Below, one piece after another: positions 1 through 64,000 of a stretch of 64,000 bases of DNA; position 1 is the stretch's first letter; each line of letters begins with the position of its first letter. Source of the DNA: Caulobacter sp. SL161 (GTDB lineage: Bacteria > Pseudomonadota > Alphaproteobacteria > Caulobacterales > Caulobacteraceae); the NCBI RefSeq assembly GCF_026672375.1, contig NZ_JAPPRA010000001.1, positions 2,170,001 through 2,234,000 of the forward strand, in the 5' to 3' direction. Both the position numbers and the translations under genes were made by a program. The notes under the pieces are model-generated. The model was not told the origin of the DNA. It saw only the letters and a list, made by a program, of their open reading frames with translations, and searched no databases.

Positions 1-774
1 AGCGCCTTCATCGCGGCCAATCTCGCCATGGGGGCGATCCTCACGTTCGCGGCGCCGACCATCATCGCCGTCTGGATCGCGGCGGCCTGCCTGTTCGGGG
101 CGGTGGCGGCTGCGACCCTGGTGCCGCCCGAGCGCGTCCACGCCGAGGGCGCCAAGCCGCCGCGGGCCGAACGCTGGAACGGCTTGTCCGATCTGATGCG
201 CAACCGGACCTTCGTGCTGGCGGTGGTGACCGCCGGTCTGATCCAGGGAGCGCACGCCTTCTATTACAGCTTCTCGGCCATCCTCTGGCGCAAGCAGGGG
301 ATCAGCGAGCCGATGATCGGCGTGCTTTGGGGCGTGGGCGTCGCGGCCGAGGTGGCCTTCATGTGGTTCCTGGAGCCGCTTCGTCGCCGTTGGGGACCGG
401 AGCTGTTCCTCGTGCTGGGCGCGGGCGCCGCGGTACTGCGGTGGACAATCTACGCCTTCGAGCCGCCGCTTTGGGCGCTGTTTCCGCTGCAGATGCTGCA
501 CGCCCTGACCTTTGCCGCCTCGTTCCTGGCGTCGTTGCGGCTGATCGAAAAGCTAGCCCCGCCGTCCGCGGCCTCGCCGGCCCAGGCGATCAACTCGGCG
601 CTGTCGTCGGGCTTCACCTTGGGCATCGCCACCCTGGCGTCCGGCCCGCTGTTCGACGCCTTCGGGGCGTTCGGCTATCTGGCCACCGCCGGCATGGCCC
701 TACTGGGCCTGGCCGGCGCGATCCTGCTGACAAGGCGGGCGCGGAGCCTGTCGTCCGACAGGCTCCGGTACTGA
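1..774 (+). CDS. MFS transporter, 3' part (5' end outside window)
   Basis: The frame is open from the first base, so only the C-terminal part (about 257 residues) is present. It is very hydrophobic, with at least six predicted membrane helices separated by short basic loops (for example RRRWGPE and TRRARS), which fits the C-terminal half of a major facilitator superfamily permease. The pattern is reminiscent of the PPP/nucleoside-symporter-like MFS group, but the substrate cannot be told. It ends 13 bases from the convergent stop of cysNC, so the two genes are tail to tail with almost no spacer. The first ATG in the window, at 28, is internal and should not be taken as the start. Confidence 0.8.
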   Translation, partial: SAFIAANLAMGAILTFAAPTIIAVWIAAACLFGAVAAATLVPPERVHAEGAKPPRAERWNGLSDLMRNRTFVLAVVTAGLIQGAHAFYYSFSAILWRKQGISEPMIGVLWGVGVAAEVAFMWFLEPLRRRWGPELFLVLGAGAAVLRWTIYAFEPPLWALFPLQMLHALTFAASFLASLRLIEKLAPPSAASPAQAINSALSSGFTLGIATLASGPLFDAFGAFGYLATAGMALLGLAGAILLTRRARSLSSDRLRY

Positions 775-787
775 CCCGGCGTCGTAG

Positions 788-2695
788 CTAGATGGTGTAG
801 TCGATTTCCTGGCCTTCCAGCCAGGCGACGATCCGTTCGGCCGCCTCGACAGGATCGATCGCGGTGGTGTCGATGCGCAGCTCCGGCGACTCCGGTGCCT
901 CATAGGGACTATCGACGCCGGTGAAGTTCTTGAGCTGGCCCGAGCGCGCCTTCTTGTAGAGCCCCTTGACGTCCCGCGCCTCGGCGACGGCCAGCGGCGT
1001 GTCGACAAAGACCTCGATGAACTCGCCGGGCTCCAGCAGGTCGCGAGCCAGTTGGCGCTCCGCCCGGAACGGCGAGATGAAGGCCGTCAGCACGATTAGG
1101 CCGGCATCAACCATCAATTTGGCGACCTCGGCCACCCGGCGGATGTTCTCGACGCGGTCCTCCTCGGTGAAGCCGAGGTCCTTGTTCAGCCCGTGACGGA
1201 CATTGTCGCCGTCCAGCAGATAGGTGTGGCGGCCCAGGGCGTGCAGGCGCTTTTCGACCAGATTGGCGATCGTCGACTTGCCCGCGCCCGACAGACCCGT
1301 CAGCCAGACGACCTGGCCGCGTTGGCGTTTCAGCGCCGCCCGCGAGACCTTGGTTACATCTGTGTGCTGCCAGTGGATGTTGTCGGCGCGCCGCAGGGCG
1401 AAGTTGATCAGGCCTGCGCCAACCGTGCGGTTGCTCAGCCGGTCGATCAGGATGAAACCGCCCATCTGACGGTTTTCGGCATAGGTCTCGAACGGGATCG
1501 CCTGGTCGAGCGACAGGTTGCAGACCCCGATCTCGTTCAGTTCGAGGCGCTTGGCGGCGGTCTTCTCCAGCGTGTTGACGTTCACGCGGTGCTTGATGTC
1601 GGTGATGCTGGCGCCGACCGTGCGCGCGCCGAGCTTCAGCAGGTAGGTGCGGCCCGGCGGCAGCGGCTCGTCGTCCATCCAGACGAGGGTGGCCTCGAAC
1701 TGATTGGCGACGGGGGCGGGCGCGTCGGCGGCGGCGATCACGTCGCCGCGGGAGATGTCGATCTCGTCTTCCAGGGTCAGGGTGACCGACTGGCCGGCTA
1801 CGGCCTGGTCGAGATCGCCCGGCAGGGTGACGATGCGGGCCACGCGGCTTTCGCGGCCCGAGGGCAGGGCGCGGATACGGTCGCCCGGCTTGATCGAACC
1901 CGAGGCGATCAGGCCCGAGAAACCTCGGAAATCGAGATTGGGGCGGTTGACCCACTGGACCGGCATACGGAAGGGCTTGGCCTGCAGGTCGTCCTCGACC
2001 TCCACAGCTTCGAGCCAGTCCATCAGGATCGGGCCATCGAACCAGGGCGTCGCTTCGCTGCGGGTCGCCATGTTGTCGCCGCCGAGGCCTGAGATCGGGA
2101 TCGGGGTGAATACCGACAGGCCGATTTGTTCGGCGAAGGCGCGGTAGTCGGCGACGATGGCGTCGAAAACGGTCTGGTCCCAGCCGACCAGGTCCATTTT
2201 GTTCACCGCCAGCGCCACGTTGCGGATGCCGAGCAAGGACACGAGATAGCTGTGGCGACGGGTCTGGGTCAGCACGCCCTTGCGCGCGTCGATCAGGATC
2301 ACGGCCGCGTCGGCGGTCGAGGCGCCGGTGACCATGTTGCGGGTGTACTGCTCGTGGCCGGGGGTGTCGGCGACGATGAACTTGCGCTTCTCGGTCGAGA
2401 AGAAGCGGTAGGCCACATCGATGGTGATGCCTTGCTCGCGCTCGGCGGCCAGACCGTCGACCAGCAAGGCGAAGTCGATCGCGCCGCCTTGGGTGCCGAC
2501 CTTCCTGGAGTCGGCCTCGAGGGCCGCCATCTGGTCCTCGAAGATCATCTTGCTGTCGTACAGCAGGCGACCGATCAGGGTGGACTTGCCGTCGTCGACG
2601 CTGCCGCAGGTGATGAAGCGCAGCAGCGACTTGTGCTGGTGCTGGTGCAGGTAGGCTTCGATGTCCTCGGCGATCAGGGCGGATTGGTGGGCCAT
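788..2695 (-). CDS. cysNC: Bifunctional sulfate adenylyltransferase subunit 1 / APS kinase (CysNC)
   Basis: This 635-residue fusion activates sulfate. The N-terminal two thirds is an EF-Tu-like GTPase (P-loop GSVDDGKST near residue 33, [17 protein letters not shown]) that drives ATP sulfurylase. The C-terminal part from about residue 455 is an APS kinase with its own P-loop, GLSGAGKST. The product is PAPS for sulfate assimilation or sulfation. Its ATG shares one base with the cysD stop (TGATG), so the pair is translationally coupled, and CysD is the expected partner subunit. The length is normal for the NodQ/CysNC type fusions common in alphaproteobacteria. Confidence 0.97.
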
Positions 2696-3630
2696 CAGAA
2701 GTACCCTTCCTGCTTCTTCTTCTCCATCGAGGCGGACTGGTCATGGTCGATGACCCGGCCCTGGCGCTCGCTGGTGGTGGTCAGCAGCATTTCCTGGATG
2801 ACCTGGGGCAGTGTGGCGGCGGTGCTTTCGACCGCGCCCGTCAGCGGGTAGCAGCCCAGGGTGCGGAAGCGGACGCTCCGCATCTGCGGGACCTCGCCGT
2901 CGCGCAGGCGGAAGCGGTCATCGTCGACCATGATCAGCGCGCCGTCGCGCTCGACCACCGGCCGCTCGGCGGCGAAGTACAGCGGTACGATCGGGATGTT
3001 CTCCAGGTGGATGTACTGCCAGACGTCCAGCTCGGTCCAATTGGAGATCGGGAAGACCCGCAGGCTTTCGCCAGGATGCTTGCGCGTGTTGTAGAGATTC
3101 CAGAGCTCGGGGCGCTGGTTCTTCGGGTCCCAGCGGTGCTCGGACGATCGGAACGAGAACACCCGTTCCTTGGCGCGGCTTTTCTCCTCGTCGCGGCGGG
3201 CCCCACCGAAGGCGGCGTCGAAGCCGTACTTCGAAAGGGCCTGCTTGAGACCTTCGGTCTTCCACAAATCGGTGTGGACCGCGCTGCCGTGGTCGAACGG
3301 GTTGATCCCCCGGGCCTGAGCGTCGGGGTTCTTGTGCACGAGAAGATCAAAGCCCAGTTCCGAGCCGATCCTGTCGCGCAGCGCGTACATGTCGCGGAAC
3401 TTCCAGGTCGTGTCGACGTGCAGAAGCGGGAAGGGCGGCTTGCTGGGATAGAACGCCTTGGCCGCCAGATGCAGCATCACCGCACTGTCCTTGCCGATCG
3501 AGTACAGCATGACCGGGCGCTCGCACTCGGCGGCCACCTCGCGAAGGATGTGGATGCTCTCGGCCTCCAGTCGCTGCAGGTGGGTCAGGCGGGCCGGCGT
3601 GATCGCCAATTGTGTCAGATCGGGCGTCAT
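2695..3630 (-). CDS. cysD: Sulfate adenylyltransferase subunit 2 (CysD)
   Basis: This is the catalytic, PAPS-reductase-like subunit of the heterodimeric ATP sulfurylase; it adenylates sulfate to APS using ATP. The PP-loop motif appears as [14 protein letters not shown]. Downstream family blocks include [18 protein letters not shown] and [11 protein letters not shown]. The frame stays open upstream to 3729, but the ATG at 3630 gives 311 residues, close to the usual family length of about 300, and removes a low-quality N-terminal stretch, so I prefer it. It is the first gene of the cysD-cysNC operon. No obvious regulatory palindrome was seen upstream. Confidence 0.95.
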
Positions 3631-3905
3631 CGGGTCCGGCGGAGAAGCGGCGGGAGCGTATTGGGTGAAGGCCAAGGCGAGCGTCCGCAAGGAAAGAGTG
3701 TTCAGGCGCAACTTGGGGGAAGGTCCCAAGGCCTAGGCTGGCACCTAGGGCCGAGCGACGGTTGCGACAACCATCGGAATTCTAAGGGCGCTGTCAGATG
3801 CCGTGGAGCCGTCTTGTACGCCCATCGGCCTTTCATGACCAAAAGTTCACTCGCCTGCTTTGCGAAATGCTCGCATAACGCCGCTATGGGGTCGTGAGGC
3901 GAGCT

Positions 3906-4112
3906 ATGGGCTTCCTGGCGGAAATGTTGGCGGTTGCGGTGGTCTGGCTGTCGACCTTCGCGCTTTGCCAGTTCGGCTTGGTTCTCGATCATGTCCGCCC
4001 CTCGAAGGCTGAGAGTACTCAAGCCCGCACCGTCAATCGCACCCGCGAAGCCGCCATGCGTCCCGCGCCTGTTGATGTGAAGCGACCGGCGGCGGCTCAT
4101 AGCGACACGTGA
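3906..4112 (+). CDS. Small single-pass membrane protein, unknown function
   Basis: A 68-residue frame starting at ATG 3906 is preceded by a GAGG motif about six bases upstream; an in-frame GTG at 3894 is an alternative start. The N-terminus is one hydrophobic helix (roughly residues 2-26, including AVAVVWLSTFALCQFGLVL). A hydrophilic, basic, low-complexity tail of about 40 residues follows. I recognise no family. It sits between divergent cysD and tipN. The ribosome binding site and clean transmembrane-plus-tail layout argue for a real gene, but the size makes this tentative. Confidence 0.45.
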   Translation: MGFLAEMLAVAVVWLSTFALCQFGLVLDHVRPSKAESTQARTVNRTREAAMRPAPVDVKRPAAAHSDT

Positions 4113-4284
4113 AAGCCGCGCTCTGGCGTCGCAACTCCTGAAAACGCAACCAAAGCCGCTTTTCGCCAAGGCTTTTCACCGTTAGGTTCATGCGACACGC
4201 GAAGGTGGGGTCCGGCGCGCGACTGTTTAGCGCGCCCCCTCGTCGACGCCCACTTTACGCCCCGTCTTGGGACCCCGGCTGTGT

Positions 4285-6933
4285 ATGAAGCCTAAGAAGC
4301 GCCAACCGCTCGATTTCTCCGCGACGCCGACGGAGATCCCTCCCGAGGAACCCAAGACTGCGCCTGAACTTCCGGAGTCCGCGTCTTTCATGGCGCCGGA
4401 CGCCGAACCCAGCTTCGCAGAGCCGTTGACATTGAGCGACGTCGCGCCGGATGACCTCGCGGTCCCGACACCGACGAGCGTGCGTTCGCGCCGGCGTCGC
4501 GAGGCGGAGACCGCGCGTTTCGCCGAGCCCGACATGAAGGTCGCCAATTCGCTTGCGGCGACGCCGCAGCCGCCGGCGCCGATTCTGGAGCCTAGTGCGC
4601 CATCGGCGCCGCCGGCCCGCTCGGAAGCCCGCGAAGCCGCACTGGATCTTCGGGGTTCGGTTTCGCCCCCCGCCGCCTCCCTTGAGGCGGAGGTTGTTCC
4701 GCGTCGCATGTCCGGTGTCCTGTTCTGGACGCTGGCGACGGCGGTCGCAGCGCTCTGGGCGCTTGCCCCCATCGCCTTCGCGCTCGGCTATGCGCGCGGC
4801 GTTCCGGCCTTCAAGATCGAGGGCTTCGCGTTGATGGTCTTTGCGGGCCTCGCGATCGGTCCGGCGCTGCTGACCCTTCTGGGCGCCTACATGCTTCGTC
4901 AGGCCAACGGCATTTCCGACGAACTGCGTCGCAACCGCACCCTGACCGATCGCCTGGTGACGCCAGCGGCTCTGGCCGCCGCCGGCGCCACGAACGCCGT
5001 GGACGCGATGCGCCAGGGCGTCGATGAAGCCGCCGCCGCCGCTGACCGCGCGCGGGAGCACATCATTTCGCTTCGCAAGGCTCTTGCCGAAGAAACGGCG
5101 CGTCTCGCCGAGGCCGCCGCTGAATCCGCGCGTATGGCCAACCAGCTGGCGCAGGGCCTGAGCCATGAGCGCTCCGCCATGGAGACCCTGTCGCAGTCTC
5201 TGGACGCGCGCTCGACGGCGGTGGTCGACGCGATCGGCAGCCAGGCGCGAATGGTCGCCGAGGCTTCCGACCTGGCGGAGACCCAACTGCGCGAGGCCGA
5301 AGCGGCTCTGGCGGCCCGCGCCGCCGATCTCGCCGCCGCCGCCGCTGAGGCGTCGGACGCGGCTCGCGTCGGGGCCGAGGATCTGTCCCGCCAGATCGCC
5401 CGCCTGGAAACGGCCGGCGTCGGGGTCGGAGACCAGGTGGCGTCGGTCGAGAAGACGCTCGCCGCGCAGCGCGCCGCACTTGTCGAGATCAGTCAGGCGC
5501 TTCGCTCCGAGCAGGAGGATTTCGCCGCCGAAGCCGAGACCCGGACGGCTCAGCTCACCGAGTTCGTGGCCTATACGCGGGTCGGCGCGACCGAGCTTTC
5601 GGACACTGCTGCCATGGGCGCGGAGATCCTGCGCGGCTTGATCAGCGCAGCGGCCGATCAGTTCCGTGAGATGGCGGACGGCGCCAAGTCGCAGCGCCAC
5701 ACGCTGGCCGAGGAGGCCAAGAAGACCCTCGAGACCATCGGCGATGTCGCCGAGAACCAGAGGACTCTGCTGGAAGAAGAGCTGAAGGCGGCCATGGAGG
5801 CCATGGCCGAGGCGGCGCTGAAAGCCAGCGAGAGCGTCGAGGCGCGGGTCGAGGCGGCGCGTAGCCGTGTCGATCAGTTGAACGAGATCGCCTTCGCCGC
5901 CGGCCAGAAGGCTGACGCGGTGTTCGAGTCGCGGATGGAAGAGGCGCGCGACATCATCGAACACTCGGCCCAGATGGTCGAGCAGGCCGGCGCGCGGACG
6001 TCCCAGAAGCTCCAGGACTCGGTCCAGACAGCTCGCAGCACGCTCGACGAATTGGAGGTGATGCTGGCCGAGATCGGCCGTCGCACCGCCGACCTGCCGG
6101 CTGAGGCGCTGCAGAAGGCGGGCGAGGTTCGCATCGCGATCGAGCAGGGCGTCGAGCACCTGATGAACGCCGTGCGCCGCACCGCCGAGGAGACGGCGGC
6201 GATCGACCAGGCTTTCCAGGAGCGCGTTCGTCGCAATTACGAAATGCTGAGCGAGGCGGCGGGCGCCGTCACCGCCTCAGGGATTTCGACGGTCGCGGCG
6301 CGCGCGACTCCCGCCGCGCCGCCGCCCAGCCGTTCACGCGCCGCGCCGCCGCCTTCCGCACTTCCGACCGTCGAGTTCGATGATGAGGACGAGCCGCCGG
6401 CGGACCGCCGCCGTCTACGTTTGACCCCGACGGCGACCGACCAGGAGTTCCGCTCGGTCTTCGAGCAGGCCTCCGCGCGCAAGCAGACGGGGACGCCGCC
6501 GACCGAAGCCGAAGCCGATGGCAACTGGAGTTGGCGTGGTCTGCTGTCGGGCATCGAGAGCAGCTCGCCGGGCGACGCGGGGCTGGGTGAGAAGCTCGCC
6601 GCAGAGATCACCGCCATGGGCATCGACCCCCACGCTCTGTTACCGCGCGGACGGATCGACGAGATCGCCGCCGCGCTCCAGACGCGTGACGGGGAGGGCG
6701 CGCGAGAGGTGGTCAAGCGCCTGGCGCCGGCCGCGATCCGTCGCTTGGTCCGTCGCCTGTTCTCCGACGCGACGCTGAAGAGCAATACTGAGCGCTTCCT
6801 CAAGCGCTATGCGGGCATGATCGACGAGGCGGCCGGCCAGGATCGCGAAGGCTTCCTGCTCGCCGCGCTGCTGTCCTCCGACGCTGGGCGGGCCTATCTG
6901 CTGCTCGACGCGGCGAGCGGCGATCTGGCCTAG
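4285..6933 (+). CDS. tipN: Polar localization / cell polarity factor TipN
   Basis: This 882-residue protein has the layout of Caulobacter TipN, the new-pole marker that positions flagellar and chromosome-segregation machinery. It has an acidic proline-rich cytoplasmic N-terminus (about 1-140), two transmembrane helices (about 143-170 and 180-204), and a very long alanine/glutamate/arginine heptad-rich coiled coil (about 215-645). A proline-rich linker and a compact C-terminal domain (about 720-882) complete it. The ATG at 4285 (MKPKKRQ) is chosen over the in-frame 4267 start because it gives the length I recall for TipN. The assignment rests on architecture and remembered family features, not on an alignment. 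Confidence 0.88.
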   Translation: MKPKKRQPLDFSATPTEIPPEEPKTAPELPESASFMAPDAEPSFAEPLTLSDVAPDDLAVPTPTSVRSRRRREAETARFAEPDMKVANSLAATPQPPAPILEPSAPSAPPARSEAREAALDLRGSVSPPAASLEAEVVPRRMSGVLFWTLATAVAALWALAPIAFALGYARGVPAFKIEGFALMVFAGLAIGPALLTLLGAYMLRQANGISDELRRNRTLTDRLVTPAALAAAGATNAVDAMRQGVDEAAAAADRAREHIISLRKALAEETARLAEAAAESARMANQLAQGLSHERSAMETLSQSLDARSTAVVDAIGSQARMVAEASDLAETQLREAEAALAARAADLAAAAAEASDAARVGAEDLSRQIARLETAGVGVGDQVASVEKTLAAQRAALVEISQALRSEQEDFAAEAETRTAQLTEFVAYTRVGATELSDTAAMGAEILRGLISAAADQFREMADGAKSQRHTLAEEAKKTLETIGDVAENQRTLLEEELKAAMEAMAEAALKASESVEARVEAARSRVDQLNEIAFAAGQKADAVFESRMEEARDIIEHSAQMVEQAGARTSQKLQDSVQTARSTLDELEVMLAEIGRRTADLPAEALQKAGEVRIAIEQGVEHLMNAVRRTAEETAAIDQAFQERVRRNYEMLSEAAGAVTASGISTVAARATPAAPPPSRSRAAPPPSALPTVEFDDEDEPPADRRRLRLTPTATDQEFRSVFEQASARKQTGTPPTEAEADGNWSWRGLLSGIESSSPGDAGLGEKLAAEITAMGIDPHALLPRGRIDEIAAALQTRDGEGAREVVKRLAPAAIRRLVRRLFSDATLKSNTERFLKRYAGMIDEAAGQDREGFLLAALLSSDAGRAYLLLDAASGDLA

Positions 6934-6947
6934 GCCGAGCCGGCTGA

Positions 6948-7508
6948 ATGAAGCGTGTGTTTGATGTGCTGGCTGCGGCGATCGGGCTGGCGGTCCTGGT
7001 CCTGCCGCTGGCCGTGCTGTGGGCGCTTGTGCGGCTGACTTCGCCGGGGCCTGGTCTCTACTGGTCGCAGCGCGTGGGGCGCGCCTCGGCGCTGTTTCCG
7101 ATGCCGAAGTTTCGCACCATGCGCATCGATACGCCCGAGGTGGCCACCCACCTTCTCGACAATCCTGATCAATGGCTGACGCCGATCGGCGGCCTGATGC
7201 GCAAGCTCAGTCTTGATGAGTTGCCCCAGCTCTGGAGCGTGCTCGTCGGTCACATGAGCCTGGTCGGACCCCGGCCAGCTCTGTTCAATCAGGACGACTT
7301 GATCGCCGCGCGCCGTGCTGCCGGCGTTGACGCCTTGCGCCCCGGCGTGACGGGGTGGGCGCAGATCAACGGGCGAGACGAGTTGTCGATCGCCGACAAG
7401 GTCGCCCTTGACGCCGAATATCTGCGCCGTCGCTCGCTTTTGTTCGATCTGCGGATCCTGGTCAGCACCGTCATCCCGGTGCTGACCGCGCGGGGCGTCA
7501 CCCGCTAG
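6948..7508 (+). CDS. Bacterial sugar transferase (undecaprenyl-phosphate glycosyl-1-phosphate transferase type)
   Basis: This 186-residue protein has the bacterial sugar transferase fold that moves a sugar-1-phosphate onto undecaprenyl phosphate at the inner membrane. Visible features are one N-terminal membrane helix (about residues 5-27), SPGPGLYWSQRVGR, KFRTMR, the LRKLSLDELPQLW-like block (here MRKLSLDELPQLW) with its acidic pair, and MSLVGPRPAL. It is the short, catalytic-core-only form. It lies 14 bases after tipN and its last four bases overlap the stop of the convergent uxuB-like gene. No other glycan genes are nearby, so the polysaccharide it serves is unknown. Confidence 0.9.
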   Translation: MKRVFDVLAAAIGLAVLVLPLAVLWALVRLTSPGPGLYWSQRVGRASALFPMPKFRTMRIDTPEVATHLLDNPDQWLTPIGGLMRKLSLDELPQLWSVLVGHMSLVGPRPALFNQDDLIAARRAAGVDALRPGVTGWAQINGRDELSIADKVALDAEYLRRRSLLFDLRILVSTVIPVLTARGVTR

Positions 7509-8953
7509 CCGAGATCGGCGTAGGCCTTTTCCAGCGCCGAAATGAAGCGGGGATCGCCGGCCAGCGACGCCGGGAACACCGCGTCCAGGGCCAGGAAGGC
7601 GGCGACGTCTGCGCTGGCCTCTCCCGTGGCCGCCAGGCCCAGAGCCAGGAGGCGATCTTGCAGCGGGTCGATTATGGCTTCACCGGCCTTGGCGCGCAGG
7701 GCGACGAACCGCATCCAGGCCGCCAGAGGAACGGCGAGTCGCTCGATCGAGCGGCCAGCCTCCAGGGTCTCAGTGAGGGTTCCCAGGATCCGGAACGGGA
7801 GCTTTTGCGAGCCATCCCAGGCGATCTGGGCGAGCAGGTGCCGGATCTCAGGATTGCGGAAGCGGCCTAGAATGGCGTCCGCATAGGCTTGCAGATCCAG
7901 GCCGCGCGGCGGGGTGAGGGTGGGGATGATGTCCTTGGCCATCATATCGCTGGCCAAGGCGGCCAGTATGGGATCGCTGACGGCTTCGAAAACGGTTTCG
8001 TGGCCGCGCAGGATACCGACATAGGCCAGCGTTGAGTGCACGCCGTTCAGGAGGCGCAGCTTGGCCCGCTCGAAACCGCGCACATCGTCGGTCATGATCA
8101 CGCCAACGCTGGCCAGATCCGGTCCGTCGGCGGGGAGCACGTCTTCAACCACCCATTGGGTGAAGGCCTCACGCTGGATGGGCCAAGCGTCCTCCAGGCC
8201 GGTCGCGGCCAGGGTGCGCGCCCGCAGCGCATCGTCCGTCGCCGGTGTGATGCTGTCGACCATAGTGCGGGGGAACCGGCCTTCGCGATCGATCCACGCG
8301 GCGAGCGATTCATCCAGCTTGGCGGCGTAGGCGACGACGGCGACCTTCAGGCGCCAGCCGTTGTCCGCGAGGTTGTCGCAGGCGACTACCGCATAGGGCG
8401 CGAGGCCTGCGGCGAAGCGGCGGCGGAGGCCTTCGACAAGATAGCCTACGGCGCTCCTTGGCTCACGCGGATTGTCCAGATCGTGGACGATGTCGGGGTG
8501 GCTTTCGTCCAATCCGCCATTGGCGGAAAGCGTGTAGCCCTTCTCGGTCACGGTGAGAGTCACCAGCCGCGTGGTCGGCGCGGCGAGGCGCGCGAAGACC
8601 GAGGGCGGGTCCTCAGGCGCCACCAGGACTTCAAGGATGGAGCCGACGATCCGGAAGGTGGTTTCCGCGTCCAACTGCGCCAGCGTGTAGAGACCGTCCT
8701 GCGGCTTCAGGGCGTCCCGGACGCCCGGGCTTTTCAGCGACACGGCGCAGACGCCCCATCGCGGGTCGTGCGCCAGAAGTTGGTCGAAATAGTGAGCCTG
8801 GTGCGCACGATGGAAGGCGCCGGGGCCGAAATGCACCACGCCGATCTGTAGCTTGTCCCGATCATAGGTGGGGATGGCCACGCCCGGGAAGACGCCGGGA
8901 TAGCTGGTGGCGCTCAGACGCAGGGCAGGGGAGGTCGCGGAATTAGCGGTCAA
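7505..8953 (-). CDS. uxuB: Mannitol dehydrogenase family oxidoreductase (fructuronate/tagaturonate reductase)
   Basis: This 482-residue NAD(P)H-dependent long-chain polyol dehydrogenase belongs to the UxuB/MtlD/UxaB family. Supporting blocks are HFGPGAFHRAHQAHYFD near the N-terminus, VVACDNLADNGWRLK in the middle, and GVHSTLAYVG. In uronate catabolism it would reduce D-fructuronate to D-mannonate (UxuB) or D-tagaturonate to D-altronate (UxaB-like role). The neighbouring dehydratase is an altronate-type UxaA and no mannonate dehydratase is visible, so the physiological substrate is ambiguous. An ACCGGT-centred operator lies 60 bases upstream of its start. Confidence 0.88.
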   Translation of the reverse strand: MTANSATSPALRLSATSYPGVFPGVAIPTYDRDKLQIGVVHFGPGAFHRAHQAHYFDQLLAHDPRWGVCAVSLKSPGVRDALKPQDGLYTLAQLDAETTFRIVGSILEVLVAPEDPPSVFARLAAPTTRLVTLTVTEKGYTLSANGGLDESHPDIVHDLDNPREPRSAVGYLVEGLRRRFAAGLAPYAVVACDNLADNGWRLKVAVVAYAAKLDESLAAWIDREGRFPRTMVDSITPATDDALRARTLAATGLEDAWPIQREAFTQWVVEDVLPADGPDLASVGVIMTDDVRGFERAKLRLLNGVHSTLAYVGILRGHETVFEAVSDPILAALASDMMAKDIIPTLTPPRGLDLQAYADAILGRFRNPEIRHLLAQIAWDGSQKLPFRILGTLTETLEAGRSIERLAVPLAAWMRFVALRAKAGEAIIDPLQDRLLALGLAATGEASADVAAFLALDAVFPASLAGDPRFISALEKAYADLG

Positions 8954-9007
8954 CGGAGCACGCCTGGAGTTTCGTGGGGGGAGGATGGGGCGCTAGATGC
9001 GCCAACT

Positions 9008-9025
9008 TGGACACCGGTGGCAATC
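9008..9025. promoter_or_regulatory. Putative LacI-family operator upstream of uxuB
   Basis: The palindromic core GACACCGGTGGCA centres on ACCGGT at 9013-9018, about 62 bases upstream of the uxuB start and just beyond the 3' end of uxaA. It matches five other sites in this window that all precede uronate genes. Binding by the LacI protein encoded at 10709 is inferred. Confidence 0.7.
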
Positions 9026-9039
9026 CGGCTTGCCGGTTT

Positions 9040-10548
9040 TCATAAGGTGACGCCGGATTTCCAGAGGGCGATCTCGCGCTCGCCGTTCAGTTCGGCCTTG
9101 GTGGTCTTGCCGGACGCGGTTTCGATCACAAGGTCCATCAGGCTCTCTGCGGCGACATCCATGGATACGCCTTCGAGGACCTGACCCGCGTCGAAATCGA
9201 TCCAGCCCGGCTTACGCTGCGCCAAGCCGGAGTTCGAGGCGATCTTCAGGGTCGGCGCAGGAAAGCCCAAGGGCGTGCCGCGCCCTGTGGTGAAGAGGAT
9301 GACTGTCGCACCAGCCGCGGTCAGGGCGGTGGAGGACACCGCGTCATTCCCTGGCGCTTCCAGCAGGGTCAGGCCATGGCGTCCGACGGTTTCGCCATAG
9401 CGCAGAACCTCGACCAACGGCGCGCGGCCGCCCTTCTGCACCGCGCCCAGAGATTTTTCTTCCAGACTGGTGATGCCGCCCGCGATGTTGCCCGGCGAGG
9501 GGTTCTCATAGATGGGCTGGTTGGCTTCGATGAAGTAGCGCTTGAAGTCGTCGATCACCGCCACCGCGGCGTCGAAGACCTCGCGGCTGGCGGCGCGCTG
9601 AAGCAGAACATTCTCAGCCCCGAAGATTTCGGGAATCTCCGTCAGCACGGGGGTGCCGCCGGCCTCAGCGACCTTGTCGGCGATGCGGCCGACTAGCGGA
9701 TTGGCCGTGATCCCCGAAAAGCCGTCCGATCCACCGCACTTGAGGCCCACGACCAGTTCCGAAACCGGCACAGGCTCGCGCCGGTCCTTCTCGGCGATCT
9801 CGACCAGAGCTTCCACGGCGGCCAGACCATCTTCCAGCTCGTCCTCGACCATCTGGGTCGTGAAGCTCTTGAGGCGCTCTCGGTCGATGTCCGGAGCGCT
9901 TTCGAGCAGCGCCTTGAGTTGGTTATTCTCGCAGCCGAGGCCCAGCATCAGCACGCCTCCGGCGTTGGGATGGCTGGCCAGAGCGGCGATCAGTTTCCGC
10001 GTATGAGCCAGATCGTCTCCGAGCTGGGAGCACCCGAACGGGTGAGGGAAGGCGTAGACGCCGTCCACACGTCCGGCGAAGCGCTGGTTGGCCTTCTCGG
10101 CGATCCGGCGGGCCGTGTTGGCGACGCAGCCCACCGTGCACAGCACCCAGATCTCGTTCCGCGTTCCGGCCCGACCATTCTTGCGACGGAAGCCTTGGAA
10201 GGTTCGCGTGTCCGCAGACGGCGCTCCGGCCGGCGGCATGGCCGCGAAGGCGTAGCCTTCGACGCCTTCCAGGCGGGTGATCACGTTGTGAACGTGCACA
10301 TGGTCGCCGACCGCGATGTCGGCTGTGGCGCGACCGATCGGCCAGCCGTACTTCAGGACGTCATCGCCGGAGCGAACGACGCGCGTGGCGATCTTGTGAC
10401 CCTTCGGCACGTCTGCACGGACAATGAAGCGCTCGCCATGCGCCGAGACGGACTCGCCGCAGGCCAGATCACGTAGAGCGGTCGCAACGTGATCGCGGGG
10501 ATCCACCGCGTGGATCGATTCGCCAGGAGCGGGGGTGTTTTTGGTCAT
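9040..10548 (-). CDS. uxaA: Altronate dehydratase family protein (UxaA)
   Basis: This 502-residue protein combines the N-terminal SAF-like domain (about residues 18-105) with the C-terminal UxaA/GarD dehydratase body. Recognisable blocks are GFRRKNGRAGTRNEIWVLCTV, HPFGCSQLGDD, LMLGLGCENNQ and GLKCGGSDGFSGITANP, whose conserved cysteines and histidine bind the metal. It converts D-altronate to 2-keto-3-deoxygluconate, feeding kdgK and eda. It is transcribed divergently from the LacI regulator and shares one operator with it at 10602-10615. The full-length SAF fusion suggests an intact enzyme. Confidence 0.94.
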   Translation of the reverse strand: MTKNTPAPGESIHAVDPRDHVATALRDLACGESVSAHGERFIVRADVPKGHKIATRVVRSGDDVLKYGWPIGRATADIAVGDHVHVHNVITRLEGVEGYAFAAMPPAGAPSADTRTFQGFRRKNGRAGTRNEIWVLCTVGCVANTARRIAEKANQRFAGRVDGVYAFPHPFGCSQLGDDLAHTRKLIAALASHPNAGGVLMLGLGCENNQLKALLESAPDIDRERLKSFTTQMVEDELEDGLAAVEALVEIAEKDRREPVPVSELVVGLKCGGSDGFSGITANPLVGRIADKVAEAGGTPVLTEIPEIFGAENVLLQRAASREVFDAAVAVIDDFKRYFIEANQPIYENPSPGNIAGGITSLEEKSLGAVQKGGRAPLVEVLRYGETVGRHGLTLLEAPGNDAVSSTALTAAGATVILFTTGRGTPLGFPAPTLKIASNSGLAQRKPGWIDFDAGQVLEGVSMDVAAESLMDLVIETASGKTTKAELNGEREIALWKSGVTL

Positions 10549-10601
10549 CGGCTATGATCGTTGCCGCACCAGCGGCGGCCAAAACGGGTTGTCTGGGCAA
10601 G

Positions 10602-10615
10602 GGTAACCGGTGTCA
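10602..10615. promoter_or_regulatory. Putative LacI-family operator shared by uxaA and the lacI gene
   Basis: The sequence GGTAACCGGTGTCA lies in the 160-bp divergent interval, 54 bases from uxaA and 94 from the regulator start. Its position predicts coordinate control of uxaA and autoregulation of the regulator. Confidence 0.72.
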
Positions 10616-10708
10616 CCGATCTCGCAATCGAATGTTTGTCCATAGGTTGGCGAGGCTTGTCTGGCTGGAGTATGACAAAAGAAAACGCCCAAAGCTGCTG
10701 GAAACCCC

Positions 10709-11782
10709 GTGAGCCCCTCCAAGACGCCTTCCACGATCCCGGAAGAAAGTGAGACCGGCGTCGAAGGCGGACGGCGCCGGGCGACGATCAATGACATCGC
10801 GCGCCTGGCCGGCGTTTCGAAGAAGACGGTCTCCCGGGTCATCAACCAGTCGCCCTTCGTCCGCGACGAGACCCGCGAGCGCATCGAGGCGGTGATCGCC
10901 GAATGGGGCTATGCGCCCGATCCGCAGGCGCGCGGTCTGGCGTTCCGCCGCTCGTTCCTGATCGGCATGATCTACGACAACCCCAACCCGCAGTACGTCG
11001 TGAACATGCAGCTTGGGCTGCTGGACGGCATGCGAGGCTCCGGGTTCGAGCTCGTCGTTCATCCCTGCAATCGCGCCAGCCCCACCTTCTTGACGGACAT
11101 CCGCGCCTTCGTTGAACGGCAGAAGCTTTTCGGCGTGGTCTTGCCGCCGTCGGTTTCCGAAGACGAGCGCGTGGCCAAGCTGCTGAACGAGATCGGCTGC
11201 GCCTATATCCGCATCGCGTCGGTCGAACTGGACAAGCCCGAACACATGATCGTTGGTCAGGACCGGATGGGCGGCGCGCAGGCGGCCCGCCACATCGTCG
11301 AGTTGGGGCACAAGCGGATCGCGTTCATCTCCGGTCCGGAGACGTTCCGTTCGTCGCACGAGCGGCGAGGGGGGTTCGAGGATGGCCTGGCCGAGGCCGG
11401 GCTGAGCTTGTCGCCGAACGATATCGTGCAGGGCGCCTACACCTTCGAGTCGGGCGTCGCCTGTGGCGACGAGCTGCTTTCGCGCTCGCCGCGTCCGACG
11501 GCGATCTTCTGCGGCAACGACGAAATGGCCGCCGGTGTCCTGCAGTCGGCCCGAAAGGCGGGGCTGTCGGTGCCGCAGGACCTCACCGTGGTCGGGTTCG
11601 ACGATTTCCAGATCGCGCAGGCGGTGTGGCCGCCTCTGACCACGATCCATACGCCGACGCGCGAGATCGGCAGGATCGCGGTCGAAAAGCTGATTGGCGA
11701 TGAGCGCCGCGAACCGCGCGATGTCACCAAGATGGAACCAAATCTGGTTATCCGGCAGTCTTCCGGGCCGGTTCCGGCCTAG
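10709..11782 (+). CDS. LacI-family transcriptional regulator of uronate catabolism
   Basis: This 357-residue regulator carries a LacI helix-turn-helix near residues 26-50 (TINDIARLAGVSKKTVSRVIN) followed by the hinge and a periplasmic-binding-protein-like effector domain (IGMIYDNPNPQY, GHKRIAFISG, FCGNDEMAAGVL, TVVGFDDFQIAQAVWPPLT). The chosen start is GTG 10709; the first 20 residues are poorly ordered, so a later start is possible. It lies between uxaA and uxaC, and six copies of a LacI-like palindrome precede the surrounding uronate genes. It is therefore probably the local hexuronate-responsive repressor; which uronate intermediate it senses is unknown. Confidence 0.92.
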   Translation: MSPSKTPSTIPEESETGVEGGRRRATINDIARLAGVSKKTVSRVINQSPFVRDETRERIEAVIAEWGYAPDPQARGLAFRRSFLIGMIYDNPNPQYVVNMQLGLLDGMRGSGFELVVHPCNRASPTFLTDIRAFVERQKLFGVVLPPSVSEDERVAKLLNEIGCAYIRIASVELDKPEHMIVGQDRMGGAQAARHIVELGHKRIAFISGPETFRSSHERRGGFEDGLAEAGLSLSPNDIVQGAYTFESGVACGDELLSRSPRPTAIFCGNDEMAAGVLQSARKAGLSVPQDLTVVGFDDFQIAQAVWPPLTTIHTPTREIGRIAVEKLIGDERREPRDVTKMEPNLVIRQSSGPVPA

Positions 11783-11816
11783 GTGAGCGCCACGCGCTGG
11801 TGCTTGCATCACGAGA

Positions 11817-11830
11817 TGACACCGGTTACC
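11817..11830. promoter_or_regulatory. Putative LacI-family operator upstream of uxaC-kduI-kduD
   Basis: TGACACCGGTTACC is the exact reverse complement of the site at 10602. It lies 59 bases upstream of the uxaC ATG, consistent with repression of the uxaC operon. Confidence 0.75.
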
Positions 11831-11889
11831 AAGCGGACACGGGCAGCCGTCGCGAAGCTGCCAGAGCGTAAGGGAGCAGACGCAAAGTC

Positions 11890-13353
11890 ATGGCCAGGCC
11901 TCTGAGCTTTCACGAGGATCGTCTTTTCCCGTCGGATCCGGCCACCCGGTCCTACGCGCGTGGCCTTTATGCGCTGGTCAAGGACCTGCCGATCATCAGC
12001 CCGCACGGTCACACCGATCCGTCCTGGTTCGCGACCAACGCGCCGTTCCAGGACGCCACGGACCTTCTGCTGGCGCCGGATCACTACCTCTTCCGCATGC
12101 TCTACAGCCAGGGCGTCAGCCTGGATGCGCTGAAGGTCCGCTCCAAGGCCGGGGTTCCCGACACCGACCCGCGCGAGGCGTGGCGGGTGTTCGCGTCGCA
12201 CTTTTATCTCTTCCGGGGCACGCCGTCCTGGGTTTGGCTGAACCACGTGTTCAGCCAGGTGTTCGGCTTCACCGAGTTCCTCGAAGCGTCGAACGCCGAC
12301 GACTATTTCGACCGCATCACCGCCGCGCTGGCCACCGACGCCTTCCGCCCCCGCGCGTTGTTTGACCGCTTCAATATCGAGACGCTCGCCACGACCGAAG
12401 GTCCGCACGAGAGCCTTCAGCACCACGCCGCGATCCGCGAAAGCGGCTGGGGCGGCCATGTGATCACCGCCTATCGTCCCGATGCTGTGATCGATTTCGA
12501 AGACGAGCGGAGCCCGCGCGCCTTCGAACGGTTCGCCGAGACCTCCGGCCAGGACGTCTACAGCTGGAAGAGTTATCTGGAGGCGCACCGCCTGCGTCGC
12601 CAGGCCTTCATCGACGCCGGCGCGACCTCGTCCGACCATGGGCATCCCACTGCGGCGACCGCTGATCTTTCGGACGTCGAGGCCGAGGCGCTGTTCAACA
12701 GCCTGGTGAAGGGGGATGTCACCCCAGAGAAGGCCGAACTCTTCCGCGCTCAGATGCTGACCGAGATGGCCAAGATGAGCCTGGATGATGGTCTGGTCAT
12801 GCAGATCCACCCGGGCTCGCACCGCAATCACAATGTTGGCCTGTTGAACTCGCATGGTCGCGACAAGGGCGCCGACATCCCGATGCGTACCGAGTATGTG
12901 GATGCGCTCAAGCCGCTGCTGACCCGCTTGGGCAACGATCCGCGCCTGTCGATCATCCTGTTCACGCTGGACGAGACGACCTACAGCCGCGAGCTGGCCC
13001 CGCTGGCCGGCCACTATCCCGTGCTGAAGCTGGGTCCGTCCTGGTGGTTCCATGACAGCCCGGAAGGCATGATGCGCTTCCGCGAGCAGGTCACCGAGAC
13101 TGCCGGCTTCTACAACACCGTCGGCTTCAACGACGACACCCGCGCCTTCCTGTCGATCCCGGCCCGTCACGACGTGGCCCGCCGCGTCGACAGCGCGTTC
13201 CTGGCCCGCATGGTCGCCGAGCATCGGATGGATCTGGTTGAGGCTGAGGAGTTGATCGTCGACCTGACCTACAACCTGCCCAAGAAGGCCTACAAGCTGG
13301 ACCAGCGTCCGGACTGGGCCCGTCCCGCCACCCTGCGCGCCGCCGCAGAATAG
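11890..13353 (+). CDS. uxaC: Glucuronate (uronate) isomerase
   Basis: This 487-residue enzyme of the amidohydrolase-like UxaC family interconverts D-glucuronate with D-fructuronate and D-galacturonate with D-tagaturonate, the first step of hexuronate breakdown. Family signatures include the HGHTDP metal-site motif at residues 39-44, MQIHPGSHRNHN, and the C-terminal GFNDDTRAFLSIPARHD block. A weak AGGGAG ribosome site lies upstream of the ATG. It is first in a probable operon: kduI begins 24 bases later. Length is slightly above the common 470 residues. Confidence 0.96.
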   Translation: MARPLSFHEDRLFPSDPATRSYARGLYALVKDLPIISPHGHTDPSWFATNAPFQDATDLLLAPDHYLFRMLYSQGVSLDALKVRSKAGVPDTDPREAWRVFASHFYLFRGTPSWVWLNHVFSQVFGFTEFLEASNADDYFDRITAALATDAFRPRALFDRFNIETLATTEGPHESLQHHAAIRESGWGGHVITAYRPDAVIDFEDERSPRAFERFAETSGQDVYSWKSYLEAHRLRRQAFIDAGATSSDHGHPTAATADLSDVEAEALFNSLVKGDVTPEKAELFRAQMLTEMAKMSLDDGLVMQIHPGSHRNHNVGLLNSHGRDKGADIPMRTEYVDALKPLLTRLGNDPRLSIILFTLDETTYSRELAPLAGHYPVLKLGPSWWFHDSPEGMMRFREQVTETAGFYNTVGFNDDTRAFLSIPARHDVARRVDSAFLARMVAEHRMDLVEAEELIVDLTYNLPKKAYKLDQRPDWARPATLRAAAE

Positions 13354-13377
13354 AACACCTTTTCCGGAGACTTCCCG

Positions 13378-14217
13378 ATGTTCGCCAAGACCTATCACGC
13401 CACCCATCCGGACATGATGTTCGCGGTCAGCAATGACGACCTGCGCGACCGTTACCTGATGCAGGGGCTGTTCCAGGATGGCCAGATCGTCCTGACCTAC
13501 AATCACGCCGAGCGCTTCGTCGTCGGCGGCGTGGTGGCCACCAGCCCGATCAAGCTGCCCGACCAGACCGAACCCGCTTCGGCCGCCGGCCACCCGTTCC
13601 TGGAGCGCCGCGAGCTGGGCGTGATCAATGTCGGCGACACCACCGGCAAGATCACCGTCGACGGCGTCGCCTACGAGATCGTTCCGCGTGACGGCCTGTA
13701 CGTGACCATGGGCGCCAAGGACGTCACCTTCGAAGGCGTCGACGGCGCCGCACGCTTCTATCTCGTCAGCCTGCCGGCCCACGCTGCTTTCGAAACCAAG
13801 AAGCTGGCCTTCGCTGATGCGATCCCGCTGGAGCGTGGCGCGCTGGAGACCAGCAACGAGCGCACGATCTACCAGTACATCGTGCCGACCACCTGCAAGT
13901 CGGCTCAGCTGCTGCTGGGCATGACCGTGCTGAAGCCGGGCAGCGTCTGGAACACCATGCCGCCCCACCTGCACGACCGTCGCTCGGAAGCCTATTTCTA
14001 CTTCGGTCTGGGCGAGAACGACCGGGTCTTCCACTACATGGGCGAGCCGGACGAGATGCGTCACATCGTGATCGCCAACGAGGAAGCCGTGATGAGCCCG
14101 CCGTGGTCGATCCACATGGGCTCGGGCACCGCCAACTACACCTTCATCTGGGCGATGGGCGGCGAGAACCTCGACTACACCGACATGAACGTGCTGGACA
14201 TCTGCCAGCTGAAGTAG
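13378..14217 (+). CDS. kduI: 5-dehydro-4-deoxy-D-glucuronate isomerase (KduI)
   Basis: This 279-residue cupin enzyme isomerises 5-keto-4-deoxyuronate to 2,5-diketo-3-deoxygluconate during breakdown of unsaturated uronates. The family metal-binding block [15 protein letters not shown] is intact, along with the C-terminal [21 protein letters not shown]. The ATG is preceded by a GGAG motif. It follows uxaC closely and is separated from kduD by a 150-bp interval containing an inverted-repeat element. No pectate or alginate lyase is in the window, so its unsaturated-uronate substrate must come from elsewhere or it acts on saturated hexuronates. Confidence 0.96.
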
Positions 14218-14239
14218 GGCCTTTGGCCATCGCGCTCCC

Positions 14240-14345
14240 GTGTCATCCCGGCCGGAGCGCAGCGTAGAGCCGGGACCCAGGGGCAGCCGCCTTGCCGTCG
14301 GCCCCAGGGTCCCGGATCGACCTTCCAGGTCGTCCGGGATGACAC
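14240..14345. repeat. Intergenic inverted-repeat element between kduI and kduD
   Basis: The element begins GTGTCATCCCGG and ends CCGGGATGACAC, with further internal complementary blocks (GGGACCC and GGGTCCC), so the full 106 bases can form a branched hairpin. A shorter relative with the same ends is at 21717-21758. It sits inside a probable operon and could attenuate or stabilise mRNA between kduI and kduD; that effect is inferred. Confidence 0.75.
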
Positions 14346-14367
14346 CCAATTTGAACAGGAACTCGAC

Positions 14368-15135
14368 ATGGCCAATCCGTTCAGCCTCGAAGGCAAGGTC
14401 GCGCTCGTCACCGGCGCCAACACCGGGATCGGGCAGGGGATCGCCATTGCGCTCGCCGCCGCCGGCGCGGACATCGCCGCCGCGGGCCGCAGCGCCCCGA
14501 CCGAAACGCAAGCCGCCGTCGAGGCCCTGGGCCGTAAGTTCCTGTCGATCAAGGCCGACTTCGGCTCGATCGAGCCCGTCCAGCGCGTGGTCGACGAAAC
14601 GGTCGCCGCGTTCGGCAAGGTCGACATCCTGGTCAATAACGCCGGCATCATCCGTCGCGCGGACTCGATCGAGTTCAGCGAGGCTGACTGGGACGCGGTG
14701 ATGGACACCAATCTGAAGGTGGTCTTCTTCCTGACCCAGGCCTTCGCCAAGCAGGCCCTGAAGCAGGGCTTCGAGAGCGGTCAGGCCAAGGTGATCAACA
14801 TCGCCTCGCTGCTCTCGTTCCAGGGCGGCATCCGCGTGCCGTCCTATACGGCCTCCAAGTCGGGCCTGGCGGGCCTGACCAAGATCCTCGCCAACGAGTG
14901 GGCGACCAAGGGGATCAACGTCAACGCCATCGCGCCGGGCTATTTCGACACCAACAATACCGAGGCTCTGCGCGCCGATCAGGATCGCAACGCCGCCATC
15001 CTGGCGCGCATTCCGGCCGGTCGCTGGGGCCGCCCGGAGGATATCGGCGGCGCGGCAGTGTTCCTGGCGTCGTCGGCGTCTGACTATGTTCAGGGCATTA
15101 CTCTGCCCGTGGATGGGGGCTGGCTGGCCCGCTAG
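14368..15135 (+). CDS. kduD: 2-deoxy-D-gluconate 3-dehydrogenase (KduD), SDR family
   Basis: This 255-residue classical short-chain dehydrogenase has the cofactor motif TGANTGIGQG (near residue 14), NNAG, a catalytic Ser in NIASLLSF, and YTASK with the Tyr-Lys pair. The C-terminal QGITLPVDGGW is typical of KduD. It reduces 2,5-diketo-3-deoxygluconate to 2-keto-3-deoxygluconate, which feeds kdgK and eda. An AGGA motif precedes the ATG. Its position after kduI supports the specific KduD role over a generic SDR. Confidence 0.94.
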   Translation: MANPFSLEGKVALVTGANTGIGQGIAIALAAAGADIAAAGRSAPTETQAAVEALGRKFLSIKADFGSIEPVQRVVDETVAAFGKVDILVNNAGIIRRADSIEFSEADWDAVMDTNLKVVFFLTQAFAKQALKQGFESGQAKVINIASLLSFQGGIRVPSYTASKSGLAGLTKILANEWATKGINVNAIAPGYFDTNNTEALRADQDRNAAILARIPAGRWGRPEDIGGAAVFLASSASDYVQGITLPVDGGWLAR

Positions 15136-15321
15136 CGAAACAAAAACGCGCAAAAATGCGATGGTAGCGCAACCATCGTGCCGGGCGGCTTTTCCCGCCC
15201 GGTGAAGCGCGCTAGAGGGCGCCGCGACGTAAAGCGCCCGGCGTCGTTCCGGAGCGTCGACGCGTCTTCTTGATCCAATCCTGTTCGGGACCGCCGGTCG
15301 TGCGGTCCCTGGAGTCCGCGC

Positions 15322-18051
15322 ATGCGCAACCCGGCCCTGTCGATCGACGTCGACCGTCCGACCAGCCGCCACGTCCGCCAGAACGCCCATCTGCTCAGCG
15401 ATCTGCTGATCGAGGCGATCACCTATCTGGAGGGCGAGGAGAAGGCTGAACTGGTGGCCAAGGCGCGCAAGGCGGCCTCGCGCGAAGACGTGGTCAATGG
15501 CGACACGCCGCTGCTCGACCACCTGTTCTCCGACCTGACGACCGAGCAGGCCGTGTTCCTGGCGCGGGCCTTCGCCAGCCACTCGCTGCTGGCCAATATC
15601 GGCGAGGACGTCGCCGGCCGCCGTCGCCACGCCGAGGCCGACGCCCAGCCTGGTGACGAGCGCCCCCGCACCCTGATCGACGCCGTGAAGGCGCTGAAGG
15701 CCGCAGGCAAGTCTGACGCCGAACTGGCCAAGATCTTCGCGGCGATGAACGTCGTGCCGGTGCTGACCGCCCACCCGACCGAAGTGCGTCGTCGCAGCAT
15801 GGTCGACCGCGAGACCGAGATCTCGCGCCTGATGGCCCTGCGTCGCCATCACCTGCCGCCGGACCTCGACGCCGAGATCCGCGAGAGCCTGTTCCGCGAG
15901 ATCGCCCTGATGTGGCGCACGCGCCTCTATCGTCCCGAGCGGATCACCGTGAAGGATGAGATCCGCAACGCGCTGTCGATCGTCCGCACCTCGATCCTGC
16001 CGGCGATCATCGACCTCTACGGCGACTGGACCGGCAAGATCGGCCAGCACGGCCAATTGGCGCCGCTGCTGAAGATGGGGTCGTGGCTGGGCGGCGACCG
16101 CGATGGCCATCCCGGCGTCAACGGCCAGACGCTGAAGTTGGCCTTGAGCTCGCAGTCCCGCGTGATCCTCGACTGGTATGCCGGCGAGGTGCGCAAGCTG
16201 TGGTCCAATCTGGCGGTCTCGACCGCCTATACGCCGGTTTCCGATGAGCTGCTGGCCCTGGCCGCCCAGGCCAAGGACCCTTCGGTCCACCGGATCGACG
16301 AGCCCTATCGCCTGGCGCTGGAGCTGATCTTTGACCGTCTGACCGCCGTCTCGCAGAAGCTGACCGGCGCACCGGTAGCCTTTGCGTCGGGGGTGACCAG
16401 CGTCGAGCCGTACGCGCATCCGGACGCCTTCGTCGCCGACCTGTCGGTGATCATCGACAGCCTGGAGCGCAATGGCGGTCAGCGCCTAGTGGGCTCGGCG
16501 TTGCGCACCCTGGTCGAGGTGGCCAAGGCCTGCGGGTTCCACCTGATGAGCCTGGACCTGCGCCAGAACGCCGATGTCCATGAGCGGACCCTGGACGAGT
16601 TGTTCCGCCGGGCCGGCACGGGCGTGGAGTATCTGAAGCTCGACGAAGACGCCCGCTGCAAGGTGCTGATCGACGAGCTGTCGCACCAGCGCCCGCTGGT
16701 CTCGCCGTTCACCGCCTATGGCGAGGAGACGAGCAAGGAGCTGGCGACCATGGAGGCCGCCGCCCAGGCGGTGCGCGACTACGGTCATGGCTGCCTTGGC
16801 GCCTACATCATCTCGAAGTCGGCGACCCTGTCCGACATGCTCGAGCCGCTCGTTCTGCTCAAGCAGGTTGGCCTGGTCTGGGGCGGGGCCGCGCCGCGCG
16901 CCTCGGTCAAGGTCGCGCCGCTGTTCGAGACCATCGGCGACCTCGAAAATGGTCCGGCCGTGCTGCGCCAGTGGCTGGAGCTGCCGCTCAGCCGGACGAT
17001 CCTGGGTGATCGGCCGGTGCAGGAAATCATGCTCGGCTATTCCGACAGCAATAAGGACGGCGGCTATGTCGCCAGCCGGCGGGGCGTGGCGACGGGCGCT
17101 TCGGCTCTGGCCCACGAGGCCGACCGGATGGGCGTCGGTTTGCAGCTGTTCCACGGTCGCGGCGGCAGCGTCGGGCGGGGCGGAGGGCCGGCTGCAGAGG
17201 CCGTGCTGGCCCAGCCCGCCGGCACCGTCCAGGGGCGCATCCGCATGACCGAGCAGGGCGAGATGATCGCCCGCCGCTTCGGCGACCAGCCCACCGCGCG
17301 CCGCAATCTCGACGGCCTGGCCGCCGCCGTGCTGATGGCCAGCGACCGCCCGATCCCCAAGCGTGACTCCAAGGTCGAGGCGGCGATGACCGCCCTGGCC
17401 GAGGCTTCGTTCCACGGCTATCGGGCGCTGGTTTATGACGACACCGCCTTTGAGGATTTCTTCTGGTCGGTCACGCCGATCAGCGAGATCGTCGGCCTCA
17501 ATATCGGCAGCCGTCCGGCCAGCCGCACCGCCAGCCGCAAGATCGAGGACCTGCGGGCCATCCCGTGGGTGTTCAGCTGGTCGCAGGCGCGGTTCATGCT
17601 GCCCGGCTGGTACGGCTTCGCCTCGGGCGTCGAGCGGGCCGGTCTTTCGGTCGAGCAGCTGCGCGATCTGGCTGGAAACTTCGACTTCTTCGCCTCCCTG
17701 CTGTCGAACATGGAGCTGGCCCTGGCCCAGAGCCAGATGGGCATCGCCGCGCGATATGTCGCCCTGTCGCCCGACAAGGCCAACGCCGAGCGGATCTTCG
17801 CGACCATCCGGCGTGAGCACGAGGCCGCGAACGGCCTGGCCCTGGCGATCCGGGGTGGGGCCGCGCTGCTCGATAACCAGCCTGATCTCGCCGAGTCGGT
17901 CGCCTTGGCCAGCCGCTCGGTCGATCCGCTGAACCATCTGCAGCTGGAGCTTCTGTCGCGCCGCCGGGCGGGTGACAGCGACGAAGAGCTGCGTCTGGCG
18001 ATTCAGCTCACCGTCGCCGGGATCGCGGCGGGCCTGCGCAATACGGGCTGA
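15322..18051 (+). CDS. ppc: Phosphoenolpyruvate carboxylase
   Basis: This 909-residue enzyme carboxylates PEP to oxaloacetate, replenishing the TCA cycle. Catalytic blocks are clear: AHPTEVRRRS with the proton-shuttling His at 151, WLGGDRDGHPGV, LGYSDSNKDGG, and the mobile loop FHGRGGSVGRGGGP. The C-terminus ends in the conserved RNTG. It sits between the kduD and eda transcription units, but no uronate operator was found immediately upstream, so co-location need not mean co-regulation. Confidence 0.98.
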   Translation: MRNPALSIDVDRPTSRHVRQNAHLLSDLLIEAITYLEGEEKAELVAKARKAASREDVVNGDTPLLDHLFSDLTTEQAVFLARAFASHSLLANIGEDVAGRRRHAEADAQPGDERPRTLIDAVKALKAAGKSDAELAKIFAAMNVVPVLTAHPTEVRRRSMVDRETEISRLMALRRHHLPPDLDAEIRESLFREIALMWRTRLYRPERITVKDEIRNALSIVRTSILPAIIDLYGDWTGKIGQHGQLAPLLKMGSWLGGDRDGHPGVNGQTLKLALSSQSRVILDWYAGEVRKLWSNLAVSTAYTPVSDELLALAAQAKDPSVHRIDEPYRLALELIFDRLTAVSQKLTGAPVAFASGVTSVEPYAHPDAFVADLSVIIDSLERNGGQRLVGSALRTLVEVAKACGFHLMSLDLRQNADVHERTLDELFRRAGTGVEYLKLDEDARCKVLIDELSHQRPLVSPFTAYGEETSKELATMEAAAQAVRDYGHGCLGAYIISKSATLSDMLEPLVLLKQVGLVWGGAAPRASVKVAPLFETIGDLENGPAVLRQWLELPLSRTILGDRPVQEIMLGYSDSNKDGGYVASRRGVATGASALAHEADRMGVGLQLFHGRGGSVGRGGGPAAEAVLAQPAGTVQGRIRMTEQGEMIARRFGDQPTARRNLDGLAAAVLMASDRPIPKRDSKVEAAMTALAEASFHGYRALVYDDTAFEDFFWSVTPISEIVGLNIGSRPASRTASRKIEDLRAIPWVFSWSQARFMLPGWYGFASGVERAGLSVEQLRDLAGNFDFFASLLSNMELALAQSQMGIAARYVALSPDKANAERIFATIRREHEAANGLALAIRGGAALLDNQPDLAESVALASRSVDPLNHLQLELLSRRRAGDSDEELRLAIQLTVAGIAAGLRNTG

Positions 18052-18163
18052 GGGAGCGGTGTTTCTTCGGGTCGTGGAAGACCCGTGAATCCAAGGGGTT
18101 AGGGCTAAAAAAATCTCGCGTAACGGTGCTTGCGCTCTTCTTCGGTTTCTGATTATCTGCCAA

Positions 18164-18177
18164 TGACACCGGTGGCA
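18164..18177. promoter_or_regulatory. Putative LacI-family operator O1 upstream of eda-kdgK
   Basis: TGACACCGGTGGCA lies just after a possible promoter (TTGCGC near 18130 and ATTATC near 18152). A second, inverted copy follows with centres 34 bases apart, about three helical turns, a spacing suited to cooperative binding on one DNA face. Confidence 0.7.
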
Positions 18178-18197
18178 AAGACGGCTCTGCTGCTCTC

Positions 18198-18211
18198 GGT
18201 AACCGGTGTCA
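18198..18211. promoter_or_regulatory. Putative LacI-family operator O2 upstream of eda-kdgK
   Basis: GGTAACCGGTGTCA is identical to the operator at 10602. It is the downstream member of a pair with 18164-18177. If transcription starts nearby, it would sit at or just after the start site, a classic repressor position. Confidence 0.73.
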
Positions 18212-18581
18212 TTACGTTTCGGTTCGGCGTCGTGGTCGGTCCGTCTCGTTTTGCGGCTCTTTGAGCTCGCTCCTGCGCAAACTTTCGGGGCGTCGGCGGA
18301 GTCCGGCGCCTCAATTTTGTGTCGGGCGGCGAGCGCGGCGGGCCGAAGGAAAAGGTCAGGGGAAGGAAACGTCCATCGGAAAGCTTTCGCGCGAAGCCGG
18401 CTGCCAAGGCCGATTTCAGCGTGGTCGCATCCCTTAGTTTGACGTTGCGGCAAGCCCGGTGTGGCGCGCGAGCGCGACGCGGTCTAAGGGAACGCCCTGA
18501 GCCAATTCCGGCGAAATATTGCTCGCGCGGCGGCCCATGCGGTCCTTCGCGCAAGAACGATCCTTCGGGAAGGAGTTTGAG
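18212..18581 (+). other. Long apparent leader of eda with ribosome-site hairpin
   Basis: About 370 bases separate the operator pair from the eda start with no convincing gene. Open frames here have poor composition and no ribosome sites. Immediately before eda the sequence TCCTTCGGGAAGGA (18561-18574) forms a five-base-pair tetraloop hairpin whose right arm contains the AAGGAG Shine-Dalgarno. The remainder is GC-rich and foldable. A translation-controlling leader is possible but not shown. Confidence 0.45.
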
Positions 18582-19256
18582 ATGGTGAAAGACCGTATGG
18601 CGGTGCTGACCGCCCTGATGGACCAGGGCGTCATTCCGGTGTTCTACCACCCGGACGTCGAGGTCTGTAAGAACGTGATCCAGGCCTGCGCCGACGGCGG
18701 CGCGCCCTGCATCGAGTTCACCAACCGCGGCGATTTCGCCAGCCACGTCTTCTACGAAGTCACCCGTTACTTCGATAAGGCCGATCCGCGCGTGATCATG
18801 GGCGTGGGCTCGATCGTCGACGCGCCCACCGCCGGCATCTACATCGCCAACGGCGCCAAGTTCGTCGTCGGCCCGATCCTGAACGCCGATGTCGCCAAGG
18901 TCTGCAACCGCCGCAAGATCCCGTATTCGCCGGGCTGCGGTTCGGCCTCGGAAATCTCCTACGCCGAAGAGCTGGGCTGCGAGATCGTCAAGGTGTTCCC
19001 GGGTTCGTCGGTCGGCGGTCCCGATTTCGTCAAGGCGGTGCTGGGCCCGATGCCCTGGACCCGCATCATGCCGACGGGCGGCGTCGATCCGGACGAAGCC
19101 TCGGTGAAGAAGTGGTTCGGCGCGGGCATCGTCGCCGCCGGCATGGGCTCCAAGCTGATCACCCAAGAGCTGCTGGACGCCAAGGACTACGCGGGCATCT
19201 CCAAGAAGGTCCGCGAGACTGTAGACCTGATCAAGAAGGTTCGTGGGAAGGCCTAA
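18582..19256 (+). CDS. eda: 2-keto-3-deoxy-6-phosphogluconate (KDPG) aldolase
   Basis: This 224-residue class I aldolase splits KDPG into pyruvate and glyceraldehyde 3-phosphate, shared by the Entner-Doudoroff and hexuronate routes. Family residues are visible: Glu45 in CIEFTNRG and the Schiff-base Lys137 in EIVKVFPG, followed by MPTGGV. The ATG at 18582 is chosen because AAGGAG sits eight bases upstream; an in-frame upstream ATG at 18519 lacks such support. kdgK begins six bases after the stop, giving a tight two-gene operon whose products act consecutively. Confidence 0.94.
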   Translation: MVKDRMAVLTALMDQGVIPVFYHPDVEVCKNVIQACADGGAPCIEFTNRGDFASHVFYEVTRYFDKADPRVIMGVGSIVDAPTAGIYIANGAKFVVGPILNADVAKVCNRRKIPYSPGCGSASEISYAEELGCEIVKVFPGSSVGGPDFVKAVLGPMPWTRIMPTGGVDPDEASVKKWFGAGIVAAGMGSKLITQELLDAKDYAGISKKVRETVDLIKKVRGKA

Positions 19257-19262
19257 GACCAA

Positions 19263-20365
<1,103 letters not shown>

Positions 20366-20369
<4 letters not shown>

Positions 20370-20602
20370 GTCCCTCGTTCTTTGAAGAACAGGGAGAAGT
20401 CCTCGGTCGCAAGGCCGGGGACTTTTTCTTTGTCGTAGGGCGCGCGGTCGTCATCCTCTTCTTCTCGCTTCTTCTCAGCAAGGAGTTCAGCGAAGCGCAG
20501 GAAGCGCTCCTGGAGCTTCCTGGTGAGCCAGGCTTGCTCATGACGGCGACGCCGCGCCGAGCGGGAGGCGCCTTTGCGGTGAGGTTTGCGAGGGGAGGGC
20601 AT
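20366..20602 (-). CDS. Small basic protein, unknown function
   Basis: A 78-residue frame starts at an ATG preceded by AGGAGCTCCC, a good ribosome site. The N-terminal third is strongly basic (RKPHRKGASRSARRRR), followed by a charged helix rich in Arg, Glu and Lys (KLQERFLRFAELLAEKKREEEDDD). I recognise no domain; the composition would suit nucleic-acid binding. Its 3' end overlaps the kdgK stop by four bases and encodes the kdgK terminator on the other strand, so this DNA carries two functions. It is probably real but short. Confidence 0.55.
20398..20431 (+). terminator. Intrinsic terminator of eda-kdgK
   Basis: An 11-bp stem (AGTCCTCGGTC with GGCCGGGGACT, two G-U wobbles) closes on a GCAA tetraloop and is followed by TTTTCTTT. 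It starts 28 bases after the kdgK stop and lies within the 3' part of the opposing small ORF. Confidence 0.85.
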
Positions 20603-20614
20603 GGGAGCTCCTGA

Positions 20615-20732
20615 AATCCTCCCCCCAGCGGGGGAGGTGGCGCGAAGCGCCGGAGGGGGAAGTCCTGCCGAGCCTGCCTCTTCCCCCTCCGTCGTCCCTT
20701 CGGGCCGACACCTCCCCCGCTGGGGGAGGATT
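20615..20732. repeat. Composite inverted repeat, type A
   Basis: The outer arms AATCCTCCCC..AGCGGGGGAGGT and ACCTCCCCCGCTGGGGGAGGATT are inverted copies, enclosing a second pair (GGAGGGGGAAG and CTTCCCCCTCC). Related elements with the same CTCCCCC ends and CGGAGGGGGAAG core are at 59241-59354 and 61217-61335. This is a dispersed intergenic family. Confidence 0.85.
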
Positions 20733-20783
20733 GGAGCGCGCGGAAGCCGCTCAGCGGCGTGACCGTGAGGATCGGGGAGGGAT

Positions 20784-20851
20784 GCGGAGCGCCGGGCCGC
20801 GCCCGGAGTTCTGTTGTGTTGTTACCGTTTCGACGAAGTCCGACGCTCCGC
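20784..20851. other. Nested stem-loop element of unknown function
   Basis: GCGGAGCG (20784-20791) pairs perfectly with CGCTCCGC (20844-20851). It encloses a perfect hairpin CCGGGC-CGC-GCCCGG at 20792-20806 and a small TTCGACGAA hairpin, separated by a T/G-rich single-stranded segment. It lies about 60 bases before the rod-like element at 20909 and may be part of the same RNA locus. Confidence 0.4.
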
Positions 20852-20908
20852 GCAGCCGTTATCCGCCAGCGTCCCGTCAGGTGGCCCTGTTCAGGCCTTA
20901 CCGGGACC

Positions 20909-21068
20909 CGAGCCCCTGGTTTCCCAGATGCTCGACGGTCGGAGAGGACGAGCCACTACAGGCTAAGACACATCCTTTTGCCTCCAACCACGCCGACGGC
21001 GGGCGGGTGAGCCCAGCAAGCTCAGCCCCGGACCGTCCGAGTATCCCCCTCGAACCTGTCCCCGCTCG
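20909..21068 (+). ncRNA. Candidate 160-nt rod-shaped RNA (6S-like)
   Basis: The two halves are complementary in order: CGAGC (20909) with GCTCG (21064), GGTT (20918) with AACC (21053), AGATGCTCGACGGTCGG (20926) with CCGGACCGTCCGAGTATC (21028), GAGC (20950) with GCTC (21020), and GGCT (20961) with AGCC (21010). Asymmetric C-rich internal loops interrupt the stem. A long rod with a bulged centre and about 160 nt is the 6S RNA shape, and the 3' side contains CCGTCCGAG, also seen in E. coli 6S. Strand is not proven because the complement folds equally; there is no clear promoter or terminator. Confidence 0.45.
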
Positions 21069-21185
21069 ACCGCCCCCCAAAGCCGCGAAGGTCGCTGGCC
21101 GCGCGCCCTCCCCAGTGCTTCGAGGTGGGAAGAGGATAGGGCTGGTTTTTGGGGGGTGGATGAAATCGCGCGAACGCTCAACCAA

Positions 21186-21372
21186 TTCCCTCTCTCTTCG
21201 AGAGAGGGAGGGGCCCAAGCGAAGCTTGGGAGGGTGAGTGGTTTCACCATCATCAGGATGGGGAGGGAAGGGGAAGATTTTGAATAGGCTGAGGTTTCTC
21301 GGTTTTCCCCGTAACCACTCACCCTCCCACGCCTGACGGCGCGGGCCCCTCCCTCTCTCGAAGAGAGAGGGA
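21186..21372. repeat. Composite inverted repeat, type B
   Basis: The left part TCCCTCTCTCTTCGAGAGAG..GAGGGGCCC..GGGAGGGTGAGTGGTT is mirrored on the right by AACCACTCACCCTCCC..GGGCCCCTCCCTCTCTCG..GAGGGA. About 65 bases separate the halves. Each half contains its own small hairpin (CTCTCTTCGAGAGAG and CTCTCTCGAAGAGAG). It ends about 16 bases beyond the 3' end of the DUF1244 gene and could act as a terminator or mRNA stabiliser. Confidence 0.8.
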
Positions 21373-21388
21373 TAATACGCCCATCCCC

Positions 21389-21796
<408 letters not shown>

Positions 21797-21837
21797 TCAG
21801 CGCGAGAGTGTCCGCCCCCTTTCGGCAGGATTCGACC

Positions 21838-22923
21838 ATGGATTTCTCGAAGCTTCGCACGACCAGCAAGGTCACCAGCGAGTGGACCTATCCGCAAGGC
21901 GCGCCGCTGCGCACGGGCTGGCTGCGGGTCGACACCGCGCCGGATCACGAGCTCTATTGGGAGGAGTACGGCCGCGCCGACGGCGAGCCGGTGATGTTTC
22001 TGCACGGCGGCCCGGGCGGGGCCTGCGCGCCGGTGATGTCGCGCTTCTTCGATCCGGACCGCTATCGCGTGATCCTGTTCGACCAGCGCGGCTGCGGGAA
22101 AAGCCGCCCGACGGTGGCGGCGGACGGTCCGGAAAAGGCGTTGGCCAACAACACCACCGACCATCTGGTCAACGACATCAACGCCCTGCGTGAGGCGCTG
22201 GGGATCACCGGCAAGATGCATGTGTTCGGCGGCAGCTGGGGCAGCACTCTCGCGCTGGTCTACGCCATCCGCCATCCGGACAAGGTGGCTTCGCTGATCC
22301 TGCGCGGCATCTTCCTGGGGCGGAAGGAGGACCTGCTCTACATGTACCAGGGCAACGCCGAGACCTATGAGGCTCAGCCCTACGCCCTGACCGCGCCGGG
22401 CGCCTACATCACCTATCCCGACGAGTGGAAGGCCTTTGTCGAGGTGATCCCGCCCGACCAGCGCGGCGACATGATGGGCGCCTACAAGGCGATCTTCGAC
22501 AGGGCGCCGAGCACTGACGCCGAGCGTGCGGGGCAGCTGAAGGCGGCCCTGGCCTGGTCGGTCTGGGAGGGCACGATCTCGAACATGATCCCGGCCGCCG
22601 ACGACGCGGGCAAGTTCGGCGAGGCCGAGTTCGCCCTGAGCTTCGCCCAGATCGAGGCCCACTTCTTCGCCCATGACCTGTTCTTGAAGGCGGGCGAGAT
22701 CACCGATGGCGTGGTCGCGCTGAAGGGCGTGCCCGTGCATATCGTCCATGGCCGCTTCGACCAGGTCTGCCCGCTGACGCAAGGCTCGCGGCTGGTGCAG
22801 GCGCTGGAGGCGGCGGGCGCGCCGCCGGCGACCTATGTCATCACCGACGCCGGCCACAGCGCCATGGAGGCGCAGACCGTGCTGGCCCTGACGTCGATCA
22901 TGGACGGCCTACCCAGGCTCTGA
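21838..22923 (+). CDS. pip: Prolyl iminopeptidase (alpha/beta hydrolase, S33)
   Basis: This 361-residue enzyme releases N-terminal proline from peptides in the cytoplasm. S33 features are the oxyanion block FLHGGPGGA, the FDQRGCGKS motif, the nucleophile elbow GGSWGSTLALVYAIRHP, and the late HIVHGRFDQVCP (Asp) and TDAGHS (His) blocks. The ATG at 21838 is preferred over 21808 because the family protein begins close to this point and a GGCAGGA motif precedes it. It converges on the PIN toxin gene with only seven bases between stops. Confidence 0.95.
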   Translation: MDFSKLRTTSKVTSEWTYPQGAPLRTGWLRVDTAPDHELYWEEYGRADGEPVMFLHGGPGGACAPVMSRFFDPDRYRVILFDQRGCGKSRPTVAADGPEKALANNTTDHLVNDINALREALGITGKMHVFGGSWGSTLALVYAIRHPDKVASLILRGIFLGRKEDLLYMYQGNAETYEAQPYALTAPGAYITYPDEWKAFVEVIPPDQRGDMMGAYKAIFDRAPSTDAERAGQLKAALAWSVWEGTISNMIPAADDAGKFGEAEFALSFAQIEAHFFAHDLFLKAGEITDGVVALKGVPVHIVHGRFDQVCPLTQGSRLVQALEAAGAPPATYVITDAGHSAMEAQTVLALTSIMDGLPRL

Positions 22924-22930
22924 GGCCGCC

Positions 22931-23431
22931 CTAGCCCCGGACGAAGATGTTGCGCAGCCACTGCCCGCCGGCCTTGGCGGCCAGACCCCAGTCCTCTTCG
23001 TCGTCCAAGGCTTCGGGCTTGTAGCTCCACGGATTGAAGAGCTTCAGGCGCAGGACCTTGGCGAAGATCGCGGTCTCTCGCGTCGCCAGGGTCAAGCCGT
23101 GCTCCAGAGCCGTGGCGGCCAGCAGGCCGTCGCGGGCGTGCGGCAGCGGAAGCTGGGCCCGACGGCGGGCGACGGCGGCGTCGACCGCCAGGATGCGGCC
23201 CTCGAAGGCCGCCGACACGCGCTCGTCCAGCCAGGCGCGCAGGGCCGCGCCCCGGACCTTGTCGGCGCGTTCGGCGCGTACAGCGGCGGTCTCCAGCTCC
23301 ATCAGGGTGATCGCTGAGATGAACAGGTTCGTCCGCGCCACGCCCGCGGCCCAGGCGGTCAGGCCAGGGTCGGTCGCGCCGGCCTTGGCGTGGCGCAGCT
23401 CATAGACGACCTCTGTGTCTAGCAGGTGCAT
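22931..23431 (-). CDS. PIN-domain toxin (VapC/FitB type)
   Basis: This 166-residue putative ribonuclease begins LLDTEVVYEL with the first PIN acidic residue (Asp5), has Glu45 in ISAITLMELETA and Asp101 in ARDGLLAATAL. The usual late NxxDF motif reads RETAIF, so the fourth acidic position is changed. LFNPWSY near 130 matches FitB-type VapC ends, but about 30 extra residues follow, longer than the usual 130-140. Its ATG overlaps the antitoxin stop (TGATG), the standard toxin-antitoxin layout with antitoxin first. Confidence 0.85.
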   Translation of the reverse strand: MHLLDTEVVYELRHAKAGATDPGLTAWAAGVARTNLFISAITLMELETAAVRAERADKVRGAALRAWLDERVSAAFEGRILAVDAAVARRRAQLPLPHARDGLLAATALEHGLTLATRETAIFAKVLRLKLFNPWSYKPEALDDEEDWGLAAKAGGQWLRNIFVRG

Positions 23432-23658
23432 CAGCGGTCCCAGCGCTCGGGCGTCAGGTCGAGGGCGGGGGAGGGCGCGGGCATGGCCAGCAGGTCGACG
23501 ATCGTCTCGCGCTGACCCGAGAGCCGGCGATAGGTCTCGACGCTCATCAGCACGTGGGTGGGGCGGCCACGGTCGGTGATGAACACCGGCTCGATTCGCG
23601 CCGCGCGCTTGGCCTGGGTGACATCCTGGTTGAACGCGCGGCTGGTGACGACCTTCAT
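23431..23658 (-). CDS. Phd/YefM-type antitoxin
   Basis: This 75-residue protein begins MKVVTSRAFNQDVTQAKRAA and continues FITDRGRPTHVLMSVETYRRL, the recognisable Phd/YefM antitoxin fold that binds operator DNA as a dimer. Its disordered C-terminus would bind and block the PIN toxin encoded immediately downstream with a one-base overlap. Two identical TGACAAGGCTGTC palindromes upstream are candidate autoregulatory sites. Confidence 0.88.
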   Translation of the reverse strand: MKVVTSRAFNQDVTQAKRAARIEPVFITDRGRPTHVLMSVETYRRLSGQRETIVDLLAMPAPSPALDLTPERWDR

Positions 23659-23680
23659 GAGTCTGCCCTCTCGCCTCGAA

Positions 23681-23772
23681 TGACAAGGCTGTCTTGTAGG
23701 TACGTTACTACATCGTGGCGTTGCGGCAACAGACGATAGACCAGCAAAAACAATCGACTGACAAGGCTGTCA
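23681..23772. promoter_or_regulatory. Paired palindromes upstream of the toxin-antitoxin operon
   Basis: TGACAAGGCTGTC occurs at 23681-23693 and again, one base longer on the right, at 23759-23772 (TGACAAGGCTGTCA). The first lies 22 bases upstream of the antitoxin start and is extended into ACAAGGCTGTCTTGT; a GTAGGTACGTTACTAC partial palindrome follows. Antitoxin autoregulation is the obvious explanation, inferred from position. Confidence 0.6.
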
Positions 23773-23866
23773 AAAATGCGCCCGACCCGTTGCGCGAACG
23801 GCCGATCTCTGTTGGGCATGCGGCCAAGGCGCAAAGCCAAAGACGATCCATTAGGGGGCTAAGGAC

Positions 23867-25231
23867 GTGTCAGACATCATCGCGCACACGCTGCACACGA
23901 TCATGGACGTCCTGTCCCCGCACGGACCGGCGACCAAGGCGGCCGCGCAGAGCTATACGCCCAACGATCTCTCCATCCATTTCTTCCTGCAGCTGGCCGT
24001 GATCATCCTGGCCTGCCGGGTGGTGGGCTGGCTTGGGAAGAAGTTCCTGGCCCAGCCGCAGGTGGTGGGCGAGATGATCGCCGGCGTCGTCCTGGGTCCG
24101 TCGCTGCTGGGCTTGCTGTTCCCCCATTTCCAGATGGAGCTGTTCCCCAAGGAGACGCGGAACATCCTCTATGTCGGCGCGCAGCTGGGCGTGGGCCTCT
24201 ACATGTTCCTGGTCGGTACGACCTTCCAGGCCGGACACTTCAAGGCCAAGGCCAGGAGCGCGATGAGCGTGTCGTTCGCCGGCATCGCCGCGCCGTTCCT
24301 GATCGCCGTCATCATCACGCCGTTCCTGCTGAAGGTGCCCGGGCTGTTCGCCCCCACGATCACCCCGGCGGCGGCGACGCTGTTCATGGGCGCGTGCATC
24401 GCCCTGACGGCGTTCCCCATGCTGGCGCGGATCATCAACGAGCGCGGCCTGCAGAAGACCTCGCTGGGCACGCTGTCCCTGACCGCCGGCGCCTTCGATG
24501 ACGCCGTGTCCTGGTGTGTGCTGGCCGTGGTGCTGGCCACCTTCGGCGGCGGGCCGGGCGTGGCGGTGCTGGCGATCGGCGGCGGCCTTCTGTGGGTGCT
24601 GATCGTGCTGACCCTGGGCCCGAAGGTCCTGGCGCCGCTGGGCCGCATGGTCGAGCGGGAGGGCGAGATGAGCACCCACGTCCTGGCGCTGGTGATCCTG
24701 GCCTTCTGCGTCTCGGCCTTCCTGATGGACGCCGTCGGCATCCACGCCATCTTCGGCGGCTTCATCATGGGCGTGGTCATGCCGCGCGGCCGCCTGACCG
24801 AGGAGCTGAAGAAGAAGGTCGAGCCGCTGGCCGTGGTGCTGCTGCTGCCGATGTTCTTCACCTATTCGGGTCTCAACACCCGGATGGACATGGTCAACTC
24901 GCTGGAGCTGTTCCTGATCGCGCTCGGCATCCTGGCGTGCTCGATCCTGGCCAAGTGGGGCGCCTGCTACGTCGCCGCCCGCCTCACGGGCGAGGACCAC
25001 CCCACCGCCATGGGCATCGGGGCCCTGATGAACTCGCGCGGCCTGATGGAGCTGATCATCATCAATATCGGCCTGCAGAAGGGCATCATCGGCCCGACCC
25101 TGTTCTCGATGCTGGTGCTGATGGCGATCGTCACCACGGTGATGGCCAGCCCGCTGTTCGAGATCGTCTACGGCAAGAAGGCCCGCGAGCGCGGGGAGTT
25201 GGACGCCGTACCTGACTCGGCGAAGGCCTAG
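23867..25231 (+). CDS. Kef-type cation:proton antiporter (CPA2)
   Basis: This 454-residue inner-membrane protein has about 12 hydrophobic segments of the Na+/H+ exchanger (CPA2) fold. Diagnostic blocks are VVGEMIAGVVLGPSLLG in helix 3, the paired acidic residues in TAGAFDDAVSWC, IHAIFGGFIMGVVMPR, and GIGALMNSRGLMELI. There is no C-terminal TrkA/RCK domain, so it is not gated in the manner of KefB/KefC. A GTG start with TAAGGA seven bases upstream is used. The transported ion is unknown. A GC-rich hairpin follows the stop. Confidence 0.93.
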   Translation: MSDIIAHTLHTIMDVLSPHGPATKAAAQSYTPNDLSIHFFLQLAVIILACRVVGWLGKKFLAQPQVVGEMIAGVVLGPSLLGLLFPHFQMELFPKETRNILYVGAQLGVGLYMFLVGTTFQAGHFKAKARSAMSVSFAGIAAPFLIAVIITPFLLKVPGLFAPTITPAAATLFMGACIALTAFPMLARIINERGLQKTSLGTLSLTAGAFDDAVSWCVLAVVLATFGGGPGVAVLAIGGGLLWVLIVLTLGPKVLAPLGRMVEREGEMSTHVLALVILAFCVSAFLMDAVGIHAIFGGFIMGVVMPRGRLTEELKKKVEPLAVVLLLPMFFTYSGLNTRMDMVNSLELFLIALGILACSILAKWGACYVAARLTGEDHPTAMGIGALMNSRGLMELIIINIGLQKGIIGPTLFSMLVLMAIVTTVMASPLFEIVYGKKARERGELDAVPDSAKA

Positions 25232-25240
25232 ACCTTATGG

Positions 25241-25266
25241 GCGGGGCCTGCTTCGGCGGGCCCCGC
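25241..25266. terminator. GC-rich hairpin after the antiporter gene
   Basis: GCGGGGCC and GGCCCCGC form an eight-base-pair stem around a TTCG-containing loop, ten bases after the stop. No T-run follows, so it may stabilise the 3' end or act with Rho; a true intrinsic terminator is uncertain. Confidence 0.45.
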
Positions 25267-25345
25267 TGCGCTGTCGCCAGAAAAGTTTCAGCGCCCCGCC
25301 TCCAAAGCGCTCGCCCGAGGCCTCTAACAGACGGGAGGCCGCCTC

Positions 25346-26059
25346 ATGCCCGTCAGCATCATCCTGTCCGCGTCGTCGGATCATCGCTGGGTCCTGTCGC
25401 ACTACGCGCCCGGTGAGACCTGCCGCGCGCACCGACATGCCGAGGCCCAGACCTCGCTCCTGCTGGCGGGCGACTATGTCGAGGACAGCCCCGAAGGCCT
25501 GATCCGCGCTCAGGGTCCGTACCTGAGCCGCAAGCCGAGCCTCTTTGAACATCAGAACCAGTTCGGCGACGCGGGGGCGTTGATCCTGTCGGTGCATGGC
25601 GTCGACGCGATGGCCGGCCCGGCGCGCTATGGCCTTGAGGCCTGCCAGACGCGGGAAGCTGGCCACGCAGCGCTGACCCGGGCGGCCTTGGGCGAAACCA
25701 CAGAGCCAGGCGCCGTCACGCCGACGCGGCGAGACGTATCGCCGGCGGCCTGGCTGGTCAGGGCGCGGGATCGCCTTGTCGGCGCGCCTGACCAACCCGT
25801 GGGGGCGTTGGCCCAGACGTTGGGCCGCCATCCCGTCGCTTTCGCCCGCGCGTTTCGCAGCGCCTATGGACGCTCGCCGGCGCGCTATCGCCATGACTGG
25901 CGCGTGGCCGGGGCCATCGAACGGGTCGTACGCTCGACGGCGCCCTTGGCCGATGTCGCAGCGGAGGTCGGCTTCGCCGATCAGGCCCACATGACCCGCG
26001 CCGTGCGTCACGCCAGCGGCTGGAGCCCTGGCGCTTTGAGGCGGCTCTTCGTCACCTGA
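25346..26059 (+). CDS. AraC-family transcriptional regulator
   Basis: This 237-residue regulator has an N-terminal cupin-like sensing domain (YAPGETCRAHRHAEAQTSLLL) and a C-terminal double helix-turn-helix (about residues 150-237) ending ADVAAEVGFADQAHMTRAVR..GWSPGALRR, the AraC consensus. It precedes a beta-lactamase-fold hydrolase by 77 bases on the same strand, making that gene the most likely target. The effector is unknown. Confidence 0.92.
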   Translation: MPVSIILSASSDHRWVLSHYAPGETCRAHRHAEAQTSLLLAGDYVEDSPEGLIRAQGPYLSRKPSLFEHQNQFGDAGALILSVHGVDAMAGPARYGLEACQTREAGHAALTRAALGETTEPGAVTPTRRDVSPAAWLVRARDRLVGAPDQPVGALAQTLGRHPVAFARAFRSAYGRSPARYRHDWRVAGAIERVVRSTAPLADVAAEVGFADQAHMTRAVRHASGWSPGALRRLFVT

Positions 26060-26136
26060 GACACGCGGTTTGCTCCGTTCAAGACCCGGATTGGCGATGG
26101 CGGCTTAGCTGCCGTCCCCATCCAGAGACCCATCGC

Positions 26137-27642
26137 ATGATCACACGCCGCCCTGTCATCGCCGCCCTCGCATCCACGGCCTGGCTTGCCGCGCCCGCTC
26201 GCGCCTTGGCCGCCGGCGCCGGACGAGGCGAAGAGGCTGACGCGATCGACGCCTTCGTGCGCCGAGCCCTGGCCGCAGTCGCCGTCGTTCCGGGTCTCTC
26301 GCTGGCCGTGGTGCGGGGCGATGAGGTGCTGATGACCGCCGGTTACGGGGTCGCCGATGTCACGACCGGCCGCCCGGCGGACGCCGACACGGCCTTCTAC
26401 ATCGCGTCGGCCACCAAGGCCTTCACCGCTCTGGCGATCAAGGTCATGGCGCAGCGCGGAGCCTTTGATCTGGACGCGCCGTTGAGCCGTTGGATCGGCC
26501 AGAGCGCCTTGCCCGCCGATCTGGCGGCGTCGGTGACCCTGTCGGATCTCCTGTGTCACCGCTCGGGCCTCGAGAACCTGGCCATTCCCTATCGCGCCGC
26601 CTTCACGGGCGAGCACACGCCCAGGGTCATGAGCGCCTTGCTCGGCGCCACCACCCGCAGCCAGGACACGCCGCACGACGTCTTCCGCTACACCAACACC
26701 GGCTACAACCTCGCCACGACGCTGATCCAGGACCGCTTTGGCCTGGACTGGCGTGATCTGGTCGACCAGGCGGTGCTCCAGCCCGCCGGCATGCGGCGCA
26801 CCACAGCCCGGATCGACGCCGCCCGTCGGCGAAAGCGCGTCGCTCTGAGCCACACGCCCGCCGCCGACGGCCGCATCGCGCCCAGCCCGTTGCAGAAGAT
26901 CAACGCCACCATGCAGTCGGCCGGCGGACTCGTTTCCACCGCCCGTGGCATGGCGCGCTGGCTGGAGATCCAGTTGAACGACGGTGTCCTGGCGGGGAAC
27001 CGGCTTTTTCCCCAGGGCCTTGTCGCCTCCACGCACCGGCCGATCGTCGAGCAGCACGCCAAGTTCGGCCCCTATGTCCGCGATGGCTATGGACTGGGCT
27101 GGCAGACGGGACGCTATGGCGACCAGCGCTTGATCCACCACTTCGGCAATTTCGCCGGCGCGCGCGCCCATGTGTCCTTCATGCCCGAGCGCGGCGTCGG
27201 CGTTGCGGTGATGGCCAACGAGGACGTCATGGGCGGCGAGGTCGCCGATCTGGTGGCCAACTACGTCTATGACCGTCTGGCCGGACGCGATGACCTGGAA
27301 GCGGTCTATGACGGGGAACTGACCGCTCTGAAGATGCGGATCGACAAGCGTCGCGCCGGCCTGGCCGCCAGCCGCGCTGACCGGGCGCGGCGCGCCTGGT
27401 CGCTGGGTCAGCCGAACAGTCACTATGTCGGGACCTACCGCCATCCGCTGATGGGGCGGCTGGACATCGTCGAGCTCGAGGGCCGGCTGACGGTTCGCGC
27501 CGGGGTGATGAGGGCTGTCGGCGAAGCGAGCGCGGAGTCTGAGACGTTGCGGGTGGAACTGGTCCCGATGAGCGGCCAGATCCTGCGGTTCTCGGGCGCT
27601 GACGCGCTGGTGCTGGACGGGCAGATTTACGCGCGAGGCTAG
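26137..27642 (+). CDS. Serine hydrolase, beta-lactamase class C / PBP4 fold
   Basis: This 501-residue protein has an N-terminal Arg-Arg signal region (MITRRPVIAALASTAWLAAPARALA) that may be Sec or Tat dependent. The nucleophile SATK motif is at Ser91 and YTNTGYN supplies the Tyr-Xaa-Asn element. Late blocks GLGWQTGRYG and HHFGNFAGARAHVSF follow. A C-terminal extension of about 100 residues resembles the lipocalin-like tail in many S12 hydrolases. It could be an esterase, D-aminopeptidase or carboxypeptidase; true beta-lactamase activity is not implied. Confidence 0.9.
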   Translation: MITRRPVIAALASTAWLAAPARALAAGAGRGEEADAIDAFVRRALAAVAVVPGLSLAVVRGDEVLMTAGYGVADVTTGRPADADTAFYIASATKAFTALAIKVMAQRGAFDLDAPLSRWIGQSALPADLAASVTLSDLLCHRSGLENLAIPYRAAFTGEHTPRVMSALLGATTRSQDTPHDVFRYTNTGYNLATTLIQDRFGLDWRDLVDQAVLQPAGMRRTTARIDAARRRKRVALSHTPAADGRIAPSPLQKINATMQSAGGLVSTARGMARWLEIQLNDGVLAGNRLFPQGLVASTHRPIVEQHAKFGPYVRDGYGLGWQTGRYGDQRLIHHFGNFAGARAHVSFMPERGVGVAVMANEDVMGGEVADLVANYVYDRLAGRDDLEAVYDGELTALKMRIDKRRAGLAASRADRARRAWSLGQPNSHYVGTYRHPLMGRLDIVELEGRLTVRAGVMRAVGEASAESETLRVELVPMSGQILRFSGADALVLDGQIYARG

Positions 27643-27652
27643 GGCGAGGCGC

Positions 27653-29212
27653 TCACACCCCCTCCAACGCCTTGTCGAAACCAAACTGGTTGATCTGGGT
27701 GATCAGGTCACGGTGGCTGGGCAGGTCCTGGGTGGCGCGGTCGGCGAAGCTGCGGATCTTGGCGAACAGCTTGGCTGCGCCGGCCACGTCCGGAAACTCG
27801 CCCGCGCCGTCGGCCAGGTCGGTCTCGAAGCCCATGCCGTACAGAATGTACTGGTAGTTGAAGAAGGCGAAGGTCTCGAGGTCCAGGATGAAGTCGAACC
27901 GCGCCGGCGGGCGGTGACGCCATTGTTCGAGAAGCTCGATCAGCCGCTCCGGGATCGAGGCCGGGTCGACATTGTCGCGCCAGAACGGCTCAGTGCGGCG
28001 GCTCAGCGCATAGTGCAGCTTCAGGAAGACGATGATGTTGTCGAAGCGCGCGGCCATCAGCTCGTTGAAGCGACGGGCGGGGGCGCTGACCGGCCCTGAG
28101 TGGGGGAAGAGCTCGGCGATCATCGCCACGGCCGCTTCGATCAGGACGACTCCGGTCGACTCCAGCGGCTCCAGGAAGCCGGCCGCCAGGCCCACCGCGA
28201 CGCAGTTCTTGATCCACTGCTGCTCGCGATAGCCGGCGTCGAAGGCGATCTTGCGGGTCTCGATCTCGCCGGCCGCCTTGCCGAGATAGTCGCGCAGCAC
28301 CGCTTCGGCGCGGTCATCGTCCATATAGTCGCTGGCGTAGACGCAGCCGACGCCGCGACCGCCGGCCAGGGCGATGTCCCAGATCCAGCCGGCCTCGTGG
28401 GCGGTGGCGACGGTGTAGCTCTGGATCGGCGCGTCGGGGCGCTCGTAGGGCGCGCGGCAGGCCACGGCGCGGTCGGCGAACAGGACGGGCTTGGCCGACT
28501 TGAACGGCGAGCCCAGCGCCTTGCCGATCAGCTCGGCGCGGAAGCCGCTGCAGTCGATGAAGAGGTCGGCGCTCAAGGCGCCGTGATCTGGCGAGGCGAC
28601 ATGGGCGATCGCGCCGGTCTCGTCCAGCGCCACCTCCGACACCGCGCCTTGCAGGTGTCGAACCCCCAGCGCGCGGGCGCGGTCGGCCAGCACCTGGGCC
28701 AGCTTGGCGGCGTCGAAGTGGTAGGCATAGTTCAAGGGGCCCGCAAAGTCGCTTTCGTGCGGACGCTTGGGCGCGCGGGCCGCGTCGGCCACCCGCGCCT
28801 GGATGGTCACGGCCTCGGCGAACGGCGCTCGTGTCCGCTCATTCTGCAGCAGCCAATAGGGCGCAAGGCTGGTCCCCTCGGTGGCGAAGGGGGCCTCGAA
28901 CGGGTGGAAATAGCTGTGGCGACGTCCGTCGCGCGGCGCCTCGGCCCAGTCGACAAAGCGGATGCCCTGCTTGAAGGTCGCCGAGGTCGCCCGAATGAAG
29001 TGCGCCTCGTCGATGCCCAGGAAACGCAGGGTGTTGCGGATGGTCGGGAAGGTGGCCTCGCCAACCCCGACGATGCCGATGTCAGGCGACTCCAGCAGGG
29101 TGATCTCAAGATGGCTCTGTTCAGCCACCCGCAGCGCCTTGGCCAGATAGGCGGCCGTCAGCCACCCGGCCGTCCCGCCGCCCACGATCAGAATGCTACG
29201 CCTGCGCTGCAT
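27653..29212 (-). CDS. Tryptophan 7-halogenase-like flavoprotein
   Basis: This 519-residue FAD-dependent protein begins SILIVGGGTAGWLTAAYLAK, the dinucleotide-binding motif of flavin-dependent halogenases. It keeps the Lys (residue 81, in ATFKQGIRF) that binds hypohalous acid in PrnA-like enzymes. The WxWxIP motif reads WIWDIAL, so the terminal IP is not conserved. EPLESTGVVLIEAAV is also family-typical. Such genes in Caulobacter often accompany SusC-like TonB receptors and act on unknown substrates; here no receptor or reductase is adjacent, so it is an orphan and halogenation is unproven. Confidence 0.88.
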   Translation of the reverse strand: MQRRRSILIVGGGTAGWLTAAYLAKALRVAEQSHLEITLLESPDIGIVGVGEATFPTIRNTLRFLGIDEAHFIRATSATFKQGIRFVDWAEAPRDGRRHSYFHPFEAPFATEGTSLAPYWLLQNERTRAPFAEAVTIQARVADAARAPKRPHESDFAGPLNYAYHFDAAKLAQVLADRARALGVRHLQGAVSEVALDETGAIAHVASPDHGALSADLFIDCSGFRAELIGKALGSPFKSAKPVLFADRAVACRAPYERPDAPIQSYTVATAHEAGWIWDIALAGGRGVGCVYASDYMDDDRAEAVLRDYLGKAAGEIETRKIAFDAGYREQQWIKNCVAVGLAAGFLEPLESTGVVLIEAAVAMIAELFPHSGPVSAPARRFNELMAARFDNIIVFLKLHYALSRRTEPFWRDNVDPASIPERLIELLEQWRHRPPARFDFILDLETFAFFNYQYILYGMGFETDLADGAGEFPDVAGAAKLFAKIRSFADRATQDLPSHRDLITQINQFGFDKALEGV

Positions 29213-29351
29213 GGCCTCAGTGATAGCAGAGTTCGGGGCGGGGGAGGGAAGTCCTGGAGGACGTAGGGCCCGCTACGGAAACGACGAGGTCCGATACTGG
29301 TGAAGCGATCGCTGACTTGGCGTTGAGCGCCGTCGGCGTCGTGAATGCCGT

Positions 29352-29441
29352 CCTCGCCCTTCGACAAGCTCAGGGTGAGGACGACTGTTGGCGCTCGGGT
29401 CGCACAAAATCCTCATCCTGAGCTTGTCGAAGGACGAGGAT
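29352..29441. repeat. REP-type inverted repeat pair
   Basis: CCTTCGACAAGCTCAGGGTGAGGA (29358) and TCCTCATCCTGAGCTTGTCGAAGGA (29410) are near-perfect inverted copies around a 30-base spacer. This REP-like sequence is widespread in proteobacterial genomes. It lies in the roughly 290-bp gap between the halogenase-like gene and arsC, in which I see no gene. Confidence 0.85.
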
Positions 29442-29502
29442 TTCCGTCCGGGCTCGCTTTCACCTGCAGCGAGTTGAGTAAGCCCCAGCAGGCCCATTCG
29501 CC

Positions 29503-29916
29503 TTAGGGGATCACGACCTCGCCGTCTTCCTTGGTGAACTGGTCGGGCTTGCGGTCCAAGAGGTCGAGCACCAGCTCGGACGGACGGCACAGCTTCACGC
29601 CCTTGGGCGTGACGACGATGGGGCGGTTCACCAGGATCGGGTGCTCGACCATGGCGTCCAGCAGGCGGTCGTCCGACACGTCGTCGGCCAGCAGGCCCAG
29701 GGTCTCGGCGGGCGTGCCCTTTTCCCGCATCAGGGCGCGCAGCGACCCGTCGGACTTGGCGGCCAGGTCTTGCAGCTGCTCACGGGTCCAGCCGGTCTTC
29801 AGGTACTCGACGACCTGCGGCGCGTAGCCGGCGGCCTCGACCATGGCCACGGTGTTGCGCGAGGTGCCGCAGGCCGGGTTGTGGAAGATGGTGATCGGGA
29901 ACGCGGTGTCGGTCAT
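29503..29916 (-). CDS. arsC: Arsenate reductase, glutaredoxin-coupled (ArsC)
   Basis: This 137-residue cytoplasmic enzyme reduces arsenate to arsenite. The active-site Cys16 lies in FHNPACGTSRNT, and the arginine triad region NRPIVVTPKGVKLCRP is intact. It is the last gene of arsR-aqpS-arsC; its ATG overlaps the aqpS stop by four bases (ATGA). With AqpS, arsenite produced here could leave through the aquaglyceroporin channel, so no ArsB pump is needed. Confidence 0.97.
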   Translation of the reverse strand: MTDTAFPITIFHNPACGTSRNTVAMVEAAGYAPQVVEYLKTGWTREQLQDLAAKSDGSLRALMREKGTPAETLGLLADDVSDDRLLDAMVEHPILVNRPIVVTPKGVKLCRPSELVLDLLDRKPDQFTKEDGEVVIP

Positions 29917-30587
29917 CGTGATGTGTCCGTCTTGAGAAGCCAGCCAAACAGCGCCGCCGCGAGCAGGGCGCCGACGAACTGGGCGAGGATGAAGGCGGGC
30001 GCGCTGGTCGGCGCGATCCCGGCGAAGGTGTCCGACAGGCTGCGCGCCACCGTGACCGCCGGATTGGCGAACGAGGTCGAGGCGGTGAACCAGTAGGCTG
30101 CCGTGATGTAGAGCCCCACGGCCATGGCCGTGCTGTCGGGGCGAAAGCGGCCGACGCCCAGGATCGTCGCCAGCAGGCCAAAGGTCGCCACCATCTCGGC
30201 GAAGGCCTGGTCGCTCCCGGACCGCAGCTTGGTCGAGACCTGCAGGATCGGCTCGCCGAACATGGCGTGGGCCGTCCAGACGCCGGCGATCCCGCCCAGG
30301 ACCTGGGCCAGCGGATAGGCCAGGGCCAGGGTAAGGGGCAGCTCCCGGCGGAGCGCCGCCACCAGGGTGACGGCCGGATTGAAGTGCGCGCCGGAGATCG
30401 GACCGAACACCCAGATCAACACGACCAGGGCCGCGCCGGTGGCCAGGGTGTTGCCCAGCAGGGCGATGGCGACGTTTCCGCCCGACAGGCGTTCGCCCAT
30501 GATCCCCGAGCCGACCACGACGGCCAGCAGGAGGGCCGTGCCCAGGGCTTCGGCGACGAGACGGCGGGGCGTATCGAACGGGCTCAC
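29913..30587 (-). CDS. aqpS: Aquaglyceroporin AqpS (MIP family)
   Basis: This 224-residue channel has six hydrophobic helices and both aquaporin half-helices: [10 protein letters not shown] and [11 protein letters not shown]. The GTG at 30587 is preferred because it overlaps the arsR stop as GTGA and removes a charged non-family extension. Sitting between arsR and arsC, it matches the AqpS arrangement described in Sinorhizobium, where the channel lets arsenite made by ArsC flow out. Confidence 0.93.
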
Positions 30588-30937
30588 GCCTTGGCCGCCC
30601 CGCAGGCCATGCCGCCGCTGACGATCGCGCTGAGCGGCGCGCAGATCTGCGGCGCGCCGGCGCAGCAATCCTCCATCAGAAAGCCCAGCAGGCCGCTCAT
30701 GGCGTCATAGTCGGCCGTGTAGATGATCGAGCGGCCGTCCCGGCGCGAGGCGATCAGTCCGGCGTGGGACAGCACATTGAGATTGGCCGACAGGCTGTTG
30801 GGCAGCACGTTCAGCGCGCGCGCGATCTCGCCGGCGGCGACGCCGGCGGGGCCGGCCTGCACCAGGAGGCGGAAGATGGCCAGGCGCCCTTCATGGCCCA
30901 GGGCCGACAGCATGTTGACAGCGGCTTTCGATTCCAT
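30584..30937 (-). CDS. arsR: ArsR-family metalloregulator
   Basis: This 117-residue winged-helix repressor has [54 protein letters not shown] and a C-terminal tail with a vicinal Cys pair (EDCCAGAP), plus Cys in GGMACG. Those cysteines are plausible arsenite ligands. Its start codon lies inside a palindrome shared with the divergent arsH. It heads arsR-aqpS-arsC with a four-base overlap to aqpS. Confidence 0.95.
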
Positions 30938-30963
30938 ATTTCCAATATGCTCGAATTATTCGA
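30935..30963. promoter_or_regulatory. Candidate ArsR operators between arsR and arsH
   Basis: Two perfect palindromes adjoin: CATATT-TCC-AATATG (30935-30949) and TCGAA-TTA-TTCGA (30951-30963). The first includes the arsR start codon on its left arm. One bound repressor could block both divergent genes. Confidence 0.6.
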
Positions 30964-30970
30964 CAGTTCA

Positions 30971-31726
30971 ATGACCATGCTGGAGGCGCCGTTGTCCGAG
31001 TTCCCCGCCCTCGATCCGAAGTTCCTGGCCAAGATCGACGAGGCGCGCCTGGAGGTCGACGCCCGCGCCGTCCACCCGCCGCGCATCCTGCTGCTGTATG
31101 GGTCGCTGCGCGAGCGCTCGTTCAGCCGCCTGCTGGTGGAAGAGGCCGCGCGCATTCTTCAGGCCTTGGGCTGCGAGACCCGGATCTTTGATCCGCGCGA
31201 TCTGCCGCTGCCCGACGCCACCGGCCCGGACCATCCCAAGGTGCAGGAGCTGCGCGCGCTGTGCCAATGGTCCGAGGGCCAGGTCTGGTGCAGCCCGGAG
31301 CGACATGGCGCGATCACCGGGATCATCAAGGCCCAGATCGACTGGATTCCGCTGGAAATCGGCAGCGTGCGGCCCACCCAGGGCAAGACCTTGGCGGTGA
31401 TGCAGGTCAGCGGCGGGTCTCAGTCGTTCAACGCGGTCAATACCCTGCGCCTCTTGGGCCGCTGGATGCGGATGATCACCATTCCCAACCAGTCGTCGGT
31501 GGCGATGGCCTTCCGCGAGTTCGATGACAACGACCGCATGCTGCCGTCCAGCTACTATGACCGCGTGGTCGACGTGATGGAGGAGCTGGTGAAGTTCACC
31601 CTGCTGACGCGCGACCGTTCGGACTATCTGGTCGATCGCTACAGCGAGCGGAAGGCACACGGGCGCATCCCCGAGCATGTCGCGCTGGCGGCCGAGGCCA
31701 TGAAACACGAGACCGCGCCCCGGTGA
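30971..31726 (+). CDS. arsH: ArsH, NADPH-dependent flavin reductase / organoarsenical oxidase
   Basis: This roughly 251-residue flavodoxin-like protein carries [22 protein letters not shown] near the N-terminus (FMN phosphate loop) and [24 protein letters not shown], then [22 protein letters not shown], all ArsH signatures. ArsH oxidises trivalent methylarsenicals and may handle quinones. The start is uncertain: ATGs at 30947, 30971 and 30977 are in frame and none has a clear ribosome site; 30947 overlaps the operator, so I chose 30971. It is divergent from arsR. Confidence 0.93.
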
Positions 31727-31752
31727 CGAGCGCTGATCGCGGTGAGAAAGGG

Positions 31753-31772
31753 CCTGGGCGTCGCCGCCCAGG
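31753..31772. terminator. Hairpin between convergent arsH and sugar dehydrogenase genes
   Basis: CCTGGGCG and CGCCCAGG form an eight-base-pair stem with a TCGC loop, flanked by GGG and CCC. It lies in the 60-base gap between two convergent stops. No T-run is present, so it is at best a bidirectional 3'-end structure. Confidence 0.45.
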
Positions 31773-31786
31773 TCCCGTCCGAGGGA

Positions 31787-33013
31787 TCAGCCCTTCGGCG
31801 TGATCTTGATCAGCTTGCCGTCGCCCTCGTCGGTCAGGACATAGATCGCGCCGTCGGGCCCGACCGCGACGTCGCGGACGCGACCGCCGACATCGGTGAA
31901 CAGGCGCTCCTCGCCGACCACCTTGTCGTCCTTCAGAACCAGGCGCGCGACATGCTGCTCGCGCATCGAGCCGATCAGCAGGCTGCCCTTCAGGGCCGGG
32001 AACAGGGCGCCGTCATAGAGCGCCATGCCGGACGGGGCGATGACGGGATCCCAATAGTAGACAGGCTGTTCCAGCCCCTCCTTTTGAGTGGCGCCGTCGC
32101 TGATCGCCTTGCCTGAATACTCCTCGCCATAGGTGATCAGCGGCCAGCCATAGTTCTTGCCGGGCTCGGGGCGGTTCAGCTCGTCGCCGCCGCGCGCGCC
32201 ATGCTCGACCGTCCACAGACGGCCCTGGGCGTCCAGTGTGGCAGACTGGATGTTGCGGTGGCCCAGCGACCAGATGTCGGGCTTGGCGCCGGCGGTGTTC
32301 ACGAACGGGTTGTCGCTGGGGATCGAGCCGTCGGCGTTGATCCGAACCACCTTGCCCAGCGTGCCGTCCAGGTTCTGGGATTGGACCCGGCCCGCAGGGT
32401 AGGCGCGTTCGCCCGTGGTGATGAAGAGTTTGCCGGCGCGGTCGAAGACCACGCGACCGCCAAAGTGCAGGGGGCTGGCCATCTTGGGCGTCTGGCGCCA
32501 GATGACCTGAACGTTCTCGACCTTGGGCGCGGCGCCCAGGGTCAGCTTGCCGCGCGCGACGGCCGTGCCGTTCACGCTGTCGACCTCTTCGGCGTAGGCC
32601 CAGTAGACGAGGCCGTTCTTGGCGTAGTCGGGATCGAGCGTGACGCCCAGCAAGCCGCCTTGGCCCTCGGCGTAGATGGCCGGCAGGCCGGTGACGGCCG
32701 GCGAGAGCTTGCCGTCCTTCCCATAGACCCGCAGACGCCCCGCGCGCTCGGTGACCAGGATCTCGCCGGAGGGCAGGAAGGCCATGCCCCAGGGATGTTC
32801 AAGGCCGCTGGCCAGGGTCTGGTATTGGCCGCTGACGCCTGAGACCAGGCCCGGCGCGCGGGTCTGGCCGGCGAAGGCGGGCTTCTGATCGGGCGAGTTT
32901 GGCGCGCGACTCTCGACGGGCGCGCCGGCCTGGCCGGGCTGAGCGGGGGCGGGACCACAGGCGGCCAAGGCGGCGGCGAGGGCGGCGGAGGCGGTGAGCA
33001 AGGTGGAGCGCAT
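31787..33013 (-). CDS. PQQ-dependent sugar dehydrogenase-like lipoprotein (soluble glucose/sorbosone dehydrogenase fold)
   Basis: This 408-residue beta-propeller belongs to the GDH-B/YliI family. It has a lipoprotein signal with lipobox LAAC (Cys19). Propeller blocks include [92 protein letters not shown] and [15 protein letters not shown]. It probably oxidises aldoses at the periplasmic face. The family contains members that do not use PQQ, so the cofactor is inferred. No PQQ biosynthesis genes are in the window. Confidence 0.9.
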
Positions 33014-33075
33014 AGTTCAATACTTAAGGCGCTTTTCGCGACGCGCCAGCCGTATCTCCGTCAACCCTGCTCAAT

Positions 33076-33107
33076 ACGAAAAGGGCCGGGGATCGCTCCC
33101 CGGCCCT
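33076..33107 (-). terminator. Intrinsic terminator of the exuT-like operon
   Basis: AGGGCCGGGGA and TCCCCGGCCCT form an 11-bp stem with a four-base loop. Read on the minus strand it ends in TTTTCGTATT. It lies 26 bases beyond the stop of the transporter gene. Confidence 0.85.
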
Positions 33108-33133
33108 GACCGTCTTCGCATGAAGGGCGGCGA

Positions 33134-34408
33134 CTAGATCTTCACCGGCTCCATCTTGGGCGTCAGCAGGTGGACGACCAGAAGGGCGAGCAGATAGGCG
33201 CTGCCGGCCACGATGAAGATCGGCGTGTAGGTGCCGATGCTTTCCAGCACGCCGCCGATGTACTTCGAGAACACCATGCCGCCGACGGCGCCCAGCATGC
33301 CGCCGATACCGACGACCGAGCCGACGGCGCCGCGCGGGAACACGTCCGAGGGCAGGGTGTAGAGGTTGGCCGAGAAGCCCTGGTGAGCGGCGGTGGCGAC
33401 ACCGATGATCAGCACGGCGACCCAGAGCGAGTCCGCGAACGAGGCAAACATGACCGGCACGGCCAGCAGGGCGCAGATCAGCATGGTGATCTTGCGGGCC
33501 TTGTTGATGCTCCACCCCATCTTCATGAAGTTCGAGGACAGCCAGCCACCGCCGACGCTGCCGACGTCCGACAGCAGGTAGATGGCGACGATCGGCGGGC
33601 CGAAGGTCTTGAGGTCTAGGCCGTAGCGCTTGCCCAGGAAGTCCGGCAGCCAGAACAGGAACATCCACCAGATCGGGTCGATCAGGAACTTGCCGATGGC
33701 GTAGGCCCAGGTCTCGCGCTTGGTCAGAAGCTTGGTCCAGGCGATCTTCTCGACCGGGTCGGCCGGATCCTGCTCGATGTGCGCCAGCTCGGCGGCCGAC
33801 AGGTTCTTGGTTTCACGCGGCGTGCGATAGACCAGCAGCCAGATCGGCAGCCAGATCAGGCCCGCGACGCCCGTGACGATGAACGCCATCTGCCAGCCCC
33901 AGGCCAGCACGATGGCGGGCACCACCAGCGGGGTGACGATCGCGCCGATGTTGGTGCCGGCGTTGAAGATGCCGGTGGCGAAGGCGCGTTCCTTCTTGGG
34001 GAACCACTCGGTCACGGCCTTGATGCCGCCCGGGAAGCCGCCGGCCTCGCCGACGCCCAGCGCCATGCGGGCGAAGATGAAGCCGGTCAGACCGCGCGCG
34101 CCGGCGTGGGCGATGTGGGCGACTTGCCAGATCAGGAAGGCGATGCCGAAGCCCCAGCGGGCCCCGATCTTGTCCATGATCTTACCCCAGACGAGGTAGG
34201 CCACGGCGTAGGAGAGCTGGAAGTAGAAGACGAGGTTGGCGTAGTCGCTCTCGCTCCAGCCGAACTCCTTGGACAGGTCGGTCTTCAGGAAGCCGATCGT
34301 CTGGCGATCAACGTAGTTGATGACCATCGCCAAAAACAGCAGCGTGACGATAATCCAGCGATACCGTCCGATCTTTTCGGAGGGTTCGGGTGCTTTTGGC
34401 ACGTCCAT
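33134..34408 (-). CDS. exuT: MFS hexuronate transporter (ExuT type)
   Basis: This 424-residue permease has 12 predicted membrane helices and anion:cation symporter (ACS) signatures: INYVDRQTIGFLKTDLSKEFGW, YFQLSYAVAYLVWGKIMDKIGARWGF, FARMALGVGEAGGFPGGIKAVTEWFPKKERAFATGIFNAG. It is close to ExuT/GudP-type uptake systems for hexuronates and hexarates. It is downstream of an MhpD-like gene, both under a copy of the uronate operator, which supports uptake of glucuronate or galacturonate. Terminator follows. Confidence 0.92.
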   Translation of the reverse strand: MDVPKAPEPSEKIGRYRWIIVTLLFLAMVINYVDRQTIGFLKTDLSKEFGWSESDYANLVFYFQLSYAVAYLVWGKIMDKIGARWGFGIAFLIWQVAHIAHAGARGLTGFIFARMALGVGEAGGFPGGIKAVTEWFPKKERAFATGIFNAGTNIGAIVTPLVVPAIVLAWGWQMAFIVTGVAGLIWLPIWLLVYRTPRETKNLSAAELAHIEQDPADPVEKIAWTKLLTKRETWAYAIGKFLIDPIWWMFLFWLPDFLGKRYGLDLKTFGPPIVAIYLLSDVGSVGGGWLSSNFMKMGWSINKARKITMLICALLAVPVMFASFADSLWVAVLIIGVATAAHQGFSANLYTLPSDVFPRGAVGSVVGIGGMLGAVGGMVFSKYIGGVLESIGTYTPIFIVAGSAYLLALLVVHLLTPKMEPVKI

Positions 34409-34456
34409 CGACTTGGCTTCCTTCCCCAGAGGTGACTTGTCGTTCTGTTGTTAGCG

Positions 34457-35275
34457 TCAGGCCGGGACGGCCACGCAGTCCACGGTTCCGAACGGGCCGA
34501 AACTGACGTGGGCCACGTCGCCGGCGACCACGTCATGAATGCCGGTGGTGGCGCCGGTGGTGACGATCTGGCCCTTCTTCAGCGGCTTGCCGCGCGCGGC
34601 GACAGCGCCGAGCAGAAAGGCGAGGGCGGCGATCGGCGATCCCGGAATGGCCGCAGCCGTCGCCGTACCCACCGACTTGCCGTTGATGAAGGTCTCGACC
34701 GGCATATCCTCCCAGGCGAGGTCGCGCCAGTTGGAAATGGCCTGACCAATGATCTGACCATCGTTATTGCCGAAGTCCGACGCCACGACCGTGGGGCCCA
34801 GGGCGTTGATGGTCTTCAGAGGGCTGCCGGCGATCTCGACGCCCACCAGGAGTTCGCCCACATAGTCGGCGGCTTCCTCGACGGTCCAGTCGGTCTTGTT
34901 CGCGGGGGCGTCCTTGCCTAGGCGGATGATGAACTCGGCCTCGACGGCGCAGAAGCCGCCCTCGATGGCGCGGAAGGTGTTGGGCCCATCGGCCGACGCC
35001 TGCTGCACCTTCGACTTGAAGATGCAGCCCGCCAGGCGCTCGGCGCCCAGGCGTTCACGATGCTGCGGCGGCACTAGGCCGACCTTCCAGCCGACCAGTT
35101 CGTCGGGCCAAAGGTCGATGGCGATGTCTTGCACCGCATAACCGTCCGCCATGCTCGAAGGAATCACGCCGCCTGGATAGCCGGGGACGCTGACCCCCTG
35201 CTGGCGAGCCTGGACGAATTGGGGAGCGATGGCCGTAGGGGTGAAAATCTCACTGTCGGCCTTAGAAACGGTCAC
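34457..35275 (-). CDS. 2-keto-4-pentenoate hydratase / fumarylacetoacetase family protein
   Basis: This 272-residue protein belongs to the MhpD-like branch of the FAH superfamily: VGWKVGL near residue 62, CAVEAEFIIRLGKDAP with the metal-binding Glu pair, GVEIAGS, and the C-terminal GQIVTTGATTGIHDVVAGD. Such enzymes hydrate 2-hydroxy-2,4-dienoates or act on related 2-oxo acids. It lies 48 bases upstream of the ExuT-like gene and shares its operator, so a role in uronate or 2-keto-3-deoxy-sugar-acid metabolism is more likely than aromatic breakdown. The exact reaction is unknown. Confidence 0.85.
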   Translation of the reverse strand: MTVSKADSEIFTPTAIAPQFVQARQQGVSVPGYPGGVIPSSMADGYAVQDIAIDLWPDELVGWKVGLVPPQHRERLGAERLAGCIFKSKVQQASADGPNTFRAIEGGFCAVEAEFIIRLGKDAPANKTDWTVEEAADYVGELLVGVEIAGSPLKTINALGPTVVASDFGNNDGQIIGQAISNWRDLAWEDMPVETFINGKSVGTATAAAIPGSPIAALAFLLGAVAARGKPLKKGQIVTTGATTGIHDVVAGDVAHVSFGPFGTVDCVAVPA

Positions 35276-35337
35276 GCCGCAAGTCCTCCCTCGAATCCGG
35301 CACGTCCCCCGCTTTCGGGGTTTGCGATGTCTCTAGA

Positions 35338-35351
35338 GGAAACCGGTGTCA
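35338..35351. promoter_or_regulatory. Putative LacI-family operator upstream of the hydratase-exuT operon
   Basis: GGAAACCGGTGTCA differs in one base from the operators at 10602 and 18198. It lies 63 bases upstream of the hydratase start, more than 23 kb from the regulator gene, extending the regulon to a distal operon. Confidence 0.72.
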
Positions 35352-35447
35352 TTGACAATCGGGGCTGAAACATCCTCGTGCATGGAAATCCGAGGCCGCT
35401 CAGGGCACGAGCATTGCGTGCGTAGGGGGTGTAACCGTCGTCGCGAC

Positions 35448-35498
35448 TTGACACCCGTAATAGCGCGTATAGCGTCGCGCGTTGAATTACGGATGTAA
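35448..35498 (+). promoter_or_regulatory. Promoter and candidate BlaI-type operator
   Basis: A TTGACA box lies at 35448-35453. Overlapping it, ACACCCGTAAT (35451-35461) is mirrored by ATTACGGATGT (35486-35496), which extends to the palindrome TTACGGATGTAA. Autoregulation by the following repressor is the simplest reading; the -10 position is uncertain. Confidence 0.5.
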
Positions 35499-35503
35499 GC
35501 GTT

Positions 35504-35866
35504 ATGCACATCACCGCCGCCGAAGCTCATGTCATGGAAGCGCTCTGGCGCCGATCGCCACTGTCGGCCGACGAACTGGTGGCCGAGGTCGGTGCGGCGC
35601 AAAGCTGGGGCGAAGCCACCGTCAAGACGCTGATCAATCGTCTGCTGAAGAAGAAAGCCATCAAGTCCGAGCGCGCCGAGGGCAAGCACGGCTATCGGCC
35701 GCTGGTCGACCGCAGCGCCTATGTCCAGGCCGAAAGCCAGGGGCTGCTGGACCGCCTGTTCGACGGCCAACTGGCCCCCCTGATCAGCCACTTCGCCCAG
35801 CACCGCCCTCTGAAAGCCGACGAAGTGGCCAAGCTGAAGAAGCTGATCGACGAGATGGGCGAGTAG
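35504..35866 (+). CDS. BlaI/MecI/CopY-family transcriptional repressor
   Basis: This 120-residue winged-helix protein begins ITAAEAHVMEALWRRSPLSADEL and has SWGEATVKTLINRLLKKKAIKSER, the BlaI/MecI helix-turn-helix region. The C-terminal helical domain (about 75-120) is the dimerisation part. Classical partners are BlaR1/MecR1 sensor proteases; none is adjacent. A beta-lactamase-fold serine hydrolase starts 59 bases downstream on the same strand and is the probable co-regulated gene. Confidence 0.93.
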   Translation: MHITAAEAHVMEALWRRSPLSADELVAEVGAAQSWGEATVKTLINRLLKKKAIKSERAEGKHGYRPLVDRSAYVQAESQGLLDRLFDGQLAPLISHFAQHRPLKADEVAKLKKLIDEMGE

Positions 35867-35925
35867 GGCTGGAGAGGCTTTAGCCTAGATTTTTCGCCCT
35901 TTGGGGTTCTCAAGCGGATGGATCG

Positions 35926-37338
35926 ATGCGCCTTCTGATCGCCGTCGCTTTCGTCGTCGCTGCGCTTGCCGCCCCCCTGACGGTTTCCGCTGAGGTCGCC
36001 TTGCCCTCGACGCCTGCGGGCGACGCCGCCAAAGCCTATCTTCGCGCTTTAAACGCTGGCGATCGCGCGAAAGCCGCCGCCTTCATCAAGGATAGCTTCC
36101 CAACCTCGCCAATCGACGCCGACGGGCTCGTCGGTTTCGCGCGTCAGGTTGGCGGGTTTGATCTGGTTCGGATCGAGACTGAGACGCCGACCGCGCTCAC
36201 GGCCCTGGTCCGCGAACGGTACGGCGAGACCTATGCCCGTCTGCGCGTCGAGGTCGACCCCGCCGCGCCCACACAGATCAAGGCTCTCGGCGCGCGAGTC
36301 GCCCCGCGTCCCGACGATATTGTCGCCGCGCCTCGCCTGGACGACACCGCTCTGACCAGAGCCGTGGCCGAGAAGTTGGCCGTGATGGGCCAGAACTATT
36401 CAGGTGTCGTGCTCATCGCGCGCAAGGGCAAGCCGTTCACCGTTATGGCGCAGGGCTTCGCTGATCGCGAGCATCGGGTCCCGATTACGCCCACAACGCG
36501 TTTCCGGGTCGGCTCGATGAACAAGATGCATACGGCCGTCGCGGTTCTTCAGCTGGCTCAGGCTGGGAAGCTGGACCTGCAGGCCCCCTTGATTACCTAC
36601 CTGAAGGACTATCCCAGCGCCGCCTGGGCCCGGAAGGTCACCCTCCATCAGTTGCTGACCCACACCGGCGGCGCAGGCGATTTCTTTGGGCCGGAGTACG
36701 ACAAGAACCGCAACGCCCTGCGAACGCTTCAGGACTATGTCGCGCTCTATGGCGCTCGCGAGCCCACCTTCGAGCCCGGCGCGAGGTGGGAGTATGCGAA
36801 CTACGGCTTCATTCTGCTGGGCCGAGTTGTCGAAGTGGTCTCGGGTCAGAGCTATTACGACTATGTCCGCGACCACGTCTTCAAGCCGGCGGGCATGACC
36901 GGCAGCGGCTTTGAGCCGGAAACGACGCCCGTGCCGGATCGCGCCTTGGCCTATGAGTATGTTGGCGAGGTCTTCAAGCCCGCTGATGGTCTCCCCTGGC
37001 GCGGCACGTCAGCGGGCGGGGGCTATGCGACGGCGGAGGATTTTCTCAGGTTCGCCGTCGCGCTCTATGACGGTCGTTTGCTGGACCAAACCCACCGTAG
37101 GCTGATGACCACGGCCCAGGCCGACGACGCTCGCGGGGGGAAGTATGGCTATGGGCTCTCGATCCCGCCGTCGGAATTTCCCATGGTCGGACACGGTGGG
37201 GGCGCGCCCGGCATGAATGGCGATCTGAGAATCCTTGCTGACGGCGAAGGGGTGGTCGTCACCCTCAGCAACGTCGCCCCGCCGTTTCTCGCTGGGCGTC
37301 TCAGCCAATTCGTCGTTGATCGGTTTTCGGTCCCCTAA
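35926..37338 (+). CDS. Periplasmic serine hydrolase, beta-lactamase class C fold
   Basis: This 470-residue protein has a signal peptide (about 1-22) and an N-terminal domain (about 25-145) like the small helical/cystatin-like domain in DUF3887-type proteins. The catalytic domain has nucleophile Ser197 in GSMNK, Tyr-Xaa-Asn as YANYG near residue 289, and HGGG in GHGGGAPGMNGD. It follows a BlaI-like repressor in a likely operon, so it may be induced by cell-wall or beta-lactam stress. A D,D-peptidase or esterase role is as likely as antibiotic hydrolysis. Confidence 0.9.
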   Translation: MRLLIAVAFVVAALAAPLTVSAEVALPSTPAGDAAKAYLRALNAGDRAKAAAFIKDSFPTSPIDADGLVGFARQVGGFDLVRIETETPTALTALVRERYGETYARLRVEVDPAAPTQIKALGARVAPRPDDIVAAPRLDDTALTRAVAEKLAVMGQNYSGVVLIARKGKPFTVMAQGFADREHRVPITPTTRFRVGSMNKMHTAVAVLQLAQAGKLDLQAPLITYLKDYPSAAWARKVTLHQLLTHTGGAGDFFGPEYDKNRNALRTLQDYVALYGAREPTFEPGARWEYANYGFILLGRVVEVVSGQSYYDYVRDHVFKPAGMTGSGFEPETTPVPDRALAYEYVGEVFKPADGLPWRGTSAGGGYATAEDFLRFAVALYDGRLLDQTHRRLMTTAQADDARGGKYGYGLSIPPSEFPMVGHGGGAPGMNGDLRILADGEGVVVTLSNVAPPFLAGRLSQFVVDRFSVP

Positions 37339-37374
37339 AGCCTTGGGGCTTCAGAACAGGCGAAATCACCGTCC

Positions 37375-37428
37375 GCCACCGCCACCGCCACCGCCACCGC
37401 CACCGCCACCGCCACCGCCACCGCCACC
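37375..37428. repeat. Hexanucleotide tandem repeat (GCCACC)9
   Basis: Nine perfect copies of GCCACC are followed by GCCGCC. The array lies in the 100-bp gap between convergent genes, 13 bases from the TonB receptor stop. Read in one frame it encodes proline runs, but no gene supports translation. Such a perfect array is prone to copy-number change. Confidence 0.95.
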
Positions 37429-37441
37429 GCCGCCAGACCGG

Positions 37442-40312
37442 CTAGAATAGCACCTTGCGAACGCTGAACTGGATCACCCGACCGCGCGGATCCAGATAGT
37501 CCTCCTGATAGGCCAGGGGCGTCGCGCCTGTGGCGTCGCGCACCTTGGTCCTGCCGTCGAACAGGTTGTTGACCGACAGGGTCAGCCGCGCGCCGCGCAG
37601 GATGGGATAGGTCTGGACCAGCTCGCGCCGCACGCCGAGGTCGGCGAACAGGCGAAGGTTGACCGTCGCCAGGCTGGAGAAGTCGAGGTCGCTGGTCGCG
37701 CCGCCGGCGCCGGCCTCGACATGGGTCCCGCTCTTCCAGTTGGCGGTTAGGCGCGCGCCCAGCCCGTAGCGGGTGATCCCGGCCTGGGCCTCGACCTCGT
37801 GGCGCGCCTGGCCGCCGCTCGAGCCCAGGACATCGCCGTTCAGCAGGTCGAGGACGGGCAGGCCTTGGGCGATCGTGACCTGCTCCTTGAGGTGAAGCGT
37901 GTGGAACAGGGCCAGCTGTAGGCGGGTGGCGCGCGGATTGCCGCCGCCGCGACCGCCAAAGCCGCGCCCGTCGCCGCCGCCGCCTCCACCACCACCGCCG
38001 CCAAAGCGCGGGCCACTATCGCCGCGCGCGCCGCCGTCGGAGGCTGGGCGAGGCGGCTCGTCTCCCGTCGGGACGGCAGCGGGCGTCTGCGCGGTGTTGG
38101 GATCGTTTGAGGTCTCACCCGTCGACCGTCGCGTACGCTCGGTGTTCTCGGCGGCCCGCAGGATGTCCGCAGCGGCGGCTTGCTGCCGGTCGCCCCCGCC
38201 GTTTCCGGCCGGGGCCGGCGGAGTCCTGCCGATCTGGCGCGAGAAGTTGAAGCCCCAGCGAACCTGCTCGCTTTCGCGCCGCTGGAAGTTGACCGGCCGG
38301 GTGTCGATCCGTGTCAGCACGCCGTCGGCGTCGCGCGTGAAGCGGTCGCGGAAGGCGGCCTCGACCGCCGCTGTGGCGGCCGGGAAGCTGGCGACAGGAT
38401 CGTCGATCCGTGTGCGGCTGTAGTTGGCGGTGAATGACAGGCCCTGGATCTTCTCGGGCTTATAGGTGGCCCCCAGGCGCAGGACGTTGCGGGTCTCGCC
38501 CTTGAGGTTGGGATTACCGCCGCTGACCCGCGTGACGTCGACGCTGGTCCCACGCACATAGTCGAAGACCTGGCTGCCGGGGGTGACGATCAGCGGATTG
38601 CCCAGCTGGGCGATGCTGGGCGCGTTCTCCTGCCGCGTCGCCGACAGGATGACGCTGACGGGCTTGACCGGCGACCAGTTGAGGCCGCCGCCCAGCGTGG
38701 TCAGGGTCCCGACGTCGGAGACCTGCCGCGCGGCGAGGTTCAGATTGGCCGACAGGTCGCCGATCTCGGCGCGGACGCCCTTGCGGCGGCTGGCCAGGGG
38801 CAGGTCGAAGCTGACCTGGGCGTTGGCCTCGCCCCGCGACAACGTGCTGTCGCTCTGGACGCCCGCTCGGATGGACGTCGCCTCAAGCCGCGATCCCGTC
38901 GCGCCTAGCTTGACGGTGGTCGACAGGTCGCCGGCCCGGAGCTTGGCCAGGGCGCGGTTGGCGACGAACTGCAGATCGGCGGTGTCGGTCGTCGACTTGG
39001 CGCGGTCGGTGTTCAGCGGCAGAACCGGCAGAGCGCCGAACGGGTTCAGGCCCGCCTCCAGCGCGGTCAGGCGGCCTTGCAGAGCGCTCAAGTCGACGCT
39101 GCGATCGGTCTCGGTCTTGGTGGTCGCGCGCCCAAAGGTCCCGGTGAGGGACAGGCGCAGGGTCTCAGTGTCGCGGTTCAGGGTGAAACCGGCGTTGCCG
39201 GCGATGTTCCGGGACATCTGGCCCAGAGCGTCCTGGTCGCCGAGATAGCGATACAGCAGCACGTCCTGACCGAACGGCGAAAACGGGCTGGCGGCGGGCA
39301 GGGTGAGGCGCGCCCTCGCCGGGCCTTGCAGCGAGTCGTTCTGCGAGGCGGTCAGGCCCAGGTTCAGCGTCGCGGAGACGTCATCGAGGATATAGCGGTT
39401 GGTGACGCTGTTGATCGTCAGCTGGCGGTTGCGGGGCAGCAGCGTGCGATCGCCGGTGATGTCGCTGGTGTTGGCCTGGTTCGCGGTCGGCAGGAAGGCG
39501 GACAGGCTGGGCGGGCCGGCGGCGGCCGAGGCCGGAACGCCGGCCACGGTCACGGGCGTTCCCGCCAGGGCGCTGAGCGCGGTGAGCGCGCCGCCGCTGG
39601 CGGGCGTGACGTTGCCGGAGAAATCGTAGAGCCCGGTGCTGGAGCGGCTGACGAGGTCACGGTCGCTTTCCAGCAACTGGTCGCTGTTCTGCAGCTTAAC
39701 CGACAGATTGGTGCGGCCCTGGCGGTTCAGCTGCAGCTGGCTCCAGGACAGTTGCTCGGTCATCTGGCCGCCCTCTGTCGAACCGCCCAGCGTCGCATCG
39801 AGCGTGGTGGCGCGGAAGCGCTGGCGCAGCACGATGTTCACGACCTTCTGGTCAGCCGAATAGCCGTATTTGAGCGCCACTTCCTCGGGCAACACCTCGA
39901 CGCGCTGGATGGCTTCGGTGGGAATGTCGCGAATCTCGCCGCGCCCAGAGATACGACGGCCGTTCAGCAGGATGACCGGATCACCCCCCAGGCCGCTGGT
40001 GGTCTGGGGCTGCAGTTCGGTGAGCAGGTCCTCGACCGAGCTGACGCCGATCGCGCGCACGTCGGCGGTGGTGAAGGTCTGTTCCGGCGGGATGTCGCCC
40101 AGCACTGCGCCAAAGGGCTTGCCGCTGGCGGTGATGGTGACGGCCTCGACCTCGGTGTCTGCTGGGTCCAGGGACGTAGCGGCCTGGGCGGGCGACGGCG
40201 CCGCGCCGACGGGCTGGACCTGTTGAGCTTGCGCCGCGCCGGCGGTGACAAGGCTCAGGACGCCGGCGAGGGCGAGTTTACGGCTCACGATGAGCGTCTC
40301 CGAAATCGACAC
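37442..40312 (-). CDS. TonB-dependent receptor with Gly-rich insert
   Basis: This 956-residue outer-membrane receptor has a signal peptide ending AGAAQA (about residue 29), a plug (FTTADVRAIGVSSVEDLLTEL, VILLNGRRISGRGEIRDIPTEAIQRVEVLPEEVALKYGY) and a beta-barrel ending in ..VIQFSVRKVLF with terminal Phe. Between about residues 700 and 810 there is an unusual hydrophilic insertion, finishing in a long glycine run. The ligand is unknown; no regulator or enzyme partner is adjacent. It reads toward the hexamer repeat. Confidence 0.92.
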   Translation of the reverse strand: MSISETLIVSRKLALAGVLSLVTAGAAQAQQVQPVGAAPSPAQAATSLDPADTEVEAVTITASGKPFGAVLGDIPPEQTFTTADVRAIGVSSVEDLLTELQPQTTSGLGGDPVILLNGRRISGRGEIRDIPTEAIQRVEVLPEEVALKYGYSADQKVVNIVLRQRFRATTLDATLGGSTEGGQMTEQLSWSQLQLNRQGRTNLSVKLQNSDQLLESDRDLVSRSSTGLYDFSGNVTPASGGALTALSALAGTPVTVAGVPASAAAGPPSLSAFLPTANQANTSDITGDRTLLPRNRQLTINSVTNRYILDDVSATLNLGLTASQNDSLQGPARARLTLPAASPFSPFGQDVLLYRYLGDQDALGQMSRNIAGNAGFTLNRDTETLRLSLTGTFGRATTKTETDRSVDLSALQGRLTALEAGLNPFGALPVLPLNTDRAKSTTDTADLQFVANRALAKLRAGDLSTTVKLGATGSRLEATSIRAGVQSDSTLSRGEANAQVSFDLPLASRRKGVRAEIGDLSANLNLAARQVSDVGTLTTLGGGLNWSPVKPVSVILSATRQENAPSIAQLGNPLIVTPGSQVFDYVRGTSVDVTRVSGGNPNLKGETRNVLRLGATYKPEKIQGLSFTANYSRTRIDDPVASFPAATAAVEAAFRDRFTRDADGVLTRIDTRPVNFQRRESEQVRWGFNFSRQIGRTPPAPAGNGGGDRQQAAAADILRAAENTERTRRSTGETSNDPNTAQTPAAVPTGDEPPRPASDGGARGDSGPRFGGGGGGGGGGDGRGFGGRGGGNPRATRLQLALFHTLHLKEQVTIAQGLPVLDLLNGDVLGSSGGQARHEVEAQAGITRYGLGARLTANWKSGTHVEAGAGGATSDLDFSSLATVNLRLFADLGVRRELVQTYPILRGARLTLSVNNLFDGRTKVRDATGATPLAYQEDYLDPRGRVIQFSVRKVLF

Positions 40313-40668
40313 GTCCCTGACCCGACTTTCCCCATCCCGTATGGCGCCTGGATTTCACAGTTTGCGAAAACCGCAACACGCATCAGCGGACCGATGATCC
40401 TAAACGGGTCGGCGCCATGGCCCGATTGACCAGGCAGGCCCAGGAGCAGCGTTCGCCACAGACGAAGCTGACCGCGATCTTTTCGACGTCTCGGCGCCGG
40501 GGTGAAACCAACGGTGTGGCTTGAGGGTTCCTGTTGTCGAAAAACGTCTTCGCGGGACGAGGGGAGGGCTCGCCTTTCACGCTACCCGCGTTGACGCGGA
40601 AGGCCCCACGCGGCCATCTGTAACCCTTAACGCGGCTTGGCCGCGCGAGTGCGGCGGACCGTTCGACA
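40313..40668. other. Divergent intergenic region without recognised gene
   Basis: This 356-base gap separates the divergent TonB receptor and L,D-transpeptidase genes. Short frames here lack ribosome sites and have poor composition. I see no long inverted repeat or terminator; it presumably contains both promoters. Confidence 0.5.
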
Positions 40669-42177
40669 GTGATGCGATTTCCGAGAACCTCCGGCGCCTT
40701 GGCGGCGACGTTGAGCCTCCTGTCCCTCGAGGTCGCCCAGGCGCAGTCGCAGCGTCCGCCGGTGATGGGCGCGCGTCCGGTGCAGAGCGGCCCGATCGTC
40801 GCGCCCCGGCCCGCCGTAATCCCGCCGGATCTGTCGGCGGTGCAGCTCAGCGTCGAACAGGTCGAGGTGCTGCGCGCCGTGCTGGGCGATGCCTATTCGC
40901 ACGGCTTCGCGATGACCGCCTTCTCGCCGGATCGGGCGATCGAGCTCTACATGGCCGGGGATCCGGCCTCGCGCGCCGCTGGACAGGCGCAACTGGTCAG
41001 CCTCACCCTGGCCTATGCCCGCGCCGTGCGGACGGGACGGCTGCCGATCAGCGCCTTCAAGACCGAATGGGGCTTGCGGCCGGCGGCCTATGATCCCGCG
41101 CCCGAGTTTGTGACGGCCGTGCAGCAGGGCCGCCTGGCCGAATGGCTCGAGACCCTGCCGCCGCCTTACACGGGATACCAGACCCTGCGGACGGGCCTGG
41201 CCACCTATCGCGACATCGCGGCCAAAGGCGGCTGGCTGCCTATCGCCGCCGGGCCGGAGCTGAAGGAGGGGGCGACCGGTGCGCGCGTCGTGGCCCTCGA
41301 GGCCCGGCTGGCGGCCGAGGACCCCACGGTGGCGGTGGATGCCGCACCGGTGTTCGACGCGGCCCTGACCCAGGCCGTGCAGCGGGCGCAAAAGCGGTTT
41401 GGTCTCAATCCGAACGGGATCGTCGACAGGGCCACCCTGGCGGCGCTGAACATTCCCGTCGAGCGGCGGATCGACCAGATCGTCGCCAATATGGAGCGCT
41501 GGCGCTGGCTGCCGCAGACCCTGCCGGCCGAGCGCATCCAGGTGAACGTGGCGGCCGCCATCCTGTCGGTGTTCCATCACGACACCCCGACCCTGACGAT
41601 GCGTGCGGTCACCGGCCGCCCGGGCGATGAGACGCCGATGCTCTCGTCGATGATCCACAGCATCGTGCTGAACCCGCCGTGGAACGTGCCGCAGTCGATC
41701 GCGTCGAAGGAGATCTGGCCCAAGGAGCGGGCCAGCCCCGGCTATCTGGCGCGCAACGACTTCATCGTGATCCCGACCGAAGGCGGCGGCTCGCGTCTGC
41801 AACAGAAGGCGGGTCCGTTGGCGGCGCTGGGGAAGGTGAAGTTCGACTTCAACAATCCGTATGGCGTCTATCTGCACGATACGCCCAGCCGCTCGCGGTT
41901 CGACAGCTTCAGCCGCCTGGCCAGCCACGGCTGCGTGCGACTGCAAAAGCCGATCGAATTGGTTAACGAGGTGATGCGCGACGATCCCACCTGGACGCCC
42001 GAGAAGGTCAACGAAACCCTGGCCTCGGGCGAGACGGTGCGGGCCAAACTGCCCCAGCAGATCGCCGTCTACCTGCTGTACTGGACGGCCTATGTGACGC
42101 CGGACGGGCAGGTGAACTTCCGCCAGGATCCCTATGGCTGGGATCGGGAGCTGGTGCAGCGTATCGCCGCACTCTGA
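40669..42177 (+). CDS. L,D-transpeptidase (YcbB/LdtD-like)
   Basis: This 502-residue periplasmic enzyme would form 3-3 cross-links in peptidoglycan or attach proteins to it. It has a signal region (about 1-25), an N-terminal scaffold domain, a peptidoglycan-binding helical domain (about 205-260, GARVVALEARL..FDAALTQAVQRAQKRFGLNPNGIVD), and a YkuD catalytic domain with Cys422 in SHGCVRL. The NPPWNVP block is typical of the YcbB branch. A DUF882 peptidase-like gene follows, suggesting joint wall remodelling. Confidence 0.95.
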   Translation: MMRFPRTSGALAATLSLLSLEVAQAQSQRPPVMGARPVQSGPIVAPRPAVIPPDLSAVQLSVEQVEVLRAVLGDAYSHGFAMTAFSPDRAIELYMAGDPASRAAGQAQLVSLTLAYARAVRTGRLPISAFKTEWGLRPAAYDPAPEFVTAVQQGRLAEWLETLPPPYTGYQTLRTGLATYRDIAAKGGWLPIAAGPELKEGATGARVVALEARLAAEDPTVAVDAAPVFDAALTQAVQRAQKRFGLNPNGIVDRATLAALNIPVERRIDQIVANMERWRWLPQTLPAERIQVNVAAAILSVFHHDTPTLTMRAVTGRPGDETPMLSSMIHSIVLNPPWNVPQSIASKEIWPKERASPGYLARNDFIVIPTEGGGSRLQQKAGPLAALGKVKFDFNNPYGVYLHDTPSRSRFDSFSRLASHGCVRLQKPIELVNEVMRDDPTWTPEKVNETLASGETVRAKLPQQIAVYLLYWTAYVTPDGQVNFRQDPYGWDRELVQRIAAL

Positions 42178-42248
42178 TACGGCTCAGCTTGCATTCAGGC
42201 GCGTCATGAGGTGTCCTCCCGACCTTCCGTGTCGGTTAAGGCGTAATC

Positions 42249-42899
42249 ATGCATCGACGTAAGCTGCTCCAGTGGGGGCTGGGCGCTATCGGGGTTGGAC
42301 TTCTGCCATTGGCGGCGCGCGCCGACGACGACATCATCGGCGCGCTGCTGGAGGGCAAGATCCCTCAGGCCACGCCGGTTCCGCCGCCGACCACCGTCGC
42401 TGCGACGGTCGCTTCGATCGATCCGCCCGCGCTGAAGCCCGCTGTGGATCCGCGCTGGGTTCATCTCCACAACGTCCATACCGGCGAGAAGCTGGAAGCG
42501 GTCTACTGGGAGAACGGCGACTATGTTCCGGACGCCGTGAGTGCGCTGGACAAGGTGCTGCGCGACTATCGCAACGACGAGGTCCATCCCATCGATCGGG
42601 GCCTCTATGACCTGCTCGACCAGATCGCGCGCAAGACCCAGAGCAAGGGACCCTTCCAGGTGATCTCGGGCTATCGCTCTCCGGCGACCAACCGTCTGCT
42701 GTCCAAGCGCAGCGGCGAGGTGGCCAAGAAGAGCCTGCACATGGATGGCAAGGCCATGGACATCTTCCTGGAGGATGTCGAGCTCAAGCACGTCCGCGCT
42801 GCGGCTTTGGATCTGAGCGTTGGCGGTGTCGGCTACTATCCGACCAGCAACTTCGTCCATGTCGATGTCGGACCGGTCCGCAAGTGGACGGGGACCTGA
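42249..42899 (+). CDS. DUF882 / YcbK-family (M15-like) periplasmic peptidase
   Basis: This 216-residue protein has an N-terminal MHRRKLLQWGLGAIGVGLLPL segment that looks like a Tat signal, then the DUF882 core with YRNDEVHPID, SGYRSPATNRLL, KKSLHMDGKAMDIF and VGYYPTSNFVHVDVGPVR. The Arg, His-x6-Asp and final His match the zinc-peptidase (M15) pattern used by MepK-type cross-link hydrolases. It follows the L,D-transpeptidase by 71 bases on the same strand, as in E. coli ycbB-ycbK. It probably cuts or trims peptidoglycan cross-links. Confidence 0.93.
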   Translation: MHRRKLLQWGLGAIGVGLLPLAARADDDIIGALLEGKIPQATPVPPPTTVAATVASIDPPALKPAVDPRWVHLHNVHTGEKLEAVYWENGDYVPDAVSALDKVLRDYRNDEVHPIDRGLYDLLDQIARKTQSKGPFQVISGYRSPATNRLLSKRSGEVAKKSLHMDGKAMDIFLEDVELKHVRAAALDLSVGGVGYYPTSNFVHVDVGPVRKWTGT

Positions 42900-43007
42900 G
42901 GCGCTGCTCGCCTCTTAGCCGAATTCGATAACCAAGCTCTGGTTCACCCGTTTAGACCGTGATAGCGGGCTTCAAGGCTAAGTCGGCGTGGATGGCGGAC
43001 CGTTGAG

Positions 43008-43340
43008 ATGAGCGAGCGTCGTGGCAATCCTTTTGGCTTGTTCCTGCTGGGTTTCGTCGTCGGCGTGCTGGCCACCTTCGGGACCATTCTGTTCCTGACG
43101 TCCAGCGGCGGCGGCTACGAGGATGGACCCGCCGAGACCCGCACCGCCGCCGATGATGCGGCAGCGGCCGCGATGGCCGCCAAGGCGACACAGCCTGCGC
43201 CGCCAAAGGCCGAGGCCGTGGCGCCCCCGCCGGAAGTCCCCGCCAATCCGTCGATCCGTCAGACGGGACCCGCGCCGGAGCTCGATCCTCAGGTCGCCGA
43301 CGACGCGGCCGCCGCGGGCATGACCTCGCGCACGCGCTAA
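43008..43340 (+). CDS. Single-pass membrane protein with Ala/Pro-rich tail
   Basis: This 110-residue protein has a short cytoplasmic start (MSERRGNP), one transmembrane helix (about residues 9-30, LFLLGFVVGVLATFGTILFL) and a low-complexity Ala/Pro/Glu tail expected in the periplasm. No family is recognised. It follows the wall enzymes on the same strand after 108 bases. Codon usage matches its neighbours and supports a real gene. Confidence 0.65.
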   Translation: MSERRGNPFGLFLLGFVVGVLATFGTILFLTSSGGGYEDGPAETRTAADDAAAAAMAAKATQPAPPKAEAVAPPPEVPANPSIRQTGPAPELDPQVADDAAAAGMTSRTR

Positions 43341-43454
43341 CCCGCTCCGCCCGCCCAGGGTGCGACACGCCGCCTCAGCGGCGGCGCAAGCCTGCTGACA
43401 CATCGCTGGCGACAAGGTGGGCGCAGGGTCCCTGGATGATCAGGGAGAACCAGC

Positions 43455-43817
43455 GTGGCCATCACGGGAAGCTGCTGCTGCGGCGGCGTTCAGTTTGAAC
43501 TCTTCGAGCGTCCGGCCATGGTTGGCGTTTGCCACTGTTCGCGCTGCCGCAAGGCGGGATCGAGCGTCTACGCCTATGTGCGCGCCGAGGCGTTCTTCTG
43601 GGTTTCGGGTCGCGATCTGGTCGCTCGCTACGCGCCAGCGCCGCCGCTGCGGTTCAATCGGTGCTTCTGCGCCCGCTGCGGGACGGCGCTGGGAGACCCG
43701 TTTTCCGGGCGTGTCCTGGCGATCGCCGCAAGTTGCCTGGACGATGGTGTGCGCCTGACGCCCGACTTCCATGAGTTTGTTGCGGACGGCCAATACTGGC
43801 GCCGCCCTGAAGCCTGA
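43455..43817 (+). CDS. GFA/CENP-V family zinc protein
   Basis: This 120-residue protein has the cysteine pattern of the glutathione-dependent formaldehyde-activating (GFA) fold: GSCCCGGVQFEL, CHCSRCRKAG, and CFCARCGTALGDP, giving ligands for two zinc ions. GFA proteins may bind glutathione adducts or small electrophiles; most have unknown substrates. A GTG start with AGGGAGAA upstream is used. It is convergent with pstS and independent of the preceding wall genes. Confidence 0.92.
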   Translation: MAITGSCCCGGVQFELFERPAMVGVCHCSRCRKAGSSVYAYVRAEAFFWVSGRDLVARYAPAPPLRFNRCFCARCGTALGDPFSGRVLAIAASCLDDGVRLTPDFHEFVADGQYWRRPEA

Positions 43818-43833
43818 TCGATCCAGCGCGCAC

Positions 43834-43862
43834 GAAAAAGGCGGCCGCGTCAGCGACCGCCT
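43834..43862 (-). terminator. Intrinsic terminator of pstS
   Basis: On the minus strand AGGCGG pairs with CCGCCT, extended by TCGC/GCGG wobble pairs around a TGAC loop, followed by TTTTTCG. It is about 25 bases beyond the pstS stop and just after the convergent GFA stop. Confidence 0.82.
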
Positions 43863-43886
43863 CTGTCGTTCAGGTTTTGGCCAGGA

Positions 43887-44927
43887 CTAGTTCTTCGGCG
43901 CCGGCATCGGCGTCAGGGCGTTGGCCTTCTGCTTCATTTGAATGTGCACCGCCGGCGGCAGCGGGATCATGCCGCGATTTTGCAGATAGCCGCCGCGACC
44001 GGTCGCCGCGTCGGACACAAACTCGGACACGAACTCCTTCAGGCCCGGCGTCACGCCGACCTGGGACTTCTTCACATAGATGTAGAGCGAGCGCGACAGC
44101 GGGTACTGGCCGCTGGCGATCGTCTGGGCCGTCGGTTTCACGCCGTTGACCGCCGCGGCCTTGATGCGCGAGCCGTTCTCTTCGAGGAACGAGTAGCCGA
44201 ACACGCCCAGGGCGTTGGGGGTCTTCTCGATGGTGCCGACAATGGCGTTGTCGTTTTCGCCCGCGTCGACCCAGCCGCCGTCGGTGCGCATCGGCGACAC
44301 GGTGGCCTTGAACTTCTTCTCGTCGGCGGCCTTCATCTTGGCCAGGGTCGGCAGCTTCCCGGCGCCGCCCTCGATGGCCAGCTCGATCCAGGCGTCACGA
44401 GTGCCCGAGGTGGGCGGCGGGCCGTAGGCCAGGATGCGGGCTTTGGGCAGGCCGGGGCCGACTTCGCTCCACGACTTGTAGGGTTGCTTTACGATCTGGC
44501 CGCCACGCAGGGTCTGGTCAGCCAGGCCCAGATACAGCTGCTCAAGCTTGAAGTTGAAGTCCGGGCCTTTCTTGTTCGACGCGACGACGATGCCGTCGAA
44601 GCCGATCTTGATCTCGACGATGTCCTTCACGCCGGCCTTCTGGCAGGCTAGGAACTCGGACTTCTTCATCGGGCGCGACGCGTTGGCGATGTCGGGGAAC
44701 TTTTCTCCGGTACCGCCGCAGAACATCTTGATGCCGCCGCCGGTGCCGAGGGCTTCAATGCGCGGCGACTTCTTGCCGGTCTTCTTGGCGAAGTTCTCAG
44801 CCACGCGCGTCGAGAACGGGAACACGGTCGAAGAGCCGACCGCCCAGATCTGGTCGCGGGCCGCATGGGCTTGGTCGGCGACGGCGAGCAGAGCGACGGT
44901 GGCGACCGCGCCGATAAGCTTGTTCAT
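43887..44927 (-). CDS. pstS: Phosphate-binding periplasmic protein (PstS type)
   Basis: This 346-residue solute-binding protein has a signal peptide ending AHA (about residue 22), then WAVGSSTVFPFSTRVAENF and TGGGIKMFCGG, ANASRPMKKSE, and PPPTSGTRDAWIELA, matching the phosphate-contacting loops of PstS. The ATG at 44927 is used because it begins a clean signal peptide with AGGA upstream; the frame opens earlier at 44993. No pstCAB genes are adjacent, so it works with distant components. A possible Pho box lies 50 bases upstream. Confidence 0.92.
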   Translation of the reverse strand: MNKLIGAVATVALLAVADQAHAARDQIWAVGSSTVFPFSTRVAENFAKKTGKKSPRIEALGTGGGIKMFCGGTGEKFPDIANASRPMKKSEFLACQKAGVKDIVEIKIGFDGIVVASNKKGPDFNFKLEQLYLGLADQTLRGGQIVKQPYKSWSEVGPGLPKARILAYGPPPTSGTRDAWIELAIEGGAGKLPTLAKMKAADEKKFKATVSPMRTDGGWVDAGENDNAIVGTIEKTPNALGVFGYSFLEENGSRIKAAAVNGVKPTAQTIASGQYPLSRSLYIYVKKSQVGVTPGLKEFVSEFVSDAATGRGGYLQNRGMIPLPPAVHIQMKQKANALTPMPAPKN

Positions 44928-44977
44928 GTCGTCAAATCCTGTCTCGTCTGGACGCAACGGAAGCGTGCCAGACTGGT

Positions 44978-45006
44978 GACGGGCTTTTGTCACGGTTTGA
45001 CGACAG
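44978..45006 (-). promoter_or_regulatory. Possible Pho box upstream of pstS
   Basis: On the minus strand CTGTCGT and CCGTGAC are spaced 11 bases apart (CAAA spacer), followed after AAAA by GCCCGTC. This resembles tandem PhoB repeats of the CTGTCAT type, with several mismatches. Position and the downstream gene support it. Confidence 0.45.
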
Positions 45007-45051
45007 TTTTAAGACGGCAAATCCGTCAATCGACGAAGCTCGACCCATTCT

Positions 45052-47427
45052 TCAGGGGCGCGGCTCCGGCGGCGGCGGCGCCAGCGGAGCGCCGCTATTG
45101 GTCGGCGGGGCGGGCTCGTCGGTGGGCGGGGTGAACGGCGCCAGCGGCAGACCGTCCGGGCCAAGCTCGCCTTCCAGTGGCAGACCCAGGTCCTCCAGCG
45201 GGTCCTCCTCGACGACGGGGGCGACATCGCGGCCCAGCGCCGAAAGCATGAACGCCTTCCAGATCCTGGCGGGCTCGCCGCCGCCGACCACGCCGTTCAT
45301 CGAGCTGTTGTCGTCATTGCCCAGCCAGACGCCGACGACCAGGTCCTCGACGTAACCGACGAAAATGGCGTCGTGATAGTCCTGGGTGGTGCCGGTCTTG
45401 CCAAAGGCGCCGGGGATGGCGGCCTCGATGCCGGTGCCGCGATGGGTCGCCGACCGCAGCAGGTCGCGCATATTGGCCAGCACCTTGGGGTCGTAGGCCT
45501 TGGTCTTGGGCTTCTTGAAGTCGGCCAGGCCGTGCGGAACGATCGGATACTCGCCGGCCGCGACCGAGGCATAGGCGGCGGTCAGGCGGGTCAGGCTCAT
45601 CGGACCCGTGCCCAGCGCCATGGTCAGGTCGGAGGGGATCTCCTCGGTGACGCCCAGGTCTCGGGCGACCTTGATCACCTTGGCGGGACCCAGATCATGC
45701 GCCAGGCGGACCGCCGCGACATTGGACGAGCCGGCGAAGGCGGTGATCAGCGGCACCTCGCGGGCGTGATACTTGCCCTCATGGTTCTTGGGCATGTAGC
45801 CGCTGACCTGGACGGGGGTGTCGAGGATCGGCGTCGTGACCGTCATGCCTTCGCGCAGGGCGGCCAGATAGACGAACAGCTTGAACGCCGAGCCTGGCTG
45901 ACGCTCGGCGTCCGCGCGGTTGAACTGGGTCTGCTTGTAGTCGCGGCCGCCGACCATGGCGACGACTCGGCCATCTCTGCGCATGGCGACCAGGGCGCCT
46001 TGGGTGACGTTCAGCACCTCGCCGTCGCGTTCGATATAGTCGTTGAGAATGCGCTCGGCCTTCTCCTGCAGTTCGGGGTCCAGCGTCGTCTTGACGATGG
46101 TCTCGCCGTAGCGAGCTCCGATCAGGGCGCGAGCCTGGGGCAGGGCCCAGTCGGCGAAGTAGGAGCCGGTGGGCAGCTTTTCCTGCGCTTCGACAGGCGA
46201 CACCTCGCCCACAGCGTCGGCCTCCGCCTGGGTGATGGTCTTGGTCTCGACCATGGCCCCCAGCACCACGCGCATGCGCTCAAGGGCGCCTTCGATATTG
46301 TTGGTCGGCGCCAGGCGCGAGGGCGCCTTGACCAGGCCCGCCAGCATCGCCGCCTCGCCGATGGTCAGCTGTTCGGGCGGCTTGCCGAAATAGTGCCGGG
46401 CCGCCGCGCGCAGGCCATAGGCGCCGTCGCCGAAATAGACCGACGACAGATAGCGCGACAGGATCTCGTCCTTCGAGAGGCGCGCCTCCAGATAGACTGC
46501 AATCAAGGCTTCCTGCGCCTTGCGGCGCAGATTGCGGTCGCTGGACAGGAAGGCGTTCTTGGCCAGTTGCTGGGTGATGGTCGAGCCGCCTTCGGACACC
46601 CCGCCCGCCTGGGCGTTGCGGCCCAGCGCGCGGGCGATGGCCTTCGGGTCGACGCCCATGTGGCTGTAGAACCGACGATCCTCGATGGCGATGAAGGCCC
46701 CCGGCACGTAAGGCGGCAGCTTGGCCACATCGATCGGCGCTTCCTTGTAGGAGCCCCGGCGGGCGATGGGCGAGCCGTCCTCGGCCACCAGCACGATCGC
46801 CGAGTTGTCCAGCGGCTCCAGCGCGCGGCTCAGCGGCAGCGACCAGAACAGCGAGGCGATCAGAACGATCACCAGCGCCACAGCGGCCCCGGCGCCGATC
46901 AGCCAGGCCGGTCGCTTCCAGATCGGCGGCTTGGCGACGGGCGCGGGTTGCTCGGGGACGGAGGCGGCGACCGCCTCGACCTTCGGTTTGGGCGCGTCCT
47001 CGACCGAGGGGGCGGGCTCAAGCGGAGCAGGGACCTCTGACGCGGCGTCTGACGTCGGCGCGATATCGGGCTCAATCTCGGTTTCCGGCGCGGCGTCGGC
47101 GGCCGGAGTGATCGTGGTCGTTTCGGCGGCGTCAGGCTCCGCCGTGCTCGCCTCGACCTGCGGCGCAGGTTCGAAGAGATCGGCGTCGGCGTCCTCTGGG
47201 GCCGCCGTCACGACAGGCGGCGTCTCGACCTCGGGGACCGCGACGACCTCGGGCTGGGCGCGGCGCGACTTGCGCGCCCGGCGCGGCTTGGGCGGCGTGG
47301 CCTCGGGCGCGGCGGGATCCAGGCCGGCGGCCTCGGTCATGACGGTCTGGGCGCGCGGCTTGCGCGGCCGCCGAGGCTTCGGCGCCGGCGCGGCGGGAAC
47401 GTCTGCAGGGTCGGTGGGATCAGACAT
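45052..47427 (-). CDS. Penicillin-binding protein 1A-type bifunctional transglycosylase/transpeptidase
   Basis: This 791-residue class A PBP polymerises and cross-links peptidoglycan. It has a long disordered Pro/Ala/Glu cytoplasmic N-terminus (about 1-165), a transmembrane helix (about 172-195), a GT51 domain (EDRRFYSHMGVDPKAIAR, GGSTITQQLAKN, RKAQEALIAVYLEARLSKDEIL) and a transpeptidase domain with SAFK, SSN and KTGTTQD motifs. The Pro-rich C-terminus is short. The 165-residue cytoplasmic tail is unusually long and could bind cytoskeletal partners. Several Caulobacter PBP1A paralogues exist, so no specific symbol is given. Confidence 0.96.
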   Translation of the reverse strand: MSDPTDPADVPAAPAPKPRRPRKPRAQTVMTEAAGLDPAAPEATPPKPRRARKSRRAQPEVVAVPEVETPPVVTAAPEDADADLFEPAPQVEASTAEPDAAETTTITPAADAAPETEIEPDIAPTSDAASEVPAPLEPAPSVEDAPKPKVEAVAASVPEQPAPVAKPPIWKRPAWLIGAGAAVALVIVLIASLFWSLPLSRALEPLDNSAIVLVAEDGSPIARRGSYKEAPIDVAKLPPYVPGAFIAIEDRRFYSHMGVDPKAIARALGRNAQAGGVSEGGSTITQQLAKNAFLSSDRNLRRKAQEALIAVYLEARLSKDEILSRYLSSVYFGDGAYGLRAAARHYFGKPPEQLTIGEAAMLAGLVKAPSRLAPTNNIEGALERMRVVLGAMVETKTITQAEADAVGEVSPVEAQEKLPTGSYFADWALPQARALIGARYGETIVKTTLDPELQEKAERILNDYIERDGEVLNVTQGALVAMRRDGRVVAMVGGRDYKQTQFNRADAERQPGSAFKLFVYLAALREGMTVTTPILDTPVQVSGYMPKNHEGKYHAREVPLITAFAGSSNVAAVRLAHDLGPAKVIKVARDLGVTEEIPSDLTMALGTGPMSLTRLTAAYASVAAGEYPIVPHGLADFKKPKTKAYDPKVLANMRDLLRSATHRGTGIEAAIPGAFGKTGTTQDYHDAIFVGYVEDLVVGVWLGNDDNSSMNGVVGGGEPARIWKAFMLSALGRDVAPVVEEDPLEDLGLPLEGELGPDGLPLAPFTPPTDEPAPPTNSGAPLAPPPPEPRP

Positions 47428-47536
47428 GGACTTGGCGCTCGCTTCGGGCGCAGGCCCTCATTCGTCGAGGGCGCTCATATCACACGACCCGGGCAAGCCA
47501 AGCGGGCCGCGCGTGAAGAATCTTTCAGGTCGGGCC

Positions 47537-47564
47537 TTGAAACGGTCGCAAGTGAACATAGATC
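47537..47564 (+). promoter_or_regulatory. Promoter of the candidate small RNA
   Basis: TTGAAA (47537-47542) and TAGATC (47559-47564) are separated by 16 bases. The -10 fits the end of the Caulobacter housekeeping form GCTANAWC. Expected start is near 47571. Confidence 0.5.
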
Positions 47565-47570
47565 ACCTGC

Positions 47571-47650
47571 GTGAGGCTGAGAGCCTCTGCCCTTCCCGGG
47601 GCGTTTCCTCCCTACTTATTCCAGCCCGGCCATCCGCCGGGCTTTTCTTT
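47571..47650 (+). ncRNA. Candidate small RNA, about 80 nt
   Basis: A promoter-like sequence, a short transcript and a perfect intrinsic terminator occur in order on the plus strand, although no protein gene precedes the terminator on that strand. The transcript begins with a GAGGCT-GAG-AGCCTC hairpin, followed by an unpaired pyrimidine-rich stretch containing TTTCCTCCCTAC. It ends with AGCCCGGC-CATCC-GCCGGGCT plus TTTCTTTT (47623-47650). The CCUCC single-stranded motif could pair with Shine-Dalgarno sequences, as in many alphaproteobacterial regulatory RNAs. Confidence 0.65.
47623..47650 (+). terminator. Intrinsic terminator of the candidate small RNA
   Basis: An eight-base-pair GC-rich stem (AGCCCGGC/GCCGGGCT), five-base loop CATCC and a T-rich tail. 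It points away from the divergent PBP gene and toward the 3' end of the TonB receptor gene, so it serves a plus-strand transcript. Confidence 0.9.
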
Positions 47651-47710
47651 TGGCGGTTATGGCGTTCGCGCCGATCGGAGCCGCCGACCGGCGCGAACGC
47701 TGGGTGGGGT

Positions 47711-49792
47711 CTAGAAGCTCACGCGCAGCCGGCCCGTGACCGTGCGCGGCGCGCCCGGCGTGATCCAGACGTTGTTGTACGAGCTTTCCAGGTAATAGGT
47801 GTCGAACAGGTTCTCGACATCCAGATGCAGCGAGACCGCCTTCGACACCTTGTAGGCGAGGTTGGCGCGCACCGTCACATAGTCCGGCAGCTTGAAGCCG
47901 GTGTTGACGTCGTCGCCCGCGCGCTCGCCGACATAGACGACGCCGCCGCCCAGGGTCACCGAGCCCGGCGCCTCGCCGTCCGAGCGCCAGTTGGCGTACA
48001 CCGCGCCCGAGTGCTTTGGGACATTACTCAAGGCGCTACCGACCATGTTGGCCCGGGTGTCGCGGGTGATCTCGGTGTCGGTGTAGGCGTAGACCGCCGT
48101 GGCGGTGATGCCCTTGGGCAGGCGAAGATTGGTCTCGGCCTCCACGCCCTGGCTGCGCGCGGCGCCCACAGGGATGAAGAAGCCGCTGTTGGCCGGGTCA
48201 TTGACCAGGATATTTTCCTTGTCGATGCGGAACAGCGACGCGGTGCCCGTCAGGCGGCCGGCCAGGTCCCACTTTACGCCGGCTTCCCAGGCCTCGCCCT
48301 TCTCGGGCGGGAAGGCGCCGCCCGCAGCGTCTGAGCCCTGATTGTAGCGGAACGAGCGTCCCCAGCTGACATAGGCCGAGAAGCTCTCGTTCGGCGCCCA
48401 GGTCAGGGCTGCGCGCGGTGAGGCTTGCGAGGGCGACTGCCGGGTGACGGTGTTGTTGCGGTAGTTGGTGTTGGTCTGGCGGATCCAGTCCTGGCGGACT
48501 CCGACCAGCAGGGTGAATTGGCTGTTCAGCGTCACCAGGTCCTGCAGGTAGAGGCTCTCGCCGCGCAGTTCCTCCAGCACGTTCTGGTTCAGCGGCGCGA
48601 CCGGCTTGGCCTGACCGTAGACAGGGTTGAGGATGTCGATGGCGTATGGCGAGGCGGCCGTCGGGTTGAAGCGATAGAAGATCCGGCGCTGCTCGTAGGT
48701 GAAGGCGTCGGCGCCGGCGCGCAACTGGTGCTCCAGTCCGCCGAGCTTGCCGTCGAAGCTGACCTCGATCCGGCCGGAGAGGTCATCCCAGGTGTAGTCA
48801 TGGATGCGCAGCTGGCGGCGCAGTTGGGTTCCGACCAGCGACCCGTTGTGCGTGGACTGACCCCGGAACGAGCCGTCGCGATACTGCACGCCGGCTTCCA
48901 CCGCGACGCTCGGGCTGAAGTTGTAGGTGGTGGTCAGCTGGTGCTGGATCGTCTTCTGCGTGATGTCGCCATCGTTCGGTTCGCCGAGGAACCGCTCGCG
49001 CGGCAGCGCCTTGCCGTCGCCGGCGACCGCCACCAGGCCCCGGTCATGCACGAAGTGCACGGTGTTGGCCTCCATCTGGTAGAGCAGGCGCAGGTCGTCC
49101 GACGGCGTCCAGGCCAGCGACGGGGCCAGCAGCAGGCGGTCGCTGCCGACATGATCGCGCCAACCGTCCGTGTCCTGATAGACGGCGATCATGCGGGCCG
49201 AGACGCCGCCGCCCACGGGACCGCTGAGGTCGCCCATGATCCGCTTGGCGTCGAAGCTGCCATACGACAGCTCGCCGGCGCCTTGGGCGGTTTCGGTCGG
49301 GGCCTTGGTGACGATGTTGATCGAGCCGCCCGGCTCGCCCTTGCCTGACAGGGCCGAGGCGGGGCCTTTGAGCACCTGGAAGCGCTCGACAGTGGCGACG
49401 TCGCGCCGCGCGTTGAAGCCTCGGTTGGCCGTGAAGCGGTTCACCAGCAGGTCCGGGCCCTGATTGATGTCGCCCGAGAACCCGCGGATCGCATAGGCGT
49501 CCCACGCCCCGCCGAAGCTGTTCTGGCGGGCCATGCCGCCGGCGAAATCAAAGAGGTCCGATAGGTTGGTCACGCCGGTGTCGACGATCAGCGCCTCGTC
49601 GAGCACCCGCACGCTCTGCGGCAGTCGCATCGGGTCGATCACGACGCCGTTGATGCTGGCGCTGGCTGCGCGCGAGCCGGTGATCACGACGCTGTCGACC
49701 TCGTTGGCCTTGTCCTGCGCGAGGGCCAGGTCCGTGAAGGCGAACTGCGAGGCGCCCGCGCAAAGCGCGAACAGGAGGGCCTTGGTGGTCAT
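47711..49792 (-). CDS. TonB-dependent siderophore/metal receptor
   Basis: This 693-residue outer-membrane receptor has a signal peptide ending ALA (about residue 25), a TonB-box-like SVVITGSR, a plug (MRLPQSVRVLDEALI, FEVLKGP-like FQVLKGPASALSGKGEPGGSINIVTKAP) and a 22-strand barrel ending RLRVSF. This is the TonB-siderophor branch used for ferric siderophores and other metal chelates. It is divergent from an ABC exporter/importer set with a Zur-like palindrome between them, which favours a zinc or metallophore ligand. Confidence 0.93.
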   Translation of the reverse strand: MTTKALLFALCAGASQFAFTDLALAQDKANEVDSVVITGSRAASASINGVVIDPMRLPQSVRVLDEALIVDTGVTNLSDLFDFAGGMARQNSFGGAWDAYAIRGFSGDINQGPDLLVNRFTANRGFNARRDVATVERFQVLKGPASALSGKGEPGGSINIVTKAPTETAQGAGELSYGSFDAKRIMGDLSGPVGGGVSARMIAVYQDTDGWRDHVGSDRLLLAPSLAWTPSDDLRLLYQMEANTVHFVHDRGLVAVAGDGKALPRERFLGEPNDGDITQKTIQHQLTTTYNFSPSVAVEAGVQYRDGSFRGQSTHNGSLVGTQLRRQLRIHDYTWDDLSGRIEVSFDGKLGGLEHQLRAGADAFTYEQRRIFYRFNPTAASPYAIDILNPVYGQAKPVAPLNQNVLEELRGESLYLQDLVTLNSQFTLLVGVRQDWIRQTNTNYRNNTVTRQSPSQASPRAALTWAPNESFSAYVSWGRSFRYNQGSDAAGGAFPPEKGEAWEAGVKWDLAGRLTGTASLFRIDKENILVNDPANSGFFIPVGAARSQGVEAETNLRLPKGITATAVYAYTDTEITRDTRANMVGSALSNVPKHSGAVYANWRSDGEAPGSVTLGGGVVYVGERAGDDVNTGFKLPDYVTVRANLAYKVSKAVSLHLDVENLFDTYYLESSYNNVWITPGAPRTVTGRLRVSF

Positions 49793-49868
49793 ATGGGATC
49801 TCGCTGGAGAACGGCGGTCTGGGTTGGCCGGTCGAATAGGCGAGGGGTTGATCCAGGGTCAAGATAAT

Positions 49869-49883
49869 TGTTACGATATAACA
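49869..49883. promoter_or_regulatory. Zur-like palindrome between TonB receptor and ABC operon
   Basis: TGTTACGATATAACA is a perfect TGTTA/TAACA palindrome resembling the GTTATnnnATAAC core bound by Zur in proteobacteria. It lies 77 bases from the receptor start and 46 from the ABC start, so it could control both. Confidence 0.55.
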
Positions 49884-49928
49884 TCACTTGACGGCGCGAG
49901 CGGCGCCGCAGAGGCATACGAGGGTGGC

Positions 49929-50663
49929 GTGAAGACCGTGGATGGCGACAAAGCGATCGAGATCGCAGATCTCGTGGTGCGTTACGGCGATCGCGCTGTG
50001 ATCGATCACCTGGCCCTGACGGTCAGGGCCGGAGAGGTCTACGGCCTGCTCGGCGGCAACGGCGCGGGGAAGTCGACCACGCTGCAGGCGATCCTCGGCT
50101 TTGTCCGTCCCAGCGCCGGACGCGTCCGCGTAGTTGGCCGCGATCCCGTGTCGGAGCCCGCCGAGGTGCGCCGCGCCATCGCCTACATCCCCGAGAACGT
50201 GGCGCTGTACGAGCACCTGACCGCGCGCGAGAACATCGACTATTTCCTGCGGCTGGCGGGCCTGCGCCCCGTCGCCGACGAGATCAACAAGGCGTTCGGC
50301 ACGGTCGGTCTGGCGGAGGAAGCCTGGGAGCGCCGGGTGTCGGGCTTTTCCAAGGGCATGCGCCAGAAGACGGCGATCGCCCTGGCAGTGCTGCGCCGCG
50401 CGTCGGTGCTGCTGCTGGACGAGCCGACCTCGGGGCTCGATCCCGGCGCGACCGCCGACTTCAACGCTCTGGTTTCGCGCCTGCGCGGGGAGGGGGCGGC
50501 GATCCTGATCGTCACCCACGACCTGATCGGCGTCGCCGACATCGCCGACCGCATCGGATTCCTGGAGCGCGGCCGGATCAGCGACGAGATGGTCGCCGAC
50601 GGACCCGAGCGTTTCGACCTTCGCGCCCTGCATAACCGCTTCTCGAGGGCGCGGGCGGCATGA
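49929..50663 (+). CDS. ABC transporter ATP-binding protein (ABC-2 type, NosF-like)
   Basis: This 244-residue ATPase has Walker A GGNGAGKST, signature VSGFSKGMRQK, Walker B VLLLDEPTSGLDP and the switch His in VTHDL. The GTG at 49929 is preferred over a much longer open frame because GAGG precedes it and family homology begins here. It overlaps the first permease by four bases (ATGA), forming a three-gene operon. NosF-type ATPases pair with ABC-2 permeases and usually move substrates out of the cytoplasm. Confidence 0.93.
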   Translation: MKTVDGDKAIEIADLVVRYGDRAVIDHLALTVRAGEVYGLLGGNGAGKSTTLQAILGFVRPSAGRVRVVGRDPVSEPAEVRRAIAYIPENVALYEHLTARENIDYFLRLAGLRPVADEINKAFGTVGLAEEAWERRVSGFSKGMRQKTAIALAVLRRASVLLLDEPTSGLDPGATADFNALVSRLRGEGAAILIVTHDLIGVADIADRIGFLERGRISDEMVADGPERFDLRALHNRFSRARAA

Positions 50664-52107
50664 GCGTGATCCTTTCGGTGACGCGCAACGAACTGCGTCA
50701 CCTTGTTCGGAGCCGGGTCGCGCTGATCGGCCTGATCCTTGTGGCGTTGCTGACCTTGGCTGCGGCGCTCACCTCGCACGCCTATCAGGCCGACCAGGCG
50801 GGCCTGCGCGAGCGCCTGCAGCACGCCGCCGACCATGACTTCGCCGCCCAGCCCAACCGGCATCCGCACCGTGTCGTGCACTTTGGCCACTTCGCCATCC
50901 GGCCGGCCAGCGGCCTGGCGGCGATGGACCCCGGCGTTGAGGCCTACACGGGCAACATGATCTTCCTCGAAGGTCATCGGCAGAACAGCGCCAACTTCGG
51001 CGACGCTCGTCAGTCCTCGCTGCTGGTCCGGTTCGGCCAGCTGTCGCCCGCGCTGGTGCTGCAGGTGATCGTGCCGCTGCTGCTGGTGTTCATCGGCGCC
51101 GGGATGATCGCCGGTGAGCGCGAGCGCGGCACGCTGCGCCAGTCGCTGCTGGCCGGGGTCTCGGGCGGCGCGCTGCTGAGCGGCAAGGCCCTGGCGCTGG
51201 GCCTGGCGGCCCTGGCCATCTCGACCCCGGCCTTTGGTCTACTGCTGTGGCTCGGCGTCAGCGGCGGGGCGCGGCTCTCGGCTGTCGGCCTGACCGCGCT
51301 GGGCTATATCACCTATCTGGCCTTCTGGACCCTGCTGATCATCGCCGTATCCGCCACGGCCGCCCGCAGCCGCTCGGCCCTGATCGGCCTTGTCGGCGCC
51401 TGGGCCTTCATGGTGGTGCTGGTTCCGCGTGTCGCGCCCGAGGCCGCCGCCGCCCTGGCGCCGCTGCCGACGCGGGTCGAGACCGACATCGCCGTCCAGC
51501 GCGACCTGCGGTCCATGGGCGACAGCCACAATCCCAACGATCCCTATTTCGCGGCCTTCAAGCAAAAGACGCTGAAACAGTACGGCGTGACCCGGGTCGA
51601 GGACCTGCCGGTCAACTATCGGGGTCTGCTCGCCATCGAAGGTGAGAAGCTGACCTCCAGTCTGTTCGACCGCTACGCCGACCAGGCCTTCGGCGCGATG
51701 GAGGCGCAGGGGCGGGTGATGGACGCTCTGGCGGTGGTCAGCCCGACCGTGGCGATCCGCCGTGTGTCCATGACCTTGGCCGAGACGGACCTCTTCGCCT
51801 ATCGCCGCTTCCTCGAACAGGCCGAAGCCTACCGCTATGACCTGGTGCAGCGCCTCAACCGCCTGCAGGCCACGGCGGTCACGGCTGCGGACGACGCCGC
51901 CAAGAGCAAGAACGCTGCGGCGGAGGCTCGCAGCCGCATCTCGGCCGACCACTGGCGCGCCATGCCTCAGTTCGACCCGAAACGGCCCTCGGCGGCCGAC
52001 GTCGTCAGCCGCGCCCTGCCGGGGCTGGCGGCCCTGTTGCTCTGGCTCGTCGCTGGAGCGTGGTTTGCGGTCCGCGCCGGCCGTCGTCTGAACCGGAGCG
52101 CTGCATA

Positions 52108-52108
<1 letters not shown>
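50660..52108 (+). CDS. ABC-2 type permease, DUF3526-like (first of two)
   Basis: This 482-residue membrane protein has an N-terminal helix (VALIGLILVALLTLAAAL), a large periplasmic loop, and a cluster of about five helices (LVLQVIVPLLLVFIGAGMIAGERERGTLRQSLLAGVSG). A second long soluble region precedes a last helix near the C-terminus. GERERGT is the conserved ABC-2 cytoplasmic motif. The next permease starts at an overlapping TAATG and has the same topology, so the pair probably forms a heterodimeric channel with the upstream ATPase. Confidence 0.88.
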
Positions 52109-58684
<6,576 letters not shown>

Positions 58685-58799
58685 GCTGACCGCTTTCCGA
58701 ATTCTCGCCGCGATTTCGTGCGAACGCTTGTTTTGGGAAACAGGATCGCGCAACCAAGCGGTCAAGACGCGCGCCGAAAGCGCGAACAGGGAGATTTCG

Positions 58800-59228
58800 A
58801 TGATCCGCACCGCCATGATCGCCGCCACCGCGCTCGCCGCCAGCCTCGCAGCTTCAGCGCCCGCCTTCGCCGCCGAGGTGGTGGGCCTGTGGGCCACGCC
58901 GAGCAATGGCGGTCAGGTCGAGATCTCGCGCTGCGGCAACAGCCTGTGCGGCAAGCTGGTGACCTCCAACCACATCAAGGAAAATCCGGGCCTCAAGGAC
59001 ATTAAGAACAAGGACGAGAGCCAGCGCAGCCGCACCCTGAAGAACCTGCAGATGCTCTATGACTTCGGCGGCGGTCCCACCAAGTGGACGGGCGGCAAGG
59101 TCTACAACCCCGAGGACGGCGGGACCTATGCCGGCACGATCGAGCTGGTCAGCAACACCGAACTGAAGCTCAAGGGCTGCGTCGTCGCGCCCATGTGCAA
59201 GACCCAGAAGTGGACGCGGATCCGGTAG
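58800..59228 (+). CDS. DUF2147 periplasmic protein
   Basis: This 142-residue protein has a signal peptide ending AFA (about residue 23), then VVGLWATPSNGGQVEISRCGNSLCGKLV and GGKVYNPEDGGTYAGTIEL, the DUF2147 pattern, with a C-terminal Cys pair (GCVVAPMCKTQKW). The fold resembles lipocalin-like barrels; function is unknown. GGGAG before the ATG supports the start. It is followed by a type A inverted repeat. Confidence 0.9.
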   Translation: MIRTAMIAATALAASLAASAPAFAAEVVGLWATPSNGGQVEISRCGNSLCGKLVTSNHIKENPGLKDIKNKDESQRSRTLKNLQMLYDFGGGPTKWTGGKVYNPEDGGTYAGTIELVSNTELKLKGCVVAPMCKTQKWTRIR

Positions 59229-59240
59229 GGCTTTCGGGGA

Positions 59241-59354
59241 TGCTCCCCCGCGTTGCGGGGAGCTGTCGCGGAGCGACTGAGGGGGCGAACGCAGCGTCGG
59301 CCAGCTAGCCCCCTCCGGCCCTCTGGGCCACCTCCCCCGCAACGCGGGGGAGGA
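59241..59354. repeat. Composite inverted repeat, type A
   Basis: Arms CTCCCCCGCGTTGCGGGGAG and CCTCCCCCGCAACGCGGGGGAGG enclose the inner pair TGAGGGGGC and GCCCCCTC. It has the same layout as copies at 20615 and 61217. It fills the gap between the convergent DUF2147 and aminopeptidase genes. Confidence 0.85.
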
Positions 59355-59362
59355 ACCTCCGC

Positions 59363-61174
59363 CTAAAGCGGCGCGCAGGCCTCTTCCATCCACGCCCGGA
59401 TTTCCGGCTCCACACGAGGCCCGATCTCGCGCAGCACGCGGGCGTGGTAGGCGTCGAACTGGGCGATCTCCTCGGCCGTCAGCAGCGCCTTGTCGATCAG
59501 GCGACGGTCGATCGGCGCCAGGGTCAGGGCCTCGAAGCGGTGCATCGGCCGCTCGCCGCCGGGCACGTCCTCGGCCGGCATGACGACTTCCAGGTTCTCG
59601 ATCCGGATGCCGTACTCGCCGTCCTTGTAGTAGCCGGGCTCGTTCGAGACGATCATCCCGGGCTGCAGGGCGATGGTGTTCGGCGCCTTCGAAATCCGCT
59701 GCGGACCTTCGTGGACGCCCAGATAGACGCCGACGCCGTGGCCGGTGCCGTGGTCGTAGTCGAGGCCGTGCGCCCACAGCGCCATCCGGGCCAGGGCGTC
59801 GATGGCCGAGCCGGTGGTGCCGGCCGGGAAGCGCAGGCGGGCGATGGCCAGGTGGCCCTTCAAGACGAGCGTATTGCGCTGGACCATCTCGGCGCTCGGT
59901 TCGCCGATGGCGACCGTGCGGGTGACGTCGGTGGTGCCGTCCAGATACTGGCCGCCGCTGTCGACCAGCAGCAGCGAGCCCAGCTTGGCGCGCTCGTTGG
60001 AGCGTTCGGTCGGGCGGTAGTGGGGCAGGGCGCCGTGGCCGTTGGCCGCGCCGATGGTGTCGAAGGAAAGATCCTTCAGCACGCCGGTGGCTTCACGGAA
60101 GGCCTCCAGCTTGGCGACGGCTTCCTTCTCGTCGGGCGGATTGACCTGACCTTCGGTGGCCAGCCAGTACAGGAAGCGGGTCAGGGCTGCGCCGTCGCGG
60201 CGGTGGGCCTCGCGCGTGCCCTCCAGCTCGACGGCGTTCTTGCAGGCGCGCGGCATCGTGCAGGGATCCATCGCCCGCACCACCTTGGCGCCGGCGGCGG
60301 TCAGGGTGTCGAAGTACCAGGCCGAGGACTGGGCCGGGTCGACCACGACGCTCTTGCCCGACAGGTCGGCGAGCGCCGTCTCCAGCTTGTCCGGCGTCTC
60401 CAGCGAGACCTGGTTGCCCAGCCAGGCCGGCAGGTCGGTCGTCACCTTGGCCGGTTCCAGGAACAGTCGCGCCGTGCCGTCGGCGTTCAGGATGGCTTGC
60501 GACAGCGGCAGCGGGGTGCGGATCACATCGCCGCCGCGCACGTTGAACAGCCAGGCGATCGAGGCCGGGGCGGTGATCACGGCGGCGTCGGCGCCCAGCG
60601 CCGCGACCGAGGCGCCGACGCGGGCGCGCTTGGCGGTGGACTCGTCGCCGGCGTGTTCGAGGGGCTGCGGGACCACGGGGGCCATGGGCTGCGGCGGGCG
60701 AGCCTCGCCCCAGGCCTGGTCGACGGGATTGGCCTCGACGGGCTTCAGCACCGCGCCGGCGCGGGTGGCGGCGGCCTTCAGGCCGTCCAGGGCGGCAGGG
60801 CTATGCAGGCGGGCGTCATAGCCGATGACGGCCCCCTTCGAGACGGTCTCCAGATAGGCTGGCACGCCGCCCTCGACGAGGTCGCGGATCTCGAACACGC
60901 CCTGATCGACCTGCTCGCGAACCTGCAGCGTATAGCGGCCGTCGACGAAGACGGCGGCGCGGTCCTTCAGGATCACGCCCGCGCCGGCCGAGCCGGTGAA
61001 GCCGCTGGCCCAGGCCAGCCGGTCATTGGCGGCGGGCAGATACTCGTTCTGGTGCTCGTCCTCGTGCGGCACCAGGAAGCCGTCCAGCCCCTGCGCCGCC
61101 ATGGCCTGGCGGATCAGCGGGACGTGCTTTGGGCCGAAGGAGGGATCGGTGGATTCGTCGAAGGTCTGGCGCAT
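59363..61174 (-). CDS. Aminopeptidase P family metallopeptidase (M24B)
   Basis: This 603-residue enzyme removes N-terminal residues before proline. The creatinase-like N-terminal domains (about 1-310) precede the M24 domain with metal ligands in VDSGGQYLDGTTDVTRT (two Asp), GHGVGVYLGVHE (His), NEPGYY (Glu) and GIRIENLEVV (Glu). The C-terminal block is PFDRRLID-like, here APIDRRLIDKALL. The length of about 600 is that of the three-domain eukaryote-like aminopeptidase P, longer than E. coli PepP. A type A repeat lies on each side of the gene. Confidence 0.95.
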   Translation of the reverse strand: MRQTFDESTDPSFGPKHVPLIRQAMAAQGLDGFLVPHEDEHQNEYLPAANDRLAWASGFTGSAGAGVILKDRAAVFVDGRYTLQVREQVDQGVFEIRDLVEGGVPAYLETVSKGAVIGYDARLHSPAALDGLKAAATRAGAVLKPVEANPVDQAWGEARPPQPMAPVVPQPLEHAGDESTAKRARVGASVAALGADAAVITAPASIAWLFNVRGGDVIRTPLPLSQAILNADGTARLFLEPAKVTTDLPAWLGNQVSLETPDKLETALADLSGKSVVVDPAQSSAWYFDTLTAAGAKVVRAMDPCTMPRACKNAVELEGTREAHRRDGAALTRFLYWLATEGQVNPPDEKEAVAKLEAFREATGVLKDLSFDTIGAANGHGALPHYRPTERSNERAKLGSLLLVDSGGQYLDGTTDVTRTVAIGEPSAEMVQRNTLVLKGHLAIARLRFPAGTTGSAIDALARMALWAHGLDYDHGTGHGVGVYLGVHEGPQRISKAPNTIALQPGMIVSNEPGYYKDGEYGIRIENLEVVMPAEDVPGGERPMHRFEALTLAPIDRRLIDKALLTAEEIAQFDAYHARVLREIGPRVEPEIRAWMEEACAPL

Positions 61175-61216
61175 GGGGAGGATTTAGGCCTCTCCGAGCG
61201 CGCAGGGAAGATGTTC

Positions 61217-61335
61217 AATCCTCCCCCGCGAGGGGGAGGTGTCGGCTCGAAGAGACGACGGAGGGGGAAGAGGCAAGGTTTGCAGACCTTCCCCCACCGG
61301 CCCTTCGGGCCACCTCCCCCGCGAGGGGGAGGATT
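61217..61335. repeat. Composite inverted repeat, type A
   Basis: Arms AATCCTCCCCCGCGAGGGGG and CTCCCCCGCGAGGGGGAGGATT are exact inverted copies, enclosing GGAGGGGGAAG and CTTCCCCCACC. It lies between the aminopeptidase start and the prmA stop, so upstream promoter sequences of the aminopeptidase gene adjoin the element. Confidence 0.85.
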
Positions 61336-61348
61336 GTGTTTCAACGCG

Positions 61349-62215
61349 TTACGGCCGCTGCAGCACCAGCGTCGCCCAGGCGTCGCGGTGGATGCGGGTC
61401 ACCACCTTGAAGCCGCGTGACAGGTAGGCGGCCTTGACCATCCGTTCCTGGGTGCGCAGCAGGCCCGACAGGATGACCGTGCCGCCGGGAACCAGGGCGC
61501 GCTTGATGTCCTGCGCCAGGCTGATCAGCGGACGGGCCAGGATGTTGGCGAAGACCAGATCATAGGGCGCGTTCTCGGCGACCAGGCGGTGGCCCAGGCC
61601 CGAGGCGTGGACGAAGCGGGCGTTGGCCTTGTTGACCTGGGCGTTCTCCTTGGAGATCCGCACGCTGGGCTTGTCGATGTCGGTGCCGACCGCCAGCTTG
61701 GCGCCGGTGCGGGCCGCTGCGATGGCCAAGAGGCCCGTGCCGGCCCCGACGTCGAGCACCTTATTGAACTTACGCGCCTTGATCAGGCGGTCATAGGCCT
61801 GCAGGCAGCCGACAGTGGTGCCGTGGTGACCTGTGCCGAACGCCGCGCCGGCCTCGATCCGCAGGTTGACGGTGCTGGCCGGCAGGCGGCCGCGATCGTG
61901 CATGCCGTAGACGAAGAAGCGGCCGGCGCGCACCGGCGGCAGGCCCGACAGCGCCATGGCCAGCCAGTCGGCGTCGGCCAGGGTGTCGCGCGAGACCTTC
62001 AGGTCGTACTCGCCCAGCAGCGCCATAAGGCTCTCGTCCTCTTCCTCCGTGGTGGGGAAGGCGTCGATGCGCCAGACGCCCTTGTCCTCGTCCTCTTCCA
62101 GGATCGAGTAGGTGGCGCCTTCCAGGCCGGGATGGTTGTCGATGGCGTCGGCGGCGGTCTCGGCCTCGAGGCGCGCGCCACGGGCGACGATCTGCTGGGG
62201 CGTATAGTCGGTCAT
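61349..62215 (-). CDS. prmA: Ribosomal protein L11 methyltransferase (PrmA)
   Basis: This 288-residue SAM-dependent methyltransferase has [16 protein letters not shown], the SAM loop [19 protein letters not shown] and [13 protein letters not shown] (the NxxxxP-type active-site region), which are PrmA signatures. The N-terminal 80 residues form the L11-binding domain. It trimethylates ribosomal protein L11. It is preceded by the uvrD-like gene on the same strand with a 59-base gap. Confidence 0.92.
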
Positions 62216-62274
62216 GGGCGCCTGTTAGCTCCAACGGGCGCGAAAAGCGAGCCCATTGGCCGACGATGTCAGCG

Positions 62275-64000
62275 TCACGCCTTCTCGACGAAGCTGTCGA
62301 TGACCTTCTTCTCGCCGGCCTTGTCGAAGGCGACGGTTAGCTTGTTACCTTCGATCCCCGTGACCTTGCCGTAGCCGAACTTGACGTGGAACACCCGGTC
62401 GCCGCGGGAATAGGCGCTGTTGGTCGGGGCCGAGACGGCGACCAGCCGGCCTTCGCCCTCGATCGGCGCTGAACGAGCGGAAGAGCCCGACCGGACGCCC
62501 TGGGCGCCGCGCCAGGATCCGCCGCGCTCGGCGAAGCCCGAGGTGCGTTCCTGCGCCCGCTTCCAGCCGGGGCTGTCGTAGCTGCCCGCCTGGAAGGCCG
62601 AGGTGCCCGGATCGTCCCATCGCGACGCCGCCGTCGACTGCATGCCTGGGCCGCCGCCATAGTAGCCGGTCTCGGAGGCCGCATCGACGTGAGCGATCGG
62701 CAGTTCGTCGACGAAGCGGCTGGGCAGCTGGCTGGTCCAGCGGCCATAGACCTGCCGGTTGGCCACGAAGCTGATCCGGGCCTCCTCGCGGGCGCGGGTG
62801 ATGCCGACATAGGCCAGGCGCCGTTCTTCCTCGAGGCCCTTCTCGCCCTTGTCGTCCATGCTGCGCTGACTGGGGAACACGCCTTCTTCCCAGCCGGGCA
62901 GGAAGACCAGCGGGAACTCCAGGCCCTTGGCCGAGTGCAGGGTCATGATCCAGACCGCGTCGCCGGTGGCCTCGCGATCCAGGTCCATGACCAGCGACAC
63001 GTGCTCCAGATAGGCTTCGAGGGTGTCGAACGACCCCATCGACTGGACCAGTTCCTTCAGGTTCTCGAGCCGCGTCTGGCTGGTGGGGCCCTTATCCAGC
63101 CGCAGGGCGTCGGTGTAGCCGCTTTCCTCGAGTACGGTCTCGAGCAGGCGCTGGTGATGCAGCGTTCCGACCAGCGAGCGCCAGCGGTCGAGGTCGCGGA
63201 TGAAGTTGCTGAGCGCCGTGCGCGTGCGGGCCGGAAGCTCATCGCTGGCGATGATCGCCCGGGCGGCGTCGACGGTGGAAATCCCTTCCAGCCGCGCGAT
63301 TTGCAGCAGCTTCTGCACGCTGGTGTCGCCGATGCCGCGCTTGGGCGTGTTGACGATCCGCTCAAAGGCCAGATCATCGTCCGGCGACTGGATCAGCCGC
63401 AGATAGGCGTGGGCGTCGCGGATCTCGGCCCGTTCGAAGAAGCGCGGGCCGCCGACCACCTTGTAGGGGATCTGCAACAACACGAAGCGCTCTTCGAACG
63501 CGCGCATCTGGAAGCTGGCGCGGACCAGGATGGCCATCTGGCTGTACTTGCGGCCGGCCTTCTTGGCGCGCTCGATCTCGTCGGCGATCAGGCGGCTCTC
63601 GGCCTCGCCGTCCCAGACGCCGCTGACCTTGACCTTCTCGCCGCCCTTCGACGGGGTCCACAACGTCTTGCCGAGGCGTCCCCTATTGGCGGTGATCAGG
63701 CCCGAGGCGGCGGCCAGGATGTGCTCGGTCGAGCGGTAGTTGCACTCCAGGCGCACGACCTTCGCGCCCGGGAAGTCGCGCTCGAACCGCAGGATGTTGT
63801 CCACTTCGGCCCCGCGCCAGCCATAGATCGACTGGTCGTCGTCGCCGACGCAGCAGACGTTCTGGCGGCCCTGGGCCAACAGGCGCAGCCACAGATACTG
63901 GGCGACGTTGGTGTCCTGGTACTCGTCGACCATCACGTATTTGAAGCGCTGCTGGAACTCGTCCAGCACGTCAGGATGGCCGGTGAACAGGCTGATATTA
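62275..64000 (-). CDS. uvrD: UvrD/PcrA-family ATP-dependent DNA helicase (5' end outside window)
   Basis: The C-terminal roughly 575 residues of a superfamily 1A helicase are present; the frame runs off the right edge. Motifs visible are VMVDEYQDTN (motif II), GDDDQSIYGWRGA (III), LECNYRS (IV), TLHSAKGLEFPLVFLPGWEEG (V) and YVGITRARE (VI). A Gly/Ser-rich linker leads to a final small domain (FHVKFGYGKVTGIEGNKLTVAFDKAG), the Tudor-like tail that contacts RNA polymerase in PcrA/UvrD. It unwinds DNA in nucleotide-excision and mismatch repair. PcrA is the alternative name. Confidence 0.95.
   Translation of the reverse strand, partial: NISLFTGHPDVLDEFQQRFKYVMVDEYQDTNVAQYLWLRLLAQGRQNVCCVGDDDQSIYGWRGAEVDNILRFERDFPGAKVVRLECNYRSTEHILAAASGLITANRGRLGKTLWTPSKGGEKVKVSGVWDGEAESRLIADEIERAKKAGRKYSQMAILVRASFQMRAFEERFVLLQIPYKVVGGPRFFERAEIRDAHAYLRLIQSPDDDLAFERIVNTPKRGIGDTSVQKLLQIARLEGISTVDAARAIIASDELPARTRTALSNFIRDLDRWRSLVGTLHHQRLLETVLEESGYTDALRLDKGPTSQTRLENLKELVQSMGSFDTLEAYLEHVSLVMDLDREATGDAVWIMTLHSAKGLEFPLVFLPGWEEGVFPSQRSMDDKGEKGLEEERRLAYVGITRAREEARISFVANRQVYGRWTSQLPSRFVDELPIAHVDAASETGYYGGGPGMQSTAASRWDDPGTSAFQAGSYDSPGWKRAQERTSGFAERGGSWRGAQGVRSGSSARSAPIEGEGRLVAVSAPTNSAYSRGDRVFHVKFGYGKVTGIEGNKLTVAFDKAGEKKVIDSFVEKA

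Follow-up and report, generated by a model that had tools for sequence, protein, structure and literature searches.

Background

Four sibling small RNAs of the alphaR8 family, SisA-D (CCNA_R0014, R0133, R0143 and R0157), have been described in Caulobacter crescentus, where they share the core UUUCCUCCCU and have been studied by means of Northern blot, Hfq RIL-seq and probing (PMC12559287). All four are among the Hfq-enriched sRNAs, CCNA_R0143 with 34.9-fold enrichment (PMC11005374). Expression and binding by CrfA are described for all four siblings and mRNA repression for SisA, whose many repressed mRNAs include a validated target coding for a TonB-dependent receptor, CCNA_03574; where the mode of action was shown, the 10-mer is responsible (PMC12559287). 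CrfA is a sponge RNA induced by carbon starvation which counteracts the siblings, each of them protecting G49-C63 of CrfA in vitro (PMC12559287). MmgR of Sinorhizobium meliloti, namesake of the corresponding Rfam family RF00519, is present there in single copy and has a known effect on polyhydroxybutyrate (PMC12559287). The same four Caulobacter RNAs that PMC12559287 assigns to alphaR8 are filed as alphar15 homologs in PMC6561178, so that the family names in the two sources conflict.

The present analysis concerns a 64-kb stretch of the genome of Caulobacter sp. SL161 (hereafter the window; all coordinates refer to it unless preceded by C1), for which an earlier note had proposed a candidate small RNA in 114 bases between a PBP1A gene and a TonB receptor gene.

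Results and discussion

Locus and architecture of the predicted RNA

An RNA of about 80 nt, composed of two 5' hairpins, the unpaired UUUCCUCCCU and a terminator, is predicted to be encoded on the plus strand at 47571-47650. The following features were assigned to the locus:

45052..47427, minus strand: PBP1A (transglycosylase and transpeptidase; Pfam PF00912, PF00905), divergent from the sRNA
47536..47541, plus strand: putative -35-like box CTTGAA (from conservation)
47557..47563, plus strand: putative -10-like box CATAGAT (from conservation)
47571..47650, plus strand: predicted sRNA, probable SisC ortholog of the alphaR8/MmgR family (from homology to SisA numbering, position of the -10 box and RF00519 match)
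47573..47587, plus strand: first 5' hairpin, GAGGCU/AGCCUC (from the fold and pairing in orthologs)
47588..47603, plus strand: second (weak) hairpin, GCCC/GGGC, the alphaR8 hairpin (from the Rfam structure line)
47604..47613, plus strand: UUUCCUCCCU, single-stranded seed with anti-Shine-Dalgarno sequence (from the fold, the family alignment and the published SisA-D core)
47616..47620, plus strand: U/A-rich stretch 5' of the terminator, possible Hfq contact (from the sequence)
47623..47651, plus strand: Rho-independent terminator, 8-bp stem 47623-47643 and U tail (from the sequence and family covariation)
47711..49792, minus strand: TonB-dependent receptor (Pfam PF00593, PF07715), convergent with the sRNA

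The 5' hairpin, the unpaired UUUCCUCCCU stretch and the perfect terminator described in the earlier note are present in the sequence, and the 114-base stretch folds with -44.8 kcal/mol (z = -3.18; 2 of 200 shuffles equally good). Its first ~34 bases, however, are assigned to the promoter, leaving the ~80-nt RNA with a probable start at 47571. In the fold of the 80-nt RNA from 47571, the 10-mer at 47604-47613 is unpaired with p 0.97-0.99; TTTCCTCCC is invariant in all 32 aligned family copies and the tenth base of the 10-mer is variable. Of the two 5' hairpins, the helix of the first is paired in 93.9 % of cells with five of six pairs invariant (11 distinct orthologs), and the second, mostly invariant, in 96.9 % of cells (32 sequences). 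The U/A-rich stretch corresponds to a feature of class I sRNAs (PMC6561178), and the perfect 8-bp terminator stem (47623-47643) is followed by TTTCTTTT. A mechanical 522-aa plus-strand frame (46766-48334) spans the site, but it runs antisense to PBP1A and the receptor gene and looks spurious; the terminator thus stands, as had been noted, without a protein gene ahead of it on its strand.

Family assignment

For the 64-kb window, Rfam gave a single hit at the gathering cut-off, RF00519 (suhB/MmgR, i.e. alphaR8) at 47582-47658, with 47.7 bits as compared to the curated cut-off of 41 bits (E 1e-06 for the window) and covering the whole model (positions 1-77 of 77). Within 601 bases around the site, RF00519 ranked first (E 9.7e-09) among eight Rfam hits up to E = 1. 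A full-length match of this kind is taken to raise the window element above chance. Hits to the Betaproteobacteria toxic sRNA (27.2 bits, cut-off 50) and to MH_s10 (27 bits, cut-off 81) were rejected. Among 199 genomes sampled from the bacterial family to which the source genome belongs, 195 contained RF00519.

Three features of the alphaR8 family are found at the locus, namely a score over the cut-off, single-stranded UUUCCUCCCU after a weak hairpin and a Rho-independent terminator, and for the four Caulobacter RNAs the Rfam results support alphaR8 rather than alphar15. The likeness to MmgR consists in the full-model match, the core and the terminator layout; in contrast to the one copy in S. 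meliloti, the source genome harbours four copies over the cut-off.

With a probability of roughly 0.94, the locus represents the gene of a trans-acting, Hfq-dependent alphaR8 (MmgR/suhB, RF00519) sRNA orthologous to C. crescentus SisC (CCNA_R0143). The sRNA, about 80 nt long, would be transcribed from a promoter of its own and end at its own terminator, and its unpaired UUUCCUCCCU would pair with G/A-rich ribosome-binding sites, among them those of TonB-dependent receptor mRNAs, thereby repressing translation. Upon carbon starvation, the G/A-rich loop of CrfA, complement of UUUCCUCCCU, would bind the siblings and free their targets. The sequence itself shows membership in the family, the presence of four copies, synteny, conservation of the promoter boxes and the terminator, and a crfA with matching loop; by analogy, the window copy presumably acts in SL161 as the published siblings do. 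The pairing of an exposed CCUCC motif with ribosome-binding sites, as put forward in the earlier note, gains support from the RF00519 match and the published work on SisA-D. The window sRNA is real, was correctly read from raw sequence as an RNA pairing with ribosome-binding sites, and is already known in C. crescentus.

Genomic copies and their probable SisA-D counterparts

Four RF00519 copies over the cut-off were identified in the source genome, that of the window being the weakest at 47.7 bits, plus one at 31.2 bits (L005, see below). Copy L002 adjoins an FGase gene (PF05013), as does sisA (PMC12559287), and fits as the SisA counterpart. This counterpart of SisA (CCNA_R0014), the best studied of the siblings, shares with the window copy the identical 10-mer, the family match and the start motif GTGAGG; it lies by the FGase gene, whereas the window copy adjoins PBP1A. 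Copy L003 (C1:1748662-1748741, minus strand) is located 1.8 kb from a recA match (C1:1746047-1746832) and fits SisB (CCNA_R0133), because the number R0133 follows R0132, which is the recA 3' UTR (PMC6237742). This SisB-like copy carries UUUCCUCCCA in place of UUUCCUCCCU and has a different 5' end.

The R01xx numbers increase along the genome, from R0100 at 165 kb through R0108 at 473 kb to R0180 at 3.27 Mb (PMC5869019), with further anchors at CCNA_02158 (R0155) and CCNA_02277 (R0158) (PMC6237742). CCNA_01584, annotated as PBP 1A, is found at about 1.70 Mb in NA1000. Since this position suits R0143 among the position-ordered numbers, the name SisC (CCNA_R0143) suits the window copy, a name derived from gene order and not from the NA1000 sequence. 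R0016, by number a near neighbour of sisA, lies at 844 kb (PMC5869019), and the shift between NA1000 and the source genome amounts to about 0.52 Mb at both sisA and the window copy. Judged by position, the window PBP is probably CCNA_01584 rather than a paralog; by remainder, copy L001 would correspond to SisD (R0157). PMC12130487 settles nothing on the window PBP, because the number CCNA_01584 is given there to both PBP1a and PBPx.

The comparison with published Caulobacter sRNAs that the earlier note had called for leads to SisA-D and, by gene order, to SisC, with which the window copy shares the UUUCCUCCCU core, the weak hairpin, the terminator, the complementarity to CrfA and, as gene order suggests, probably the place in the genome. 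It differs in that the source is another strain or a close species; the window PBP1A and its counterpart in C. vibrioides DSM 9893 share 89 % identity.

Complementarity to the sponge RNA CrfA

A search of the source genome for the seed and its complement listed 51 places, eight of them exact, and half of the latter are the alphaR8 genes themselves. Seven places (L103-L109) were read, most one-mismatch places being left out. L103 was chosen as CrfA candidate by complementarity and hairpin before Rfam naming, and was then named CrfA by Rfam (RF01527, 160.7 bits):

C1:304692-304827, minus strand: crfA (Rfam RF01527)

L104-L109 were rejected on reading, none of them looking CrfA-like; the Rfam scan covered L103 and L105 of the seven.

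The duplex predicted between the window RNA and CrfA comprises 15 pairs (one G-U) at CrfA 49-63 with -33.2 kcal/mol, a value attained by none of 2000 shuffled cores, and covers the CrfA stretch footprinted in print. The whole-RNA energy gain with CrfA is -15.4 kcal/mol, reached by 7 of 300 shuffled sRNAs. The window RNA thus displays the complementarity to the second stem-loop of CrfA which marks a sibling. CrfA, encoded in the source genome as a sponge of the siblings and not a member of the alphaR8 family, was found in 73 of the 75 genomes of the genus. The SisA-D/CrfA circuit, here with four siblings that exceed the cut-off and a single crfA, is hereby extended to another Caulobacter genome; its biology, a carbon feast-to-famine switch with control of TonB receptors, is already in print.

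Linkage to PBP1A and candidate targets

Rfam scans covered 25 of 48 PBP1A-like loci, the other 23 (<=41 % identity) being left out. In 11 of the 14 close PBP1A relatives, which show 67-89 % identity, RF00519 was hit on the strand opposite to PBP1A, together with the promoter boxes. No RF00519 hit was obtained for the remaining three (L045, L046, L059) or for any of 11 more distant loci (second Rfam scan of 14 loci, in which these three were repeated), so the place of the sRNA beside PBP1A is confined to part of the genus. All 11 hit-bearing loci have an ATG behind the sRNA that is in frame with the PBP, making a divergent arrangement as in the window possible; in L038, L039, L041, L042, L044 and L056 the tblastn match begins inside the PBP and the true start is uncertain. 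In three relatives, cobalamin riboswitches were observed about 1.4-2.5 kb behind the PBP1A gene:

L039 7525-7725, minus strand: cobalamin riboswitch (Rfam scan)
L040 6559-6744, minus strand: cobalamin riboswitch (Rfam scan)
L043 7538-7714, minus strand: cobalamin riboswitch (Rfam scan)

Its position between two genes and its presence beside PBP1A in most close relatives (11 of 14) could be taken to mean that the sRNA is a local regulator controlling the adjoining PBP1A or TonB receptor gene. This is very improbable, as the sRNA overlaps neither gene, SisA as the sibling that has been studied is trans-acting (PMC12559287), and seed pairing with the start regions places PBP1A 20th and the flanking receptor 24th among 42 window ORFs, which were chosen by length and a GC-position rule and have uncertain start codons. 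The flanking genes were rejected as targets on these ranks, and regulation of wall genes, as proposed in the earlier note, or of either neighbour is unsupported. Outer-membrane receptors as a class are supported, CCNA_03574 being a published SisA target and a receptor gene with AGGGAGGAAA being present in the source genome. The ORFs at ranks 1-3 of the 42 lie close together at 33134-40312 (minus strand): one is FAA-hydrolase-like, one encodes an MFS transporter, and the third, of 956 aa, gave a weak outer-membrane-barrel hit below threshold. They may form a catabolic cluster under the control of the siblings.

In a TonB receptor gene at C1:251197 (minus strand; Plug domain), the 10-mer finds its full complement, AGGGAGGAAA, two bases ahead of the ATG. 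This gene is 16 kb away from nepR, which is CCNA_03590, and by gene-number distance to nepR is estimated to fit the position of CCNA_03574. Its pairing is not clearly above chance, 140 of 2000 shuffled cores being as strong. The pattern GGGAGGAA-ATG occurs at 20 places in the source genome versus none in the reversed control, an excess that strong Shine-Dalgarno sites would yield anyway. Two of these places (L084, L090), the only ones domain-scanned, both carry the TonB receptor Plug domain; because two are too few, enrichment of TonB receptors is not claimed.

Putative promoter, transcript start and covariation

The -35-like box CTTGAA is identical in all 12 PBP1A-linked copies (window and 11 orthologs), and a CATAGAT or CATAACT box is found in 11 of them, being degenerate in locus L043; the spacer between the two boxes is variable. 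PMC12559287 reports no promoter motif common to the siblings. While the promoter-like boxes pointed out in the earlier note are thus present and conserved, a sigma-70 scan of the region yielded no promoter site, and the case for a promoter is built on box conservation instead, from which the function of the boxes is presumed. The PBP1A-linked copy offers a clean comparative case for sibling sRNAs gaining separate promoters.

The numbering published for SisA, with pairing G33-C45 and mutation C40G (PMC12559287), agrees with the L002 sequence provided that SisA starts at GTGAGG (hand count). In the window copy this motif is located at 47571, seven bases past the end of TAGATC (47559-47564); homology with the SisA numbering and the distance from the -10 box make this the probable start of the transcript.

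Across the 12 orthologs, 33 of the first 42 RNA positions are invariant (in the alignment, the L042 terminator is misaligned by one column). Of the covariation analysis suggested in the earlier note, the part confined to the 11 distinct PBP1A-linked orthologs gave no measure above shuffles and is uninformative because the stems are almost invariant, whereas the terminator stem covaries strongly family-wide. In the family alignment of 32 copies, five of its eight pairs are changed on both sides, with 40 such cells, whereas shuffles gave 17.9, none of the 500 reaching 40, and slid structures used as control at most 12. The whole-structure covariation score is 0.263 versus 0.107 shuffled, likewise with 0 of 500 shuffles as high.

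These data bear on the view that the site harbours merely a terminator and intergenic hairpins, but no small RNA gene. High-GC DNA folds readily, and 0.9 such terminator sites are expected by chance in shuffles of the 1.4-kb region, for which reason the terminator alone is no evidence. Given the full-length RF00519 match, promoter boxes kept beside a variable spacer, the invariant 5' part of the RNA, the covarying terminator stem and the published expression of the C. crescentus siblings (PMC12559287), this view is hardly tenable.

No GGAAC box occurs in 47500-47571. GGAAC is part of the consensus of the sigma-T (EcfG) promoter of GsrN. Another C-rich-loop sRNA, i.e. the general stress RNA GsrN, which likewise has a C-rich loop, or an AbcR/alphar15 RNA, as the four homologs are named in PMC6561178, can practically be dismissed, since besides the missing GGAAC box neither name is among the eight Rfam hits up to E = 1 (an Rfam model of GsrN being presumed) and the Rfam model ar15 (RF02345) had no match in the source genome in a search run without positive control.

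A divergent element behind a chemoreceptor gene

The only new lead is L005 (C1:921826-921910, minus strand), a sub-threshold RF00519 hit (31.2 bits, cut-off 41) that follows, at a distance of 23 bases, the end of a gene for a chemoreceptor with MCPsignal and HAMP domains. It could be an unreported divergent sibling, or else a chance likeness. A more far-reaching proposal, unlikely to hold as a whole, is that the PBP1A-linked sibling is an addition of the Caulobacter clade whose own conserved promoter places the alphaR8 regulon common to the siblings under a separate signal, and that L005 is a fifth CrfA-binding sibling; if true, the sibling set would be larger than the published four.

L005 consists of a hairpin, UUCCUCCCC and a terminator; in its fold, the first two of the nine UUCCUCCCC bases are paired or half paired and the others free. 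Pairing of its core with CrfA is predicted at -24.5 kcal/mol, with 18 of 2000 shuffles as strong. Of 75 genomes of the genus, 18, the source genome included, gave blastn matches to L005, in some cases only partial, and two of six fetched L005-like copies contain UCCCUCCCC.
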